Positions 1 through 51,628 of a stretch of DNA of 51,628 nucleotides are shown here, piece after piece. This DNA is from Archaeoglobaceae archaeon. Lineage in GTDB: Archaea > Halobacteriota > Archaeoglobi > Archaeoglobales > Archaeoglobaceae. Numbering within the stretch: position 1 is the stretch's first letter; every line of letters begins with the position of its first letter. The position numbers and the translations under genes were made by a program. The notes under the pieces are model-generated. The model saw only the letters and a list, made by a program, of their open reading frames with translations, was not told the origin of the DNA and did not search any database. Location of the stretch: assembly GCA_015520485.1 (NCBI GenBank), contig WAPX01000052.1:1-51628 (forward strand), read 5' to 3'.

Positions 1-645
1 ATGGTTTTAGAGGATGCTGGAATTAAAGAGATGGCTGATAATTCTGAAAAAGATGTTCCTCAACCTGGTAATGGAAAATTTATAGTTCCTATGTTTTCAG
101 ATTCAGAGAGCTCTGCTATTGAACCACCTGAAGATAAGTTAAACTTTGGTTGGCTTCTTTTAGAAAAAGATACCAATAATAGTAAAACCACTGAAACTTC
201 CAGCTGGATATACAAAGAAAATAATGAAAATAATTCTGTTAAATTTCTGAAAGATGTTATCCCAGAAAATGTGTTAAAAAGAATTGTTATTGTCCCAAAC
301 GATCTATTTACAACAATCGTAAACTCAAACCTCGAAGTCAGAACTTCTGTAGCAATAGATCCGGAAAGGGGTGCAGCTGAGGAGAAAGCTTTGTTCACTT
401 ATGAAGCTATCCCGAGAGGAACTGTATTATGGTTTGACGTCACTTTCCAGAATCCGAAATGGTTCCAGATAAACAAAATAGAGGGTTGCAACAATGGGGA
501 TTTGACAAAATGCGTAGAGGAGACCGTCAAAAAAGGCCTGTCTCTCTTTGAATTTCTGGGAGTCGGTGGGATGGGTTCGAGAGGATTTGGAAGGCTAAAA
601 GTTTTGAATCAAGATAAGGGTGATGCAAATGGTGGAACAGAATAA
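1..645 (+). CDS. cmr4: Type III-B CRISPR RAMP protein Cmr4 (3' part, truncated by window edge)
   Basis: C-terminal portion (about 214 residues) of the Cas7-like backbone subunit of the Cmr effector complex, which coats the crRNA and cleaves target RNA. The stretch from VAIDPERGAAEEKALF to the end, with EAIPRGTVLWFDV and the terminal glycine-rich loop GVGGMGSRGFGRLKVL, is typical of Cmr4 C-termini. Cmr4 proteins are usually near 290 residues, so the N-terminus, including the first RRM strand, lies upstream. The ATG at base 1 is just the first codon seen and not a supported start. The stop overlaps the start of the next gene, as in a translationally coupled cmr operon. Confidence 0.8.
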   Translation: MVLEDAGIKEMADNSEKDVPQPGNGKFIVPMFSDSESSAIEPPEDKLNFGWLLLEKDTNNSKTTETSSWIYKENNENNSVKFLKDVIPENVLKRIVIVPNDLFTTIVNSNLEVRTSVAIDPERGAAEEKALFTYEAIPRGTVLWFDVTFQNPKWFQINKIEGCNNGDLTKCVEETVKKGLSLFEFLGVGGMGSRGFGRLKVLNQDKGDANGGTE

Positions 646-1012
646 TTTAGATCTCACATCTGCAAAAATAGGATTCAGCATAGTAGAACAATTTAAACAA
701 AAAGATGATTTTGATAAATTAGAGAATATTAGTACAAAGGCTTTAAGTGTACTAATAGAAGAAGGATTGCTCGCTTATTTTGTGTGGTTAGAAAGCAAGG
801 GTGAAAGAGAAAAGAAATATGCTGAAGTGATAAGAGATAAAAGTTTAGAATTGTTGAAAAATACAAAATTGACAGAAAAGAGCGATTCCATAAATGCTGC
901 ATTGGTTATTTCTTCAAACATTCAAAAAACCCTTCTCGCGAGGCAACTCCTCGAAAGAATGCTTGTTTATGCGAGATATAGAGCGAAAGCTCTTCAGAAG
1001 GGAAGTGATTAA
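629..1012 (+). CDS. cmr5: Type III-B CRISPR small subunit Cmr5
   Basis: A protein of 127 residues predicted all-helical and charged, matching the size and fold expected of Cmr5, the small subunit that lines the Cmr complex and helps hold target RNA. Recognition rests on position directly after cmr4, on length, and on the helical composition (ISTKALSVLIEEGLLAYFVW and the C-terminal LLARQLLERMLVYARYRAKA). A GTG at 620 and ATGs at 623 and 629 are in frame. The ATG at 629 is preferred because GGTGA at 619-623 sits five bases before it. It overlaps the cmr4 stop by 17 bases. Three bases separate its stop from the next gene. Confidence 0.75.
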   Translation: MVEQNNLDLTSAKIGFSIVEQFKQKDDFDKLENISTKALSVLIEEGLLAYFVWLESKGEREKKYAEVIRDKSLELLKNTKLTEKSDSINAALVISSNIQKTLLARQLLERMLVYARYRAKALQKGSD

Positions 1013-1014
1013 TT

Positions 1015-2043
1015 ATGACGTGGAATTGCTATCTTACAATTTTCAAAGCGGAATCCCCAGTTCACATAGGATATAAGCAAATTGGAATTCTCAAAACCAC
1101 CCGCTATTACATAACTGGAAAAGCAATGTGGGGAGCCATTACAGCCAATTTAACGAGAGCTTTATTCGATAATCCAAATTCGAACGACTATCAGGATGTC
1201 GGAAACTTTGTCAAGGAAAATATAAAAACTACTTACTTCTTTCCAGCAATAAAGGGCGATGAAAAAAGCTTATCTGATTTGACAGATGTTATGGTAGAAG
1301 TTAAAAGTAACAAAAACGAAAAATTTGGTGTGTTTTTACCGAGATACGAAGAACCAAAAGAAAACAACAAGTATGAGCGAGAAGATAATAGAGATGTTGG
1401 TATAAAATTCAGTAAATTGAGCAAAGAAGAGTTTGAACAAATTTTTGTCGGTTCTTTTGTCTCCACAGCCCTAGATGCAACAACAAAAACAGCTGAAGAA
1501 GGTAGCCTGCATGAATTCGAATTCATAAAAAACAGGGTTAAAATCGTAAAAAGTAAAGAGCATTTAGATGTTTACTGGATTGGATACGTCTTTGCTAAAG
1601 AGAAAGCGGAAAGCAAAAACAAAAAAATAAGAATTGAAAAGTGTGAAGAAAGTGAAGTAAAGGTAAAGAGACTTGACAACAGTAATGAGGAAAATTTAAC
1701 CGATGTTATCAGTTTAACCTGTATCGGCGGTGAAAGAAACGACGGTTTAGGTAAACTAAAACTTGTAGAATTTGTTAAAAACGATGACAGTATTTTCAAT
1801 AAATTTAAATTTGAAAGTGATGAAAATGTGATTTTCAGAAACTTGAACTTCGCAATTTCACACGTAAAATTAGATGGGGTCGAACTGGAGCTGGGAGAAA
1901 TAGAACCTCTTGTAGGTTTGGAATGGTCTGAAAAAGGAGTAGGACAGAGTGTAAGCCGTGTGGTGGTATGCTTAACACCGGGAAGTAAGGTTTCCGGTAA
2001 TTACGAGCTGGAGAGTTATGGTCTACTAATAAAAATTCACTAA
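1015..2043 (+). CDS. RAMP-superfamily Cas protein, probable Cmr1/Cmr6-type subunit
   Basis: A 342-residue protein that is the last gene of the Cmr operon in this window. The N-terminal strand and the ESPVHIGYKQIG segment followed by TGKAMWGAI resemble the RAMP opening (target-binding strand plus 'G-x-x-x-G-A' helix). Residues 236-247 (CIGGERNDGLGK) look like the RAMP glycine-rich loop. A lysine/glutamate-rich middle section separates the two halves. Its place after cmr4-cmr5 suggests Cmr6 or Cmr1, but the N-terminal motif is not the usual Cmr6 one, and a Csx10-like or lineage-specific RAMP is possible. Function inferred: crRNA-end or target binding in the Cmr complex. Confidence 0.6.
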   Translation: MTWNCYLTIFKAESPVHIGYKQIGILKTTRYYITGKAMWGAITANLTRALFDNPNSNDYQDVGNFVKENIKTTYFFPAIKGDEKSLSDLTDVMVEVKSNKNEKFGVFLPRYEEPKENNKYEREDNRDVGIKFSKLSKEEFEQIFVGSFVSTALDATTKTAEEGSLHEFEFIKNRVKIVKSKEHLDVYWIGYVFAKEKAESKNKKIRIEKCEESEVKVKRLDNSNEENLTDVISLTCIGGERNDGLGKLKLVEFVKNDDSIFNKFKFESDENVIFRNLNFAISHVKLDGVELELGEIEPLVGLEWSEKGVGQSVSRVVVCLTPGSKVSGNYELESYGLLIKIH

Positions 2044-2503
2044 AATATTAATAATAGCATTGAATATGTTTTTTCTTAAGAGAAAATTATTTTACAAAAA
2101 AATAAATAAACTATTTTAAAAAATTTATTTGCTCAAATATTTTACGAAATTTACAAGAAAAAAGTTGTTTCATGCCAGCTTTTTAGAGGCTCTCAAGCAC
2201 AAAAAAGGCTGAATGTGGCAGGTCTGGAATCTGCTGACTTTGCAAAGTGTTGAAGTACAAGCACGAATTTTTGTAAAAATTCTGTAGGATTTTCTTAAAG
2301 GAGAGAACAAAGAGATCATAGAACAGACACTCTTACAGAATCTTTTTCGTGTTAAACGCAAAATTGGTTAAATTAGTTTTATTGTGTTATAATTGTTGTG
2401 TCGAAATTACGATACTTTTGAAGTAAGAGCAGAATCCGTTATAAAAGCAATTATCATATTGTTAATTATTTTAATTTTACCACATAAACAACAAAAACAA
2501 AAA
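2044..2503. other. AT-rich intergenic region after the cmr operon
   Basis: 460 bases between two convergent operons. No CRISPR repeats, tRNA or intact gene is visible. The first 110 bases are very AT-rich and could hold the transcription stop of the cmr operon. The middle holds a decayed reading frame listed separately. The last 100 bases are again AT-rich next to the ftsY stop. Confidence 0.5.
2180..2371 (+). pseudogene. Decayed reading frame, possible transposase remnant
   Basis: One plus-strand frame reads as protein-like sequence for about 63 codons with two internal stops: FLEALKHKKG, stop, then VWNLLTLQSVEVQARIF, stop, then FLKGENKEIIEQTLLQNLF. The amphipathic, charged composition is unlike random AT-rich DNA and suggests a broken gene. 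I do not recognise the family. A mobile-element origin is only a guess from its position beside a CRISPR locus. No SD or start was found. Confidence 0.3.
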
Positions 2504-3664
2504 CTAAGCTTCCCCGAAAATCCTCTCGACCAGCCAGTCTGAATCAAACTTTACAAGGTCATCGTACCCCTGTCCAACTCCCAAGAAAAGAATTGGTTTT
2601 CCCGTAACGTAACTTATTGATATTGCTGTTCCACCCTTTGGATCGGCATCGATCTTGGTCAGAATTGAGCCGTCAATTCCAACCGCTTCGTTGAACATTC
2701 TCGCTCTCTCCACTGCATCGTTACCCGCTATGCTTTCGTCAACGAATATCGTCATGTCAGGATCTGTAACCCTTTTTATTTTTTCAAGCTGGTCTATCAG
2801 GTTCTTCTTCGTGTGCATTCTGCCTGCGGTATCTGCCAGAACGACGTCTATTCCCCTGCTTTCAGCGTGAGCGATTGCATCGTATATTACCGCTGCCGGA
2901 TCGGCACCGGGTTTGTGCTTGATCAGCTTAACCCCAAGTCTGTTCGCGTGTTCTTCAAGCTGTTCTATGGCTCCGGCTCTGAATGTGTCTCCAGCAGCCA
3001 GAACAACGGAGTGATTTTTATCCATAAACCTCTTTGCGAGCTTTGCTATTGTCGTGGTTTTGCCCGTTCCGTTAATACCAACAAAAATTATGACAACCGG
3101 CTTTCTATCAGAAATGAGCTTTTCCACATACTCATCAAAATCAAATTTATTTCTATCAAGTATTTCTTTTATAATTATCTTTAACTCTTCAATAACTATG
3201 TCGGCCAGCTTTTCTCCAATCTTCTTTCTCCTTCCAACAAGCCTGTTTCTGAGCATCGAGGATATTTCCTCCACAACTTCAAAAGCGACATCGCTTTCAA
3301 GCAGTATGACTTCGAGTTCGGGAATTATCTCATCAAGCTTTTTCTCGTCTATTATAATCTCCCTTTTAAGAATTAGCGCTGAGACTTTCTCCTTTATTCC
3401 AATTTTTCCTTTAATCTTTGCAGATAAACCTTTCTCCTTTCCCTTAACTTCTTTCTTAACTTTTTCTTCGACTTCTTCAGCTTTAACCTCTACTTCTCCA
3501 GCTTTTTTGACCTCAGCTTTAACTTCAGCTGGACTTTCGGGCTTTTCAACAACTTCGACGGCTTTTTCGACGGCATTCTCAGCTTCTTCTCTTTCAACCT
3601 TTTTTTCTATCTCATCTACCTTCTTCCTGAAGGATTTCAGTTTTTCTTTTAGAAATTTGAACAT
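2504..3664 (-). CDS. ftsY: Signal recognition particle receptor FtsY
   Basis: SRP receptor GTPase of 386 residues that docks SRP-ribosome complexes at the membrane. An acidic, lysine/glutamate-rich N-terminal A region (about 100 residues) precedes the NG domain. GTPase motifs seen are GINGTGKTTTIAKLAKRF (G1), DTFRAGAIEQL (G2), DTAGRMHTKKNL (G3) and TKIDADPKGG (G4). The start at 3664 is chosen over the upstream in-frame ATG at 3703 because GGTGG lies four bases before it and because the upstream extension would overlap pfdA. It is the last gene of the translation operon, 13 bases after prefoldin alpha. Its partner SRP54 is encoded at 16340-17650. Confidence 0.95.
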   Translation of the reverse strand: MFKFLKEKLKSFRKKVDEIEKKVEREEAENAVEKAVEVVEKPESPAEVKAEVKKAGEVEVKAEEVEEKVKKEVKGKEKGLSAKIKGKIGIKEKVSALILKREIIIDEKKLDEIIPELEVILLESDVAFEVVEEISSMLRNRLVGRRKKIGEKLADIVIEELKIIIKEILDRNKFDFDEYVEKLISDRKPVVIIFVGINGTGKTTTIAKLAKRFMDKNHSVVLAAGDTFRAGAIEQLEEHANRLGVKLIKHKPGADPAAVIYDAIAHAESRGIDVVLADTAGRMHTKKNLIDQLEKIKRVTDPDMTIFVDESIAGNDAVERARMFNEAVGIDGSILTKIDADPKGGTAISISYVTGKPILFLGVGQGYDDLVKFDSDWLVERIFGEA

Positions 3665-3677
3665 TTTACCACCGAGC

Positions 3678-4130
3678 TTACTTCTGCTTCGTAAGCTCAG
3701 CAATCTCTGCCTGTATTCTTTCAGCCTGCCGGGCTACCTGCTCTAAAACCTCGCCAAGCTTTTTTATGTTCTCCTCTATTTTCTCCTTTTTGTTTTTGAG
3801 AGAAGCTATTGCATCCCCTACTTCTTTTTCCACAATTACTCCAGCTCCGACGTCAACGAGCATCTTTTTCGAATCCTTAACGTCAACGTAAGCGAAAACT
3901 CCTCCCCCCAGGTTCATCAGGGCTTCTACGCTGCCGTCAAGGGAATTGAAGTATTCCAGACTCTCTATGGTTCTGTCGAGTTCTGCATCGACGAGTTCGA
4001 GTTCAACTATCCTTCTCTGGATGCTCTCGCTCTCACTCTGCAGCTGCTGCAGTACGAGCAGCTTTTCCCTCACCTTTGCCTGAATTTCAGCCTGATTTTC
4101 AGCTTTATCGGGCATGCTTTCTTCGCTCAT
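3678..4130 (-). CDS. pfdA: Prefoldin subunit alpha
   Basis: Subunit alpha (150 residues) of the archaeal prefoldin (GimC) hexamer, which captures unfolded proteins for the thermosome. N- and C-terminal heptad coiled coils flank the central beta-hairpin region (LGGGVFAYVDV and MLVDVGAGVIVEK), the standard alpha-class layout. The start at 4130 is chosen because GGTGG sits shortly before it. An ATG at 4142 in the same frame contains that SD within its coding region and is less likely. It lies between LX and ftsY, the usual archaeal neighbourhood. Confidence 0.93.
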   Translation of the reverse strand: MSEESMPDKAENQAEIQAKVREKLLVLQQLQSESESIQRRIVELELVDAELDRTIESLEYFNSLDGSVEALMNLGGGVFAYVDVKDSKKMLVDVGAGVIVEKEVGDAIASLKNKKEKIEENIKKLGEVLEQVARQAERIQAEIAELTKQK

Positions 4131-4170
4131 CAAAACCACCATTGCCTTTAGATTTTCTTTTTAAACGCAG

Positions 4171-4365
4171 TCAGCTCGCCTTAAACTCGCTTTCGCTTAT
4201 TTCCTCTACTTCCTCAATTTTTATCAGGTTTCTTTTAACCTTGTGGTTGCTGCCGAGAATTGAATACGTCTTTTCCACCGCAAACTTCTCGTTGTGTGCA
4301 CTCACTACTTTCGTGAATTTTTTCCACTCCTTTCCAATTTTGAAAAACCCTTTAACCATGTACAT
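4171..4365 (-). CDS. rpl18a: Archaeal ribosomal protein LX (L18a/L20a)
   Basis: Small 50S protein (64 residues) starting MYMVKGFFKIGKEWKKF and containing KVVSAHNEKFAVEKTYSILG and VKRNLIKI, all typical of archaeal LX. The open frame extends further upstream to 4428, but the ATG at 4365 has a strong GGGGGAG SD seven bases upstream and gives the family's usual length, so the upstream codons are taken as leader. It follows aif6 and precedes pfdA, a conserved archaeal order. Confidence 0.92.
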   Translation of the reverse strand: MYMVKGFFKIGKEWKKFTKVVSAHNEKFAVEKTYSILGSNHKVKRNLIKIEEVEEISESEFKAS

Positions 4366-4470
4366 TTTTTCTCCCCCCATCCCGTCCTGATGCCGGGCTT
4401 TTATAAATTTACTCATGCTAACTTGCATCTAACTTGATCGACACACATTCTTGGCTACAGCTTTTTCGCA

Positions 4471-5136
4471 CTACAGCTCAACAAATCCAAGAGCCTGCTC
4501 CACAATTCCGAGCTCGAAACCTGTAGTATCTCTTCCAACTATGTAGCCTTTTGTGTTTGCAATCAGACCAGCACCAACCATGTCCTGTCCAAAGTTCACG
4601 GTCCCTTTTTCCGTTTCTATGCCGAGAGTTTTCTCAATTCTCTTGACCTCCCAGTCGCTGGCGCTTTGATGCAGAAGCCCTCCCTTATTCGTTACTACAG
4701 CAGCCATGCCTACAGTCTTTATTCCTCCAACAGTCCCCCTTATTACGTCCACGTCAAGTTTATCTCTCACAGCCTCCTCTATTCTGCTGTCCGCCTCAGG
4801 GTGTATTACAGCCCCTCTGTCGTTAACGCACACGACATTTCCGAGGCATGTCATGTTCGTGTCCACAATGTACACATCTGCTACCCTGCTCAGGATCTCT
4901 ATTTCCTTTGCCGAAACGTGTTTGCAGACGAGAATGCCACTGGAGTTCGCTGCAATCATCGCTCCAGCCAGCTCACTTCCCGCAACAGTGGTGACAACAA
5001 CATCGACATCGAGCTCGTTTTTCAGGCTCTCCACGACGGACACGTCTTTAACTCCCACCACCGCAAAATTCTCGCTGGCCCTTATGTAAAGGCCAACCAT
5101 CGGATTTCCTCGTATCGAGAGCTGACTTCCCGGCAT
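4471..5136 (-). CDS. eif6: Translation initiation factor aIF6
   Basis: Anti-association factor (221 residues) that binds the large ribosomal subunit and blocks premature subunit joining. The five-fold pseudo-symmetric repeat pattern is visible as recurring blocks such as GNPMVGLYIRASENF, ANSSGILVCKH, VNDRGAVIHPEA, VTNKGGLLHQ and ANTKGYIVGRDTTGFEL. The length matches the family, and the first ATG aligns with known N-termini. AGGA lies just before the start. It is 12 bases downstream of the L31e stop. Confidence 0.96.
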   Translation of the reverse strand: MPGSQLSIRGNPMVGLYIRASENFAVVGVKDVSVVESLKNELDVDVVVTTVAGSELAGAMIAANSSGILVCKHVSAKEIEILSRVADVYIVDTNMTCLGNVVCVNDRGAVIHPEADSRIEEAVRDKLDVDVIRGTVGGIKTVGMAAVVTNKGGLLHQSASDWEVKRIEKTLGIETEKGTVNFGQDMVGAGLIANTKGYIVGRDTTGFELGIVEQALGFVEL

Positions 5137-5148
5137 GTCCTAAAAAAT

Positions 5149-5415
5149 TTAAGCCAATTCAGCTTCCACAACACCGTCGTCAAACTTTACAGCTCTAATT
5201 CTTATTTTCGAAGGTGGTTTCTGCGCACCCCTCTCCCAGATCTTCTCGTTTATACTTGAGTCTATTTTTATCTTGTCCTCTTCCGCCTTCATGTGCCTTA
5301 CGAGGAACTTTCTGACGTACTTCACAGCTTTCTTTGACCTCAGCCACCTCGGATACTTCTTCATCTTGTGCTTCAGTCTTAACGTGTAGACGCGCTCAAC
5401 AACTATATCGGCCAT
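5149..5415 (-). CDS. rpl31e: Ribosomal protein L31e
   Basis: Large-subunit protein of 88 residues near the peptide exit tunnel. Diagnostic segments are VVERVYTLRLKHKMKK, WLRSKKAVKYVRKFLVRHMK, IDSSINEKIWERG and PPSKIRIRAVKFDDGVVEAELA. The ATG at 5415 (MADIVVERV) is preferred over one nine bases upstream since GGTGGT lies directly before it. It is transcribed after L39e and before aIF6. Confidence 0.96.
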   Translation of the reverse strand: MADIVVERVYTLRLKHKMKKYPRWLRSKKAVKYVRKFLVRHMKAEEDKIKIDSSINEKIWERGAQKPPSKIRIRAVKFDDGVVEAELA

Positions 5416-5439
5416 GACCACCACCCCTGTTTCCAGCCT

Positions 5440-5592
5440 TCAAACTTTAAGAGTTTTGGACCTCCAGTTCCTTCTCTTCGGGCTGCCATACACTCTCCTG
5501 TTTGTTTTCAGAGTTACCCAGACCGGGCACCTCCTGTTCTGTTTGTAGCACTTTCCAAGCCTCTTTTTAACTCCAACTGTCTTTTTCCCCAT
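5440..5592 (-). CDS. rpl39e: Ribosomal protein L39e
   Basis: A 50-residue, highly basic protein beginning [20 protein letters not shown] and continuing with [14 protein letters not shown] and [11 protein letters not shown], which is L39e from end to end. It sits in the 177-base space between PDCD5 and L31e, the conserved archaeal arrangement. It contributes to the wall of the peptide exit tunnel. The gene is short and easily missed by length filters. Confidence 0.96.
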
Positions 5593-5596
5593 AATC

Positions 5597-5947
5597 TCAC
5601 TTCCTGATAATTTTTGGCTCCCTTTTTTTGGGTACGGCTCTCCTCAAAATCTCCTTCATCATCTCATCGCTAATTTTTGTGCTCAGCCTTCCGGACTGGG
5701 CAAGGTATATGAGCTGGTTTTCCACAGCCTCAGCTACTTCCGGGTATGCGAGTTTAACTCTCGCCAGCCTCTCCTTTGCCTCCGGTTCGAGTATTTTTCT
5801 GAGAATTGCTCTTTTCTGAGCCTCTATCTGTTTCTGCATTTCCTGCTGTTTTTGAAGCTCTTCAAGCTCTCTCTCCCTCTGAGCCTGTAACTCCATCAGC
5901 TTTCTTCTCCTGATTTCCTCAAGTTCATCGGCTTCCATATTCGACAC
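5597..5947 (-). CDS. PDCD5-family DNA-binding protein
   Basis: A 116-residue helical protein with the archaeal PDCD5 layout: a charged N-terminal helix rich in E/Q/R ([20 protein letters not shown]), a three-helix core ([21 protein letters not shown]) and a basic tail ([11 protein letters not shown]). Archaeal members bind DNA non-specifically, and their cellular role is unsettled. The start may be GTG at 5947 or ATG at 5938; neither has a strong SD. It lies between S19e and L39e. Confidence 0.9.
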
Positions 5948-5974
5948 TTCTTTTTCTAAAATTAATATTTTACT

Positions 5975-6424
5975 TCAGTACTTCGCTAACGCCGGAATTT
6001 CTTCTTCAAGCTCTTTCTTTATCTCGGCAGCAATTCTGTCAAGCAGAGCTTTACCCTTGGGCGTAACCACTCTGCCCTTATCTGTCTTCTTAACGAGCTC
6101 AGCTTTTTCGAGCTGCTGCAGAGCTTTTCTTATTACCGATCCGCTGCCTTTCCTGAACTTGGGCGGTTCGGAACCTCTCCTCTTTCTACCGCCGTAAGCC
6201 GTTCTAAGCCTTTCCAGGCCTACAGGCTGGTTTATGTAAACTTTCCTCAGAATTGCAGCAGTTCTGAGGTACCACCAGTCCTCCTGTTCCGGAGACCTTT
6301 CTTTGTGGACTCCTGTCTTCACGAATATTGCCCACTCCGGCGGTTTTATTTCGTCGATTTCCTTGAGCCTTTCAGCAACCCTCTGAATGAGCATGTCCGG
6401 TGGGACATCATACACAGTCGCCAA
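5975..6424 (-). CDS. rps19e: Ribosomal protein S19e
   Basis: Small-subunit protein of 149 residues. The N-terminal [67 protein letters not shown] and the winged-helix end [12 protein letters not shown] all match S19e. The start codon is TTG (6422-6424), with a strong GGTGGT SD just upstream. There is no in-frame ATG nearby, so the TTG is well supported. Confidence 0.95.
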
Positions 6425-6435
6425 ACTACCACCCC

Positions 6436-6717
6436 TCAGTGTTTGATCGTGAGTACGAACCCTCTCAGGTCGACAACCTCGCCCATGACCCTGGACTCGA
6501 TCATTCTGGCGAGTTCTTTTCTATCGTTACCTGCTCTAAAGCTGCGGAGCATTTTCACCTTAGCGACTCCGTGCTTTTCAAGCTGGAGATTAATCTCGTT
6601 TATTAAATTTTCTGTAAGCCCTTTCTTTCCAACGTTTACGGTTACAATCCTGTCCCGGGCTTCCCTGTTTGCAACCCTTTTACCCTTTCCGCTCTTCACA
6701 CTGCCACTACTGCCCAT
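6436..6717 (-). CDS. CRM/YhbY-family RNA-binding protein
   Basis: A 93-residue protein with a glycine/lysine-rich N-terminus, then a CRM (YhbY-like) domain: [32 protein letters not shown], the loop [15 protein letters not shown] and the closing [15 protein letters not shown]. YhbY proteins associate with pre-50S particles; an archaeal role in ribosome assembly is inferred. It is the first gene of the operon running down to ftsY. A TATA-like stretch (GTTATTAAC, about 20-30 bases upstream) lies in the divergent intergenic region. Confidence 0.88.
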
Positions 6718-6751
6718 ACTTTACGAAAATCACGGAGGAGTTAATAACTCT

Positions 6752-6770
6752 TGCTCTGGAGATCAGAGCA
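6752..6770. promoter_or_regulatory. Perfect 7-bp inverted repeat in divergent promoter region
   Basis: TGCTCTG (6752-6758) and CAGAGCA (6764-6770) are exact reverse complements separated by GAGAT. The site lies between the translation operon (minus) and the metallo-hydrolase gene (plus), where a regulator could act on either. No known regulator motif is recognised. Confidence 0.3.
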
Positions 6771-6813
6771 GAAATAACACAGCTCCAACCTGCAGAACTA
6801 CGACAGAAAACGA

Positions 6814-6823
6814 AGCTAAGATT
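6814..6823 (+). promoter_or_regulatory. TATA box of the metallo-hydrolase gene
   Basis: ATTTATAAAC about 30 bases before the ATG at 6852 fits an archaeal TATA box, predicting a transcript with a very short leader. Confidence 0.5.
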
Positions 6824-6851
6824 TATAAACGTTGACTTCGGAATCCGAATA

Positions 6852-7718
6852 ATGTTAAGGTTTTGTAACGACAGCGTAAAAATTTACAAAGGAAAATTTG
6901 ACGTTAACACAGCTGTTTTTAAAAACGGCATTGCAACCGACCCGAATGTGGGAGAGAACGTTTACGAGGGTGTTAAAAAGATCTTGATAACCCACGGTCA
7001 TGCGGATCACTTTGGTGATGCCCTGTTTCTGGAGGGGAAAGTGAAGATACTGGCTCCAAGGCACGAAACGCCGCTCGTTGAAAATCCGGAAATAAACTGG
7101 AGGGGGATGTACAGCTGGGCAAAACTGCCCGAAGACATAGTAACTCCATACTTTCTCGGCAGAGGTGTTAGGGTGGATGAATTTTCGGATAGCCTCGAGG
7201 GTGTAAACGGCATAAAAACGGTTCCAACTCACGGACACACGCCATCCCACAAGTCGTATCTTATAGATGACGTATTTGTTGCCGGTGACTCCGTTCACTG
7301 TCCGAGCTACTGGGAAAAGTTCGGGATACTTTACTACGTTGACCCGGACAGAATGATGGAGAGCTTAAAAGTCATAAAAAGAGAAGACTGGGATTTGCTC
7401 GTTCCCGGACACGGGGATGTGTTCGAAAGGGGGGAGGGGCTGAAAGTAATAGACAAAAACATAAAAATGCTCAGGGAAAAGGACAGGGAAATCTACGAAA
7501 TCGTGAGGGAAAACGGGGACGACGGAGTTGAAGAGATGGAAGTAATAGCAGAGCTCGCGAGAAAGTACGGATTTAAAGGGGTTAAGGCCGTACTTGTCGT
7601 AATGCCTCCGGTGAGGGGGCACATATCAAGCATGTGCGAAAGGAGATTGCTTGAGCTGTTTGAGCGTGGAGGAAAAATAGCGGTAAAAGCAGTAAAGCCA
7701 TACAGGCCGAAAAGCTAA
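6852..7718 (+). CDS. Metallo-beta-lactamase superfamily hydrolase
   Basis: A 288-residue enzyme with the superfamily metal-binding motifs: THGHADHFGD near residue 43, a second histidine in PTHGHTPSHKSYL, the aspartate in VAGDSVHC and the late histidine in VPGHGDVF. The fold binds two metals (usually zinc, or iron in some archaeal members). The substrate cannot be told from sequence. The open frame extends upstream to 6669, but the ATG at 6852 is used because the family's first strand begins there and the TATA box lies between. A C-terminal winged-helix-like segment (about 70 residues) follows the catalytic core. Confidence 0.85.
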   Translation: MLRFCNDSVKIYKGKFDVNTAVFKNGIATDPNVGENVYEGVKKILITHGHADHFGDALFLEGKVKILAPRHETPLVENPEINWRGMYSWAKLPEDIVTPYFLGRGVRVDEFSDSLEGVNGIKTVPTHGHTPSHKSYLIDDVFVAGDSVHCPSYWEKFGILYYVDPDRMMESLKVIKREDWDLLVPGHGDVFERGEGLKVIDKNIKMLREKDREIYEIVRENGDDGVEEMEVIAELARKYGFKGVKAVLVVMPPVRGHISSMCERRLLELFERGGKIAVKAVKPYRPKS

Positions 7719-7749
7719 ATTTTTAAACCCATTTTTCGGGTTCGTAAAA

Positions 7750-8247
7750 ATGATGGGCTCAAAGAAAAAATTACCAAAATTTGGAGCTGTGATTTTACTC
7801 GTAACGGCGATTTTAGTTTCAGCTCTATCCACCGGTTGCACTCAGGAGAAAAAGCTTCCGGCGATAGAGGTATGCTTTGAGCACTACATTGCGGGAAACC
7901 AGCACATACTCAGAATTAAATACGCAAAAGCAGTTTTGATACCAAAAAGCAAAGCTCCTGTTCTGCATCCCTGGTACTCCACACCGATGCCCGGAATTAT
8001 CCTGTTCGCGTACGACATGAGCGGAGTGAAAAACATGAAGGAGCTCGGAGTCAGAACGACTCCGTCCACCTATGTTCCCATAAACAAACAGGGCACGATA
8101 ATTGCCTACATCGGGTTCAGCAGCCCGAAGACGGTGCCCAAAAAGGGAGATAAATTACTCGTCGTCGTGCAGGTTCTCAACAAGACCGGAAGAGTTCTGG
8201 CATCTAAAAACGCAATTGTAACCTGGAACATAAGCTGGAGCCCGTGA
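7750..8247 (+). CDS. Small predicted lipoprotein of unknown function
   Basis: A 165-residue protein with a basic N-terminus, a hydrophobic stretch (AVILLVTAILVSALS) and a lipobox ending in STGC, predicting a lipid-anchored extracytoplasmic protein. The mature part is beta-rich and proline-rich (VLHPWYSTPMPGIILFAYDM, RTTPSTYVPINKQG), ending in a likely Ig-like strand set. I do not recognise a family. A TATA-like TTTTTAAACC about 25 bases upstream suggests a leaderless message. It stands alone between the metallo-hydrolase and leuS. Confidence 0.7.
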   Translation: MMGSKKKLPKFGAVILLVTAILVSALSTGCTQEKKLPAIEVCFEHYIAGNQHILRIKYAKAVLIPKSKAPVLHPWYSTPMPGIILFAYDMSGVKNMKELGVRTTPSTYVPINKQGTIIAYIGFSSPKTVPKKGDKLLVVVQVLNKTGRVLASKNAIVTWNISWSP

Positions 8248-8267
8248 GTTTGTACACTTTTCTCAAA

Positions 8268-8278
8268 CTTTTTAAAAC
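8268..8278 (+). promoter_or_regulatory. TATA box of leuS
   Basis: CTTTTTAAAAC lies 21-31 bases before the leuS ATG at 8299, with no SD between, so the message is probably leaderless. Confidence 0.55.
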
Positions 8279-8298
8279 CTTCAGAAACTCTCCTGCCT

Positions 8299-11200
8299 AT
8301 GGAAACCGACGAGGCTAACGTTACTGGTGCTCCTGACTTTTACGCAATAGAGAAAAAGTGGCAAAAAATGTGGAGAGAAAGTAAAATCTTCGAAGCTGAA
8401 CCGGATGAAAGACCCAAGTTCTTCATAACGATACCCTATCCGTACCTCAACGGAAATCTGCACGCAGGACACACGAGGACGATAACGATAGGCGATGCCG
8501 TTGCAAGGTACATGAGAATGAATGGCTACAATGTACTCTTTCCGATGGGCTACCACGTGACAGGCACACCGATAATAGGGCTTGCTGAGAGAATTGCGAA
8601 CAGGGATCCGGAGACGATAGAAGTTTACACAAAGTACCACGACGTTCCGTTAGAGGATCTGCTCGAGCTGAACACTCCGGAAAAAATAGTGGAGTACTTT
8701 TCCAGAGAGGCAACTAAAGCGCTCAACTCCATAGGGTATTCCATAGACTGGCGAAGAGTTTTTACGACGATGGACGAACCTTATCAGAAGTTCATAGAAT
8801 GGCAGTACTGGAAGCTGAAGGAGAAGAACCTCGTCGCTAAGGGTTCACACCCTGTCAGGTACTGCCCTCACGACGAAAACCCCGTAGAGGATCACGACCT
8901 CATGAAGGGTGAGAACGCAACAATAGTTGACTTTACAGTCATAAAGCTGTATGGCTACGATGGTGGGCTGATAGCATTTCCCTGTGCGACGCTCAGACCT
9001 GAAACGATATTTGGAGTCACCAATATATGGATAAATCCGGCAGGAAAATACGTTCTGGCCGAAGTAAACGGAGAGAAGTGGGTTCTGAGTAGAGAAGCGG
9101 CAGACAAACTCGTGCATCAGGAAAAAGAAGTGAAGGTTATAGAAGAGGTAAACCCGAAAGACTTCATCGGAAAAACTGTTGTTAATGTCGTTCTCGCAGG
9201 AATGCTGGCTGATGATTTAGCTGAGGTTCTGAAGGCCACTGGATCGGACATTGCGGATTTAATGGAAGAGATAGCGAGGTTTGAAAGAAGAGAGGACAGG
9301 ATAGCAAAAGTCGTTGAAAATCTGGATAGAGTGGTCGAAGGGTTGATTTCGTCTTTCAGCAACCTCAGAAAGCTCTGCGATGGAAGTAAGTACGAAAAAG
9401 AGCTTGAAACTCTGAGAATGATTGTTGTTCCCGTTTTACCGGCAGACTTCGTTGACACGGACAACGCCACCGGAATTGTGATGAGTGTTCCCGCTCATGC
9501 CCCTTACGATTACGTTGCCTTAAAGGATCTGGAAAAAGAAGTGAAGAACGAAGCCGGGTTAAAAGATCTGGAAGGGCTTGTAAAGGTAAAACCCATAGTG
9601 CTGATAAGGATTGAGGGCGAAAACTACGAAGTTCCGGCTGTGGAAGTTTCTGAGGAGCTCGGAATAAAAAATCAGGGGGAAAAAGAGCTGCTCGACAAGG
9701 CAACCAAAATCGTTTACAGAAAAGAGTTTCACAAGGGAGTACTCCTCGAAAACACACTTTACCCGGGAATGCCCGTTTCCAGAGTAAAAGATGTCCTGCA
9801 GAAAGACCTGATCGATCTGGGTGTAGGAGACGTTTTCTACGAGTTCAGCGAGAAACCTGTCGTCTGCAGGTGCGGTACGAAGTGCGTGGTTAAGATAGTT
9901 AAAGATCAGTGGTTCCTGAACTACTCCAGGCCTGATTGGAAAAAGAAGGTGTTTGAACTGCTCGACAGGATGAAAATAATACCGGAATACTACAAGGAAG
10001 AGTTCAGAAACAAAGTGGAGTGGTTAAAGGATAAGGCCTGTGCGAGAAGGAAGGGCCTGGGAACGAGAATACCTTGGGACAGGGAGTGGCTCATAGAGAG
10101 TTTATCTGACTCCACCATATACATGTGCTACTACATTCTCGCGAAGTTCATAAACGAGGGCAGGCTGAAAGCTGAGAACATAACCCCAGAGCTTCTGGAT
10201 TACGTCTTCCTCGGAACGGGTGACATTGAAAGTGCCAGCAGGTCTTCCAAGCTAAGTGCTGAAACCGTTGAGGAGATAAGGAGGGACTTCGAATACTGGT
10301 ATCCCGTGGACCTGAGGAGCAGCGGAAAAGATCTCGTGGCCAACCACCTGCTGTTCTTCCTTTTCCACCATGTGGCAATATTCCCGCCGGAACTCTGGCC
10401 TAAGGCCATAGCCGTCAACGGATACGTCAGCTTGGAAGGAAAAAAGATGAGCAAGAGCAAGGGCCCGCTGCTCACGATGAAGAGGGCTGTGAAAGAGAAC
10501 GGAGCTGACGTAACTAGAATGTACATACTGTACGCTTCGGAATACGACAGCGACGCTGACTGGAGAAAGAAAGACGTCGAGAACTTGGCTCACCACCTGA
10601 GCAGGTTTTACTCCCTGATGAAAAAGTACTACACACGAGAGCCGGAGGGCTTTAAAGATTTCAAAAGCTCCGCACACCTCGACCGCTGGCTCGTCAGCAG
10701 AATGCAGAGAGCGATAAAGGAGACGAGGGATGCGATGGAGAAGCTTCAGACGAGGAGGGCGGTGAATTCAGCTTTCTTTGAGGTCATGAACGACGTCAGG
10801 TGGTATCTGAGGAGGGGAGGTAAGAACCCCCAGATAATCTTTGACGACTGGATTAAACTTCTCTCTCCGTTTGCTCCGCACATATGCGAGGAAATCTGGC
10901 ACTGGAAACACAGCAGCTTTGTCAGTTTGGAAAAATATCCGGAGTACGACGAGAGCAGGGTTGACGAAATAGCTGAAGTGGCTGAGGAGTACATAAAAGA
11001 GCTTATGAACGACATAAAGGAAGTTCTGAAGTTCGTTGACGCCAAGGTTGTTTACATAGCTCCGGCAGAGGAGTGGAAAAAGGAAGTGGCTAAAATTGCC
11101 CTGAAAGCGGGAAACTTTGGCAAGGCCATGAAAGAGCTGATGAAGGACGAGAGGTGGAGAGGTATGAGTAAAGAAGTGTCGAACTTCGTGAAAAAAGTTC

Positions 11201-11367
11201 TCAAAGAGAGCAAAATAGTGGAAGTGGACGAAAAGAGGGTCATAGAGGAGAGCAAGGATTTCCTCGAAAAAGAGCTTGGCGTTAAAATTGCCGTTGACGA
11301 CAGCAAAATCCCAGAAGACAAGAAAAAATTGGCTATGCCGGGTAAGCCAGCTGTTTACGCCGAATAA
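8299..11367 (+). CDS. leuS: Leucyl-tRNA synthetase (archaeal type)
   Basis: Class I synthetase of 1022 residues charging tRNA-Leu. It has the HIGH-type signature HAGHT at residues 55-59, an editing (CP1) domain with the segment DNATGIVMSVPAHAPYDYVAL, and the KMSKS loop at residues 716-720. The C-terminal helical and end domains have the archaeal/eukaryotic arrangement and finish LAMPGKPAVYAE. It is longer than most archaeal LeuRS because about 70 extra residues (roughly 297-368), helical and charged, lie within the editing domain just before VVPVLPADFV. Such an insertion is unusual. It is transcribed alone from its own TATA box. Confidence 0.96.
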   Translation: METDEANVTGAPDFYAIEKKWQKMWRESKIFEAEPDERPKFFITIPYPYLNGNLHAGHTRTITIGDAVARYMRMNGYNVLFPMGYHVTGTPIIGLAERIANRDPETIEVYTKYHDVPLEDLLELNTPEKIVEYFSREATKALNSIGYSIDWRRVFTTMDEPYQKFIEWQYWKLKEKNLVAKGSHPVRYCPHDENPVEDHDLMKGENATIVDFTVIKLYGYDGGLIAFPCATLRPETIFGVTNIWINPAGKYVLAEVNGEKWVLSREAADKLVHQEKEVKVIEEVNPKDFIGKTVVNVVLAGMLADDLAEVLKATGSDIADLMEEIARFERREDRIAKVVENLDRVVEGLISSFSNLRKLCDGSKYEKELETLRMIVVPVLPADFVDTDNATGIVMSVPAHAPYDYVALKDLEKEVKNEAGLKDLEGLVKVKPIVLIRIEGENYEVPAVEVSEELGIKNQGEKELLDKATKIVYRKEFHKGVLLENTLYPGMPVSRVKDVLQKDLIDLGVGDVFYEFSEKPVVCRCGTKCVVKIVKDQWFLNYSRPDWKKKVFELLDRMKIIPEYYKEEFRNKVEWLKDKACARRKGLGTRIPWDREWLIESLSDSTIYMCYYILAKFINEGRLKAENITPELLDYVFLGTGDIESASRSSKLSAETVEEIRRDFEYWYPVDLRSSGKDLVANHLLFFLFHHVAIFPPELWPKAIAVNGYVSLEGKKMSKSKGPLLTMKRAVKENGADVTRMYILYASEYDSDADWRKKDVENLAHHLSRFYSLMKKYYTREPEGFKDFKSSAHLDRWLVSRMQRAIKETRDAMEKLQTRRAVNSAFFEVMNDVRWYLRRGGKNPQIIFDDWIKLLSPFAPHICEEIWHWKHSSFVSLEKYPEYDESRVDEIAEVAEEYIKELMNDIKEVLKFVDAKVVYIAPAEEWKKEVAKIALKAGNFGKAMKELMKDERWRGMSKEVSNFVKKVLKESKIVEVDEKRVIEESKDFLEKELGVKIAVDDSKIPEDKKKLAMPGKPAVYAE

Positions 11368-11475
11368 CTGTTTAGTTTCCATATTTTCGTTACTTTTCCG
11401 GTTTTACCGTTGTTTGACTTTGCTGTTTTCTATGCTTTTCAGAAGTTTGACTATTTGCTTTAACTAATTCACAAA

Positions 11476-12048
11476 CTACTTCCACACCTTACCCTTGTAG
11501 TGCCCGGTAACCGGACAGCCCATGCAGAGCTCGTTTATCCAGTAGTCGCACTCCTCGCAGTTAGATCCGCAAGAGGGCGTGCCTATTCTCTTTATGTGTA
11601 TCTTCATTGGAATAATTGTGTCTCTTTCAGCTCTTACAACTATTCCAACGTCTATGTCGTAAACGTCCGGACTCGGCCTTATGTGCTGATCAACTATGGC
11701 TTCGAGAGTTGATAAGTCCTCACCTATGAAAAACATCGTCAGGTTTCTGTTTCCAGCAACTATGAAACCGTTTAGAAAGAAGGGGCAGTCCTCAAACAGT
11801 CTTAAAAGCTCTCTCGGCTGTCTGCACTTTATGTCCACCTTCAAAATGTACAGTCCGGGATTTTTTAGATTTATGCCGTACGCATGATTTATTATTCCGA
11901 GCTCCTTCATCTTCTTAATCCTCGCACCAACGGAAGGCTGAGAAAGGCCAACGATTTTCGCTATCTCGTTCTGAGACATTTCTGGATTTTCTTCCAGCAC
12001 TTCTAAAATCATCTTATCTTTTTCGTCGAGTTCGAACAAGCCTGCCAT
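11476..12048 (-). CDS. Lrp/AsnC-family regulator with C-terminal cysteine cluster
   Basis: A 190-residue regulator. Residues 1-60 form the AsnC-type winged helix (LDEKDKMILEVLEENPEMSQ, SQPSVGARIKKMKELGII). The RAM-like ligand/oligomer domain follows. Unlike standard Lrp proteins (about 150 residues) it carries a C-terminal tail with five closely spaced cysteines (CGSNCEECDYWINELCMGC), which could bind zinc or an Fe-S cluster. It is divergent from nikR across a 197-base region with several symmetric sites. A GGGGG-type SD precedes the start, and a TATA-like TTTTTTATAAG lies 35-45 bases upstream. Target genes are unknown. Confidence 0.88.
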   Translation of the reverse strand: MAGLFELDEKDKMILEVLEENPEMSQNEIAKIVGLSQPSVGARIKKMKELGIINHAYGINLKNPGLYILKVDIKCRQPRELLRLFEDCPFFLNGFIVAGNRNLTMFFIGEDLSTLEAIVDQHIRPSPDVYDIDVGIVVRAERDTIIPMKIHIKRIGTPSCGSNCEECDYWINELCMGCPVTGHYKGKVWK

Positions 12049-12154
12049 AGTACCCCCGCAAGATTTCTAATAAGTAACTTATAAAAAATTAGCGAAATGT
12101 TTTTCGAATTTTCACAAAATATTAATGTCCGTCGTGGTACCACTAAACAATAAT

Positions 12155-12229
12155 TGAACGATGATCGTACTTCGTTCAGCCTTTTGGAGGTTTCGGAGCA
12201 TATAAAATAACAACGTTTTTATTCGTTCA
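12155..12229 (+). promoter_or_regulatory. nikR promoter with repeated TGAACGA/TCGTTCA half-sites
   Basis: TGAACGA (12155-12161) and TCGTTCA (12172-12178) are exact reverse complements with ten bases between. A third copy, TCGTTCA (12223-12229), lies within TTCGTTCAGC, which is repeated exactly at 12171-12180 and 12222-12231. The TATA box TATAAAATAA (12201-12210) lies between the copies, so the last half-site would cover the transcription start. This is a likely autoregulatory operator for NikR. Confidence 0.5.
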
Positions 12230-12245
12230 GCGTAAGAACAGAGGT

Positions 12246-12659
12246 ATGGATAACGGAGTAACAAGGATCGGCGTTAGCCTGCCCAGAAATTTGCTCGAGG
12301 AATTTGACAGCATAATTAAAACGAGAGGTTATTCGTCGAGAAGCGAAGCCATAAGAGATGCCATACGAAATTACATAGCCGAGTACAAGTGGCTTGAAAA
12401 GGAGGAAGGAGAGATAGTTGGTGTCATAACGATTCTCTACAACCACCACCATAAAGGTACGAGCGATGCAATAATCTCCCTTCAGCACGAAGCTGTCGAT
12501 ATAGTGTTAACGACGATGCACATCCATCTCGATAAGGACAACTGCCTGGAAATGGTGATAGTGAAGGGAGAAATGCCGAGGATAAAGAAGCTTATAGACA
12601 GGATAACGACAATAAAAGGTGTGAGCAACGTAAAGCTGATAACCGCTATAAGAGAGTGA
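12246..12659 (+). CDS. nikR: NikR nickel-responsive regulator
   Basis: A 137-residue ribbon-helix-helix repressor. The N-terminal RHH domain ([36 protein letters not shown]) is followed by an ACT-like nickel domain. Candidate nickel ligands are visible as a histidine in LQHEAVD, the MHIHLD pair and the cysteine in DNCLE, the pattern known for NikR. Nickel-bound NikR tetramers normally bind a palindromic operator and repress nickel uptake genes. The three half-sites upstream suggest self-regulation. No nickel transporter or nickel enzyme is encoded in the window. Confidence 0.92.
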
Positions 12660-12733
12660 GCCAGTCGTTTGCACGAGCTACATTCTTTGTATACGCATAA
12701 TTTTATTATTATAAAAGCTAAAAAGCAGTTGCT

Positions 12734-12761
12734 TCAACCACTAACGGCTCAACCACTAACG
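12734..12761. repeat. 15-bp tandem duplication after leuD
   Basis: TCAACCACTAACG occurs at 12734-12746 and again at 12749-12761, a period of 15 bases, directly downstream of the leuD stop. It looks like a local slippage or duplication event. Confidence 0.6.
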
Positions 12762-13265
12762 TCACTCGAAAACGAGCTTTTTACCGAATTCCACCAGTCC
12801 TCCGCACTCAACAATTTTATTGAGGAAGTCCGGTATCGGGTTTATGAGATACTCCTCTCCCTTCGTCCTGTTGATGACAACACTCCTTTCGTAGTCCACC
12901 TCTATTTCGTCACCCTCATCTATTCTGTCCGTTTCCCTGCACTCAACAACCCTTAACCCTATGTTTATAGCGTTTCTGAAGAAAATTCTCGCGTAGGATT
13001 TGGCGATAATTCCCGCTATTCCCGTAGCCTTAAGCGCTAAGGGAGCGTGCTCTCTGCTGCTTCCGCATCCAAAGTTCTCTCCGGCAACCACGAAGTCTCC
13101 AGCCTTAACGTTCTCCACAAAATCTCTTCTCACGTTCTCAAACACGTGCTTCGCCAGTTCTTCGGGATCGTTTATAACCAGATACTTTCCCTGAATTATA
13201 ACATCAGTGTCCACATCGTCTCCAAACTTCCAGGCTCTGCCCATGCTGAATGGAAGACCGGGCAT
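12762..13265 (-). CDS. leuD: 3-isopropylmalate dehydratase small subunit
   Basis: The 167-residue small (swivel) subunit of the aconitase-like isomerase of leucine synthesis. Motifs seen are [18 protein letters not shown], the strongly conserved [19 protein letters not shown], and [10 protein letters not shown]. The specificity loop after GKYL reads VI rather than RT, which in archaeal enzymes favours isopropylmalate over homoaconitate. The large subunit is not in the window. A TATA-like CTATAAAAG about 25 bases before the ATG at 13265 suggests a leaderless start. A later ATG (13244, [10 protein letters not shown]) is also possible. Confidence 0.9.
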
Positions 13266-13305
13266 TTAAAAACTTTTATGAACACTTTTATAGAGTTTTA
13301 CGAAC

Positions 13306-15606
13306 TCAGGGAAAGTAAACGAACTCCCCGGCCACCATGTATTTTTCGGGATGAGTGGTTCTTCTAACACCTTCGAGCCACTTCCTTGCAGCCAGCATGG
13401 CTCCAATCCTGTTCAGAGGAGTGTTGTTGTTTCCGCAGTGGTAGCTGTATGTGCACTTTGGACAGCCCTCGACTCTACCGCAATCGCAGTTTTTCAGGAC
13501 GTCGTAAGCTATTCTGAGCGCCCTGTCGAGCCTCTCGAATAAGAGCTTGCTCAGACCAGAACCCCCTCTGACAGCGTCGTAAACGAATATATCTCCCTCC
13601 GGAGTGGATATTCCGCCCATGTGCTGACTCCCCCCGCCGGTGAGAACGTCGCTCGCTTCTATCAGCACGTGCTCCAGAGCGTGAAAGCTTCCGGCGTAGT
13701 AGTCCTCGTAATCTTTCGGATCCGGGAAAGGTGCCGAAAGCAAAAACCCCTTCGTCGGAAATGTGTAAGATACTGGCTCTATGTGCCTGATTCCAAGTTT
13801 TTCCCCACTGAAAACGTCCTTTACAACGTAACCAAAAACAGATATCGTTATGTCTAGGGAGCAGTAAACGGCAGAACGATCAGAGGAGACGAGCTCCACC
13901 TTTTTGAGAACGGGGATGGACGTGTAGAGAGGGTCTGTCATTTCCCTCATCTCGTTTTTCGGACACCTTTCAACAGCAACCTCTTTCTTCTTCAGATCCA
14001 GACTCAGGCACCTGTACTTAACGCCACCGTGAATTATCTTGCTACCGGGAAACAGCTCCTTTACGGCGAGTGGCAGTACTCTTTCACCTATCACCTTTCC
14101 CTCGCAGACGATTTTAACGCGATCACCCGCTCCCCTGAGGCTGAAAGTTTTTAGGATCTCCCTCGCTTTAGACGTGGCGATGTATTCCGAAAACACCTTC
14201 TTCAGGTAGCCGCTGTCAACGAGCCACTTCAGGACTTTTTTCCACTCCTCTCTAACTTCCTCAGCTCTCAAAGGCTTTTCCAGACACATGGATAGCAGCT
14301 GATACTTCATCAAATCCTCGTTCAGCTTCTCAACGTAGCAGTGCACGTAATCCCTGAAGTACTCTTCCGGCCTAGATCTGTAGTACTGAGCAATTGTATC
14401 CTCTTCTCTCATTAGCACGACCCCAACGCTCTCCTGCCCCTTTCTTCCAGCTCTCCCCGCTCTCTGAAGGAAAGTTGAGTAGCTCACTAGTTCGGAAACC
14501 ACAGCGTCAACGTCCCCTATGTCTATTCCCAGCTCGAGAGTTGGAGTGGAAACAACAACCGGGAGTTTGCCCTCTTTAAACGCCCTTTCAACTTTCTCTC
14601 TACTCTCCTTCGTCAGACCGCTTTTGTGAACTTCAGCCGGTATTCCCCTCTGCCTGAGAACCCATGCAGCTGTTTCCACGAACCTGTAGGAGTTTCCGAA
14701 CACCAGAACCTTGTGTCCTCTCAGAGCTGAAACTACCTCAACAATTGATGAGTAGATAGAGGGGGATAGCCTCATTATAAAGTGCATTCTCGCCTTTCTG
14801 TGCTTCCCACTCACGAGCCTGAACTTCCTTTCGAACAGCTCTTCGGCGAACTCCACCGGGTTTGCTACGGTGGCGGAGGAACAAACAACGCTGTAGTCTG
14901 CAAACCTGCTGATTCTGAGCTGCAGGTAGTGCATGTTCGTTCCGAGTATTCCCGAATAGGTATGAAATTCGTCAACGACGATGAATCGGAGATTTTTGAG
15001 AAAATTTCTGAAAGCCCCGGTGTTCCTCAGGTGGTAATCGACCATGTCCGGGTTCGTCAGAACAACATCAGCTCTGCCCGAGAAGACAGCTCTCCTCTCG
15101 TCCTGATTCGAATCTCCGTCGAACTTCACAACTCTCAATCCCAGAAAACTGGCGTAGTACGAGATTTTCCTGTACTGATCTCTTGCAAGTGCCTTCGTCG
15201 GATAGATTACGAGGGCTTTCTCGCCTTCTCTCAAAACGTCAATAATCGGCAGTATGAACGCCTCAGTCTTTCCAAAACCCGTTGGAGCTGTTATAACGAC
15301 GTTCTCTCCACTTTTTATCCTCTCTATCGCTTCAGCCTGAAAGGGGTAGAGCTTTTTTATATTTCTGTATTCCAGAGCCTTTTTTACCTCATCGCTCAGG
15401 TCAACATCCTCTAAGGGTACGCTCGGCTCACTTTTATAGGGCTCAAAGAGCTTGTAGAGGACTATTTCGTCCTCAGTGTCAAAAAGATGTCTCAACTCTT
15501 CTTTCGGGCAAAGTTTTAAATTTTTCTGCCTTTTGGTCTCTACCCTGCACCTGCACCTGCTCTTTAGCATTCCGCATTTCGGACAGAACAGGTCATTTAC
15601 GTCCAT
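13306..15606 (-). CDS. DEAD/DEAH-box helicase with DUF1998 (MrfA/Hrq1-like)
   Basis: A superfamily 2 helicase of 766 residues. The N-terminus carries a cysteine ribbon (CPKCGMLKSRCRCR). Motifs follow in order: TAPTGFGKTEA (I), VVDEFHTY (II, DEFH), SSATVANP (III), TPTLELGIDIGDVDAV (V) and QRAGRAGRKGQ (VI). The C-terminal DUF1998 module contains ALEHVLIEASDVLTGG, YDAVRGGSGLS and the four-cysteine group CDCGRVEGCPKC...YHCGNNN. Bacterial MrfA and eukaryotic Hrq1 share this architecture and act in repair of crosslinked DNA; that role is inferred here. It is transcribed towards leuD. Confidence 0.88.
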   Translation of the reverse strand: MDVNDLFCPKCGMLKSRCRCRVETKRQKNLKLCPKEELRHLFDTEDEIVLYKLFEPYKSEPSVPLEDVDLSDEVKKALEYRNIKKLYPFQAEAIERIKSGENVVITAPTGFGKTEAFILPIIDVLREGEKALVIYPTKALARDQYRKISYYASFLGLRVVKFDGDSNQDERRAVFSGRADVVLTNPDMVDYHLRNTGAFRNFLKNLRFIVVDEFHTYSGILGTNMHYLQLRISRFADYSVVCSSATVANPVEFAEELFERKFRLVSGKHRKARMHFIMRLSPSIYSSIVEVVSALRGHKVLVFGNSYRFVETAAWVLRQRGIPAEVHKSGLTKESREKVERAFKEGKLPVVVSTPTLELGIDIGDVDAVVSELVSYSTFLQRAGRAGRKGQESVGVVLMREEDTIAQYYRSRPEEYFRDYVHCYVEKLNEDLMKYQLLSMCLEKPLRAEEVREEWKKVLKWLVDSGYLKKVFSEYIATSKAREILKTFSLRGAGDRVKIVCEGKVIGERVLPLAVKELFPGSKIIHGGVKYRCLSLDLKKKEVAVERCPKNEMREMTDPLYTSIPVLKKVELVSSDRSAVYCSLDITISVFGYVVKDVFSGEKLGIRHIEPVSYTFPTKGFLLSAPFPDPKDYEDYYAGSFHALEHVLIEASDVLTGGGSQHMGGISTPEGDIFVYDAVRGGSGLSKLLFERLDRALRIAYDVLKNCDCGRVEGCPKCTYSYHCGNNNTPLNRIGAMLAARKWLEGVRRTTHPEKYMVAGEFVYFP

Positions 15607-15693
15607 GTTTTTACTTTGCTACTTTTTCCCGGTTTTTGTCAGCTTTTACCCGGTACTTATCTTGCAGCAATACGGCCTGATACAGCTTGTTTG

Positions 15694-16338
15694 CTAAAAT
15701 TCGCTCAGAGTTTTCTGCATGACTTCTGCTCTTATCCTCTTCAGCGTTTTCCAGGCAAGCCTCACGTGTTCGGGGAATCTGCCGTTTTTAACGTAGTAGC
15801 TTTTGAGAAAGTCAATCGTTCTCGGATCGCTCGCATATCCGCTTCCAAAATCTCCCGTTTCTCTCTTTATTTCATCAATTCTTCTGTCTCTTAAAACTTT
15901 TGCAACCACAGAGGCTGCTGCCACCTCCACTCTCTCTGAATCAGCCCTGTGCATCGCTCTCACTTCCACGCCGGTTTCTTTTTTCAGCCTCTCGCTCAGC
16001 CTCTTGCAGTTCACGTCAGAGCTGTCAACGTAGGCGAGATCGGGCTTCAAATTTTTTATAATGCTGGAATAAGCTCTGTACAGAACTTCGTTTATCGTCA
16101 TCGTTTCCATGAGCTCGTTCAGCTCATCAGCCTCTATAATAATTATCTCAATTTTACATAATTTTGATATTTTCTCATAAAGCTTTTCTCTTTTATCTCT
16201 GCTGAGCACCTTTGAATCCCTAACGCCAGCTTTTTTCAACCTCTCAAAAACTTCGGGCTCGGCTTTAACGCCACACACGACCATTGGCCCTATTACGGGT
16301 CCCTTGCCAGCCTCATCAACACCAGCTATTTCCGTCAT
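15694..16338 (-). CDS. rnhB: Ribonuclease HII with C-terminal PCNA-binding motif
   Basis: A 214-residue RNase HII that removes ribonucleotides from DNA and RNA primers. The catalytic motif AGVDEAGKGPVIGPMVV supplies the Asp-Glu pair at residues 7-8. YVDSSDV and the AMHRADSERVEVAAASVVAK segment supply the other acidic residues. The last seven residues, QKTLSEF, fit a PCNA-interacting (PIP) box. Its ATG lies one base after the srp54 stop, so the two are probably co-transcribed. Confidence 0.95.
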   Translation of the reverse strand: MTEIAGVDEAGKGPVIGPMVVCGVKAEPEVFERLKKAGVRDSKVLSRDKREKLYEKISKLCKIEIIIIEADELNELMETMTINEVLYRAYSSIIKNLKPDLAYVDSSDVNCKRLSERLKKETGVEVRAMHRADSERVEVAAASVVAKVLRDRRIDEIKRETGDFGSGYASDPRTIDFLKSYYVKNGRFPEHVRLAWKTLKRIRAEVMQKTLSEF

Positions 16339-16339
16339 C

Positions 16340-17650
16340 TCAGAAACCCATCTTTGGAAAGCCCTTAATCGGAAGTTTTCCGAGCTTGCCCTTCTTCATC
16401 TTCTTCATGACACTCTTCATCGTCTTGTAGTACTTCAGGAGCTCTCTGACTTCCTGCGGAGACGTGCCCGAACCAATTGCTATTCTCCTTATCCTCGAAG
16501 AATCGATTATTTTTGGATTTAACAGCTCTTCTTCCGTCATCGAATCCATTATAACCTTAAACTTCTTCATTTTCTCCTGCGTTACCTCCGCAACAGCATC
16601 ATCCATTTTCATTCCAAAGCCAAAGGGAAGCATGTCGAGAATCTTGCTTATCGGCCCCATCTTTCCCATTGCCTCTATCTGCTTGTAAACGTCTTTCAGT
16701 GTGAAAGTGCCCTTTATGAATGCATCGGGATCCAGATCCTCTTCCTTCACAACTCTTTCCACTTTCTCGAGAAGAGCCTTGATATCACCCATTCCAAGAA
16801 GTCTGGAAACGAATCCTGCTGGATCGAACTTTTCAAAGTCTTCAACTTTCTCTCCGGTTCCTATGAACGCTATGGGTATGCCTATCTCTCTTGCTGCGGA
16901 CAGCGCTCCACCACCCTTTGCAGTGCCGTCGAACTTCGTTATTATTATACCATCAATTCCAATGGCTTCGTGAAAAGCCTTTGCCTGCCTGCTCGCAAGC
17001 TGACCCATTGCCGCATCGATAACCAGCAGCTTGTAATTGGGTTTTGTTGCGCTGGCAATTGCAATCATTTCGTCAATCAGCTCTTTTTCCAGGGCGTGCC
17101 TGCCGGCAGTATCTATTATAACAATGTCGCAGTCTTTCAGAGCTTTTAAACCGTTTTCAGCAATTTTTACGGCATCTTTGCTATCCTTTTCTCCGTAAAA
17201 CTTTATGTCGTACCTTTCGGCGAGCTGTTTCAGCTGGTCGTAGGCTGCCGGCCTCCACGTGTCAGCCGTCACAACACCCGTTTTCAGCCCTTTGTCCTTG
17301 AAGTATTTGGCAAGTTTAGCCGTTGTCGTGGTTTTACCGCTCCCCTGAAGGCCGACCAGCATGATTTTTGCCTTTTTGAGCGGTATTTCCAGACCTTCGC
17401 CAATACCGCGCATCAGCTCTTCGTAAACAATTTTTATTATGTGTTCTTTAACATTAAGAGCAGGCAGTACATCTTCACTTAACGCCCTCTTTTTTATGGA
17501 TTCGCTTATCTCCTTGACCTGTATGACGTTTACGTCAGCCCTCAGCAGGGCTCTCTGAATATCTCTCACAACTTCCTCAACAAGAGCTTTATCCACGGTG
17601 CTCGACTTTGCAATCTTTCTGACTATGCCTTTCAGGGCATCCAGAGTCAT
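16340..17650 (-). CDS. srp54: Signal recognition particle protein SRP54
   Basis: The SRP GTPase (436 residues) that binds signal peptides and 7S RNA. The N domain is followed by the G domain with GLQGSGKTTTTAKLAKYF, DTWRPAAYDQLKQL, DTAGRHALEKELI and TKFDGTAKGGGALS. The M domain has the methionine-rich segments (IEAMGKMGPISKILDMLPFG) and the RNA-binding SRIRRIAIGSGTSPQEVRELL, and ends in a basic MKKMKKGKLGKL tail. It starts at the first ATG with GGAAGGA upstream. Its receptor FtsY is encoded 13 kb away in the window. Confidence 0.97.
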   Translation of the reverse strand: MTLDALKGIVRKIAKSSTVDKALVEEVVRDIQRALLRADVNVIQVKEISESIKKRALSEDVLPALNVKEHIIKIVYEELMRGIGEGLEIPLKKAKIMLVGLQGSGKTTTTAKLAKYFKDKGLKTGVVTADTWRPAAYDQLKQLAERYDIKFYGEKDSKDAVKIAENGLKALKDCDIVIIDTAGRHALEKELIDEMIAIASATKPNYKLLVIDAAMGQLASRQAKAFHEAIGIDGIIITKFDGTAKGGGALSAAREIGIPIAFIGTGEKVEDFEKFDPAGFVSRLLGMGDIKALLEKVERVVKEEDLDPDAFIKGTFTLKDVYKQIEAMGKMGPISKILDMLPFGFGMKMDDAVAEVTQEKMKKFKVIMDSMTEEELLNPKIIDSSRIRRIAIGSGTSPQEVRELLKYYKTMKSVMKKMKKGKLGKLPIKGFPKMGF

Positions 17651-17705
17651 GTTCCTTCCCTCATCGTTATTGTTCTGTCACGTTATTATAACTTGCTCCA
17701 GTAAA

Positions 17706-17714
17706 GTTTTTAAG
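17706..17714 (+). promoter_or_regulatory. TATA box of the H/ACA RNA gene
   Basis: GTTTTTAAG lies about 25 bases before the first base-paired nucleotide (17737) of the predicted guide RNA, the spacing expected for an archaeal promoter starting the transcript at the stem. Confidence 0.5.
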
Positions 17715-17736
17715 CGCTCCGTTAATAGAATTCAAT

Positions 17737-17792
17737 GCCCGCCAGCCATGCGTCCCCTGAAACGTGATGGGGAAACCACACGGTGGGCTACA
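17737..17792 (+). ncRNA. Candidate H/ACA-box pseudouridylation guide RNA
   Basis: A 56-base unit folds as a single H/ACA hairpin. The lower stem is GCCCGCC (17737-17743) with GGTGGGC (17782-17788), seven pairs with one G-U. The upper stem is TCCCC (17753-17757) with GGGGA (17769-17773), capped by a K-loop-like CTGA/TGATG apex. An internal pocket has arms at 17744-17752 and 17774-17781. ACA (17790-17792) follows the lower stem after one base. The arms GCCATG and CCAC could pair with 16S sequence GUGG-U-G-CAUGGC (helix 34), leaving U-G unpaired as this RNA class requires. The U would be 14 bases from ACA. A TATA box lies about 25 bases upstream. Target and function are inferred. Confidence 0.6.
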
Positions 17793-18168
17793 TCTATCAT
17801 TCTTTTCACAAGTGCAACCTTATATTACGGGATATAAAAAACTTAACAAATTTTTCTTTAATACAACTTTTCAGTATAACTCTTAGTTCTTCCTTAAACC
17901 TTCAACAACATTTCTTTCATCGAAGGTTTCATGACTGTATTTAATTCCCTTTGCCATAGATACTAACTCATTTTTTCTCAAAGATCAAAAAAGCGTGTAA
18001 TAACGCGCCAAAAGTCCCTGTTCTTCCAGAATTTGATGCAGTCTACCGGTTGCCTTGATGCTGTTGCATAAACCTATTTGTTTTTTATCCTATTCTTGAC
18101 AGCGTTGCAGGTAAACGAAAAGCATATTTAATCTAAAAATCTAAAGTTGTCTGGCGGGAGGGCTAAGC
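17793..18168. other. Intergenic region between guide RNA and the smc operon
   Basis: 376 bases holding no intact gene. It begins with a T-rich stretch that could end the guide RNA transcript. It continues with decayed coding sequence on the minus strand (listed separately) and ends with the promoter of the coiled-coil gene (TATTTAATCTAAAAATC at about 18124-18141 and GGGAGGG as SD). Confidence 0.45.
17883..18115 (-). pseudogene. Decayed reading-frame fragments, possible mobile-element remnant
   Basis: The minus strand holds protein-like pieces in more than one frame. From 18115 down, FTCNAVKNRIKNK is followed by a stop and then QPVDCIKFWKNRDFWRVI. At 17957-17883 a 24-codon piece starts MAKGIKYSHETFDERNVV and ends at a stop. 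The first piece resembles the start of the fragment at 42868-43002 (FCFNSL, stop, SVKNRDKKW), and the DNA shares CCTATTCTTGACA-like sequence with it. I do not recognise the parent family; a transposase is plausible but unproven. Confidence 0.35.
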
Positions 18169-18684
18169 GTGAGAGCTGACGATTCTGGATTTGAGACTGC
18201 AGGCAGAGGTAGTGTTATCGAGATGTTAGAGGAAAAACTTGCCGAAAAGGAAAAAGAAATCGAGGAGCTGAAGAGAATGAACGAAATCGAAATATCCGAA
18301 ATGAGGGAGAAGGTAAAGGCTGAGCTGAAAGCTGAATTGAAGGCTGAGCTGTACTCGGAGCTGATCAGTGATCTCAGGAGAGAGATGTCCGTGCTGAAGG
18401 ATGATGCTGTTCGAGAGCTTGCAGTTCAGTTAAAAAACGAAATACTGAGTTTGAAAAGAGAATCTGAAAACGAAAAAATAATCGTGGACAGGATTGGAGC
18501 CATTGAGGCAAAACTGCTTGAGCTCGCAAAAACGGTGGAAAACCTGACGAAAGAAATCCTGTACATGAAATCGGAGAGGCCGGAGAGGCTGCAGAAACCG
18601 CAGAGAAACAGAGTAAAGCAACAGCTCAAGAGCAGCAAAACGGTAAAACTCGATACGGATGACGATATTATAGTCTGTGACTGA
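18169..18684 (+). CDS. Coiled-coil protein, first gene of the smc operon
   Basis: A 171-residue protein made almost entirely of predicted coiled coil (MLEEKLAEKEKEIEELKRMN, repeated KAELKAELKAEL, later VDRIGAIEAKLLELAKTVENL). It has a basic linker (RPERLQKPQRNRVKQQ) and an acidic end (LDTDDDIIVCD). The GTG start at 18169 follows a clear GGGAGGG SD. The stop is 14 bases before smc, so co-transcription is very likely. No family is recognised. Position suggests an accessory or regulatory partner of Smc-ScpAB, by inference only. The coiled coil could also make it a structural or chromatin-tethering protein. Confidence 0.75.
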   Translation: MRADDSGFETAGRGSVIEMLEEKLAEKEKEIEELKRMNEIEISEMREKVKAELKAELKAELYSELISDLRREMSVLKDDAVRELAVQLKNEILSLKRESENEKIIVDRIGAIEAKLLELAKTVENLTKEILYMKSERPERLQKPQRNRVKQQLKSSKTVKLDTDDDIIVCD

Positions 18685-18698
18685 TTTACTGCCGAAAC

Positions 18699-21600
18699 AT
18701 GTACATCAAGAAGATAACCCTCAAAAACTTCAAGTCTTTTGGAAAAAAAGTGGAGATACCTTTTTTCAGGGGATTTACCGCTATCAGCGGGCCAAACGGA
18801 AGTGGAAAGTCGAACATAATCGACTCCATCGTGTTCTGTCTTGGACTTACATCGTCAACGAAAGCTCTGAGGGCTGAAAAGCTGACCGATCTGCTTTACA
18901 GCGGGAAAAACACGAGCGAAGCTGAGGTGTCGATAACCTTTGACAACAGCGACTCTGCCCTACCCTTCGACGGGGACATTACCGTTACGAGGAAGATAAA
19001 AATAACGGAAAAAGGGTACTACAGCTATTACTACCTGAACGGAAAGCCGTGCAACCTCTCGGAAATACAGGACATGTTCGCCAGGGTGGGTATTCACGGA
19101 GAGGCTTACAACGTTATAATGCAGGGAGACGTGACGAAAATAACCGAGATGACGCCGGTTCAGAGAAGAAAAATAATAGACGACATAGCGGGAATTTCTG
19201 AGTTCGAGGAGAAAAAGGAAAAAGCTTTGGAGGAGCTCGACAGGGTCAGGGAGAACATAGAAAAAATAGAAGCCATTTTAAGCGAAATCTCCAGCAATCT
19301 CGCACAGCTCGAGAAGGACAGGGAAGAGGCTATAAGGTACCGGTCTCTTCTCGAAGAGAAGGAATTCTACTCCAAGGTCGTTGAAACTCACCACTACAGA
19401 CTTTTGCTCGGTAAAGCTGAGAAGCTTGAGAGAGAAATTCAAAAGCTCGAACTCGATAAGGACAGGCTAATTCACAGAATGGCAGAACTCGGCAGGGAGC
19501 TCGAAGCGCTGAACGAAAAGATAGGTGAAATATCCTCAAAAATAACGGAGATGACGGGCGAATCGTATGCGGAGATAAACCAGAGAATTCTTGAAGTGAC
19601 CTCGGAGATGGAGAGTATCAGGAAGTCTGAGGAGCTCTACCAGAGCGAAATTGAAAAGCTGAAGGATAAGCTGACGGAGGTAAATCTGGCTGTTTCAAAA
19701 CTTGAGGAAGAGCTGAACGAGCACAAAAACGATTGCGACAGAATTGCCGTGGAAAAGGAGAGTCTTCAGGCTGTTGTTGACGAGCTGGAAGTGAAGGTGA
19801 GTCTGCTGAAGGATCAGATGCAGGAAGTCGATTCCAGACACAGAGCTTTGAGGGACGAGCTGCTCAGAGAGAGGGAAGATCTTGAGGAGCTTAAGAGTAA
19901 GAGAAGCGATTTGCTGAGAGAAAAGGACAGGCTGATCGAGTCCGTGAGACTTTCTGACGTAAATCTGGACACACTTAAGAAAAAAGCCGAAAAATCGAGG
20001 GAAAGAATTGAAGAGCTCAACTCCAGAGTTGATAACCTGCTCAAAACCATAAACACTGCTGAAATGGAAGCGAGCAAACTCGTAAAGAAAAGAAACGACA
20101 CGGACAGCAAACTCTTCTCTCTGAAGGACGAACTCGCAAAAATCGAGGAAAAAATAAAGTTACTCGAAGTCGAGCTTGCCAAGCTCAGGGCTGAGGCAAA
20201 TGCCATAGAATCCGGTTTTTCGAAAGGCGTTGACCTCGTTCTCGAAGCGAGGGAGAGAAGGGCATTACCGGGCATATTCGGGACGGTTGCCCAGCTGTGC
20301 AGGGTTGAGGAGAGGTTTGCAGTGGCACTGGAAGTTGCTGCGGGAAACGCTTTGCAGTACATAGTCGTTGAAAATGAGGACGATGCCGTGAGAGCCATAA
20401 ACTACCTGAAACAGATAAAGGGAGGAAGAGCCACCTTCTTGCCTCTGAACAGAATAAAGAGGAACTTCGGAAAACTGGAACTCGACGCCTCAATTCTGGG
20501 CTACCCCGGAGTTGTTGATTACGCCGTAAACCTCGTAAAGTGCGAAAAAAGGTTCATTCCCGTGTTTAACTACGTTTTCAGGGACACGCTGGTCGTTGAC
20601 AGGATAGAGACTGCAAGAACGCTGATGGACAGGTTCAGGGGAAGAATGGTAACGCTGGATGGGGATCTGGTGGAGAGGAGCGGCGCAATGAGTGGAGGTT
20701 ACCACGAGAGGAGGAAAGGTTTCCTGCTGTCCAAAGACCTCGTAGAGAGGGAGAAGAGAATTCTCGAGGAAATAACGGTTTTCAAGAGCAAGAAGTCTGA
20801 AATAATGGCGAAAATAGGAAAGCTCGAGGAGGAGAGAAGAGATTACCAGCAGCAGATCGACGAAAAAAGTGCCGAAGTCAGGAGGATAAGGGAAGAGATC
20901 GATTCAGCCAAAAGGCTGATTGCTGACGAGACAGAAATGCTCGGCGAACTCGAAAAGCAGATTGCAGAAATAGAGAAAGAGAAGAGGGAAACATCTCAAA
21001 AAATACTGGAGCTGGACGGAGAAATAGACAAACTGTCAGAAGAAATAGCGGAAAAAGAGAGAAAAATAAAAGGGATAGAAAAGAAGCTCGGAGACGGCGA
21101 GATACCGGAAATTACCAGAAAGTACGAGGAGCTGAAGGAGGAGCTGTCAGCCGCTTACAGCAGGCTAATGAACGCGGAGAAAAGGCTTGAAAACGCTGAG
21201 TTCAAGAAAAAACAGGTGGAAAAGTGGATAGAAGAGAAAAACAGAGAGAGAGAAAGGCTGAAAAAGGAAATTTCTGAGTTTGAAGAAAAAATACGGGATG
21301 GCAGAAAAAGAGTTAAAGAGCTTGAAGAGGAACTGAGGAACCTGAAGGAGGAGGAGGACAGAATAGGCAAGAACGTCAGAGAGCTCAGGAAAGAGAGAGA
21401 TGAACTGCTCGAAAAAAGCAGAAAGCTGGAAAAAGATAGAGACGCGTGCAAATACGCAGTAGCTGCGGTGGAGGAGAGAATTAAGGCGAGGAAGGATTCT
21501 TTGATGAACGTGAGAACCGAGATTGAAAAAGTGGATAAAAACAGGCTGATTGAAGGAGAAATACCGCCGATGGACGAAGCAATCAGGAAAATAGAGGAAA

Positions 21601-22262
21601 TAGATGTGGAACTGAAGAAATTCGGTGACGTCAACATGAAAGCAATTCAGGATTACGAAAAGGTCAGGAGCAGAAGAGACAGCCTTCTCGAAAAGAAGCT
21701 CAGCCTCGAAAAGGAGAGAAGCGAAATACTGGATAGAATAGATAAATACGAAAAGATGAAAAGAGATGCCTTTTTTGAGACTTTCAATGCTGTAAAGGAG
21801 AACTTCTCCAGAGTCATAAAAACGCTGACGGATGGAGAGGGCAACCTGTACCTCGACGGAGAGGATCCGTTCAACAGCGGTTTAAATATAAAGGTGAAGT
21901 ACTACGGCAAACCCGTCAGAAGAATAGAAGCTCTCAGCGGAGGGGAAAAAAGTCTCATAGCGTTAGCTTTAATATTTGCCATTCAGATGTACAAACCAGC
22001 TCCGTTCTACGCCTTTGACGAGATAGACATGTTTCTTGACGGTGCTAACGTTGGCAGGGTTGCAAAGCTGATAAAGGAGAGGTCGAAAGACGCACAGTTT
22101 ATCGTTGTTTCTCTCAGAAAGCCGACTCTCGAAATGGCAGACGCCATAGTTGGCGTAACGATGAGCAGAGACAACTGCTCGAAGGTAACGGGCATAAAGC
22201 TGAAAGTTAAAGAAAGTAAAGAAGCGATAAAGGAAGAAGCAGAGGTAGAGGCGCAGGGATAA
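18699..22262 (+). CDS. smc: Chromosome segregation ATPase Smc
   Basis: A full-length Smc of 1187 residues. The Walker A motif GPNGSGKSNI is at residues 31-40. Two long coiled coils flank the hinge (about residues 510-680; GIFGTVAQLCRVEERFAVAL and the glycine-rich GAMSGGYHERRKG at its end). The C-terminal head has the signature LSGGEKSL (1079-1086) and Walker B FYAFDEID (1103-1110). The dimer with ScpAB forms the condensin that compacts and individualises chromosomes. The ATG at 18699 begins the conserved first strand (MYIKKITLKNFKSFG). It is followed by scpA 42 bases downstream. Confidence 0.97.
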   Translation: MYIKKITLKNFKSFGKKVEIPFFRGFTAISGPNGSGKSNIIDSIVFCLGLTSSTKALRAEKLTDLLYSGKNTSEAEVSITFDNSDSALPFDGDITVTRKIKITEKGYYSYYYLNGKPCNLSEIQDMFARVGIHGEAYNVIMQGDVTKITEMTPVQRRKIIDDIAGISEFEEKKEKALEELDRVRENIEKIEAILSEISSNLAQLEKDREEAIRYRSLLEEKEFYSKVVETHHYRLLLGKAEKLEREIQKLELDKDRLIHRMAELGRELEALNEKIGEISSKITEMTGESYAEINQRILEVTSEMESIRKSEELYQSEIEKLKDKLTEVNLAVSKLEEELNEHKNDCDRIAVEKESLQAVVDELEVKVSLLKDQMQEVDSRHRALRDELLREREDLEELKSKRSDLLREKDRLIESVRLSDVNLDTLKKKAEKSRERIEELNSRVDNLLKTINTAEMEASKLVKKRNDTDSKLFSLKDELAKIEEKIKLLEVELAKLRAEANAIESGFSKGVDLVLEARERRALPGIFGTVAQLCRVEERFAVALEVAAGNALQYIVVENEDDAVRAINYLKQIKGGRATFLPLNRIKRNFGKLELDASILGYPGVVDYAVNLVKCEKRFIPVFNYVFRDTLVVDRIETARTLMDRFRGRMVTLDGDLVERSGAMSGGYHERRKGFLLSKDLVEREKRILEEITVFKSKKSEIMAKIGKLEEERRDYQQQIDEKSAEVRRIREEIDSAKRLIADETEMLGELEKQIAEIEKEKRETSQKILELDGEIDKLSEEIAEKERKIKGIEKKLGDGEIPEITRKYEELKEELSAAYSRLMNAEKRLENAEFKKKQVEKWIEEKNRERERLKKEISEFEEKIRDGRKRVKELEEELRNLKEEEDRIGKNVRELRKERDELLEKSRKLEKDRDACKYAVAAVEERIKARKDSLMNVRTEIEKVDKNRLIEGEIPPMDEAIRKIEEIDVELKKFGDVNMKAIQDYEKVRSRRDSLLEKKLSLEKERSEILDRIDKYEKMKRDAFFETFNAVKENFSRVIKTLTDGEGNLYLDGEDPFNSGLNIKVKYYGKPVRRIEALSGGEKSLIALALIFAIQMYKPAPFYAFDEIDMFLDGANVGRVAKLIKERSKDAQFIVVSLRKPTLEMADAIVGVTMSRDNCSKVTGIKLKVKESKEAIKEEAEVEAQG

Positions 22263-22304
22263 GAGTAAGGCAGGAGTACGTAAAATTAAGCAGGATGGTG
22301 CAGT

Positions 22305-23150
22305 ATGGAGCCAGCAGGGCAGGAAGAGCTCGGGAAGTTAGAGGATCCTGTAAAACTCCTCGTGGACATGGCAAAACAGGGAAAGATAGACCCGTGGAAC
22401 ATAGACGTCGTCGAGGTAGCGGATAAGTTTCTGCTGGAGCTCGAAAGAGCGAGGAAACTTGACCTGAGAATATCGGGGAGAGTTTTGCTGTACGCAGCCA
22501 TTCTCACGAGAATGAAGGCGGAGATTCTGGCTGAAGAGGCTGTGCTCTGCGTTTCCGAAAACGAAGAACCCCCGGGTTTTGAAGATGCCATAGAAGGTGG
22601 AAGAGAGTGCGGGGAAGATTACGAATTCACCGGCACGCCTGATTACGATTACTACGGAGAAATAGATTTTGGTGATTTTGAAGGTTTTGGTCTTGAAGGT
22701 TTTGGTCTGGGCACAGCTGAAAAAAGCGAAGAAAACCTGTTTGAGGACGAAATAATAGCCCACCTGATGAGACCGCACCGAAAGGTCAGAAGGTTTACGA
22801 CCCTGAAAGACCTGCTGAGAGAGCTCGAAAGAGCGGAGAAGACGAAAAAGAAGAAGAGAGATACGGGCAGCATAGGGAACACCGTGCTCAAAACGCCACA
22901 CGAAGAAGACATAGAGGATACGATTTCAGCTGTGGAAGAGGAGCTCAAAAAATTGTTCGAGAGGAGAGACTTCGTTACCTTTTCCGAGCTGGTCGAGGGT
23001 AGAGGGTTGAAGAGGAAGCTTTCGCTGTTCGTTTCCATACTTTACCTGACTTACAGGAAAAAAATTGAAATAGAGCAGGAAAAAATTTACGAGGATGATA
23101 TACTTATATTTCCGGTGAGCAGAAATGCAGAGGGAAATGCAGAACGGTGA
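22305..23150 (+). CDS. scpA: Segregation and condensation protein A (kleisin)
   Basis: A 281-residue kleisin bridging the two Smc heads. The N-terminal domain is seen in EDPVKLLVDMAKQGKIDPWN and RVLLYAAILTRMKAEIL. The C-terminal winged helix is seen in FSELVEGRGLKRKLSLFVSI and LTYRKKIEIEQEKIYEDDIL. The middle is an acidic, aromatic linker containing a 15-bp tandem duplication (EGFGLEGFGL). GGATGGTG upstream serves as SD. The gene overlaps scpB by 26 bases, implying coupled translation. Confidence 0.93.
   Translation: MEPAGQEELGKLEDPVKLLVDMAKQGKIDPWNIDVVEVADKFLLELERARKLDLRISGRVLLYAAILTRMKAEILAEEAVLCVSENEEPPGFEDAIEGGRECGEDYEFTGTPDYDYYGEIDFGDFEGFGLEGFGLGTAEKSEENLFEDEIIAHLMRPHRKVRRFTTLKDLLRELERAEKTKKKKRDTGSIGNTVLKTPHEEDIEDTISAVEEELKKLFERRDFVTFSELVEGRGLKRKLSLFVSILYLTYRKKIEIEQEKIYEDDILIFPVSRNAEGNAER
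22680..22709 (+). repeat. 15-bp in-frame tandem duplication inside scpA
   Basis: GAAGGTTTTGGTCTT (22680-22694) is followed by GAAGGTTTTGGTCTG (22695-22709), 14 of 15 bases identical. It encodes a doubled EGFGL in the flexible linker of ScpA. Confidence 0.75.
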
Positions 23151-23742
23151 AAACCGTGAAAACGCTGACGGAGAAACTGTAGAAAACAAAAGTAAAGCTA
23201 ACAGCGAAAGCGACCTGATGAGAATAGTCGAGGCCATTCTATTCGCTTCTCCGGAACCAATAACCCTCACAAAGATAGCGAGAATTGCAGGCGTTAAACT
23301 CAAAGCAGTTAGAGATGCCGTATTTCTCCTTCAGGAGGAGTACAGAACAAGGGCTACTGCACTTGAGATAATGGAGATGGGGGGGAAGTACACAATGAGA
23401 GTGAAACCTGAGTACAGCGTTTACGTGGACAGGTTCAGAGAGCTCGACATGGAAAGAGGCGCTCTGAGAACTCTTGCAGTAATAGCATTCAAACAACCAG
23501 TAAAGCTATCGGAGCTGGCGAAAATCAGGGGAAACAGGTGTTACGAACACGTCAGAAAACTCGAAGAGCTCGGCTTTATAAGGTTAGAGCCGTCCGGAAG
23601 GACGAAGGTCATAACAACGACCAGAAAATTCGCAGAGTACTTCGGACTGAAATCGTCAAATCCCGAATCCGTTAAAAAGTTTCTGGCAAATGCTGCGAAG
23701 AGAGACGCGAGGCTGGAAAAGTATATACGTGAAAAAACATGA
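23125..23742 (+). CDS. scpB: Segregation and condensation protein B
   Basis: A 205-residue protein with two winged-helix domains that dimerises and binds the ScpA linker. After a charged N-terminal tail (about 30 residues) come LMRIVEAILFASPEPITLTK, LQEEYRTRATALEIMEMGGK, LRTLAVIAFKQPVKLSELAK and FIRLEPSGRTKVITTTRKFAEYF, all typical of ScpB. The start at 23125 has GGTGA six bases upstream, inside scpA. The C-terminus ends in a basic KRDARLEKYIREKT. Confidence 0.93.
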   Translation: MQREMQNGENRENADGETVENKSKANSESDLMRIVEAILFASPEPITLTKIARIAGVKLKAVRDAVFLLQEEYRTRATALEIMEMGGKYTMRVKPEYSVYVDRFRELDMERGALRTLAVIAFKQPVKLSELAKIRGNRCYEHVRKLEELGFIRLEPSGRTKVITTTRKFAEYFGLKSSNPESVKKFLANAAKRDARLEKYIREKT

Positions 23743-23751
23743 TAGATTTTG

Positions 23752-24519
23752 ATGCTCGACCTCGTTGCTGAATGCGTTGAATGGATTTGCAGTTACCTTG
23801 CAGGCGAGGAAAGAGCTACAACCAGCGAGGAGGAGGTAGATAGGTTAGCCTTGAGGTTTCTGCTAAGGAAGAGAGCGAAGACGGCAAAAATAACAGACCT
23901 GATAGCAAATTCGAGTAACCTGAGCGAGTTCTCAAAAATGGTCAGAGACGCGCTTTTCAGCGAACCCGTAACAATATCCTGTTTTTTACCGGAAAGGGTG
24001 GAAGAAAAGGGATGCACGCTCTTCTGTCCTCACGGATTTAAGCCAGACGTTCCTGAAAAGGTGAAGGCCATCGAGGAAGTTTTAAAGGCGAGGAGGATTT
24101 CAGATGCTTTGGATGCCGCTAATTCCATATTTTCCAGATTTTTTGGAGTAAAACCGGATAGAGAGGGTATTTTCTTGGTGTTTAAAAGGAATGGCGGCTA
24201 CAGGCTTTTCATATCGAGTATAGATGAACTCGACGAAGACATAACGTTTCACTTCAAACTCGCCAGAGATTTCGAAGAAAACTACGTCGTTGTTGTTCTC
24301 ACCGATAAAACGCCGCTACCGTTTATAAAATTCTTCAGAAAAAATTCCGAAAACGTGAGGAGGGGGAAAATACTGATATGGGTCATGGATGAGGACAGAG
24401 AATACGTTGACCCCTTCATAGGCTACCCACCGGATGAAGAGCTCATAAGCAGGTTCAAAAATCCAAAGCTGGCAACCCAGATAGAATCTCTGTGGAGGTC
24501 CAAAGTGAATAGGTTTTAA
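23752..24519 (+). CDS. Uncharacterised protein, last gene of the smc-scpAB operon
   Basis: A 255-residue protein beginning nine bases after scpB, thus probably co-transcribed. No family is recognised. The N-terminal 70 residues are helical (RLALRFLLRKRAKTAKITDL). A short cysteine group follows (CFLPERVEEKGCTLFCPHG). The C-terminal half looks like an alpha/beta fold with hydrophobic strands (GIFLVFKRNGGYRLFI, NYVVVVLTDKTPLPF, KILIWVMDED). The context suggests a role with condensin or chromosome maintenance, by inference only. A TTG at 23749 is an alternative start. Confidence 0.65.
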   Translation: MLDLVAECVEWICSYLAGEERATTSEEEVDRLALRFLLRKRAKTAKITDLIANSSNLSEFSKMVRDALFSEPVTISCFLPERVEEKGCTLFCPHGFKPDVPEKVKAIEEVLKARRISDALDAANSIFSRFFGVKPDREGIFLVFKRNGGYRLFISSIDELDEDITFHFKLARDFEENYVVVVLTDKTPLPFIKFFRKNSENVRRGKILIWVMDEDREYVDPFIGYPPDEELISRFKNPKLATQIESLWRSKVNRF

Positions 24520-24590
24520 AAAAATTGATTTAATTTAGCAAAAATAGTATTATTTTATTAAGTTGATATATTTAAGTTAACATTAAACAA

Positions 24591-25538
24591 CTAATGCTGA
24601 ATCATCGAACTGACGACTTTAACCATCTCCTGAGACGGTAGATTTCCGTACACGACAGCAGCCACGCTGTTAAGCTTAAACTCGTAAGCGTTCCACTTTC
24701 CAAGAGCTTTTCCCACCTTAACGTTAACTCCGCCAACGGTTATTTCAGAGCTGCCGTTACCGTTACTGTTACTGCTCATCCCGCAAACACTGTTAAGCGT
24801 GGCTCTATCAGTCGTTTCAACCACTGTGAGAAGCTTTTTGCTTCCGGCCTCACCGTAGTAAAGGGTGACGACCTTAACACCTGAAACGTTTGATACTATT
24901 GCACCCACAAACCTGCACCCATCCGTGTAAGTCGGAGCTATTATGTTGAACTTGACCTCTTTTTCCGCCTCACTCAGGCTGACAAGTCTGTTCGCCTTCT
25001 CTGCAATGTTTCCACTCTTTTTCGTACCCATGAAGTCCTCTATTACTCTTTCGTCTCCTCTCCCGTTTACGTTGAGCCTGACCATCTTTATTGTAACTCC
25101 TCTGTACCACTCTATTTTTTCGGGTAACAGGTTTCTGTTAAGCCAGACCTTTCCGAGCTCGTTTTCAACAACTATGCTGTTGTTCTGAACGTATGCCTTA
25201 GAGTTGTTCAGTATTTTTCCGTAATCGTAGGGATTAAACGTTTTTGTTTTAATCGTTCTGGTTCCACTGCTGTCTCTGATCAGCTCAAAACTTCCATTGT
25301 AAACGATTATTTTATTTTTCGTGGAGTACCACTCAAGAAAACTGTCTGGCTTTACGAAAGTAAAAATTACCGTATCTTTACTACCACCTTTCTCAACGAT
25401 AGCCGTACCGCTCATACTGGATATGGAGCTGTACTTCTCCTTTATCTGCGTCATGTTGACTTTTATGTGCGTGCTCGAGCATCCCATTACCATGGATGCT
25501 AAAAACAGGAGGATGACCAGTGGCAGAAGTCTCTTCAT
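24591..25538 (-). CDS. LolA/RseB-like lipoprotein (paralogue of 36636-37679)
   Basis: A 315-residue predicted lipoprotein. The signal peptide MKRLLPLVILLFLASMVMG is followed by the lipobox cysteine. The first 180 residues have the LolA-like pattern (YSSISSMSGTAIVEKGG, VIFTFVKPDSFLEWY, KIIVYNGSFELI). The C-terminal 120 residues form a DUF4367-like module (EAEKEVKFNIIAPTYTDGCR, VVTLYYGEAG). It contains an asparagine/serine linker (MSSNSNGNGSS) with several N-glycosylation sequons. The same two-part layout occurs in the protein at 36636-37679. Such proteins are thought to bind lipids or sense the cell surface; the role here is unknown. Confidence 0.75.
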   Translation of the reverse strand: MKRLLPLVILLFLASMVMGCSSTHIKVNMTQIKEKYSSISSMSGTAIVEKGGSKDTVIFTFVKPDSFLEWYSTKNKIIVYNGSFELIRDSSGTRTIKTKTFNPYDYGKILNNSKAYVQNNSIVVENELGKVWLNRNLLPEKIEWYRGVTIKMVRLNVNGRGDERVIEDFMGTKKSGNIAEKANRLVSLSEAEKEVKFNIIAPTYTDGCRFVGAIVSNVSGVKVVTLYYGEAGSKKLLTVVETTDRATLNSVCGMSSNSNGNGSSEITVGGVNVKVGKALGKWNAYEFKLNSVAAVVYGNLPSQEMVKVVSSMIQH

Positions 25539-25645
25539 GTTCGGAATTGAGTGCGAGGGTTTTAGAATTTTTGGCTTTTTTGCTTCTGGTGCTGTTTACC
25601 GAACCACCGCAAATCTTATAATTCCAGCTTGTGAGCCCTTATTGA

Positions 25646-25718
25646 GGGCTCGTAGTCTAGCGGTTATGACGTCGCCTTGACGAGGCGAAGGTCCCCGGTT
25701 CGAATCCGGGCGAGCCCA
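25646..25718 (+). tRNA. tRNA-Val (GAC)
   Basis: 73 bases fold as a complete tRNA. The acceptor stem is GGGCTCG/CGAGCCC, the D arm runs from GTC to GAC, and the anticodon stem TCGCC/GGCGA encloses loop TTGACGA, giving anticodon GAC. The variable loop is AGGTC, the T arm is CCCGG-TTCGAAT-CCGGG, and the discriminator is A. CCA is not encoded. There is no intron. A TATA-like CTTATAATTCC lies about 25-30 bases upstream. Confidence 0.96.
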
Positions 25719-25884
25719 CTGGGTATTTCCATTGTTTTTGTTTTTTGACGCTGGTTCACAGGCTGTCAATGACTCGAACCACTGTGCTGTAAATCACAAA
25801 CATGAAAAATATGTATATTTATCAAAACTGACATCGCTACGCGAGAAAAACCAAAAACCTTAATCCCTCAACAGAAGATTTGCC

Positions 25885-28800
25885 ATGATGGTGGTTACCC
25901 TTGACAAATTCTTCCCTCTCTTCGAAGGGGAGCAAAAAGAAGATAGAAAAGCTGTTTTACTTGATGAAATTAGAAAATACCACGATAATCTGTTAAAAAA
26001 AGTTGAGAAGGCTTACGAAATAGCAAAAAAAGCGAGGAGTAAGGGGTTAGACCCGAGTCTGGATGTTGAAATACCCATTGCAAAAAACATGGCTGAAAGA
26101 GTTGAAAGGCTGTTACACATAAATGGAATAGCTGAGAGAATACTGGAACTCGAAGAGAGCGGGATGAGTAGAGAAAAAATCTGTTTTAAAATAGCTGAAG
26201 ACATAATAGAGGGAAAATTCGGTCAGTTTGATAAAATTAAAGCAGCAGAACTTGCCATTCGAAGTGCCGTTGCTATACTAACAGAAGGTGTGGTAGCTGC
26301 TCCCATAGAGGGAATAGCCAAGGTTAAAACGGACAGAAATGACGACGGGAGCGAATTTCTGAAAATCTACTACGCAGGGCCTATAAGAAGTGCAGGAGGT
26401 ACAGCTCAGGTCATTTCAGTTTTAGTTGGAGATCTCGTGAGAAGAAAACTGAACATTTCGAGGTATAAACCAACCGAACAGGAAGTACTCAGGTACTGCG
26501 AGGAAATACCCCTCTACAAGAAAGTGGCAAACCTGCAGTACCTGCCGGGAGACGAGGAGATAAAGCTGATAGTTTCGAACTGTCCGGTGTGCATAGACGG
26601 AGAACCGACGGAAGATGCGGAGGTGTCGGGGCACAGAAACCTGCCGAGAGTCGAAACCAACAGAGTCAGAGGTGGAATGTGTCTGGTAATTGCAGAGGGA
26701 ATCGCTCTGAAAGCCCCAAAGCTGAAAAAGCTCGTGGAAAGTCTTTCCATAGACGGATGGGAATGGCTCGACGAGCTGATGAACATAAAAGAGGGAAAGA
26801 AAGAGTCCGGAGAAGAAGAGAAAAACGACAGCAAAAGTGAAAACGCTGTAAAGCCAAAAGACAAGTACCTTTCAGACATAGTTGCAGGAAGACCTGTGTT
26901 CTGTCACCCCTCCCGCAGGGGTGGTTTCAGGCTGAGGTACGGCAGAGCCAGAAATTCGGGCTTCGCCACCGTTGGAATAAATCCGGCAACAATGGTTATA
27001 ACGGATGGTTTTATAGCGGTGGGAACCCAGCTGAAGGTCGAGAGGCCGGGAAAAGCTGGAAGCGTCGTTCCCGTTACCTCAATAGAGGGGCCGACGGTAA
27101 GGCTGAGGAATGGAGATGTCGTGAGAGTTGATAGCTTTTCCGAAGCCCTTACAATCAGGGATGAGGTGGACAAAATACTCGATCTGGGTGAAATACTCAT
27201 AAATTTTGGAGACTTTCTGGAAAACAACCACCCCCTGCTTCCATCTCCTTTCGTTTACGAGTGGTGGGTTCAGGAGTGCGAAAAACTCAAAATACCCTCC
27301 AGGTTCCTGAAGGAGAAAGTAAGCGAAGAACTTGCCCTTAAACTCTGTGATGAGTACGGCGCACCGCTTCACCCGGAATATACTTACCTCTGGCACGATC
27401 TCTCGCGTGAAGAAGTTCTGTTTTTGAGGGACTGGCTGAGCGAGTGCGGTAAGGTTGAAGGAAAAATAGAGATTTTAACAGCAGATCTGGACGAAAGAGG
27501 GAAAAAAGGAAAAGAAATACTAGAAAAGCTGCTTGTTCAGCACAAGGTAAGAAACGGAAAAGTAGTTCTTGAAAGGTGGAAGGTTCTTGCAAGGTGTCTG
27601 GGCTTGGATGAAAACCTGAAGAAGAGAGTTCACGTTCCCGAAGATAACTCCCTTAACGCCCTCGAACTTGTCAGGAGACTCTCAGGTCTTGATGTAAGAG
27701 CCCGCTCTCCGTGGAGAATAGGAGCGAGGATGGGAAGGCCCGAAAAAGCCAAGGAGAGAAAGATGAGCCCACCCCCTCAAATTCTCTTCCCTCTCGGACA
27801 GGCTGGAGGAAAAACGAGAGACATAAAGAACGCCATAAACTACTCATCCTCCTACAATTCTGCAAAGGGAATCATAAACGTGGAAGTTGCGGTGAGGAAG
27901 TGTAAGAACTGTGGAAGGGAGACCTTCTGGCTGAAGTGCGAGTGCGGCGGGCTGACGGAACAGGTTTATTACTGCCCGAAGTGCAGGATGAAGACTGGGA
28001 GCGAAGAGTGCCCAAAATGCGGAGGAGAGACTATAGCGTACTCGAAAAGAGATGTGAACATAAGGGAGCTGTACGAAAAGGCTCTGGAAAATCTGGGTGA
28101 AAGAGACTGCTTTTCGACCATAAAGGGCGTTATGGGAATGACCTCGAAGCTGAAAATTCCGGAGAGGCTGGAAAAAGGAATACTGAGAGCCAAACACGGA
28201 GTTTACGTGTTCAAGGACGGGACTGCGAGGTTTGACATGACAGATGTACCGGTTACTCATTTCAGGCCAAAAGAGATAGGAGTCAGCGTTGAAAAGCTGC
28301 GAGAACTCGGTTACGAGCACGACTGGAAGGGAAGGGAGCTGAAAAGCGAAGAACAGATCGTCGAGCTGAAGCCTCAAGACGTTATACTGGCAAAAAATGC
28401 TGGAGATTACCTCGTTAAGGTGGCAAAATTCGTGGACGATCTGCTGGTAAAGTTCTACGGGCTCGAGCCGTTTTACAGCGTGGAAAAACCTGAAGACCTC
28501 ATAGGTCACCTCGTCATCGGTCTCGCACCTCACACGTCTGCCGGCGTTCTGGGAAGGATAATAGGATTCGCAGACGTTCTGGCCGGCTACGCACATCCTT
28601 ACTTCCACGCAGCGAAGAGGAGGAATTGCGACGGAGATGAGGACTGCGTGATGCTGCTGCTCGACGGTCTGCTGAACTTTTCGAGAGCTTACCTGCCAGA
28701 CAAGAGGGGTGGCAGAATGGACGCTCCTCTCGTGCTAACTCTGATCATAGATCCAAAAGAGGTTGACAGCGAAGTTCACAACATGGACATAGTCGAGAGG

Positions 28801-29379
28801 TATCCCCTTGAGTTCTACACTGCCACGCTTGATTACGCAAATCCAAAAGACGTCTGCTGCTACATAGAGAGAGTAGAAGACAGGCTCGATACGGATTACA
28901 GGGACTGCTGTCTGGCTTTCACCCACGACACAGAAGACATAGCCATGGGGATTAAGGAAAGTGCCTACAAGTCGTTGAAATCCATGCAGGACAAGGTAAA
29001 AGCTCAGATGGCGCTGGCTGAGAAGATAATTGCTGTTGACGAGAACGACGTTGCTGAAAGGGTGATAAACAGGCACTTCTTACCGGACATAATAGGAAAC
29101 CTGAGGGCATTCTCAAGACAGGAGTTCAGGTGTGTTAACTGCAACGCAAAGTACAGAAGGGTTCCGCTCTCGGGTAAGTGCCTGAGGTGTGGTGGTAACC
29201 TGACACTCTCAGTTCACTTTGGTTCAATAAGAAAATATCTGGACATCTCCATTGAGCTGAGTGAGAAGTACAGGGTCAGCAACTACATCAAGCAGAGGCT
29301 GAAACTGATAGAGGTCGAAATAAAATCCCTGTTTGAAAGCGACACTAACAGGCAGGTGAGCATAGCAGAGTTTTTCTGA
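25885..29379 (+). CDS. polC: DNA polymerase D large subunit (DP2)
   Basis: The catalytic subunit (1164 residues) of the euryarchaeal replicative polymerase PolD. The catalytic acidic motif is visible as RRNCDGDEDC near residues 912-921. A zinc module lies around residues 670-720 (CKNCGRETFWLKCECGG, CPKCRMKTGSEECPKCGG), and another near the C-terminus (CVNCNAKYRR...CLRCGG). The last eight residues, QVSIAEFF, fit a PIP box for PCNA. No intein is present. The length is normal for DP2. Two ATGs (25885, 25888) could start it. The small subunit DP1 is not in the window. Confidence 0.97.
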   Translation: MMVVTLDKFFPLFEGEQKEDRKAVLLDEIRKYHDNLLKKVEKAYEIAKKARSKGLDPSLDVEIPIAKNMAERVERLLHINGIAERILELEESGMSREKICFKIAEDIIEGKFGQFDKIKAAELAIRSAVAILTEGVVAAPIEGIAKVKTDRNDDGSEFLKIYYAGPIRSAGGTAQVISVLVGDLVRRKLNISRYKPTEQEVLRYCEEIPLYKKVANLQYLPGDEEIKLIVSNCPVCIDGEPTEDAEVSGHRNLPRVETNRVRGGMCLVIAEGIALKAPKLKKLVESLSIDGWEWLDELMNIKEGKKESGEEEKNDSKSENAVKPKDKYLSDIVAGRPVFCHPSRRGGFRLRYGRARNSGFATVGINPATMVITDGFIAVGTQLKVERPGKAGSVVPVTSIEGPTVRLRNGDVVRVDSFSEALTIRDEVDKILDLGEILINFGDFLENNHPLLPSPFVYEWWVQECEKLKIPSRFLKEKVSEELALKLCDEYGAPLHPEYTYLWHDLSREEVLFLRDWLSECGKVEGKIEILTADLDERGKKGKEILEKLLVQHKVRNGKVVLERWKVLARCLGLDENLKKRVHVPEDNSLNALELVRRLSGLDVRARSPWRIGARMGRPEKAKERKMSPPPQILFPLGQAGGKTRDIKNAINYSSSYNSAKGIINVEVAVRKCKNCGRETFWLKCECGGLTEQVYYCPKCRMKTGSEECPKCGGETIAYSKRDVNIRELYEKALENLGERDCFSTIKGVMGMTSKLKIPERLEKGILRAKHGVYVFKDGTARFDMTDVPVTHFRPKEIGVSVEKLRELGYEHDWKGRELKSEEQIVELKPQDVILAKNAGDYLVKVAKFVDDLLVKFYGLEPFYSVEKPEDLIGHLVIGLAPHTSAGVLGRIIGFADVLAGYAHPYFHAAKRRNCDGDEDCVMLLLDGLLNFSRAYLPDKRGGRMDAPLVLTLIIDPKEVDSEVHNMDIVERYPLEFYTATLDYANPKDVCCYIERVEDRLDTDYRDCCLAFTHDTEDIAMGIKESAYKSLKSMQDKVKAQMALAEKIIAVDENDVAERVINRHFLPDIIGNLRAFSRQEFRCVNCNAKYRRVPLSGKCLRCGGNLTLSVHFGSIRKYLDISIELSEKYRVSNYIKQRLKLIEVEIKSLFESDTNRQVSIAEFF

Positions 29380-29394
29380 CTCTTGATCTTTTGA

Positions 29395-29760
29395 TTAATA
29401 TCGATTGATTAAATTTAATCTCAAATACTCCACAAATCTGCCGTCGTCTCTAAATTCTGAAGACCTGCGTGCGTTTTTCTCGAGCCACCCCGTCTTTTCC
29501 ACAGCTCTCACATCAAATTCGGGGGCGTAAGGTTTTATGTCGAGAAGAGGCGTTTCGTTCACGATATCCTGAACGTGCAGAACGTTCCCTTCCACTCTCC
29601 TCCTGATATCCACCACTCTGCAATGTATAACATTTCCGGAGCTTGGCGGATTGACGGAAACCTCCATGTTCTCCGGCCTTACGGATATTCTGACTTCCTC
29701 CCCCTCGTTAGCGTGATCAGTAGAGTACATTATGCAATCCCCCGCTCTAATCTCCGTCAA
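29395..29760 (-). pseudogene. Chimeric fragment: transporter TOBE domain fused to TrmO-like C-terminus
   Basis: A 121-residue open frame overlapping the end of the ABC ATPase gene in the +1 frame. Its first half (GEEVRISVRPENMEVSV, GNVIHCRVVDIRRRV) looks like the TOBE domain that normally follows the ATPase domain of molybdate/tungstate transporters. Its second half (NETPLLDIKPYAPEFDVRA, EKTGWLEKNA) matches the C-terminal part of TrmO/UPF0066 tRNA methyltransferases. Neither domain is complete. The likely history is a frameshift or deletion at the wtpC end plus a deletion that joined it to a downstream trmO gene near a shared GNVL-like codon run. It is probably non-functional. Confidence 0.6.
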
Positions 29761-30454
29761 CGAAATCTGCCACGAAGTCGTTTAATGGCCTGCTAAAAAT
29801 TTCTTCTGGCCTTCCGGTCTGTACGATTTCTCCATCTTTCATTACAGCGACTTCATTCGCCAGACTGAACACATCCTCAAAGTCATGCGTAACGTGTAAA
29901 ACCGTTGTGTCGTACTTTTTTACGGCTTTCTTTACGAGCTTTCTCAGGTTCTCTCTCGTTTTCACATCCAGAGCGCTGAAGGGTTCGTCCATGAGCAGCA
30001 ATTTCGGCTTGACAACCAGTGCCCTTGCGATGGCAACCCTTTGCTGTTCGCCTCCACTTAACGTGTCGGGTTTTCTGTGCAGAAGGTGTGAAATTCCCAA
30101 GATTTTCGCAATTTTTCTTACCTCTTCTCTGACAATGCTGCTGTTTCTCTCCTTCTTTTTCAGTCCGTAGGCTATGTTTTCAAAGACGCTCATATGCGGG
30201 AAGAGTGCGCGATCCTGATAGACTATGCTAACGTTACGCTTTTCTATGGGCAGAAAAGTTATGTCCCTGCCTTCGAGCCTGATTTTACCCCTGATCGGTT
30301 TATAAAATCCCGCCACGGTTTCGAGCACTATAGATTTTCCGCTTCCTGTCGGGCCAATTATGACAATGTAATCTCCTCTGTCAGCTTTCAGGCTTACGCC
30401 GTTCAGTTTGAATTCGCCCAGATCCACACACAGGTTTTCAATTTCGAGAATCAT
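29747..30454 (-). CDS. wtpC: Molybdate/tungstate ABC transporter ATP-binding protein (TOBE domain not in frame)
   Basis: A 235-residue ABC ATPase with IIGPTGSGKSIVLETVAGF (Walker A), the Q-loop in SIVYQDRALFPHMSV, signature LSGGEQQRVAIARAL, Walker B KLLLMDEPFSALD and the switch histidine in VLHVTHDFEDVFS. The group is inferred from its permease and binding-protein neighbours. Family members usually run about 350 residues with a regulatory TOBE domain. This one stops at VADFVDGD, and the TOBE sequence continues in another frame. The ATG overlaps the wtpB stop (ATGA) and has GGAGGG upstream. Confidence 0.85.
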   Translation of the reverse strand: MILEIENLCVDLGEFKLNGVSLKADRGDYIVIIGPTGSGKSIVLETVAGFYKPIRGKIRLEGRDITFLPIEKRNVSIVYQDRALFPHMSVFENIAYGLKKKERNSSIVREEVRKIAKILGISHLLHRKPDTLSGGEQQRVAIARALVVKPKLLLMDEPFSALDVKTRENLRKLVKKAVKKYDTTVLHVTHDFEDVFSLANEVAVMKDGEIVQTGRPEEIFSRPLNDFVADFVDGD

Positions 30455-31228
30455 AACCCTCCTTCCACTTTTTCGAATACGAGAATTGCCAGAAATGCCA
30501 GCACCACGAGAACGATGCCGCTCGTAATTGCCATGCCAATGTTTCCGTATGAGATGTTCAGGTAGAGTGTAATCGGCAGGGTTTCGGTGTTCATGTAAGA
30601 ACCGCCGGCCAAAATCAGCACAGCACCAAATGCTCCCATGCTTCTGGCAAACGTTATTACTGTGGATGCGAAGAGTCCGTTTCTTGCCAGAGGAATCGTT
30701 ACGTTTTTAAAACTCTCGAATTCACCGTAACCGAGGCTTCTCGATACGAGTTCGTATCTCGGATTTACAGATTCGAAAGTGGAGTAGAGAATTCTTGCTG
30801 CGTAGGGCAGGGCTGTGAAAATCTGGGCAACCACTATTCCGAGTTTCGTGAAAACGACCCTGATTCCTGCTTCTTCCATGGCTTTGCCCACTGGAGTCTG
30901 ACCGAAAAGCAGTAAAAGGCACAGTCTCAGCACCAGCTCCGGAAAGGCAATTGGCAGATCCATGAGGGACTTGATAACGCTTTTTCCGGGAAAGTGGAAC
31001 CTTGCCATTGCGTATCCCATGGGTACCGCCAGCGCTAAAACAACTGCAGTCGATATCGATGAAGTCAGTATCGAAAGCTTTAACGAGTAAACCAGCTCTT
31101 CAGTCTGGAGATTTTACGATCTCTCGATAGCTGATGACGAAGAATAGCGACGCTATGGCTATTAGAAGTACGATTGTAAACAAAAATGCAATAAAAATGC
31201 ATAAATTTCTGAACCTCACTGCCTGCAT
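30451..31228 (-). pseudogene. wtpB: Molybdate/tungstate ABC transporter permease, frameshifted
   Basis: The N-terminal 42 residues (31228-31100), with one membrane helix (FIAFLFTIVLLIAIASLFF), end at a TGA after VKSPD. The rest continues in the +1 frame from TEELVYSLKLSILTSSIST through MGYAMARFHF to the end, and carries the remaining membrane helices and the EAA-type loop (ESVNPRYELVSRSLGYGEF). Removing one A from the run at GTAAAATC would restore a single permease of about 258 residues, the family's usual size. The ATG at 31228 overlaps the end of wtpA by 13 bases. Whether this is real decay or a sequencing error cannot be told here. Confidence 0.75.
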
Positions 31229-32049
31229 GGCCTGAATCCCCACTTTTCCCAGATCCTGAGTCCCTCCCTGCTGGATATGTAGTCGTTAAAGGCTTTTGCA
31301 ACTTCGAAGTTACCGTCTTTTCTGGCGTAAACAGTTACAGCTGTGGGAATCGTTTTGATTACGTTCTGCTTTGCATGAATCCGGACCATTTCGATCCTGT
31401 TTTTTGCCTGTGCCCACGTTGCCATGTCTTCCCAGATTGTGGCCGCATCGGCCTGTCCGGTAGTCGTGTATATCAGGAGCTGGTTTACTGTGGGTGCGTA
31501 AACTACGACGTTTTTACTGACTTTTTTCCAGAGCCCGTTCTTTTCGAGAATCTTTTTGCTGACCCTGCCTATTGCGCAGGCTTTGGGATCGCCCAGAGCA
31601 ACTCTAACATTCGGCCTGGCCAGACCTTCGAGAGAGTGAATGTTTTTCGGATTTCCCTTTGGAACAACTATTACCGGAATGTGAAGAGTTACGTTTCTGA
31701 CAGTATCGTTTACGATGTATCCTTTATCCATTGCCATCCTGACGTAGTAGTAGGCTCCGGGAATGAAGACGTCACACCCCGTTGTTGCAAGAATAGAGTA
31801 TATTTCTGCACTTCCGCCGTAGTGAACTACTACTTTGGCTCCGGTTTCGTTTTCAAAGTTTTTTATCAGTTCGTTCATCGGTTTCATCAAACCAGCACCA
31901 CTGCAGACCTCTATCGTTTTTCCAGCAAATTTTCCGTGCTGTTCGTTGCTGCTGACATTACTGCTGACTTTGCTGACTTTGCTGCACCCCATCAGCAGAG
32001 TGCTGGCTACGAGTAATAGGGCAATAGCTACAAAATACGATCTCTTCAT
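31216..32049 (-). CDS. wtpA: Molybdate/tungstate-binding lipoprotein (ModA/WtpA type)
   Basis: A 277-residue solute-binding protein. The signal peptide ends in the lipobox LLMGC. A serine/valine linker is followed by the mature domain with EVCSGAGLMKPMNELIKNFE, VVVHYGGSAEIYSIL, TTGCDVFIPGAYYYVRMA and QADAATIWEDMATWA, typical of ModA-like oxyanion binders; the conserved serines are candidate oxyanion ligands. It would deliver molybdate or tungstate to the permease encoded next. The distinction between Mo and W cannot be made from sequence. It is the first gene of the operon. Confidence 0.85.
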   Translation of the reverse strand: MKRSYFVAIALLLVASTLLMGCSKVSKVSSNVSSNEQHGKFAGKTIEVCSGAGLMKPMNELIKNFENETGAKVVVHYGGSAEIYSILATTGCDVFIPGAYYYVRMAMDKGYIVNDTVRNVTLHIPVIVVPKGNPKNIHSLEGLARPNVRVALGDPKACAIGRVSKKILEKNGLWKKVSKNVVVYAPTVNQLLIYTTTGQADAATIWEDMATWAQAKNRIEMVRIHAKQNVIKTIPTAVTVYARKDGNFEVAKAFNDYISSREGLRIWEKWGFRPCRQ

Positions 32050-32178
32050 ACCACCATCCGTTATATACAGTTGGTAATAACGATGAAGAATTTATAATTT
32101 TTACTGCCTTTAACGAATTGAAATGTCGAAGTTAACGATCTTCGACACAGAATCGGAAATGGGGAAATTGAAGCCCAT

Positions 32179-32436
32179 TTACTTTTTACCGATCAAACTC
32201 TTTAACTCGTTCCTGAACATGTTCCAGTTCAGCATCAGGTGCAGAACCACGAGACACGTTATCAGGATTCCGGCGTAGAAGTGGTACTCCTTCCAGAGGT
32301 GTCTCTCAAGCCCGTATAGTCGTACCGTTGTGGCCCACCTGCCCTTGGGAGCCGTGTACAGGATTAAACCACTTACAGCCTGAAACAGACCGGTCGTTAA
32401 CAGGAATAGAGTTACAACAGCTCTAACCTTTCTCAT
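32179..32436 (-). CDS. Small membrane protein, DUF4405/cytochrome b-like
   Basis: An 85-residue protein with two membrane helices (AVVTLFLLTTGLFQAVSGLIL and a second spanning FYAGILITCLVVLHLMLNW). Histidines in ERHLWKEYHFYAG and VVLHLML are placed as in DUF4405 proteins, where they may bind haem. The longer open frame starts at 32544, but the ATG at 32436 gives the domain's normal N-terminus and has an A/T-rich TATA-like stretch about 30 bases upstream. An ATG at 32475 is also possible. No partner redox gene is adjacent. Confidence 0.6.
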   Translation of the reverse strand: MRKVRAVVTLFLLTTGLFQAVSGLILYTAPKGRWATTVRLYGLERHLWKEYHFYAGILITCLVVLHLMLNWNMFRNELKSLIGKK

Positions 32437-32613
32437 GATGCGTGCAGTTTCAATCGAAGTAAAAATATTTTTCATCGAACTTTTTACATATGTCGAGACT
32501 CGGATTTCCCGGTAGTAGCGGCAATACTGTTGTATTCGCAACATGTACTTTCGGAGAGCTAATACACAACTGTCGTTTACAACAGGCGTATAAAAATAAA
32601 AATCACAAGTAAA

Positions 32614-33747
32614 TCACGTAACGATTTCTCCAAGCCTGTTCTCTTTCAGAGCTTTCTTTATTTCCATCATGCTCAGGTCAAGAGGATCTTCTATTTTTAC
32701 GCCATGCTTCAGCGTTAGGTTTCTCATTTCCGGAGATGTGGGTCCTATGCACGGGTCTCCCGGAACCCTCATTGAAACGTCAAAGATTACGAATTCAAGA
32801 GTTCTGTCGTCCTCTGGAGAGTACGCTATGGCACCCTGAAGTCCAAAAAGACCAATCATTCCCGGCGGGTATTCGTTTTTACACACTTCTATGAACCTTT
32901 CAGCCGCCTCATAGGCTAAGTGCTGCTTGCTTTCTCGCATCGTAACTCCGAAGTGACCTATTTCTTCGTTTTTGACAGGAACGTCTATTTTGAGCTGGTC
33001 CCTTGCCGGTAAATTCAGAAATCCCTGCAGATTTACCTGCCTTCTGTCGCTGAAACCGACGAAATCGAAGTTACCAAAAACGTCTTTCAAAGCGTAGCTG
33101 TGGAAGTTTGCGTTAAATCTCGCTCCAAGAACGTACTCCTCTATTCTCGCCCTCTTAAGGCCCTCATCATCTATAACACCTGCTTTTATAAGTTTCTCAG
33201 CCTGCTCGTAGTAATCCTCCGGTGATTTTGCGTAGAAGAAAGCCCTTTCGAGGGGATTTTTTGCCTGCTGAACCTTGACGACGACAAGCCTGTCTATTTC
33301 TTCAGGACTCCTGAACTCCTTTGGAATCCTGAGGTTTGCTTTTTTCAACAGGTAGTACTGTCCCCTTTCGTAGCTTCTCTCTTCTGCTCTGAGCAGGTAC
33401 CTGTTCCCGTAGATGGGTACCTCAAACTCGTTTTCTATCCCATCGTAACCAACGTAAACGGCAAAACTTCTGTTTGGAATGAACACGGTGTTCAGTTCTA
33501 TTAGCCTTTCCTGCACATCTCTGTTCAGCATGTCTCTGAACTTATCGAGCACGATCACCTCATCGTACAGATGACGGTTGTACTTCGTGTAGAGCTTCTC
33601 TCTTCCCTTCTGGGCTATTAAAACTGTTCTGAAACCCCACGCTTTAGCAGAAATTCCGGCCTCCTTTGCAGAGTGAGAGCCGAATATGCCTATAGTAACG
33701 TTTTTATAACTTTCAGCAATTTTTCTAACTCTTTCCATCATTTCCAT
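32614..33747 (-). CDS. purP: FAICAR synthetase-type ATP-grasp enzyme PurP
   Basis: A 377-residue enzyme of the archaeal PurP family, which makes the formylated intermediate FAICAR from AICAR, formate and ATP in purine synthesis. Features are the N-terminal NVTIGIFGSHSAKEAGISAKA, the ATP-grasp core (YYLLKKANLRIPKEF, VVKVQQAKNPLERAFFYA) and VLGARFNANFHSYALKDV, with the C-terminal substrate part (EFVIFDVSMRVPGDPCIGPT). The family includes paralogues of unproven activity, so the exact reaction is inferred. It stands alone, with a weak GATGGAG SD. Confidence 0.9.
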   Translation of the reverse strand: MEMMERVRKIAESYKNVTIGIFGSHSAKEAGISAKAWGFRTVLIAQKGREKLYTKYNRHLYDEVIVLDKFRDMLNRDVQERLIELNTVFIPNRSFAVYVGYDGIENEFEVPIYGNRYLLRAEERSYERGQYYLLKKANLRIPKEFRSPEEIDRLVVVKVQQAKNPLERAFFYAKSPEDYYEQAEKLIKAGVIDDEGLKRARIEEYVLGARFNANFHSYALKDVFGNFDFVGFSDRRQVNLQGFLNLPARDQLKIDVPVKNEEIGHFGVTMRESKQHLAYEAAERFIEVCKNEYPPGMIGLFGLQGAIAYSPEDDRTLEFVIFDVSMRVPGDPCIGPTSPEMRNLTLKHGVKIEDPLDLSMMEIKKALKENRLGEIVT

Positions 33748-34103
33748 ACATCTCCATCGCCAGACAGTTTTAACAATTTTTGGTTTCGGTATTATCGTCG
33801 ACCGGTAGCATTACTGTATTTCTTCGTCTTTAAAGAAAGTCATCACTCTTACATTTCAATGTGTCCTGAGTACGAAAACGAACAAGAAATCGTCAATTTC
33901 TGGGGCTGTGAAAAGGTAGAAACCCGCGTAGGTGTTTCTAAACTGTTTTAAAATTTTAAATAAATTTGATTCAAAGAAATAAGAAATTTTTTACGTTCGT
34001 TTAAGGGGTGTTTATCTTGACAGTCTTCGTCTGAGCTGATAAAAAGGTCGTTTGCGTGATCGTTAAGTCAAGCCCGGCAGGCGTTCAGCAAACGTGTGAA
34101 CAT
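33748..34103. other. Intergenic region with a decayed coding fragment
   Basis: 356 bases between purP and the radical SAM gene. The first 200 bases show no convincing gene. The rest holds the fragment at 33989-34118, which is related to the one at 42868-43002. Confidence 0.45.
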
Positions 34104-34118
34104 TTAAAATTTTGAATC
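33989..34118 (+). pseudogene. Fragment of a reading frame shared with 42868-43002
   Basis: The plus strand reads FYVRLRGVYLDSLRLS, then a stop, with continuation in another frame as ADKKVVCVIVKSSPAGVQQT to about 34118. The first piece matches DYVKATGGVYLDSPG in the minus-strand fragment near 42.9 kb, and the DNA is identical for 21 bases (34005-34025 versus the reverse complement of 42906-42926). The parent gene is unidentified. A mobile-element origin would explain the dispersed copies. Its end overlaps the 3' end of the radical SAM gene. Confidence 0.45.
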
Positions 34119-35075
34119 AGGAGTGTATATGTAGTACTTTTTCCCGCGAAACTCCTTCTCGACAACGCCGGGAATTGCCCTTATTTTTTCCAGATCCACA
34201 CCGAAGTGCAGGGACAGTTTTTCGAGCTGCTCCTCTTGCATGGGATGCCGGCTCATGATTTTTACCGCCTCTTCTACGCTCGAAAACGCTCTGAAGTCGA
34301 ATTCTCCACACTCCGGGAAATCGATGACCGACGTTTTTACTCCTGCTCCCTCGAAGACTTCCACTGCCAGCATTATCGCCTTCGCGTCTGCCGGTTCCAC
34401 GTTCGAGGCTGGAGGTCTCACCGGAGTTAGTATGTGGAGCTTGTCTACCCTGAGCTCAGAAACTGCCGAGGCTATTTTTTCAAGCTCTTCCTCGCTGTCG
34501 TTGTATCCCTTTACGAGCATGACCTCGAGCATTACTTCTCCTTCGTACTCATCACCAAATTCTGCAAGCCCCTCCAGAATTCTGTCAAGTGCGAGACTTC
34601 TGTGGGGTCTGTTCACTCTTCTGAATATGCTCTCACTTGCAGCGTCGAGAGACGGCAGGCAAGCGTCAACACTCATGAGGTCTTCTCTCACGTCTCTTCT
34701 CCACAAAAGTGAGGAGTTCGTTATAACAGCCACCTTTGCATTCGAGCTCGTGGATTCGATCGCACTCCTGGCTTTTTCAGCAATCCACCCCAGATCCGAG
34801 TTCAGGGTTGGCTCGCCCTCTCCTGCAAACGTCAGGTAATCAACTTCAGCCCCTTCAACTCTGTCGAGAACTCTTTCAATCTCCTCAACCACCTCGTTTT
34901 TCGGAAAGAAGCTTTTCCTCTCCACAGTTTTGCAGGTTGTCGGACCGAGCTGACAGTAAACGCACGAGTAGCTGCAGGTTTTGAACGGAGTGAGGTTAAC
35001 GCCAAGTGACGAGCCAAGCCTCCTCGAAGGTACGGGCCCGTAAACGTATTTCAACCCGCTCATCCGCTTACTCAT
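34104..35075 (-). CDS. Radical SAM protein (COG0731-like)
   Basis: A 323-residue radical SAM enzyme. The N-terminal YVYGPVPSRRLGSSLGVNL leads into the cluster motif CSYSCVYC. TFAGEGEPTLNSDLGW (the GGE-type motif) and KVAVITNSSLLW follow, with a C-terminal helical extension (HPMQEEQLEKLSLHFGVDLEK) of winged-helix character. This subgroup is widespread in archaea and bacteria, but its substrate is not established to my knowledge. An ATG at 35063 is an alternative start. It is divergent from manA. Confidence 0.85.
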   Translation of the reverse strand: MSKRMSGLKYVYGPVPSRRLGSSLGVNLTPFKTCSYSCVYCQLGPTTCKTVERKSFFPKNEVVEEIERVLDRVEGAEVDYLTFAGEGEPTLNSDLGWIAEKARSAIESTSSNAKVAVITNSSLLWRRDVREDLMSVDACLPSLDAASESIFRRVNRPHRSLALDRILEGLAEFGDEYEGEVMLEVMLVKGYNDSEEELEKIASAVSELRVDKLHILTPVRPPASNVEPADAKAIMLAVEVFEGAGVKTSVIDFPECGEFDFRAFSSVEEAVKIMSRHPMQEEQLEKLSLHFGVDLEKIRAIPGVVEKEFRGKKYYIYTPDSKF

Positions 35076-35126
35076 CCACTGAAGAAATCAGGCACGGTTA
35101 AATAATTTAATGTACAGAGTGGTAAT

Positions 35127-36002
35127 ATGGAGCACTTTTTGATTCAGGTCGAAGAGAACGTCGTGGAAAAGCCGTGGGCTGGAAAACAGCTATCAAAGCT
35201 CAAGGGAGTCGTTGGCAGCGTGGGAGAATCCTGGGAGCTATCCCCGCATCCCAGAAGGCCTTCAGTTGTGGAGTACAGGGGCGGAAAAGTCGAGATGGAC
35301 AGAATATTCGAGGAGGTTTCCGGTGGCTATCAGCCCCTGCTCGTGAAGTTCATAGATGCAGGGGAGAGGCTGAGCATTCAGGTGCACCCGTCTGATGAAG
35401 ATGCTGAGAGGCTTGGAGAGAATGACAGGGGAAAAGAGGAAGCATGGATAACGCTAAGCGATGCTGAGTTAATGATTGGCTTCAAAAAACGGATCGACAG
35501 GGAAGAATTCCTGAAGGCTGTGGAGGAGCTCAGAGTGGAAGAGCTGCTGAACCGTGTTAGATGTAAAAGGTACGAGGGATACCTCATACCTCCGAAAACT
35601 GTTCACGCAATATGCAGCGGACTGGTATACGAGGTTTCAACGTGCTCAGACATAACGTACAGGGTTTACGACTACGGGAGGGGAAGAGAGCTGCACCTCG
35701 AAAAAGCCCTTGAAGTGATGAACTTCGATCAGTGCGATGTTGAAAACCTAAAGTTTGACGTTGCAAAAGAGGAGTTAAAGGGCGAAAACTTCGAGGTAAG
35801 GATGGTCAGGCTGAGCGACATTACGAGAGAGATAAAAAACGAAACGTACTGTTACGTTAGCTGCGTGGAGGGTTTCGTTAAACTGTCAGCCTACGGAGAG
35901 ACTGTAGAGCTGAAACCTTTTAGAAGCGCTTTTGTAACTCACGACACTGACAGCTTTACGATTTCCGGAAAAGGTGTCGCCATTATCGCTAAACCTAAGT
36001 AA
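35127..36002 (+). CDS. manA: Mannose-6-phosphate isomerase, class I
   Basis: A 291-residue cupin isomerase interconverting fructose- and mannose-6-phosphate for glycan and N-glycosylation precursors. It has KPWAGKQLSKLKG, GESWELSPHPRRPS, the metal-binding SIQVHPSDEDA, AWITLSDAELMIGFKK, IPPKTVHAICSGLVYEVS and SDITYRVYDYGRG. The length matches short class I enzymes. It is transcribed divergently from the radical SAM gene. Confidence 0.92.
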   Translation: MEHFLIQVEENVVEKPWAGKQLSKLKGVVGSVGESWELSPHPRRPSVVEYRGGKVEMDRIFEEVSGGYQPLLVKFIDAGERLSIQVHPSDEDAERLGENDRGKEEAWITLSDAELMIGFKKRIDREEFLKAVEELRVEELLNRVRCKRYEGYLIPPKTVHAICSGLVYEVSTCSDITYRVYDYGRGRELHLEKALEVMNFDQCDVENLKFDVAKEELKGENFEVRMVRLSDITREIKNETYCYVSCVEGFVKLSAYGETVELKPFRSAFVTHDTDSFTISGKGVAIIAKPK

Positions 36003-36031
36003 ATAAACAAAATTAAAATTAACATTTCAAT

Positions 36032-36238
36032 TCAGTCTATGTATCCAAGAGCTCTCAGCCTCTCCTTAACTTTCTCTTCCTCCTCTTCGCTGAAAACCTG
36101 TTCTTCCTCCTCTTCCTCAAGGCTTTCGAGAACTTCTTTCAGAACGAAAGCAACGTACTCGTCCACTGAATCGAATTCAGTTTCCTTAACCCTTTCTTCG
36201 ATCTTCCTGTAAAGCTCGTCCGGAACCTCAACTTTCAT
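36032..36238 (-). CDS. Small CopG/RHH-like protein
   Basis: A 68-residue acidic protein. The N-terminal MKVEVPDELYRKIEERVKE and FDSVDEYVAFVLKEVLESL form a ribbon-helix-helix-like unit. A run of glutamates and EKVKERLRALGYID follow. This short family is frequent in archaea and ends in ALGY(I/L)D. It is often found near phosphatase/sulfatase genes, but none is adjacent here. It could be a dimeric DNA-binding regulator; targets are unknown. Confidence 0.75.
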   Translation of the reverse strand: MKVEVPDELYRKIEERVKETEFDSVDEYVAFVLKEVLESLEEEEEEQVFSEEEEEKVKERLRALGYID

Positions 36239-36635
36239 GCTACAAGAAACGTATTCGAAGTTTTATTCTTTTTGGTTTGAAACTGCTGTTGATTCTGAAG
36301 TTGCGCGTTGATTAAAGACTAACCAGCTATTTTATGTTTTAAATTATTAAGTACATTATCGACATTAATTTAACGACATCAATACAGTAAAAAATAGAAA
36401 AATTCATAAAATGAGAATGCAATTTAATTCAATGTTCGCTCAGAGTGCACAAGCCCACATGCTCGCCTACCAGCTCAAGACAACTTATTTCGTGTGTTCG
36501 CTGATTGTGATTGCAGCCTGGTTTTTTGCCTAAAGACTGTCAGCACCGGGCAGACAGCAACAAGCAGTAATTTCGAATAGTTTTAAATTATCTTTAAATA
36601 TTTAAAAAAAGTTAAAAATTAAATAATGAACCCGC
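36239..36635. other. AT-rich intergenic region
   Basis: 397 bases between two minus-strand genes. One plus-strand small open frame (36411-36533) is listed separately. The rest is very AT-rich, with TTTAAATTATTAAG near 36339 that could act as a promoter for it. No RNA gene is seen. Confidence 0.4.
36411..36533 (+). CDS. Possible 40-residue membrane micropeptide
   Basis: An open frame of 40 codons, MRMQFNSMFAQSAQAHMLAY, ending in a hydrophobic helix TTYFVCSLIVIAAWFFA before the stop. GC content is higher than in the flanking DNA, and the sequence reads like a single-span membrane peptide. No SD is present. It may be translated from either ATG (36411 or 36432) on a leaderless message. It could equally be a gene remnant. 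Confidence 0.25.
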   Translation: MRMQFNSMFAQSAQAHMLAYQLKTTYFVCSLIVIAAWFFA

Positions 36636-37679
36636 TCACGTTTGTGGAACCTCAATCGCCCACGCTTTCGACTCGACAATGGACTTGCCGATTTTTATCA
36701 CCTCGTCTTTCGGTAGCTTTGCTGAAATGTCCACTTCGAAGTTACCTTTGCGAATTCTGAGAAGTGTGCTGCCAAAGATCTGTGCAACTTCGAGTGTCGT
36801 TCCGTTAACATTGATTTTTGTGGAGTTGGGGAGAAAGGTTCTCGAAAAACCCACTGACTCCGTTATAATCAGCATGTTACCGTCCTTGGTGTAGTGAAGG
36901 GAGACCGTTTCTACCTTGCCGAACTTGGAAACGTAAGCGTAATCGAATTTATAGCCAGCGGTGTACTCAGGCGTAATTATAGTGAAGTTGACCTGCTTCT
37001 GCGCCTCCTGCAGGGTGAGCTTTTTCGGCATGCTAATCTTTCGCTCCACAACCTTCGCACCCTCGGGTGGTTTGAACTCGAAAAAGCTGTCGGGAATGCC
37101 GGTGTTGAACTTCACGTTCCTGTATTCGATTGTAATGCTGAACTTTCCGTAGTTCAGTTCAATTTTTAAAGGATACCAGTATTCCTTGTCTATCCAGAGT
37201 TTTGACGTGATGTGCAACGTCTTGCTGTAAAACGTCCTGTTCTTCGGAATAACTTCTATTACGTAGCAGTCTCTCCCACCTACCTTCTCCGAACCGAGCA
37301 ACTTCACGTCGTTACCCTTAAGCATTTCTTCAATCAGCTTTCCGTAGTCGAACTTCGGCCTCTTTATGTGAGGTAATTTAATTTTCGTGACCTCGTTCTT
37401 CTTCTTGTCGTAAATCCACATTACCGTTCCATTCGAAACTATTGTGTTGTTCTCGCTGTCGCTCCAGTACTTGTCCGGCTTCTTCATCGCAAATTTAATC
37501 ACTCCAACCTTCTTTTTCCCCAGAAAGTTAGTCGTTACGACCATTGTTCCTTTCATATCCTTTACCGTTTTGTACTTCTCCTCCGCCATCTTTGCAATGT
37601 TTCTGGCATTCATCTGTGTGCATCCCAGAACCAAAGCTCCCAGAACGAGAAATACTATAAACAACGCCAGCTTTTTCAT
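36636..37679 (-). CDS. LolA/RseB-like lipoprotein
   Basis: A 347-residue predicted lipoprotein. The signal peptide ends in the lipobox LVLGC. The LolA-like region (YKTVKDMKGTMVVTTNF, VIKFAMKKPDKYWSD, VMWIYDKKKNEV, YVIEVIPKN, KLWIDKEYWYPLKIEL) is followed by a DUF4367-like C-terminal module (QEAQKQVNFTIITPEYTAGY, VSLHYTKDGNMLIITES). The overall plan equals that of the protein at 24591-25538, with low but clear similarity, so the two are paralogues. It is located outside the membrane. The function may be lipid binding or envelope sensing. AGGTGAGT just before the ATG acts as SD. Confidence 0.8.
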   Translation of the reverse strand: MKKLALFIVFLVLGALVLGCTQMNARNIAKMAEEKYKTVKDMKGTMVVTTNFLGKKKVGVIKFAMKKPDKYWSDSENNTIVSNGTVMWIYDKKKNEVTKIKLPHIKRPKFDYGKLIEEMLKGNDVKLLGSEKVGGRDCYVIEVIPKNRTFYSKTLHITSKLWIDKEYWYPLKIELNYGKFSITIEYRNVKFNTGIPDSFFEFKPPEGAKVVERKISMPKKLTLQEAQKQVNFTIITPEYTAGYKFDYAYVSKFGKVETVSLHYTKDGNMLIITESVGFSRTFLPNSTKINVNGTTLEVAQIFGSTLLRIRKGNFEVDISAKLPKDEVIKIGKSIVESKAWAIEVPQT

Positions 37680-37917
37680 TTACTCACCTCCCAAATTGAA
37701 GGTTTTCTCGACCAGCAGGTTAAACCAACAGCAACCATATTTAACATTATCGAAAACAACTATTAATTGATAATTTGACCAAATATACGATAAATTCAAA
37801 TTGCAGATAAATAAATTTTTAAAAAATTAAATACAGAATAAATAATATAGAATTACATTATGTCTGGTTGTGTGCAGAATAAAAACCTGTCAAATACAAA
37901 CTACATAAAATAAGTAA

Positions 37918-38676
37918 TCAGGGTAAATACCCCTCGAAGTAATCCTCGTCGTACTCTTCTATTAACCCGGAATCGCAGAACACTGAAAGCTTCTCTTCGA
38001 GAGGTATCTTCGCTATTATCTCCAGACCGTACTTTTTAGCCAGCAGGTCAGCACCCTTACCGAACTTAGCAATTCTGCCGCAGTCCGGACACTTGAAGTA
38101 GCTCATGTTTTCAACTATGCCTATGACTTCCGAATTCATCGTCCTTGCCATGTTTATTGCTCTCTCAACGATGGATGCAGTGAGGTCGTGGGGCGTAGCA
38201 ACCATTATAACACCGTCAAGGGGCACTTCCTGCATAACGGTTATGGGAACATCCCCCGTACCCGGTGGCATGTCAATTATCAGGTAGTCCAGCCTTCCCC
38301 AGGAGACATGGGCGAGGTAGTCTCTCAAAACCTTGGAAATCATGGGTCCACGCCATATAACTGCTACTCCTTCCGGAGTCATGAACTGGATTGACATTAT
38401 CCTTATGGCGTACTTCGTGCTCAGCACCGGGTCTATTCCATCTATGCTCGACAGGGGTTTTCTCCTTTCGAGACCGAACAGCTTTGGTATGGAGGGGCCT
38501 AAGAAGTCAGCATCAAGCAATCCAACCAGATAACCCTTCTTTGCTAAATGAACTGCGAGCAACGCTGCAACTGTTGATTTGCCGACACCGCCCTTTCCAC
38601 TCATTACAGCTATCTTTCTCTTTATCTGCTTCATTTTGCTGTTTATAATTGCTTCAAGCTCGTCAGCGTTATCCAT
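37918..38676 (-). CDS. Mrp/Nbp35-type Fe-S cluster carrier ATPase
   Basis: A 252-residue P-loop ATPase. The deviant Walker A motif SGKGGVGKSTVAALLAVHLA is present, as are LLDADFLGPSIPKLFG, VIWRGPMISKVLRDYL, YLIIDMPPGTGDVPITVM and the C-terminal CxxC (YFKCPDCG) that binds a bridging cluster between two subunits. It is thought to deliver Fe-S clusters to apoproteins. The N-terminal four-cysteine cluster of eukaryotic Nbp35 is absent, as in most archaeal Mrp proteins. Confidence 0.92.
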   Translation of the reverse strand: MDNADELEAIINSKMKQIKRKIAVMSGKGGVGKSTVAALLAVHLAKKGYLVGLLDADFLGPSIPKLFGLERRKPLSSIDGIDPVLSTKYAIRIMSIQFMTPEGVAVIWRGPMISKVLRDYLAHVSWGRLDYLIIDMPPGTGDVPITVMQEVPLDGVIMVATPHDLTASIVERAINMARTMNSEVIGIVENMSYFKCPDCGRIAKFGKGADLLAKKYGLEIIAKIPLEEKLSVFCDSGLIEEYDEDYFEGYLP

Positions 38677-38731
38677 AATCCAGCATTCTCATTTCTGTTT
38701 TTAATCTTTGGGATCGATCTCCGGTCACGAC

Positions 38732-39409
38732 TTACCTGCGTTTTCTGCGGGAGCTGAAAGAGGGGTAGCTCGACAGCTTTTGTCTCCTGCCCTCAACTCT
38801 CACACTTCCTCGGGTTATGGCTTTCAGAAACGAATCCACAGCAAGGTCGGCAGGAGATGAAGGAAGAAAAGGGCACTCAACAACAGTAACCCCAGCTCCG
38901 ACCTCTTCCGCACAGTGAGCGTCGCTGCCAGCAATTCCCGGCTTGCCGTAAGCTCTGGACAGCAGAGAGGCAAGAGCGTTGCAGACACCCAGCACGTACT
39001 TGGCGTTAAAAACCTCTATTGCGTCTGCTTTTTTAGCAATCCAGAACTTAGTGAGTCCGTGTCTGTAAAACTGAAAGGGGTGCGCTACTGCAGTAAAACC
39101 CCCCAGCTTTTTAACTTCAGCTATCGTTTCCTCCATGCTCATTCCGGGATCAACATCTTTGCTTATTCCGTATGCTATCAGGTGTCCGTTGAGAGTTGAG
39201 ACCTCAACCCCCGGAATGACGAGCAAATTCAAATGTTCCTCTCTGACGATCTCTAAAGCCTCGAGGGAGCCTTCAACAGTATCGTGATCAGTTATCGCTA
39301 TAGCATTTAAACCGGACTCAAGAGCAGCTTTCAGCACATCTTCAACACTGCTGCGCCCGTCCCTGCTGTGATTCGTGTGAACGTGCATGTCTGCTCTGAG
39401 AACACCCAT
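38732..39409 (-). CDS. PHP-domain metal-dependent phosphoesterase
   Basis: A 225-residue enzyme with PHP motifs: DMHVHTNHSRDG (motif 1), AITDHDTVEG (motif 2), a histidine in AVAHPFQFYRHG (motif 3) and AGSDAHCAEEVG (motif 4). These bind up to three metal ions. Relatives hydrolyse nucleoside 3',5'-bisphosphates or act on other phosphoesters. The exact substrate is unknown. It is divergent from the DUF89 gene. Confidence 0.85.
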   Translation of the reverse strand: MGVLRADMHVHTNHSRDGRSSVEDVLKAALESGLNAIAITDHDTVEGSLEALEIVREEHLNLLVIPGVEVSTLNGHLIAYGISKDVDPGMSMEETIAEVKKLGGFTAVAHPFQFYRHGLTKFWIAKKADAIEVFNAKYVLGVCNALASLLSRAYGKPGIAGSDAHCAEEVGAGVTVVECPFLPSSPADLAVDSFLKAITRGSVRVEGRRQKLSSYPSFSSRRKRR

Positions 39410-39461
39410 GCTAAGGGGTTACGGGGGGCACGCTTAAAAGCTTAGCATTGATGTTACATGC

Positions 39462-40325
39462 ATGAAAATCACACCGAGATGTCCCGCGTGTCTCATAAAC
39501 AGAGCGTGCCTGGAGGCGGAAATGGTTACTTCAGACAGAGAAACTGTTTACAGGGCGGTGGAGGAGGCTCTGAAAATAGTATCCAGAAGGTTTCCGGAAA
39601 GAGGTATAAACGCCGTAATAGCAACGGAAATGCACAGGAAAGTTTACGAGGTGATTGGCTGCGAAGATCCTTACGCAGAGGTGAAGAGAAAAGCTAACGA
39701 AATCGCAATGAAGTACTTGCCGGAAGTCAAAGCGGTAGTCGAGAAGGGGAGCGACAGGTTTAAAGCTTCAGTTCTGGCTTCGATAATAGGCAATACGTTC
39801 GACTACGGCGTGATGGGTCACGAGGTGAGAGAGGACTTCATGGAGTTCTTCCTAAACTCTTTCAAAAAGGGCTTGAGAATAGACGACACACCTGAAATAA
39901 AGGAGCTCTGCGGGGGCAGGGTCGTGTACCTAACAGACAACGCCGGAGAGATAGTTCTGGACACGCTTTTAATGAAGGAGATAAAGAAGCTGTGCGAGAG
40001 ATTAACGCTGGTGGTCAGAGGAAAGCCAATTCTCAGCGACGCAACAGTGGAGGACGCGAAGCTCTGCGGTGCGGACAGAATAGCAGACGAGCTTTTAACC
40101 AATGGAAAGGGTGCGATAGGAATAATCGTTGAAGAACTCCCGGAGGAGACGAAGGACAGAATAGACAGCGCAGACGTAATCGTAGCGAAGGGTATGGCAA
40201 ATTACGAGTGCCTTTCGGATTCAGAGTACAGAAACGTTGCGTTTCTGCTGACGGCGAAGTGCAGGCCCGTTGCAGAGGACGTAGGAGTTAACGTGGGAGA
40301 CATGGTGGCAATGCTCAGGCACTGA
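39462..40325 (+). CDS. DUF89/ARMT1-family metal-dependent phosphatase
   Basis: A 287-residue archaeal DUF89 protein. It begins with the CPACLINRACLEA motif typical of this subgroup. The conserved catalytic segment VYLTDNAGEIVLDTLLM and VVRGKPILSDATVEDAK follow, and the C-terminal VIVAKGMANYECLS carries the third motif. Family members are damage-control phosphatases that remove harmful phosphorylated metabolites. The substrate here is unknown. The next gene starts 54 bases downstream and may be co-transcribed. Confidence 0.87.
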   Translation: MKITPRCPACLINRACLEAEMVTSDRETVYRAVEEALKIVSRRFPERGINAVIATEMHRKVYEVIGCEDPYAEVKRKANEIAMKYLPEVKAVVEKGSDRFKASVLASIIGNTFDYGVMGHEVREDFMEFFLNSFKKGLRIDDTPEIKELCGGRVVYLTDNAGEIVLDTLLMKEIKKLCERLTLVVRGKPILSDATVEDAKLCGADRIADELLTNGKGAIGIIVEELPEETKDRIDSADVIVAKGMANYECLSDSEYRNVAFLLTAKCRPVAEDVGVNVGDMVAMLRH

Positions 40326-40379
40326 AGTGATAAAATCGGAAAAGGCAAAACGTAAATTCAGGGGGAGAACTGTACGGGT

Positions 40380-40982
40380 ATGGAGTTTGAAGACGTCAGG
40401 GAAAGAGCCTTAATTGAGCTTTTTGGCGCCCTTGAAGGGAGATATGGACCAAATTACGAGTGCAGGTACTATCCCTGTCACTTTGAAGGGCAGGACTGCA
40501 CATTTTGCTTCTGTCCCTTTTATCCCTGCTTTATCTACGATCTGGGTTACATAAAAAAGACGACCAAGGGCTATGTCTGGAACTGCAAGGACTGTCACTG
40601 GATTCACGAAAAAGAGGTTGTCGAGGAAGTGCTTGCCGAGCTGAGCGGATACTCGAGACAGCAGCTCGTGGAGGAGGACTGGCTGTTTTTCAACAGAATT
40701 GTCCAGAAGCTCTACTACGGCAGGGAAATTGGAGAATTCGTTGAGTTTGCGGAAGCTTACAGTTTAATGAGGTGTCTGGAAGGAAAAGACTGCGAGAGTG
40801 TCGAAGAGGTAAAATTTCTTTCAGTAAAGGTCGAAAAGTTCGAAATAGTTGAAGTCGTTGAGGCGTCCAGTCCATCTGAAGTTCTGAACGGCTCGATTTT
40901 AATTCCACTGCTCAGAGAAGGATACCTGTACGGGTTCAGGTCTGAGGACGGGAAGCTGGAAGGGATTAAATGCAGGATTTAA
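40380..40982 (+). CDS. Cysteine-rich small-domain protein (COG2158-like)
   Basis: A 200-residue protein with a metal-binding-looking block in the first 80 residues: CRYYPCHFEGQDCTFCFCPF, then YPCFIYDLG and WNCKDCHWIH. It matches the 'cysteine-rich small domain' found in archaea and often tied to cobamide or methanogenesis loci. The C-terminal half (KFLSVKVEKFEIVEVVEASS) is unfamiliar. It could bind zinc or an Fe-S cluster; function unknown. GGGGGAG at about 40360 is somewhat distant from the ATG. Confidence 0.75.
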   Translation: MEFEDVRERALIELFGALEGRYGPNYECRYYPCHFEGQDCTFCFCPFYPCFIYDLGYIKKTTKGYVWNCKDCHWIHEKEVVEEVLAELSGYSRQQLVEEDWLFFNRIVQKLYYGREIGEFVEFAEAYSLMRCLEGKDCESVEEVKFLSVKVEKFEIVEVVEASSPSEVLNGSILIPLLREGYLYGFRSEDGKLEGIKCRI

Positions 40983-41127
40983 CTGTTAAAATGTTTTCGA
41001 GAATTGTAGAATTGAGAACGTCAAAATACCTTCAGCTGTACTTCTGATGTGCTAAATTTTCTTTAAACGTTCCTTAATAAGTTCCCGCCATTCCCGACTG
41101 TTAGTTTAAAGTGTAACAAAAATCAAG

Positions 41128-42042
41128 TCAAAGCTTAAAAGAGAATTTCCACTCCCTCCTTATTTCCGGAGGTCTTTCAGCAAAGCCCCTCTTCAGGAAA
41201 ACTACATCTTCAAAATCGAACTGCTCGAGCATACTTCTAATAATTCTCAGCAAGCAGCCCGGTAGTCTGACGTCGGCACCTGTGCTTTTTGCTTTTTCAG
41301 CGACATTCAGGTAGTCGTAAAGCGTATCGTTTTCGAAGATGTATCCTGCCTTTCCAAGTCTTTCCTTCAGTCCGGGATGGATTGAGCAGGGCTGTATCAT
41401 GTGCTCGACTTCCAGACTTTCAGCAATCCTCGCTATGCTTTCTATTTCCCCAGAATTTATACCCGGCAGAAAAACAGTTCTTACTATTGTCCCAACGCCT
41501 TCACTGCTGCTCAACTCTACGGCCCTTACAACGCTGTGAAATTCGTTCCGCCCCGTAAGCCTTGCGTAACCCTCTTCCGTCGAAGAGCTCAGGCTCACCA
41601 TTACTATATCCGCTTTAACAGGTCTCGTGAGGAGAGTGCCGTTCGTCTGCAAGTCTATTCTCACTCCTTTAAACCTCTTTCTAAGCAAATCGAACAGCTT
41701 TTCCAGTTTTTCAAGCCCTATCAGGGTTGGCTCGCCGTACTGAGAGACAGTTACTGCTTCTGGATTCTCATCACCGTAGTAGCCCGGTTCTGGCAGGGAT
41801 TTTGCTTTTGCAGAAGAATAAGCGTAACAGAACACGCAATTTAAATTACACCTTGCCGTTACCTCGTAGCTCGAATGGTGCTCCGGACGCTCATATTTTA
41901 GCCACGGGCAGTTTACGCAGTGAGAAGGATAGCTCACTTCATCGATAAACCTCTCGAGTTCTCTCAGACGTTTTCCACTCACGATTCTCACCGGCATTAC
42001 TGGTACATGTCTCCAGTGCACTTTTACAGCTTTTGCATACAC
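41128..42042 (-). CDS. Radical SAM protein
   Basis: A protein of up to 304 residues with the cluster motif CNLNCVFCYAY. It is preceded by a cysteine-containing HCVNCPWLKYERPEHH that could carry metal, and followed by EAVTVSQYGEPTLIG (GGE-like), VRIDLQTNGTLL and VRTVFLPGINSGEIES. The C-terminus contains CSIHPG and PGCLLRII. The substrate is unknown. The start is uncertain: GTG at 42042, or ATG at 41997 (MPVRIVSGKRL). It is divergent from the RecA/KaiC-like gene. Confidence 0.82.
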   Translation of the reverse strand: MYAKAVKVHWRHVPVMPVRIVSGKRLRELERFIDEVSYPSHCVNCPWLKYERPEHHSSYEVTARCNLNCVFCYAYSSAKAKSLPEPGYYGDENPEAVTVSQYGEPTLIGLEKLEKLFDLLRKRFKGVRIDLQTNGTLLTRPVKADIVMVSLSSSTEEGYARLTGRNEFHSVVRAVELSSSEGVGTIVRTVFLPGINSGEIESIARIAESLEVEHMIQPCSIHPGLKERLGKAGYIFENDTLYDYLNVAEKAKSTGADVRLPGCLLRIIRSMLEQFDFEDVVFLKRGFAERPPEIRREWKFSFKL

Positions 42043-42092
42043 TACATGTTGTTGGTTAGTTTACAATTTTTTGAACTGTTTAACTTATCCGA

Positions 42093-42102
42093 AAATTATT
42101 AA
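42093..42102 (+). promoter_or_regulatory. TATA box upstream of 42125
   Basis: AAATTATTAA centred about 27 bases before the ATG at 42125 predicts a leaderless message starting there rather than at the downstream ATG at 42235. Confidence 0.45.
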
Positions 42103-42124
42103 TTGAGCGTTACCGTCTGGCCCG

Positions 42125-42274
42125 ATGATGCGGCCTGACGAAGTTGTTGCCATGCTTGAGGGGACGAATACAGCGGTTGTTGCCGACGACGAGCACAGTG
42201 CTGCCACCTTTTTTGTAATTTCGTCAACAGAAACATGGCAAGAAAGGCAATTCTCGTGGTTTACTCCGAGATAA
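42125..42274 (+). other. Open frame that may be the detached N-terminus of the next gene
   Basis: 49 codons beginning MMRPDEVVAMLEGTNTAVVA and continuing DDEHSAATFFVISSTE. This resembles the start of RecA/KaiC-like proteins. It ends out of frame inside the following gene. The promoter fits this ATG. A one-base shift near 42225 would join it to NMARKAILVVYSE of the next gene. Confidence 0.4.
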
Positions 42275-42798
42275 AGTGTGGAAAAATAGAGAAGGTAATT
42301 AAATCAAAAACAAGTGGAGAGCTCAGAGAAGTAATTGGAGAGATTCCCGTTGTAAAGGTTGGCAGAACCAACAAGACAGGTTTTGGAAATTTGGTGGCTT
42401 ACATCGAGGAGAGCGAAGATTTAAATGAGGTCGGTCGCGAGCTCGGTGCAATTCTGAAGAAACTGAACAGAAACAGAGACAAAGTTGCCGTTTTTGCCGG
42501 ATTTGAACTGATATCCTACCTGTACAGCCCGGTAGAAATAGTACGGGCTATGGATGAACTGTTCATGCACACGCCAGACATGACGAAGTTTTTCGTTTTT
42601 GCAGGTATCAGAAAAGAGTGTTCAAAACTGATAAACACGCTGTTCGACGTCGTTATCAGAATACAGAAGTCCAAGGACTTCGACATAATGGCGTACAGCA
42701 GAACTTACGACGTTTACGTTGAGCAGAGCTTGATAGGTGAGTTACAGCCGGCACCCCTGTACAGAATAGACGGAGAAAAACTCGTCAACTTACTTTGA
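42235..42798 (+). CDS. RecA/KaiC-like fold protein without P-loop (tentative)
   Basis: A 187-residue protein. The segment KVAVFAGFELISYLYSPVEI, the helices that follow and TKFFVFAGIRKECSKLINTL resemble the Walker B strand region of KaiC/RecA-like ATPases, but no Walker A is present. No SD precedes the ATG at 42235, while a TATA box and a compatible frame exist 110 bases upstream. The gene therefore probably begins at 42125 and is frameshifted, or the sequence has an error. Function unknown. Confidence 0.5.
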   Translation: MARKAILVVYSEIKCGKIEKVIKSKTSGELREVIGEIPVVKVGRTNKTGFGNLVAYIEESEDLNEVGRELGAILKKLNRNRDKVAVFAGFELISYLYSPVEIVRAMDELFMHTPDMTKFFVFAGIRKECSKLINTLFDVVIRIQKSKDFDIMAYSRTYDVYVEQSLIGELQPAPLYRIDGEKLVNLL

Positions 42799-42867
42799 AC
42801 CTGCTGCTGTGAGTCTGGATTAGCTGTATTTTTAATTTTTTAAAATTTAGTTTATATTATTTTATTA

Positions 42868-43002
42868 CTAACATAAAATTCTACATCGTTTACCAGCTGC
42901 ACCGGGACTGTCAAGATAAACACCCCCAGTAGCCTTAACGTAGTCCACTAATTGCCTTAAGGCGGGTTGCATATCCCATTTTTTGTCCCTATTCTTGACA
43001 CT
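42868..43002 (-). pseudogene. Gene fragment sharing sequence with 33989-34118
   Basis: The minus strand holds about 44 open codons, SVKNRDKKWDMQPALRQLVD followed by YVKATGGVYLDSPGAAGKRC, ending at a TAG. An in-frame stop lies immediately upstream, preceded by FCFNSL. The composition is that of a real protein. It shares 21 identical bases and the peptide GVYLDS with the fragment at 34.0 kb, and VKNR-like sequence with the one at 18.1 kb. The family is not recognised. It is most likely an internal piece of a once-mobile gene. Confidence 0.5.
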
Positions 43003-43037
43003 CTACAGGCTGTTGAAGCAAAATAAAAATATAAAGA

Positions 43038-43391
<354 letters not shown>

Positions 43392-44810
43392 TTACTTCAA
43401 CTTAAACGGGGTCTCAGCCTCCATGCTCGACGAGTAAACGAAGTTCGGATAAGCCACAGTTGCGTGCTCTGAGATGTCCAGTCCTATCAGCTCCTCCTCC
43501 GGACTCACTCTTATGCCCATTGTCTTCTTCAGTATCCAGAACAGCAGGAATCCCGTACCAAACGCCCACGCAAAGTTAACAATCACGTCTATCACCTGAC
43601 ACAGGAAAAATCCCGGGTTTCCGTAGAGCAGTCCCCTAACCAGTGGAGCGCTGGTCGTGTAAACACCGTAGGTGCCGTCAGCAAATATTCCGAGTGAAAG
43701 CAAACCCCAGCTACCGCAGAACCCGTGAACGGAAACCGCACCAACTGCATCGTCCACTCCGCGCTTTTCTAAGAACCAGTAGCCGTAGCAAACTATGAAT
43801 CCCGCTACTATTCCTATGACCACGGAAGCCCACGGTGTAACCCATGCACATGGAGCTGTTATTGCGACCAGACCTCCAAGCACGCCGTTGCACGTAAGGC
43901 CAACGTCAGGCTTTCCGTTCTTAGCCCAAGTTATGAACATTGCAGTTGCTCCGGCAGCTGCAGCAGCCAGGTTAGTGTTTGCAGCAACTATGGATATCCT
44001 GAGCTGGTCAGCGGCTAAGGTTGACCCGGGGTTAAATCCGAACCATCCAAACCAGAGTATGAACGTTCCCAGAACCGCTAAAGCTATGTTGTGCCCGAGT
44101 ATGGGTCTCGGATTTCCGTTTTCGTCGTACCTGCCAATTCTCGGCCCGAGCAGCAGGCATGCAGCGAGAGCTATGTAACCACCAATTGCGTGAACCACGC
44201 CACTTCCCGCAAAATCAAGAGCGCCGTAACCTCCGCCGAGCTTCGTCATAAAGCTGCTGCTGCTCAGCCAGCCTCCACCCCACATCCAGTGTCCGTAGAT
44301 GGGATAGATTAACGCTGAAACTATGAAGCTGTAAATCACGTAAACTGAGAACTTTGGCCTTTCAGCTATTGCACCGCTAACTATGGTTGCTGCCGTGGCA
44401 CAGAACACGAGCTCAAAGAACCACAGGCATATTGTCGAGACGTCGTAGGCCTTTCCGGTGAGGAACCATCCCGTCGTGCCGAATATGCCGTGGAAGTCCT
44501 TTCCCATCATCAGAGCGAATCCAAATGCGAAGAATGCAAGGCTACCTATCACGTAGTCAATCATGTTCTTCATGCACACGTTTGCACAGTTCTTCGCTCT
44601 CGTGAATCCCGTTTCGACCATGGCGAATCCTGCCTGCATGAACATTACCAAGAACCCGCAAAGCAGCGTCCAGGCAAAGTTCACAGGAGCTCTTGGATTC
44701 TCCTGCAAAGTCTTCGCACCGTTCGAATCACCTATCCATCCTGAGGGTATGGCTAACGCTGGAGTTACTGCTAACAGTACGAGCAGCATTACCAGTACAG
44801 CTCGTCTCAT
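43392..44810 (-). CDS. amtB: Ammonium transporter AmtB
   Basis: A 472-residue Amt/Mep/Rh channel. A signal peptide (VLMLLVLLAVTPALA) is followed by eleven predicted membrane helices. The twin pore histidines lie in YPIYGHWMWGGGW and VSVHGFCGSWG. FAMVETGFTRAKN and DFAGSGVVHAIGG are further Amt hallmarks. The start has GGTGATGG upstream. It is co-transcribed with glnK, the usual nitrogen-control pair. Confidence 0.96.
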   Translation of the reverse strand: MRRAVLVMLLVLLAVTPALAIPSGWIGDSNGAKTLQENPRAPVNFAWTLLCGFLVMFMQAGFAMVETGFTRAKNCANVCMKNMIDYVIGSLAFFAFGFALMMGKDFHGIFGTTGWFLTGKAYDVSTICLWFFELVFCATAATIVSGAIAERPKFSVYVIYSFIVSALIYPIYGHWMWGGGWLSSSSFMTKLGGGYGALDFAGSGVVHAIGGYIALAACLLLGPRIGRYDENGNPRPILGHNIALAVLGTFILWFGWFGFNPGSTLAADQLRISIVAANTNLAAAAAGATAMFITWAKNGKPDVGLTCNGVLGGLVAITAPCAWVTPWASVVIGIVAGFIVCYGYWFLEKRGVDDAVGAVSVHGFCGSWGLLSLGIFADGTYGVYTTSAPLVRGLLYGNPGFFLCQVIDVIVNFAWAFGTGFLLFWILKKTMGIRVSPEEELIGLDISEHATVAYPNFVYSSSMEAETPFKLK

Positions 44811-44941
44811 TCCATCACCAACCCAGCGTTTTAGAAAATTTTTAAAAAAATTTTTAATAACACATCCTACTTTTTAAGAATTATTCACAAAACTGAGAGT
44901 AATTACGCAAAAATTTTAAAGCGACACGGCAGGTCGGGGGC

Positions 44942-45472
44942 ATGAAGAATCCAATAAGAATAACAGTTGCCCTCGACGAGAACAGCTACGAAATCTTCAA
45001 CAGACTGAAGGAAGAACTCGGCAAGTCACAGAGCGAGCTGATCAGGAGGGCTTTAAGGTTCTACAGTAACTATCGAGACCTCGAAAAGTACGATACGTTC
45101 AGGATTAAGACTTACGTTGACATGCTCCCCGAAGGAGAGCACGTGATAGTGGACATAGATCACCTGATAGCTTTTCTGAAGTTTATAGAAACGCATCCGG
45201 AAAGTGAAAAGTTCTGGGAAGTTCACAAGGATATTGCAAGAGCTCACGCTGAAGAGTTCAGAGGAAGAGACGTCAGGTACATCCTTGGCAGGCTCGAAGC
45301 GTGCAACTTTTTCAGAATCAACGTGAAAAACGGTGAGTGGACACTCGTTTTAAATCACGAGTCAACGAAGAAATTCGTAAAAACGTTTCTGGAAGAGCTT
45401 TTCAGGAGCATGGGGATAGATGCCGAAATAAGGGAAGACCTTATGAAGTTGAGGTTGACGTTCAGACAGTAA
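44942..45472 (+). CDS. Ribbon-helix-helix protein with C-terminal domain
   Basis: A 176-residue protein. The first 50 residues are an RHH DNA-binding unit (IRITVALDENSYEIFNRLKE, KSQSELIRRALRFYSNY). A 120-residue C-terminal domain of unrecognised type follows (HVIVDIDHLIAFLKFIET, DVRYILGRLEACNFFRI, KFVKTFLEELFRSMGIDAE). It is likely a transcription factor with a ligand or interaction domain. It lies divergent from amtB, so nitrogen control is possible but only inferred. A TATA-like AATTTTAAAG lies about 30 bases upstream. Confidence 0.75.
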   Translation: MKNPIRITVALDENSYEIFNRLKEELGKSQSELIRRALRFYSNYRDLEKYDTFRIKTYVDMLPEGEHVIVDIDHLIAFLKFIETHPESEKFWEVHKDIARAHAEEFRGRDVRYILGRLEACNFFRINVKNGEWTLVLNHESTKKFVKTFLEELFRSMGIDAEIREDLMKLRLTFRQ

Positions 45473-45609
45473 ATAGTTTTTATTTTAAGAATTCAAACTC
45501 TATAAGAATTTTAGTTTTTACCGGGAAACAGCGATATGCCGAAGTACTGGAAATCCGGCTGGAAGAAAAGGTTATAATTTGTCGAGCTTAGGAGGCAGAA
45601 GGTGAAACT

Positions 45610-46854
45610 ATGAGAGTGGCTTCGATAAGTGAGGTTCTCAATCTCAGCAGGAAAACTTCGCTTGACGAGTTTATCGAGAAGGTTAAACCCATTGTGAACG
45701 CAGTGAGAGAGCGGGGAGATGAGGCGCTGATCGAGTTCACAGAAAAGTTTGATGGGGTTAAACTCGAATCAATTCAGGTTGCCGAAGAAGAAGTAGAAGA
45801 GGCTTACGAGGTCGTCGATGACGGGTTAATAGACGCTTTGGAGACGGCAAAGGAGAACATAGAGAAATTTCACTTCATAACAGCTCCTCAGGAAATTTTT
45901 GTGGATTTCGACTTCGCGGTTCTGGGGAAGAGGTACGTGCCGCTGGAAAGTGCAGGTTTATACGTTCCCGGCGGAAGAGCGAGCTACCCCTCAACTGCTC
46001 TGATGGCAGGAATTCCGGCGAAAATAGCTGGAGTTAGCAGAATTGTCGTGTGCACACCTCCAGCAGAAGACGGGCGAGTGAACCCCGTTACGCTCGTGGC
46101 GTGTGATTTAGCGGGAGTGCACGAAATTTACAAGGTTGGAGGAGCTCAAGCCATTGCCGCCATGGCGTACGGAACTGAAACCGTAAGGCCGGTGTTAAAA
46201 ATTGCCGGGCCTGGAAACGTTTACGTTACCGCAGCAAAGATTCTCGTATCCAAGGATGTAGCTGTTGACATGCCTGCCGGCCCCTCCGAAGTGCTGATAA
46301 TAGCTGATGAGAGCGCTGACGCTGAAATTATTGCTTTGGATTGCCTCGCACAGCTCGAACACGACCCGATGGCAGTGGCTGTTGTGCTCACGACGTCAGA
46401 AAAACTGGCAGGAAAAGTTCTGGAAGCAGTAGAAAAATACAGAAGGCACCCGGAGAACTTCAAAGTGGCCCTCGTTTCGTCCATAGATGAAGCGATAGAA
46501 GTATCAAACTCCTTTGCTCCGGAACACCTGGAGCTCGTTTTTGAGGATGCGGATAAGGCAATTTCAAAGATAAAGAACGCGGGAAGCGTGTTCGTAGGAG
46601 AGTTGAGTGGCGTCGCTTTTGGGGATTACGCATCGGGAACTAACCACGTTCTCCCCACCGCAGGGTATGCAAAGATGTATTCTGGACTTAGCGTGGACAG
46701 CTTTGTAAAGTCGATAACCTTTCAGCAGCTCAGAGAAACTGGTGTAAGAATGCTCGGAGAAAAAGTCGTAAGAATAGCCACGGCTGAAGGTTTAAGATAC
46801 CACGCTCTTTCGGTAGAGAGGAGGCTTGAAAAACTCGAAGAGGTGAAAAAGTGA
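45610..46854 (+). CDS. hisD: Histidinol dehydrogenase
   Basis: A 414-residue enzyme catalysing the last two oxidations of histidine synthesis. Recognisable segments are PLESAGLYVPGGRASYPST, YKVGGAQAIAAMAYGTE, KIAGPGNVYVTAAK, DMPAGPSEVLIIADE, AQLEHDPMA (zinc ligands) and FAPEHLELV. The SD GGTGA lies five bases before the ATG. The stop overlaps the aspS start. No other his genes are in the window. Confidence 0.96.
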   Translation: MRVASISEVLNLSRKTSLDEFIEKVKPIVNAVRERGDEALIEFTEKFDGVKLESIQVAEEEVEEAYEVVDDGLIDALETAKENIEKFHFITAPQEIFVDFDFAVLGKRYVPLESAGLYVPGGRASYPSTALMAGIPAKIAGVSRIVVCTPPAEDGRVNPVTLVACDLAGVHEIYKVGGAQAIAAMAYGTETVRPVLKIAGPGNVYVTAAKILVSKDVAVDMPAGPSEVLIIADESADAEIIALDCLAQLEHDPMAVAVVLTTSEKLAGKVLEAVEKYRRHPENFKVALVSSIDEAIEVSNSFAPEHLELVFEDADKAISKIKNAGSVFVGELSGVAFGDYASGTNHVLPTAGYAKMYSGLSVDSFVKSITFQQLRETGVRMLGEKVVRIATAEGLRYHALSVERRLEKLEEVKK

Positions 46855-48167
46855 GTGCAGGTAATGCTGAGGCTGTTAGAAAGTACACAGCAGAAGTAGG
46901 AGAAGAGGACGTGGGAAAGCTGGTAAAGCTGTACGGATGGGTTCACGAGGTTAGAGATCACGGAGGACTCGTTTTCGTAGTTTTGAGGGATAGAGAAGGA
47001 TTCATTCAGATAACCCTCCCAAAGAAGAAAGTTAGCCCGGATGCATTCAAGACGGCAAAAAAAGTTCACAGAGAAAGTGTTGTGGAAGTCGTTGGCGTTG
47101 TTAAAGCGGAACCAAAGGCTCCGGGAGGTTACGAGGTAATTCCAGAAAAGTTCATCGTGCTGAACGAGGCGGAGGCACCTCTACCCCTCGACGTGGCGGA
47201 AAAAGTTCCAGCCGAGCTGGACACGAGGCTCGACCACAGATTTCTCGACCTCAGAAAACCAAGAGTTCAGGCGATTTTCAGGATAAGACACTGCATTCTC
47301 CAGAGCGTCAGGTCTTTCCTCTGTGAAGAGGGGTTTATAGAGGTTAACACTCCAAAAATTGTGTCCACGGCAACCGAGGGTGGAACTGAACTATTTCCAA
47401 TAAGTTACTTTGAAAAAGAGGCTTTTCTGAACCAGAGTCCCCAGCTCTACAAGCAGGTGCTCATGGCATCTGGTTTGGAGAGAGTTTTCGAAATAGGACC
47501 AATATTCAGGGCAGAAGAGCACAACACCGTCAGACATCTGAACGAGGCCGTATCCATAGACATCGAGGCAAGTTTTACAGACCACGAAGGAGTTATGGAC
47601 GTTCTCGAAAGGCTGGTAGTGAAGGTTTACGAGGATGTTAACGAAAAGTGCGGGAGGTATCTTGAATGGATGAACGTAAAACTGGAAGTGCCGGAGCTTC
47701 CGTTTGAAAGGTTGAGCTACGAGGAAGCCATAGACATGGCAGGCAGGAAAGGAGAGGAGATTCCATGGGGGGAGGACATAAGCACTCCCGCTCTGAAAAT
47801 AATAGCTGAAGAAATGCCGGAGTTCTACTTCATAGTCGACTGGCCAACGAAATCCAAACCCTTCTACGCAATGCCATACGAAGAAAGACCGGAAGTGTGC
47901 AAGAGTTTTGACCTCATGAAGGGATATCTTGAGCTTGCGAGCGGAGCTCAGAGAATTCACGTTTATGATTTGCTTATCAGAAGGCTGGAGGAGTGCGGAA
48001 TGAGTCCGAAGGACTTCGAGTTCTACCTCGAGGCTTTCCGCTACGGTATGCCTCCTCACGCCGGCTGGGGGCTTGGAGCAGACAGACTTCTTATGGCCGT
48101 GCTTGGCCTTAAAAACATTAGAGAGGGCGTGCTGTTCCCGAGAGACAGGAACAGGCTCGTTCCGTAA
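46851..48167 (+). CDS. aspS: Aspartyl-tRNA synthetase (archaeal type)
   Basis: A 438-residue class IIb synthetase. The N-terminal OB domain ([20 protein letters not shown]) binds the anticodon. The catalytic core includes [29 protein letters not shown], the motif 2 region [20 protein letters not shown] and motif 3 [19 protein letters not shown]. It may charge both tRNA-Asp and tRNA-Asn; this cannot be settled by eye. The GTG start overlaps the hisD stop (GTGA), indicating coupled translation. A T-rich stretch follows the stop. Confidence 0.95.
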
Positions 48168-48251
48168 TTTTTATATAATATATAATCTACAATTTTAGAC
48201 TTGCTGAAAAAGCTGAAAAGAAATAAAAGGAGAAATTAACAAGCCAGCGTT

Positions 48252-48641
48252 ATGAGGGCAAAACTCAGAGGGCATCACCTGATATGTCTGCAGTTTTACA
48301 GGGGCGAGGGCTACAACCGCGAGTTCGTGGAAAACCTTGAAAAAGTTGTTGAAGTCGCAAAAGAGGAGGGAATTCTGGTTGTTGATGGAGCAGATGATGT
48401 GTGCAACCACTGCCCCTATCTGGTTGAAGGAAGGTGCGAGTACAAAGAAGGTGCGGACGAGGAGATAAGGTACCTCGATTCTCTGGCAACGGCTCTGCTG
48501 AAAGTAAATCCGGGAGAAACCATTGCGTGGAGGGAGATTGAGGAAAAGCTTCCGGAGGTTATCGACGAGTGGGTGGAGAAAGCCTGCAAAAACTGCGACT
48601 GGAGAGAAGTGTGTTACAATGAAGTTCGTAATAAGAGCTGA
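48252..48641 (+). CDS. DUF1284 protein
   Basis: A 129-residue protein starting KLRGHHLICLQFYRGEGYN, the DUF1284 signature. Cysteines in DDVCNHCPYLVEGRCEY and the C-terminal CKNCDWREVC suggest a metal or Fe-S site. The function is unknown. GGAG at 48228-48231 is distant from the ATG. It overlaps the next gene by 23 bases. Confidence 0.85.
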   Translation: MRAKLRGHHLICLQFYRGEGYNREFVENLEKVVEVAKEEGILVVDGADDVCNHCPYLVEGRCEYKEGADEEIRYLDSLATALLKVNPGETIAWREIEEKLPEVIDEWVEKACKNCDWREVCYNEVRNKS

Positions 48642-49053
48642 AGGGCATCCAAACGTAAGGGCAACTCACAAAACTACACTTGAAATTACAAAAGAAAGCT
48701 ATCTGACTCCGAGAGGAAGCTGTATCGTCGGAATAAACGCGGAAATTGGAATTTCTGAAATTCCACAGGAAATAAAGGGGTACCTCTCGTTACCGGAACC
48801 CGTAACAATAACGCTTGAGCTGCCCGAATACGGTTTAAAGGAGAAAATTATGGCGTTTGGTGACAGCAGGCTGAGTTTCAAGCATCCAGCGGATATAGTC
48901 GTAAGAAAGAGTAGTTACACGTGTGGCAGAACGCTTGCGGTGAGAGCAGACAAAGCAGCAGCAGACCTGAACAGAGAATTCGTGAAACTGCTGAGAGATA
49001 AAGCTAAACTTCTTTTTGTTATAGAAATTCCCGGTAAATCAACCCGCGTGTGA
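48619..49053 (+). CDS. DUF371 protein
   Basis: A 144-residue archaeal protein with the DUF371 signatures EGHPNVRATHKTTLEITKE, LTPRGSCIVGINAE, the SFKHPADIVVRKSSY block and RTLAVRADKAAADLNR. The function is unknown. The ATG at 48619 is used because the family begins with this strand; the longer frame from 48523 reads through the DUF1284 gene. Overlap with DUF1284 points to a coupled pair. Confidence 0.87.
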   Translation: MKFVIRAEGHPNVRATHKTTLEITKESYLTPRGSCIVGINAEIGISEIPQEIKGYLSLPEPVTITLELPEYGLKEKIMAFGDSRLSFKHPADIVVRKSSYTCGRTLAVRADKAAADLNREFVKLLRDKAKLLFVIEIPGKSTRV

Positions 49054-49110
49054 AAAAGGTTGGCAGGGAACTCTTTTCTATTCTGACAGTGAAGCTCTGC
49101 AGGTGATGGG

Positions 49111-49875
49111 ATGATCAGAGTCGGCAAATTCGGTCTCGTGAACAACTTTCTCCCGTACTACTTTCTCAGAGGCGATTTTGAAGTCATCGAGAGTCCTCCA
49201 AGAATCATGGCGTCCAGACTGCTTTCTGGAGAGATAGACTACGCACCCGTCCCGGCGTATTTTTATCTGAGCAACACCAAAAAGCTCGTTTCTCACGAAT
49301 TCTGCATAGCTTCGGATGGGGAAGTGCTGAGCGTTGTGGTCGTGTCGAAAAACGGAAAGATTGGAGATAGCATAGCTGTTACGTCTGAAACCATGACTTC
49401 CGTAAACCTTCTCAGAATAGTTGCTGCCGAAAAAGGAATGAAAGTACGGGTTGTGCAATCAGACAGCTCGAAGGCTGAGGAGCTTTTAAAACAAGCCGAC
49501 TCAGCTTTAGTCATAGGGGATGAGGCAATAAAGGCGAGGATGATTTACAGAGTTGCAATGGATCTCGGGGAGGAGTGGAAAGATCTGACAGGATTGCCAA
49601 TGGTCTTTGGAATTTCGGCATCTCTGAAGGGGAAAGAGGACGTTGCCGAAGTTGCTGACAGAGCCATAATTAATGCCGTCTGCGAGGGTATGCAGAAGCT
49701 TGACGAGGTGGTAAATGTCGCTTCACGGCAGTTCAGGTTACCTTCAGAGTTTCTGAGAAGGTATTTCAAAATACTCATATACAGGCTCGGAAAAAAGGAG
49801 AAAAGGGGGCTCGAGGAATTTCGTGAGATGTGTGAGGCTCATGGCCTTATACGGTCATGCGAATTTACGGAATAG
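49111..49875 (+). CDS. mqnA: Chorismate dehydratase MqnA
   Basis: A 254-residue periplasmic-binding-like enzyme that makes 3-enolpyruvyl-benzoate, the first step of the futalosine menaquinone pathway. Seen are VGKFGLVNNFLPYYFL, SGEIDYAPVPAYFYL, VVVVSKNGKIGDSIAVTSET, DSALVIGDEAIKA and DLGEEWKDLTGLPMVFGI. GGTGATGG lies directly upstream. mqnC follows 56 bases later. Confidence 0.9.
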   Translation: MIRVGKFGLVNNFLPYYFLRGDFEVIESPPRIMASRLLSGEIDYAPVPAYFYLSNTKKLVSHEFCIASDGEVLSVVVVSKNGKIGDSIAVTSETMTSVNLLRIVAAEKGMKVRVVQSDSSKAEELLKQADSALVIGDEAIKARMIYRVAMDLGEEWKDLTGLPMVFGISASLKGKEDVAEVADRAIINAVCEGMQKLDEVVNVASRQFRLPSEFLRRYFKILIYRLGKKEKRGLEEFREMCEAHGLIRSCEFTE

Positions 49876-49931
49876 GAGTAGGCAGTGGTTAGTAGATAGT
49901 AATAAAGTGGTGTAATAAAAAGGTGAAAATT

Positions 49932-51038
49932 ATGAGTGACGCACGATCAACACGGATGGAAAAGCTCAGAGAGTACTACGTTGAAAAAAACCTGAATGGG
50001 GAAGATTTAACCCGGGAGGAGATTCTGAAGCTCTTCGAACTGCCACTGCCCGTTCTCGGCAGCATTGCAGACGAAATAAGGAGGGAAAAGTGCGGAGACC
50101 TCGTAACGTTTGTGGCAGACAGAAACATAAATTACACGAACGTCTGCATCTCCAGGTGCAAGTTCTGCGCCTTCTACGCGAGGAAAAAAGAGGACGAGTA
50201 CGTTCTTAGCTACGAGGAGATCCTCGACAAAATAGAGGAGGCTGAAAGGTTTGGCGTTACGCAGATACTTCTTCAGGGTGGCATGAATCCAAACCTCGGA
50301 ATAGAGTGGTTTGAAGAGCTTTTCAGGCTTATAAAATCAAACTTTCCGGACATTCAGCTTCACGCTCTCTCCCCTCCTGAAATCTACTTTCTCGCAAAAA
50401 AGGAAGGCATGAGCGTTGAAGAGGTTCTGAAAAGATTGATTGAAGCCGGAATGGACTCACTACCGGGAGGGGGGGCTGAAGTTCTGAGCGACAGGGTCAG
50501 AAAAATCGTGAGCCCGAACAAGGTTGACAGCGACGGGTGGATTGAGGTCATGAGAACGGCACACAAACTCGGCATAAGAAGCAGCGCCACCATGATGTTC
50601 GGACACGTCGAAAATAACGAGGACATAGCCGAGCACCTGATCAGGGTGAGAGATCTGCAGTCCGAAACGAAGGGGTTTACAGCATTTATATGCTGGACTT
50701 TTCAGCCGGAGAGAACTGAGCTGTACGAAAAAGGTATCGTCACAACCCCCACGTCTGCTGCGAGGTACCTGCAGGTTCTCTCAATTGCGAGAATAGTTCT
50801 TCACAATTTCAGGAACATTCAGGCGTCGTGGCTCACACAGGATTTTGACGTCGCATCTCTGGCACTATTCTTCGGAGCCAACGACTTCGGTGGCATAATG
50901 CTCGAGGAAAACGTTGTAAGGGCGACAGGCAAGGACTTCAGGCCCGCAAGGGTGGAGGAAATAGTCAGCGCCGTCAAGGCAGTTGGAAGACCCGTTGCTC
51001 AGAGAACGACGCTTTACGATGTCATAAGGGTGTTTTAG
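49932..51038 (+). CDS. mqnC: Cyclic dehypoxanthinyl futalosine synthase MqnC
   Basis: A 368-residue radical SAM enzyme that cyclises dehypoxanthine futalosine in menaquinone synthesis. It has VTFVADRNINYTNVCISRCK with the cluster motif CISRCKFC, then LQGGMNPNLGIEWFEELF, LHALSPPEIYFLAK, DSLPGGGAEVLSDRVR, SATMMFGHVEN and GFTAFICWTFQPERT. The ATG at 49932 is preferred over GTG at 49923 because GGTGA lies six bases before it. With mqnA it forms a menaquinone pair. The related CofH/MqnE enzymes have different core motifs. Confidence 0.92.
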   Translation: MSDARSTRMEKLREYYVEKNLNGEDLTREEILKLFELPLPVLGSIADEIRREKCGDLVTFVADRNINYTNVCISRCKFCAFYARKKEDEYVLSYEEILDKIEEAERFGVTQILLQGGMNPNLGIEWFEELFRLIKSNFPDIQLHALSPPEIYFLAKKEGMSVEEVLKRLIEAGMDSLPGGGAEVLSDRVRKIVSPNKVDSDGWIEVMRTAHKLGIRSSATMMFGHVENNEDIAEHLIRVRDLQSETKGFTAFICWTFQPERTELYEKGIVTTPTSAARYLQVLSIARIVLHNFRNIQASWLTQDFDVASLALFFGANDFGGIMLEENVVRATGKDFRPARVEEIVSAVKAVGRPVAQRTTLYDVIRVF

Positions 51039-51161
51039 TGTCTTTGATCTGAATCGTTTAATAAGTATTAAATGTTAAACAAGTTAAATTTAAAAACTTT
51101 AAATTGACGTATAAATTAAATAAACGAACCGTTAATTATTAGAATCTGCAGAATCAGTAAC

Positions 51162-51168
51162 ATATAAA
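51162..51168 (+). promoter_or_regulatory. TATA box of the terminal surface-protein gene
   Basis: ATATAAA 27-33 bases before the ATG at 51195 fits an archaeal promoter with a very short leader. Confidence 0.5.
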
Positions 51169-51194
51169 TCCTTCTACTGTTATCGAATAACACG

Positions 51195-51628
51195 ATGAAC
51201 ACGAAATTTTTGAAAGTTGGAATTGCAGTGGTTCTGCTGGCGGTAATTGGCGTTGCTGGAGCGAGTGCTGCTACCGTTTCACTCAACGCGAGCACGATAT
51301 TTGCAAACGTTACAACGCCGATACAGATAAATGCAACCAACGATAGTGTTGCATTCAACGGGTCAGTTAACGTTTCTGTGCCTTCTTCGGTGGCGATAAC
51401 GAATGGGACGTTTAACTATACAACAACTTCGGGGACTACTGTAACTGGAACCTTCACGGTAAATACGAACGGTGGGTATAACTGGATAAACGTTTCTCTT
51501 GGTGGAAACAACACTACTGCAGTTTACATGAACACGACTTTTAACGCTTCTGCAGGATCATACCTTGTGAACGCGTCTTTCTATAATCTAACAGGAGCAG
51601 GTAGTCCTTCACCTACACCCGTCAGCAC
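51195..51628 (+). CDS. Secreted, densely N-glycosylated surface protein (5' part)
   Basis: 144 codons are visible and the frame runs off the window. A Sec signal peptide (VGIAVVLLAVIGVAGASA) with an AxA-type cleavage site is followed by a threonine/asparagine/serine-rich mature region with about fourteen Asn-x-Ser/Thr sequons in roughly 110 residues (for example TTPIQINATN, FNGSVNVSV, NGTFNYTTTS, GGNNTTAVYMNTTFNAS). It ends at the window edge in a Ser/Thr-Pro linker (SPSPTPVS), as seen before membrane anchors or between domains in archaeal S-layer-type proteins. The exact family is unknown. Confidence 0.75.
   Translation, partial: MNTKFLKVGIAVVLLAVIGVAGASAATVSLNASTIFANVTTPIQINATNDSVAFNGSVNVSVPSSVAITNGTFNYTTTSGTTVTGTFTVNTNGGYNWINVSLGGNNTTAVYMNTTFNASAGSYLVNASFYNLTGAGSPSPTPVS

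Follow-up and report, generated by a model that had tools for sequence, protein, structure and literature searches.

We propose, with slightly better than even confidence, that the gene directly upstream of smc in an Archaeoglobaceae archaeon codes for an accessory protein dedicated to the Smc-ScpA condensin, composed of a helical rod, a linker and a C-terminal tail, and that the DUF6834 gene at the downstream end of the same cluster stands outside the system. Part of the rod family is Pfam DUF7518 (PF24362), a family of uncharacterised function, which this link would tie to a process; our literature search returned no description of the rod family or of DUF7518 by name. The accessory may have escaped recognition because its sequence diverges fast.

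According to Jeon et al. (2020; PMC7055376), in archaea Smc-ScpA generally functions in the absence of the third subunit found in bacteria, scpB was detected in none of 285 Halobacteria, and archaeal ScpB bound no ScpA in the six pairs tested; the authors asked why Halobacteria can dispense with the kite role. With an smc-upstream gene that is found in haloarchaea-type families as well, that question would become testable through a short C-terminal peptide.

The condensin locus

The window is the whole stretch of DNA analysed, 51,628 nucleotides of contig WAPX01000052.1, in which the cluster reads as follows:

18157..18161, + strand: GGAGG Shine-Dalgarno-like site, read directly from the sequence, 7 bases ahead of the GTG of the coiled-coil gene
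18169..18684, + strand: gene for the coiled-coil (rod) protein with its C-terminal tail, GTG start, 171 amino acids, a distant DUF7518 relative
18699..22262, + strand: smc, Smc ATPase, 1187 amino acids (TIGR02169, 1183.5 bits)
22305..23150, + strand: scpA, kleisin, 281 amino acids (PF02616, E 1.1e-17)
23125..23742, + strand: scpB homologue, 205 amino acids (PF04079, E 5.2e-40; TIGR00281, 125 bits)
23752..24519, + strand: DUF6846 and DUF6834_C gene, AF_2093-like, ATG start, 255 amino acids, judged a neighbour rather than a condensin partner

The initial annotation had described a cluster of five frames with Smc, ScpA and ScpB, headed by a 171-residue coiled-coil gene with its own GTG and Shine-Dalgarno site, and both descriptions are confirmed by these positions and by matches to TIGR02169, SMC_hinge (1.6e-32), PF02616 and PF04079, all over cut-off. 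The successive gaps along the same strand are 14, 42, -26 (the scpA/scpB overlap) and 9 bases, in agreement with the reported spacing of 9-42 bases or overlap, except that an alternative TTG start of the last gene at 23749, giving 256 amino acids, would make the final gap 6. For the coiled-coil protein of the window, neither Pfam nor NCBIfam gave a match above a curated cut-off.

Linkage of the rod gene to smc

In all 33 smc-bearing genomes of family f1 (Archaeoglobaceae) examined, the rod gene stands directly before smc and on the same strand, being cut by a contig end in two, and divergent homologues occupy the same site in 19 of the 26 families judged (f15 and f25 were left aside), one of which, f12, is counted on its tail alone, its rods having scored 10.9 and 4.0 bits where the best control reached 6.6. 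DUF7518 itself is over cut-off in 72 genomes, and among the 50 listed with smc coordinates it lies in every case on the same strand, 10-466 bases before smc. The proposed synteny with smc thus extends well beyond Archaeoglobales. No such frame was found within about 160 bases of smc in seven smc-bearing families (f3, f8, f9, f14, f17, f18 and f20, with 1-4 genomes each), and in f11 the rod is retained and the tail lost. A search for relocated copies in the gene-less families was too insensitive to interpret, its query having missed the known carriers G000, G010, G036 and G063. Weak, below-cut-off DUF7518 matches occur away from smc in several genomes, including G014 and G080, the latter of gene-less f20.

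No match to the rod protein of the window was found in the smc-less genomes G014 and G020, G014 having a sub-threshold DUF7518 match in an 80-residue frame (E 0.007, 17.1 bits), and the DUF7518 match list contains no genome of the smc-less family f7. The absence from G014 and G020 could reflect one missing contig. Conversely, the rod gene is present in G030, G034 and G039, in which PF04079 finds no ScpB; the same profile also matches in the Haloferax volcanii control, above or below cut-off.

Homology of the rod family

Using HMMs trained with one family left out at a time, 31 of 32 f1 upstream frames scored above the best of 479 controls, as did all tested frames of f2, f4, f5, f6, f10, f11, f13, f16, f19, f21-f24 and f26-f29; when its own family was withheld from training, the window protein reached 19.2 bits, compared to 9.9 for the best control. 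Rod profile-profile scores of 56.0, 54.9 and 38.1 exceed the maximum of 33.8 from 186 comparisons with Smc coiled-coil windows, and chance coiled-coil likeness was ruled out on these two sets of controls.

By rod-core homology and tail motif the window protein belongs to the proposed wider smc-upstream rod family, that is DUF7518 and its relatives. It shares with PF24362 the site directly upstream of smc and the core LExxVxELxxTVxGLTEEL, and in haloarchaea-type families the DUF7518 proteins have an acidic linker and a terminal DDIIVA. It differs from DUF7518 in having an extra N-terminal helix and a DDIIVCD tail, and it is absent from the matches to that model at E up to 1 (curated cut-off 27 bits), while at a limit of E 0.05 the model picks up 3 of 17 Archaeoglobaceae members, the best at 0.012. 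Of the controls, Haloferax volcanii and Methanosarcina acetivorans both give a DUF7518 match, which is over cut-off in one of the two.

Rod, linker and tail

Within the upstream gene three segments can be distinguished:

18196..18570, + strand: rod, residues 10-134, modelled as one unbroken helix and containing the DUF7518-type core match (AlphaFold2 model, profile matches)
18571..18660, + strand: linker, residues 135-164, charged, variable and of low confidence (pLDDT below 50 for 139-165; alignment)
18661..18681, + strand: C-terminal tail DDIIVCD, residues 165-171 (tail regex, tail-plus-stop scan, alignment, codon check)

The AlphaFold2 model, built from 9 sequences, has a mean pLDDT of 82.6, with block means of 96-98 over residues 21-130. 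Purifying selection acts on the rod gene, with dN/dS of 0.074 vs 0.066 for smc in the same genome pair.

The tail takes the form DDIIVCD-COOH in the window, DDIIVA-COOH in haloarchaea-type families and internal EYIIAE or DLIYAE elsewhere, and in methanogen-type families the motif can be both internal and repeated. A strict regex, devised after the sequences had been seen and with tailed frames preferred where several upstream frames were open, matched at position -7 in 30 of 32 f1 frames, and none of 637 other genes had it within their final 10 residues; within the last 130 residues it is less specific, the motif occurring there in 15 of the 637. Ten further frames are tailed by reading though missed by the strict regex (L149, L158, L105, L106, L107, L118, L122, L147, L082 and L143). 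Isoleucine at -4 and aspartate at -1 are found in all 32 f1 frames, with varying codons, and likewise in G021. When the tail was scanned for together with its stop codon, the match was the smc-upstream gene in 14 of 15 cases in one scan and 14 of 14 in a second (28 of 29), and DDIIVCD is the sole such match in genome G000. Each pattern catches one variant, and 26 of 40 genomes in the first scan and 6 of 20 in the second were without a match; in five of these last six the tails differ from the pattern by about one or two residues. The single extra match, on contig 21 of G025 (L217), was considered as a further tail-bearing protein and judged to be chance on reading the DNA. We also dropped the idea that the tail is an RNA or DNA element, given the synonymous codon variation and that, over gathering score, Rfam recognises nothing in the window except a tRNA at 25646-25718.

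A proposed mechanism

We suggest that the rod, presumably dimeric, is joined by the flexible linker to the short hydrophobic-acidic tail, which would dock, as a short peptide in extended form, on Smc or ScpA; docking elsewhere than on ScpB is envisaged because the gene persists where ScpB was not found. The rod would then tether or recruit the Smc-ScpA complex, or regulate its heads. Two leads were set aside: a cluster of columns in the middle region of ScpA was traced to alignment gaps, and mimicry of the C-terminal strand of ScpA (YEDDILIFPV here, FGDIYI-like elsewhere) was discounted, the resemblance being too short and the strand also occurring in gene-less families.

Bacterial SSB has a flexible acidic linker followed by a short acidic-hydrophobic peptide at its very C-terminus, and the linker and terminal peptide of the rod protein may work in a similar way. 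The analogy would not extend to the remainder of the protein, which, unlike SSB, has a rod-shaped body and no OB-fold match, and whose motif can also lie inside the protein and recur in methanogen-type families. KITE subunits (ScpB, MukE, Nse1/Nse3) are tandem winged-helix proteins. By analogy, the rod protein might share with them the role of an Smc-kleisin accessory encoded in the same cluster, but unlike them it is modelled as a single long helix (10-134) with a disordered remainder, and no winged-helix match was found over any Pfam or NCBIfam cut-off. In Halobacteriota the rod protein could nevertheless replace the missing KITE subunit. A bolder version, which we consider rather doubtful, is that the condensin of Halobacteriota is not binary and has a third component, common across the phylum and neither KITE nor HAWK. 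This component would be a rod bearing a single-use docking tail; it would bind the heads of Smc-ScpA and take over from ScpB the task of regulation or loading.

Alternative roles of the upstream gene

The alternative that survives best, though we think it unlikely, is that the rod protein shares the smc transcript while serving another process, such as replication, division or translation; its tail would then bind some partner unrelated to condensin. Position by itself is weak evidence because other genes also recur upstream of smc, namely the unrelated aspS (12 of 31 loci) and hisD (11 of 31), with names checked at one locus, and the seven smc-bearing families with no rod gene upstream point in the same direction, as does a search for Smc and ScpA columns that change with loss of the gene, which found none (null means 0.45 and 0.18; 45 of 46 Smc proteins recovered). 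Against this, the link of the rod gene to smc outlasts that of aspS, which is present in only 7 of the 17 f1 loci where a gene of at least 150 residues lies upstream, compared to the rod gene in all 33 smc-bearing f1 genomes, and the rod gene has no above-cut-off detection where smc is missing.

It is quite improbable that the frame is a leader that controls smc expression through its own translation or through the DNA close to the smc start, with the tail kept as a ribosome-binding or regulatory site. In many f1 genomes 1-14 bases separate the stop codon from smc, which makes translational coupling plausible, yet the tail codons vary synonymously, the tail is kept at distances of up to 130 bases from smc (L127), the motif is internal and repeated in other families, and dN/dS is 0.04-0.19 across the whole protein, dS being saturated in two pairs.

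The downstream gene

The initial annotation had taken tight packing to mean that both flanking genes work with condensin. By linkage this may hold for the upstream gene, which stays with smc, but hardly for the downstream gene, which is mostly unlinked; tight packing alone is a poor guide to partnership. Nor is the downstream product of no recognised family, as had been stated: it exceeds both Pfam cut-offs (27), with DUF6834_C at 119.5 bits (1.5e-34) and DUF6846 at 36.5 bits (8e-9), and is homologous over its full length to a protein of solved structure, A. fulgidus AF_2093 (PDB 2ph7, E 2.1e-99; 2ph7_B, Z 25.9, rmsd 2.0, 218 residues aligned).

Among 40 relatives, 18 carry both smc and this gene, which adjoins scpB in eight, from three genera (all five g1 genomes carrying it, plus two g4 genomes and one g6 genome), and is encoded elsewhere in ten, so that the expected synteny largely failed; in a separate count over 42 named loci, the flanking sequence retrieved included scpB in 10. 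Across the 12 unlinked loci at which this gene was called, any given neighbour was seen three times at most. Of 20 listed smc-less genomes 17 have the gene, occurrences which lack independence because 15 of the 17 belong to f7; it is missing from smc-bearing f1 genomes such as G011, G012, G016, G021 and G022. On linkage, distribution and homology the protein was set aside as a condensin partner, and its gene, which follows the cluster, appears to be an unrelated neighbour. That both flanking genes are partners in this lineage, for which the 9-base gap in the window, the adjacency in g1, g4 and g6 and the 10 loci with scpB in their flanks speak, is highly improbable and, as a general rule, is largely refuted.

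The catalytic motif of PD-(D/E)XK nucleases is D...(D/E)xK. In fold comparison the downstream protein scored Z 9.0 (rmsd 2.4-2.5, 103-104 residues; Foldseek E 0.08 for 2inb) with 2inb and 2okf, of the XisH type, which has this nuclease fold, followed by Z 6.2, near chance level, with nucleases including 2vld and 9ezd. In the family alignment (A2, residues 113-242) there is no invariant acidic residue or lysine, and D220 and D228 are nearly invariant.

The condensin gene cluster

The window, which is the entire contig C52 of a 1.57 Mb genome (G000), carries the five-gene, same-strand cluster recognised in the initial annotation, and our reading of its ORFs bears this out. The genes follow one another at spacings, from 5' to 3', of 14, 42, -26 and 9 bases.

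Genes of the cluster, all on the same strand
18169-18684: coiled-coil gene (the rod gene), an ORF of 171 residues whose product passes none of the curated cut-offs of Pfam or NCBIfam
18699-22262: smc, confirmed with NCBIfam and Pfam
22305-23150: scpA, confirmed with NCBIfam and Pfam
23125-23742: scpB, confirmed with NCBIfam and Pfam
23752-24519: downstream gene (ATG start; alternative TTG start at 23749), 255 residues, DUF6846+DUF6834_C

Within scpA, a perfect 15-base tandem repeat (22678-22708) encodes EGFGL repeats in the long acidic middle region of the protein. The sole RNA gene found in the window is a tRNA-Val (GAC) at 25646-25719.

Conservation of the rod gene at smc

It had been proposed that both flanking genes work with condensin. 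For the upstream gene the observation holds up, more strongly than first described; the analysis does not support it for the downstream gene. The families carry the labels f1-f29 given by the tool, f1 being identified as Archaeoglobaceae from its named loci. Among the relatives, smc is present in 21 of 24 f1 genomes and the rod gene lies immediately 5' of it in all 21, although cut by a contig end in two (G002, G013). The same holds for 12/12 additional f1 genomes (loci L148-L159), giving 33/33 smc-bearing genomes examined; this is the number of f1 genomes read, and further smc-bearing ones exist. Searches with the window rod protein found no match in the three f1 relatives without smc, G005 (76% complete), G014 and G020 (both 99% complete), and G014 has a DUF7518 match below threshold. 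No scpA was seen in G014 or G020, nor any scpB above the cut-off.

The rod protein of the window ends in DDIIVCD. In 32 f1 C-termini, I at -4 and D at -1 are invariant while the codons vary, with I or L at -5, V, I, F or Y at -3 and C or V at -2; the protein of G021 ends in NIIVCD. In the comparison of the window genome with a relative (G004), the rod gene has a dN/dS of 0.074, smc one of 0.066 and the DUF6834 gene one of 0.099, and four other pairs gave 0.04-0.19, with dS saturated in two of these.

Across the phylum, presumably Halobacteriota (this name, like the haloarchaea-type and methanogen-type labels, is drawn from motif type and control genomes), smc was detected in 182/216 genomes. 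The survey covered 36 regions around smc, a few of which include the cluster incompletely, plus another 60 regions upstream of it. A homologous small ORF was found just 5' of smc in 19 of the 26 families judged (f1, f2, f4, f5, f6, f10, f11, f12, f13, f16, f19, f21-f24 and f26-f29, with f12 counted on its tail alone), which extends the pairing beyond the original claim. No such ORF was seen before smc in f3, f8, f9, f14, f17, f18 and f20 (one to four genomes each). PF24362 (DUF7518), to which the window protein is distantly related, matches in 119/216 genomes and above its cut-off in 72; in the 50 of these 72 with smc coordinates listed, every hit lies on the same strand as smc, 10-466 bases 5' of it. 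Family f7 is absent from the DUF7518 matches in the 216 genomes, and no f7 genome is listed with smc.

The end of the protein varies by lineage. In haloarchaea-type families (f10, f19, f21, f27, f28) the last residues are DDIIVA or closely similar in 15/15 cases, methanogen-type families have internal, often repeated motifs (EYIIAE/DYIVAS and DLIYAEDE), and f11 keeps the rod with a different end. In these f11 rods (L083:4519-4983, L113:95-502, L114:83-553) the place of the IIV tail is taken by another conserved segment, which contains an FF pair (SFFKVSRN, RFFHLSKN, RFFHMNRN). Methanomicrobial-type members (alignment A5) also conserve the sequence LIMQPDGTLK, located after the rod and ahead of the tail motifs, which could be a candidate second docking site.

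Specificity of the tail and homology of the rods

The strict motif occurs at the C-terminus (last 10 residues) of 30/32 f1 upstream ORFs versus 0/637 other called genes, but within the last 130 residues it is found in 15/637 of the latter, and copies inside the protein therefore carry less weight. When 40 genomes were scanned with a degenerate DNA pattern for the tail plus stop codon, 14 of the 15 matches fell at the rod gene; the reversed pattern matched nowhere. In 20 haloarchaea-type genomes DDIIVA-stop matched 14 times, once in each of 14 genomes and always at the DUF7518 gene by coordinates (G167 being placed via locus L131); five of the six genomes lacking it carry slightly different tails, and the sixth is G074.

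Profile-profile scores were 56.0 for the Archaeoglobaceae against the methanomicrobial type, 54.9 for the haloarchaeal against the methanomicrobial type and 38.1 for the Archaeoglobaceae against the haloarchaeal type, compared with a control maximum of 33.8 in 186 comparisons with Smc coiled-coil windows. With leave-one-family-out HMMs, 31/32 f1 ORFs exceed the best control (9.9 bits), the exception being L052 at 8.4 bits.

Gene order around smc

The order around smc is partly ancient even for unrelated genes, and position by itself is no proof of joint function. In 31 smc loci that have a gene of 150 residues or more upstream, one homologous cluster (aspS) lies 5' of smc in 12 and another (hisD) in 11, from f1, f3, f4 and f8. 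In many families hisD and aspS come before the rod gene and smc, an arrangement of long standing in archaea. Loci with hisD or aspS 5' of smc include L056, L059, L065, L067, L068, L069, L076, L077, L078, L081 and L087. However, aspS is found in only 7/17 such f1 loci, whereas every f1 genome examined has the rod gene at smc. In f3, aspS directly adjoins smc, with no rod gene between; the Smc ORFs of this family (L076, L077) are 1331-1335 residues, exceeding those of most relatives by some 150. In f5 (L079, L085) an ATPase of 888-889 residues with weak Smc similarity is encoded 5' of the rod gene and smc.

A possible role for the rod protein

The predicted structure of the window rod protein is a single helix (residues 10-134) followed by a low-confidence linker, with confidence slightly higher at the last residues. 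Judging from its coiled coil the protein would form a dimer, and the tail may dock as an extended peptide onto Smc or ScpA. ScpB is an unlikely partner, since the rod gene is present in three genomes (G030, G034, G039) where PF04079 detects no ScpB, and in f3 and f8 this profile detects ScpB where the rod gene is not seen before smc. A scan of Smc and ScpA columns for changes tracking loss of the rod gene was negative.

One study (PMC7055376) reports archaeal Smc-ScpA as binary and records the genes flanking scpA. In the literature searched (without bioRxiv and most subscription papers), no paper mentions DUF7518 or DUF6834, and within the same limits the titles and abstract openings on archaeal Smc do not describe a rod gene before smc.

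The downstream gene

The 255-residue protein was initially assigned to no recognised family, which is wrong, as it is DUF6846+DUF6834_C. It has a solved homologue, AF_2093 of A. fulgidus (PDB 2ph7), which its AlphaFold2 model (pLDDT 92.1) matches at Z 25.9. The C-terminal (DUF6834_C) half of the model is similar to structures of the XisH type (Z 9.0), with no obvious invariant catalytic set.

The gene was found in 21/40 relatives, of which 18 also have smc and three (G014, G020, G031) do not. It adjoins scpB in 8 of the 18 (G000-G004, G008, G010, G019) and lies elsewhere in 10, and scpB falls inside the fetched flanks in 10/42 named loci. We fetched 13 loci where the gene is distant from smc or the genome lacks smc; the gene was called in 12, with no neighbour common to more than three of these. 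In the phylum sample PF20755 occurs in 70/212 genomes. It is present in 17 of the 20 smc-less genomes listed (14 more exist), although a single family, f7, accounts for 15 of the 17, and two of the three without it may fall outside the 212 sampled. We judge the downstream gene, found also without smc, to be a neighbour of the condensin cluster.
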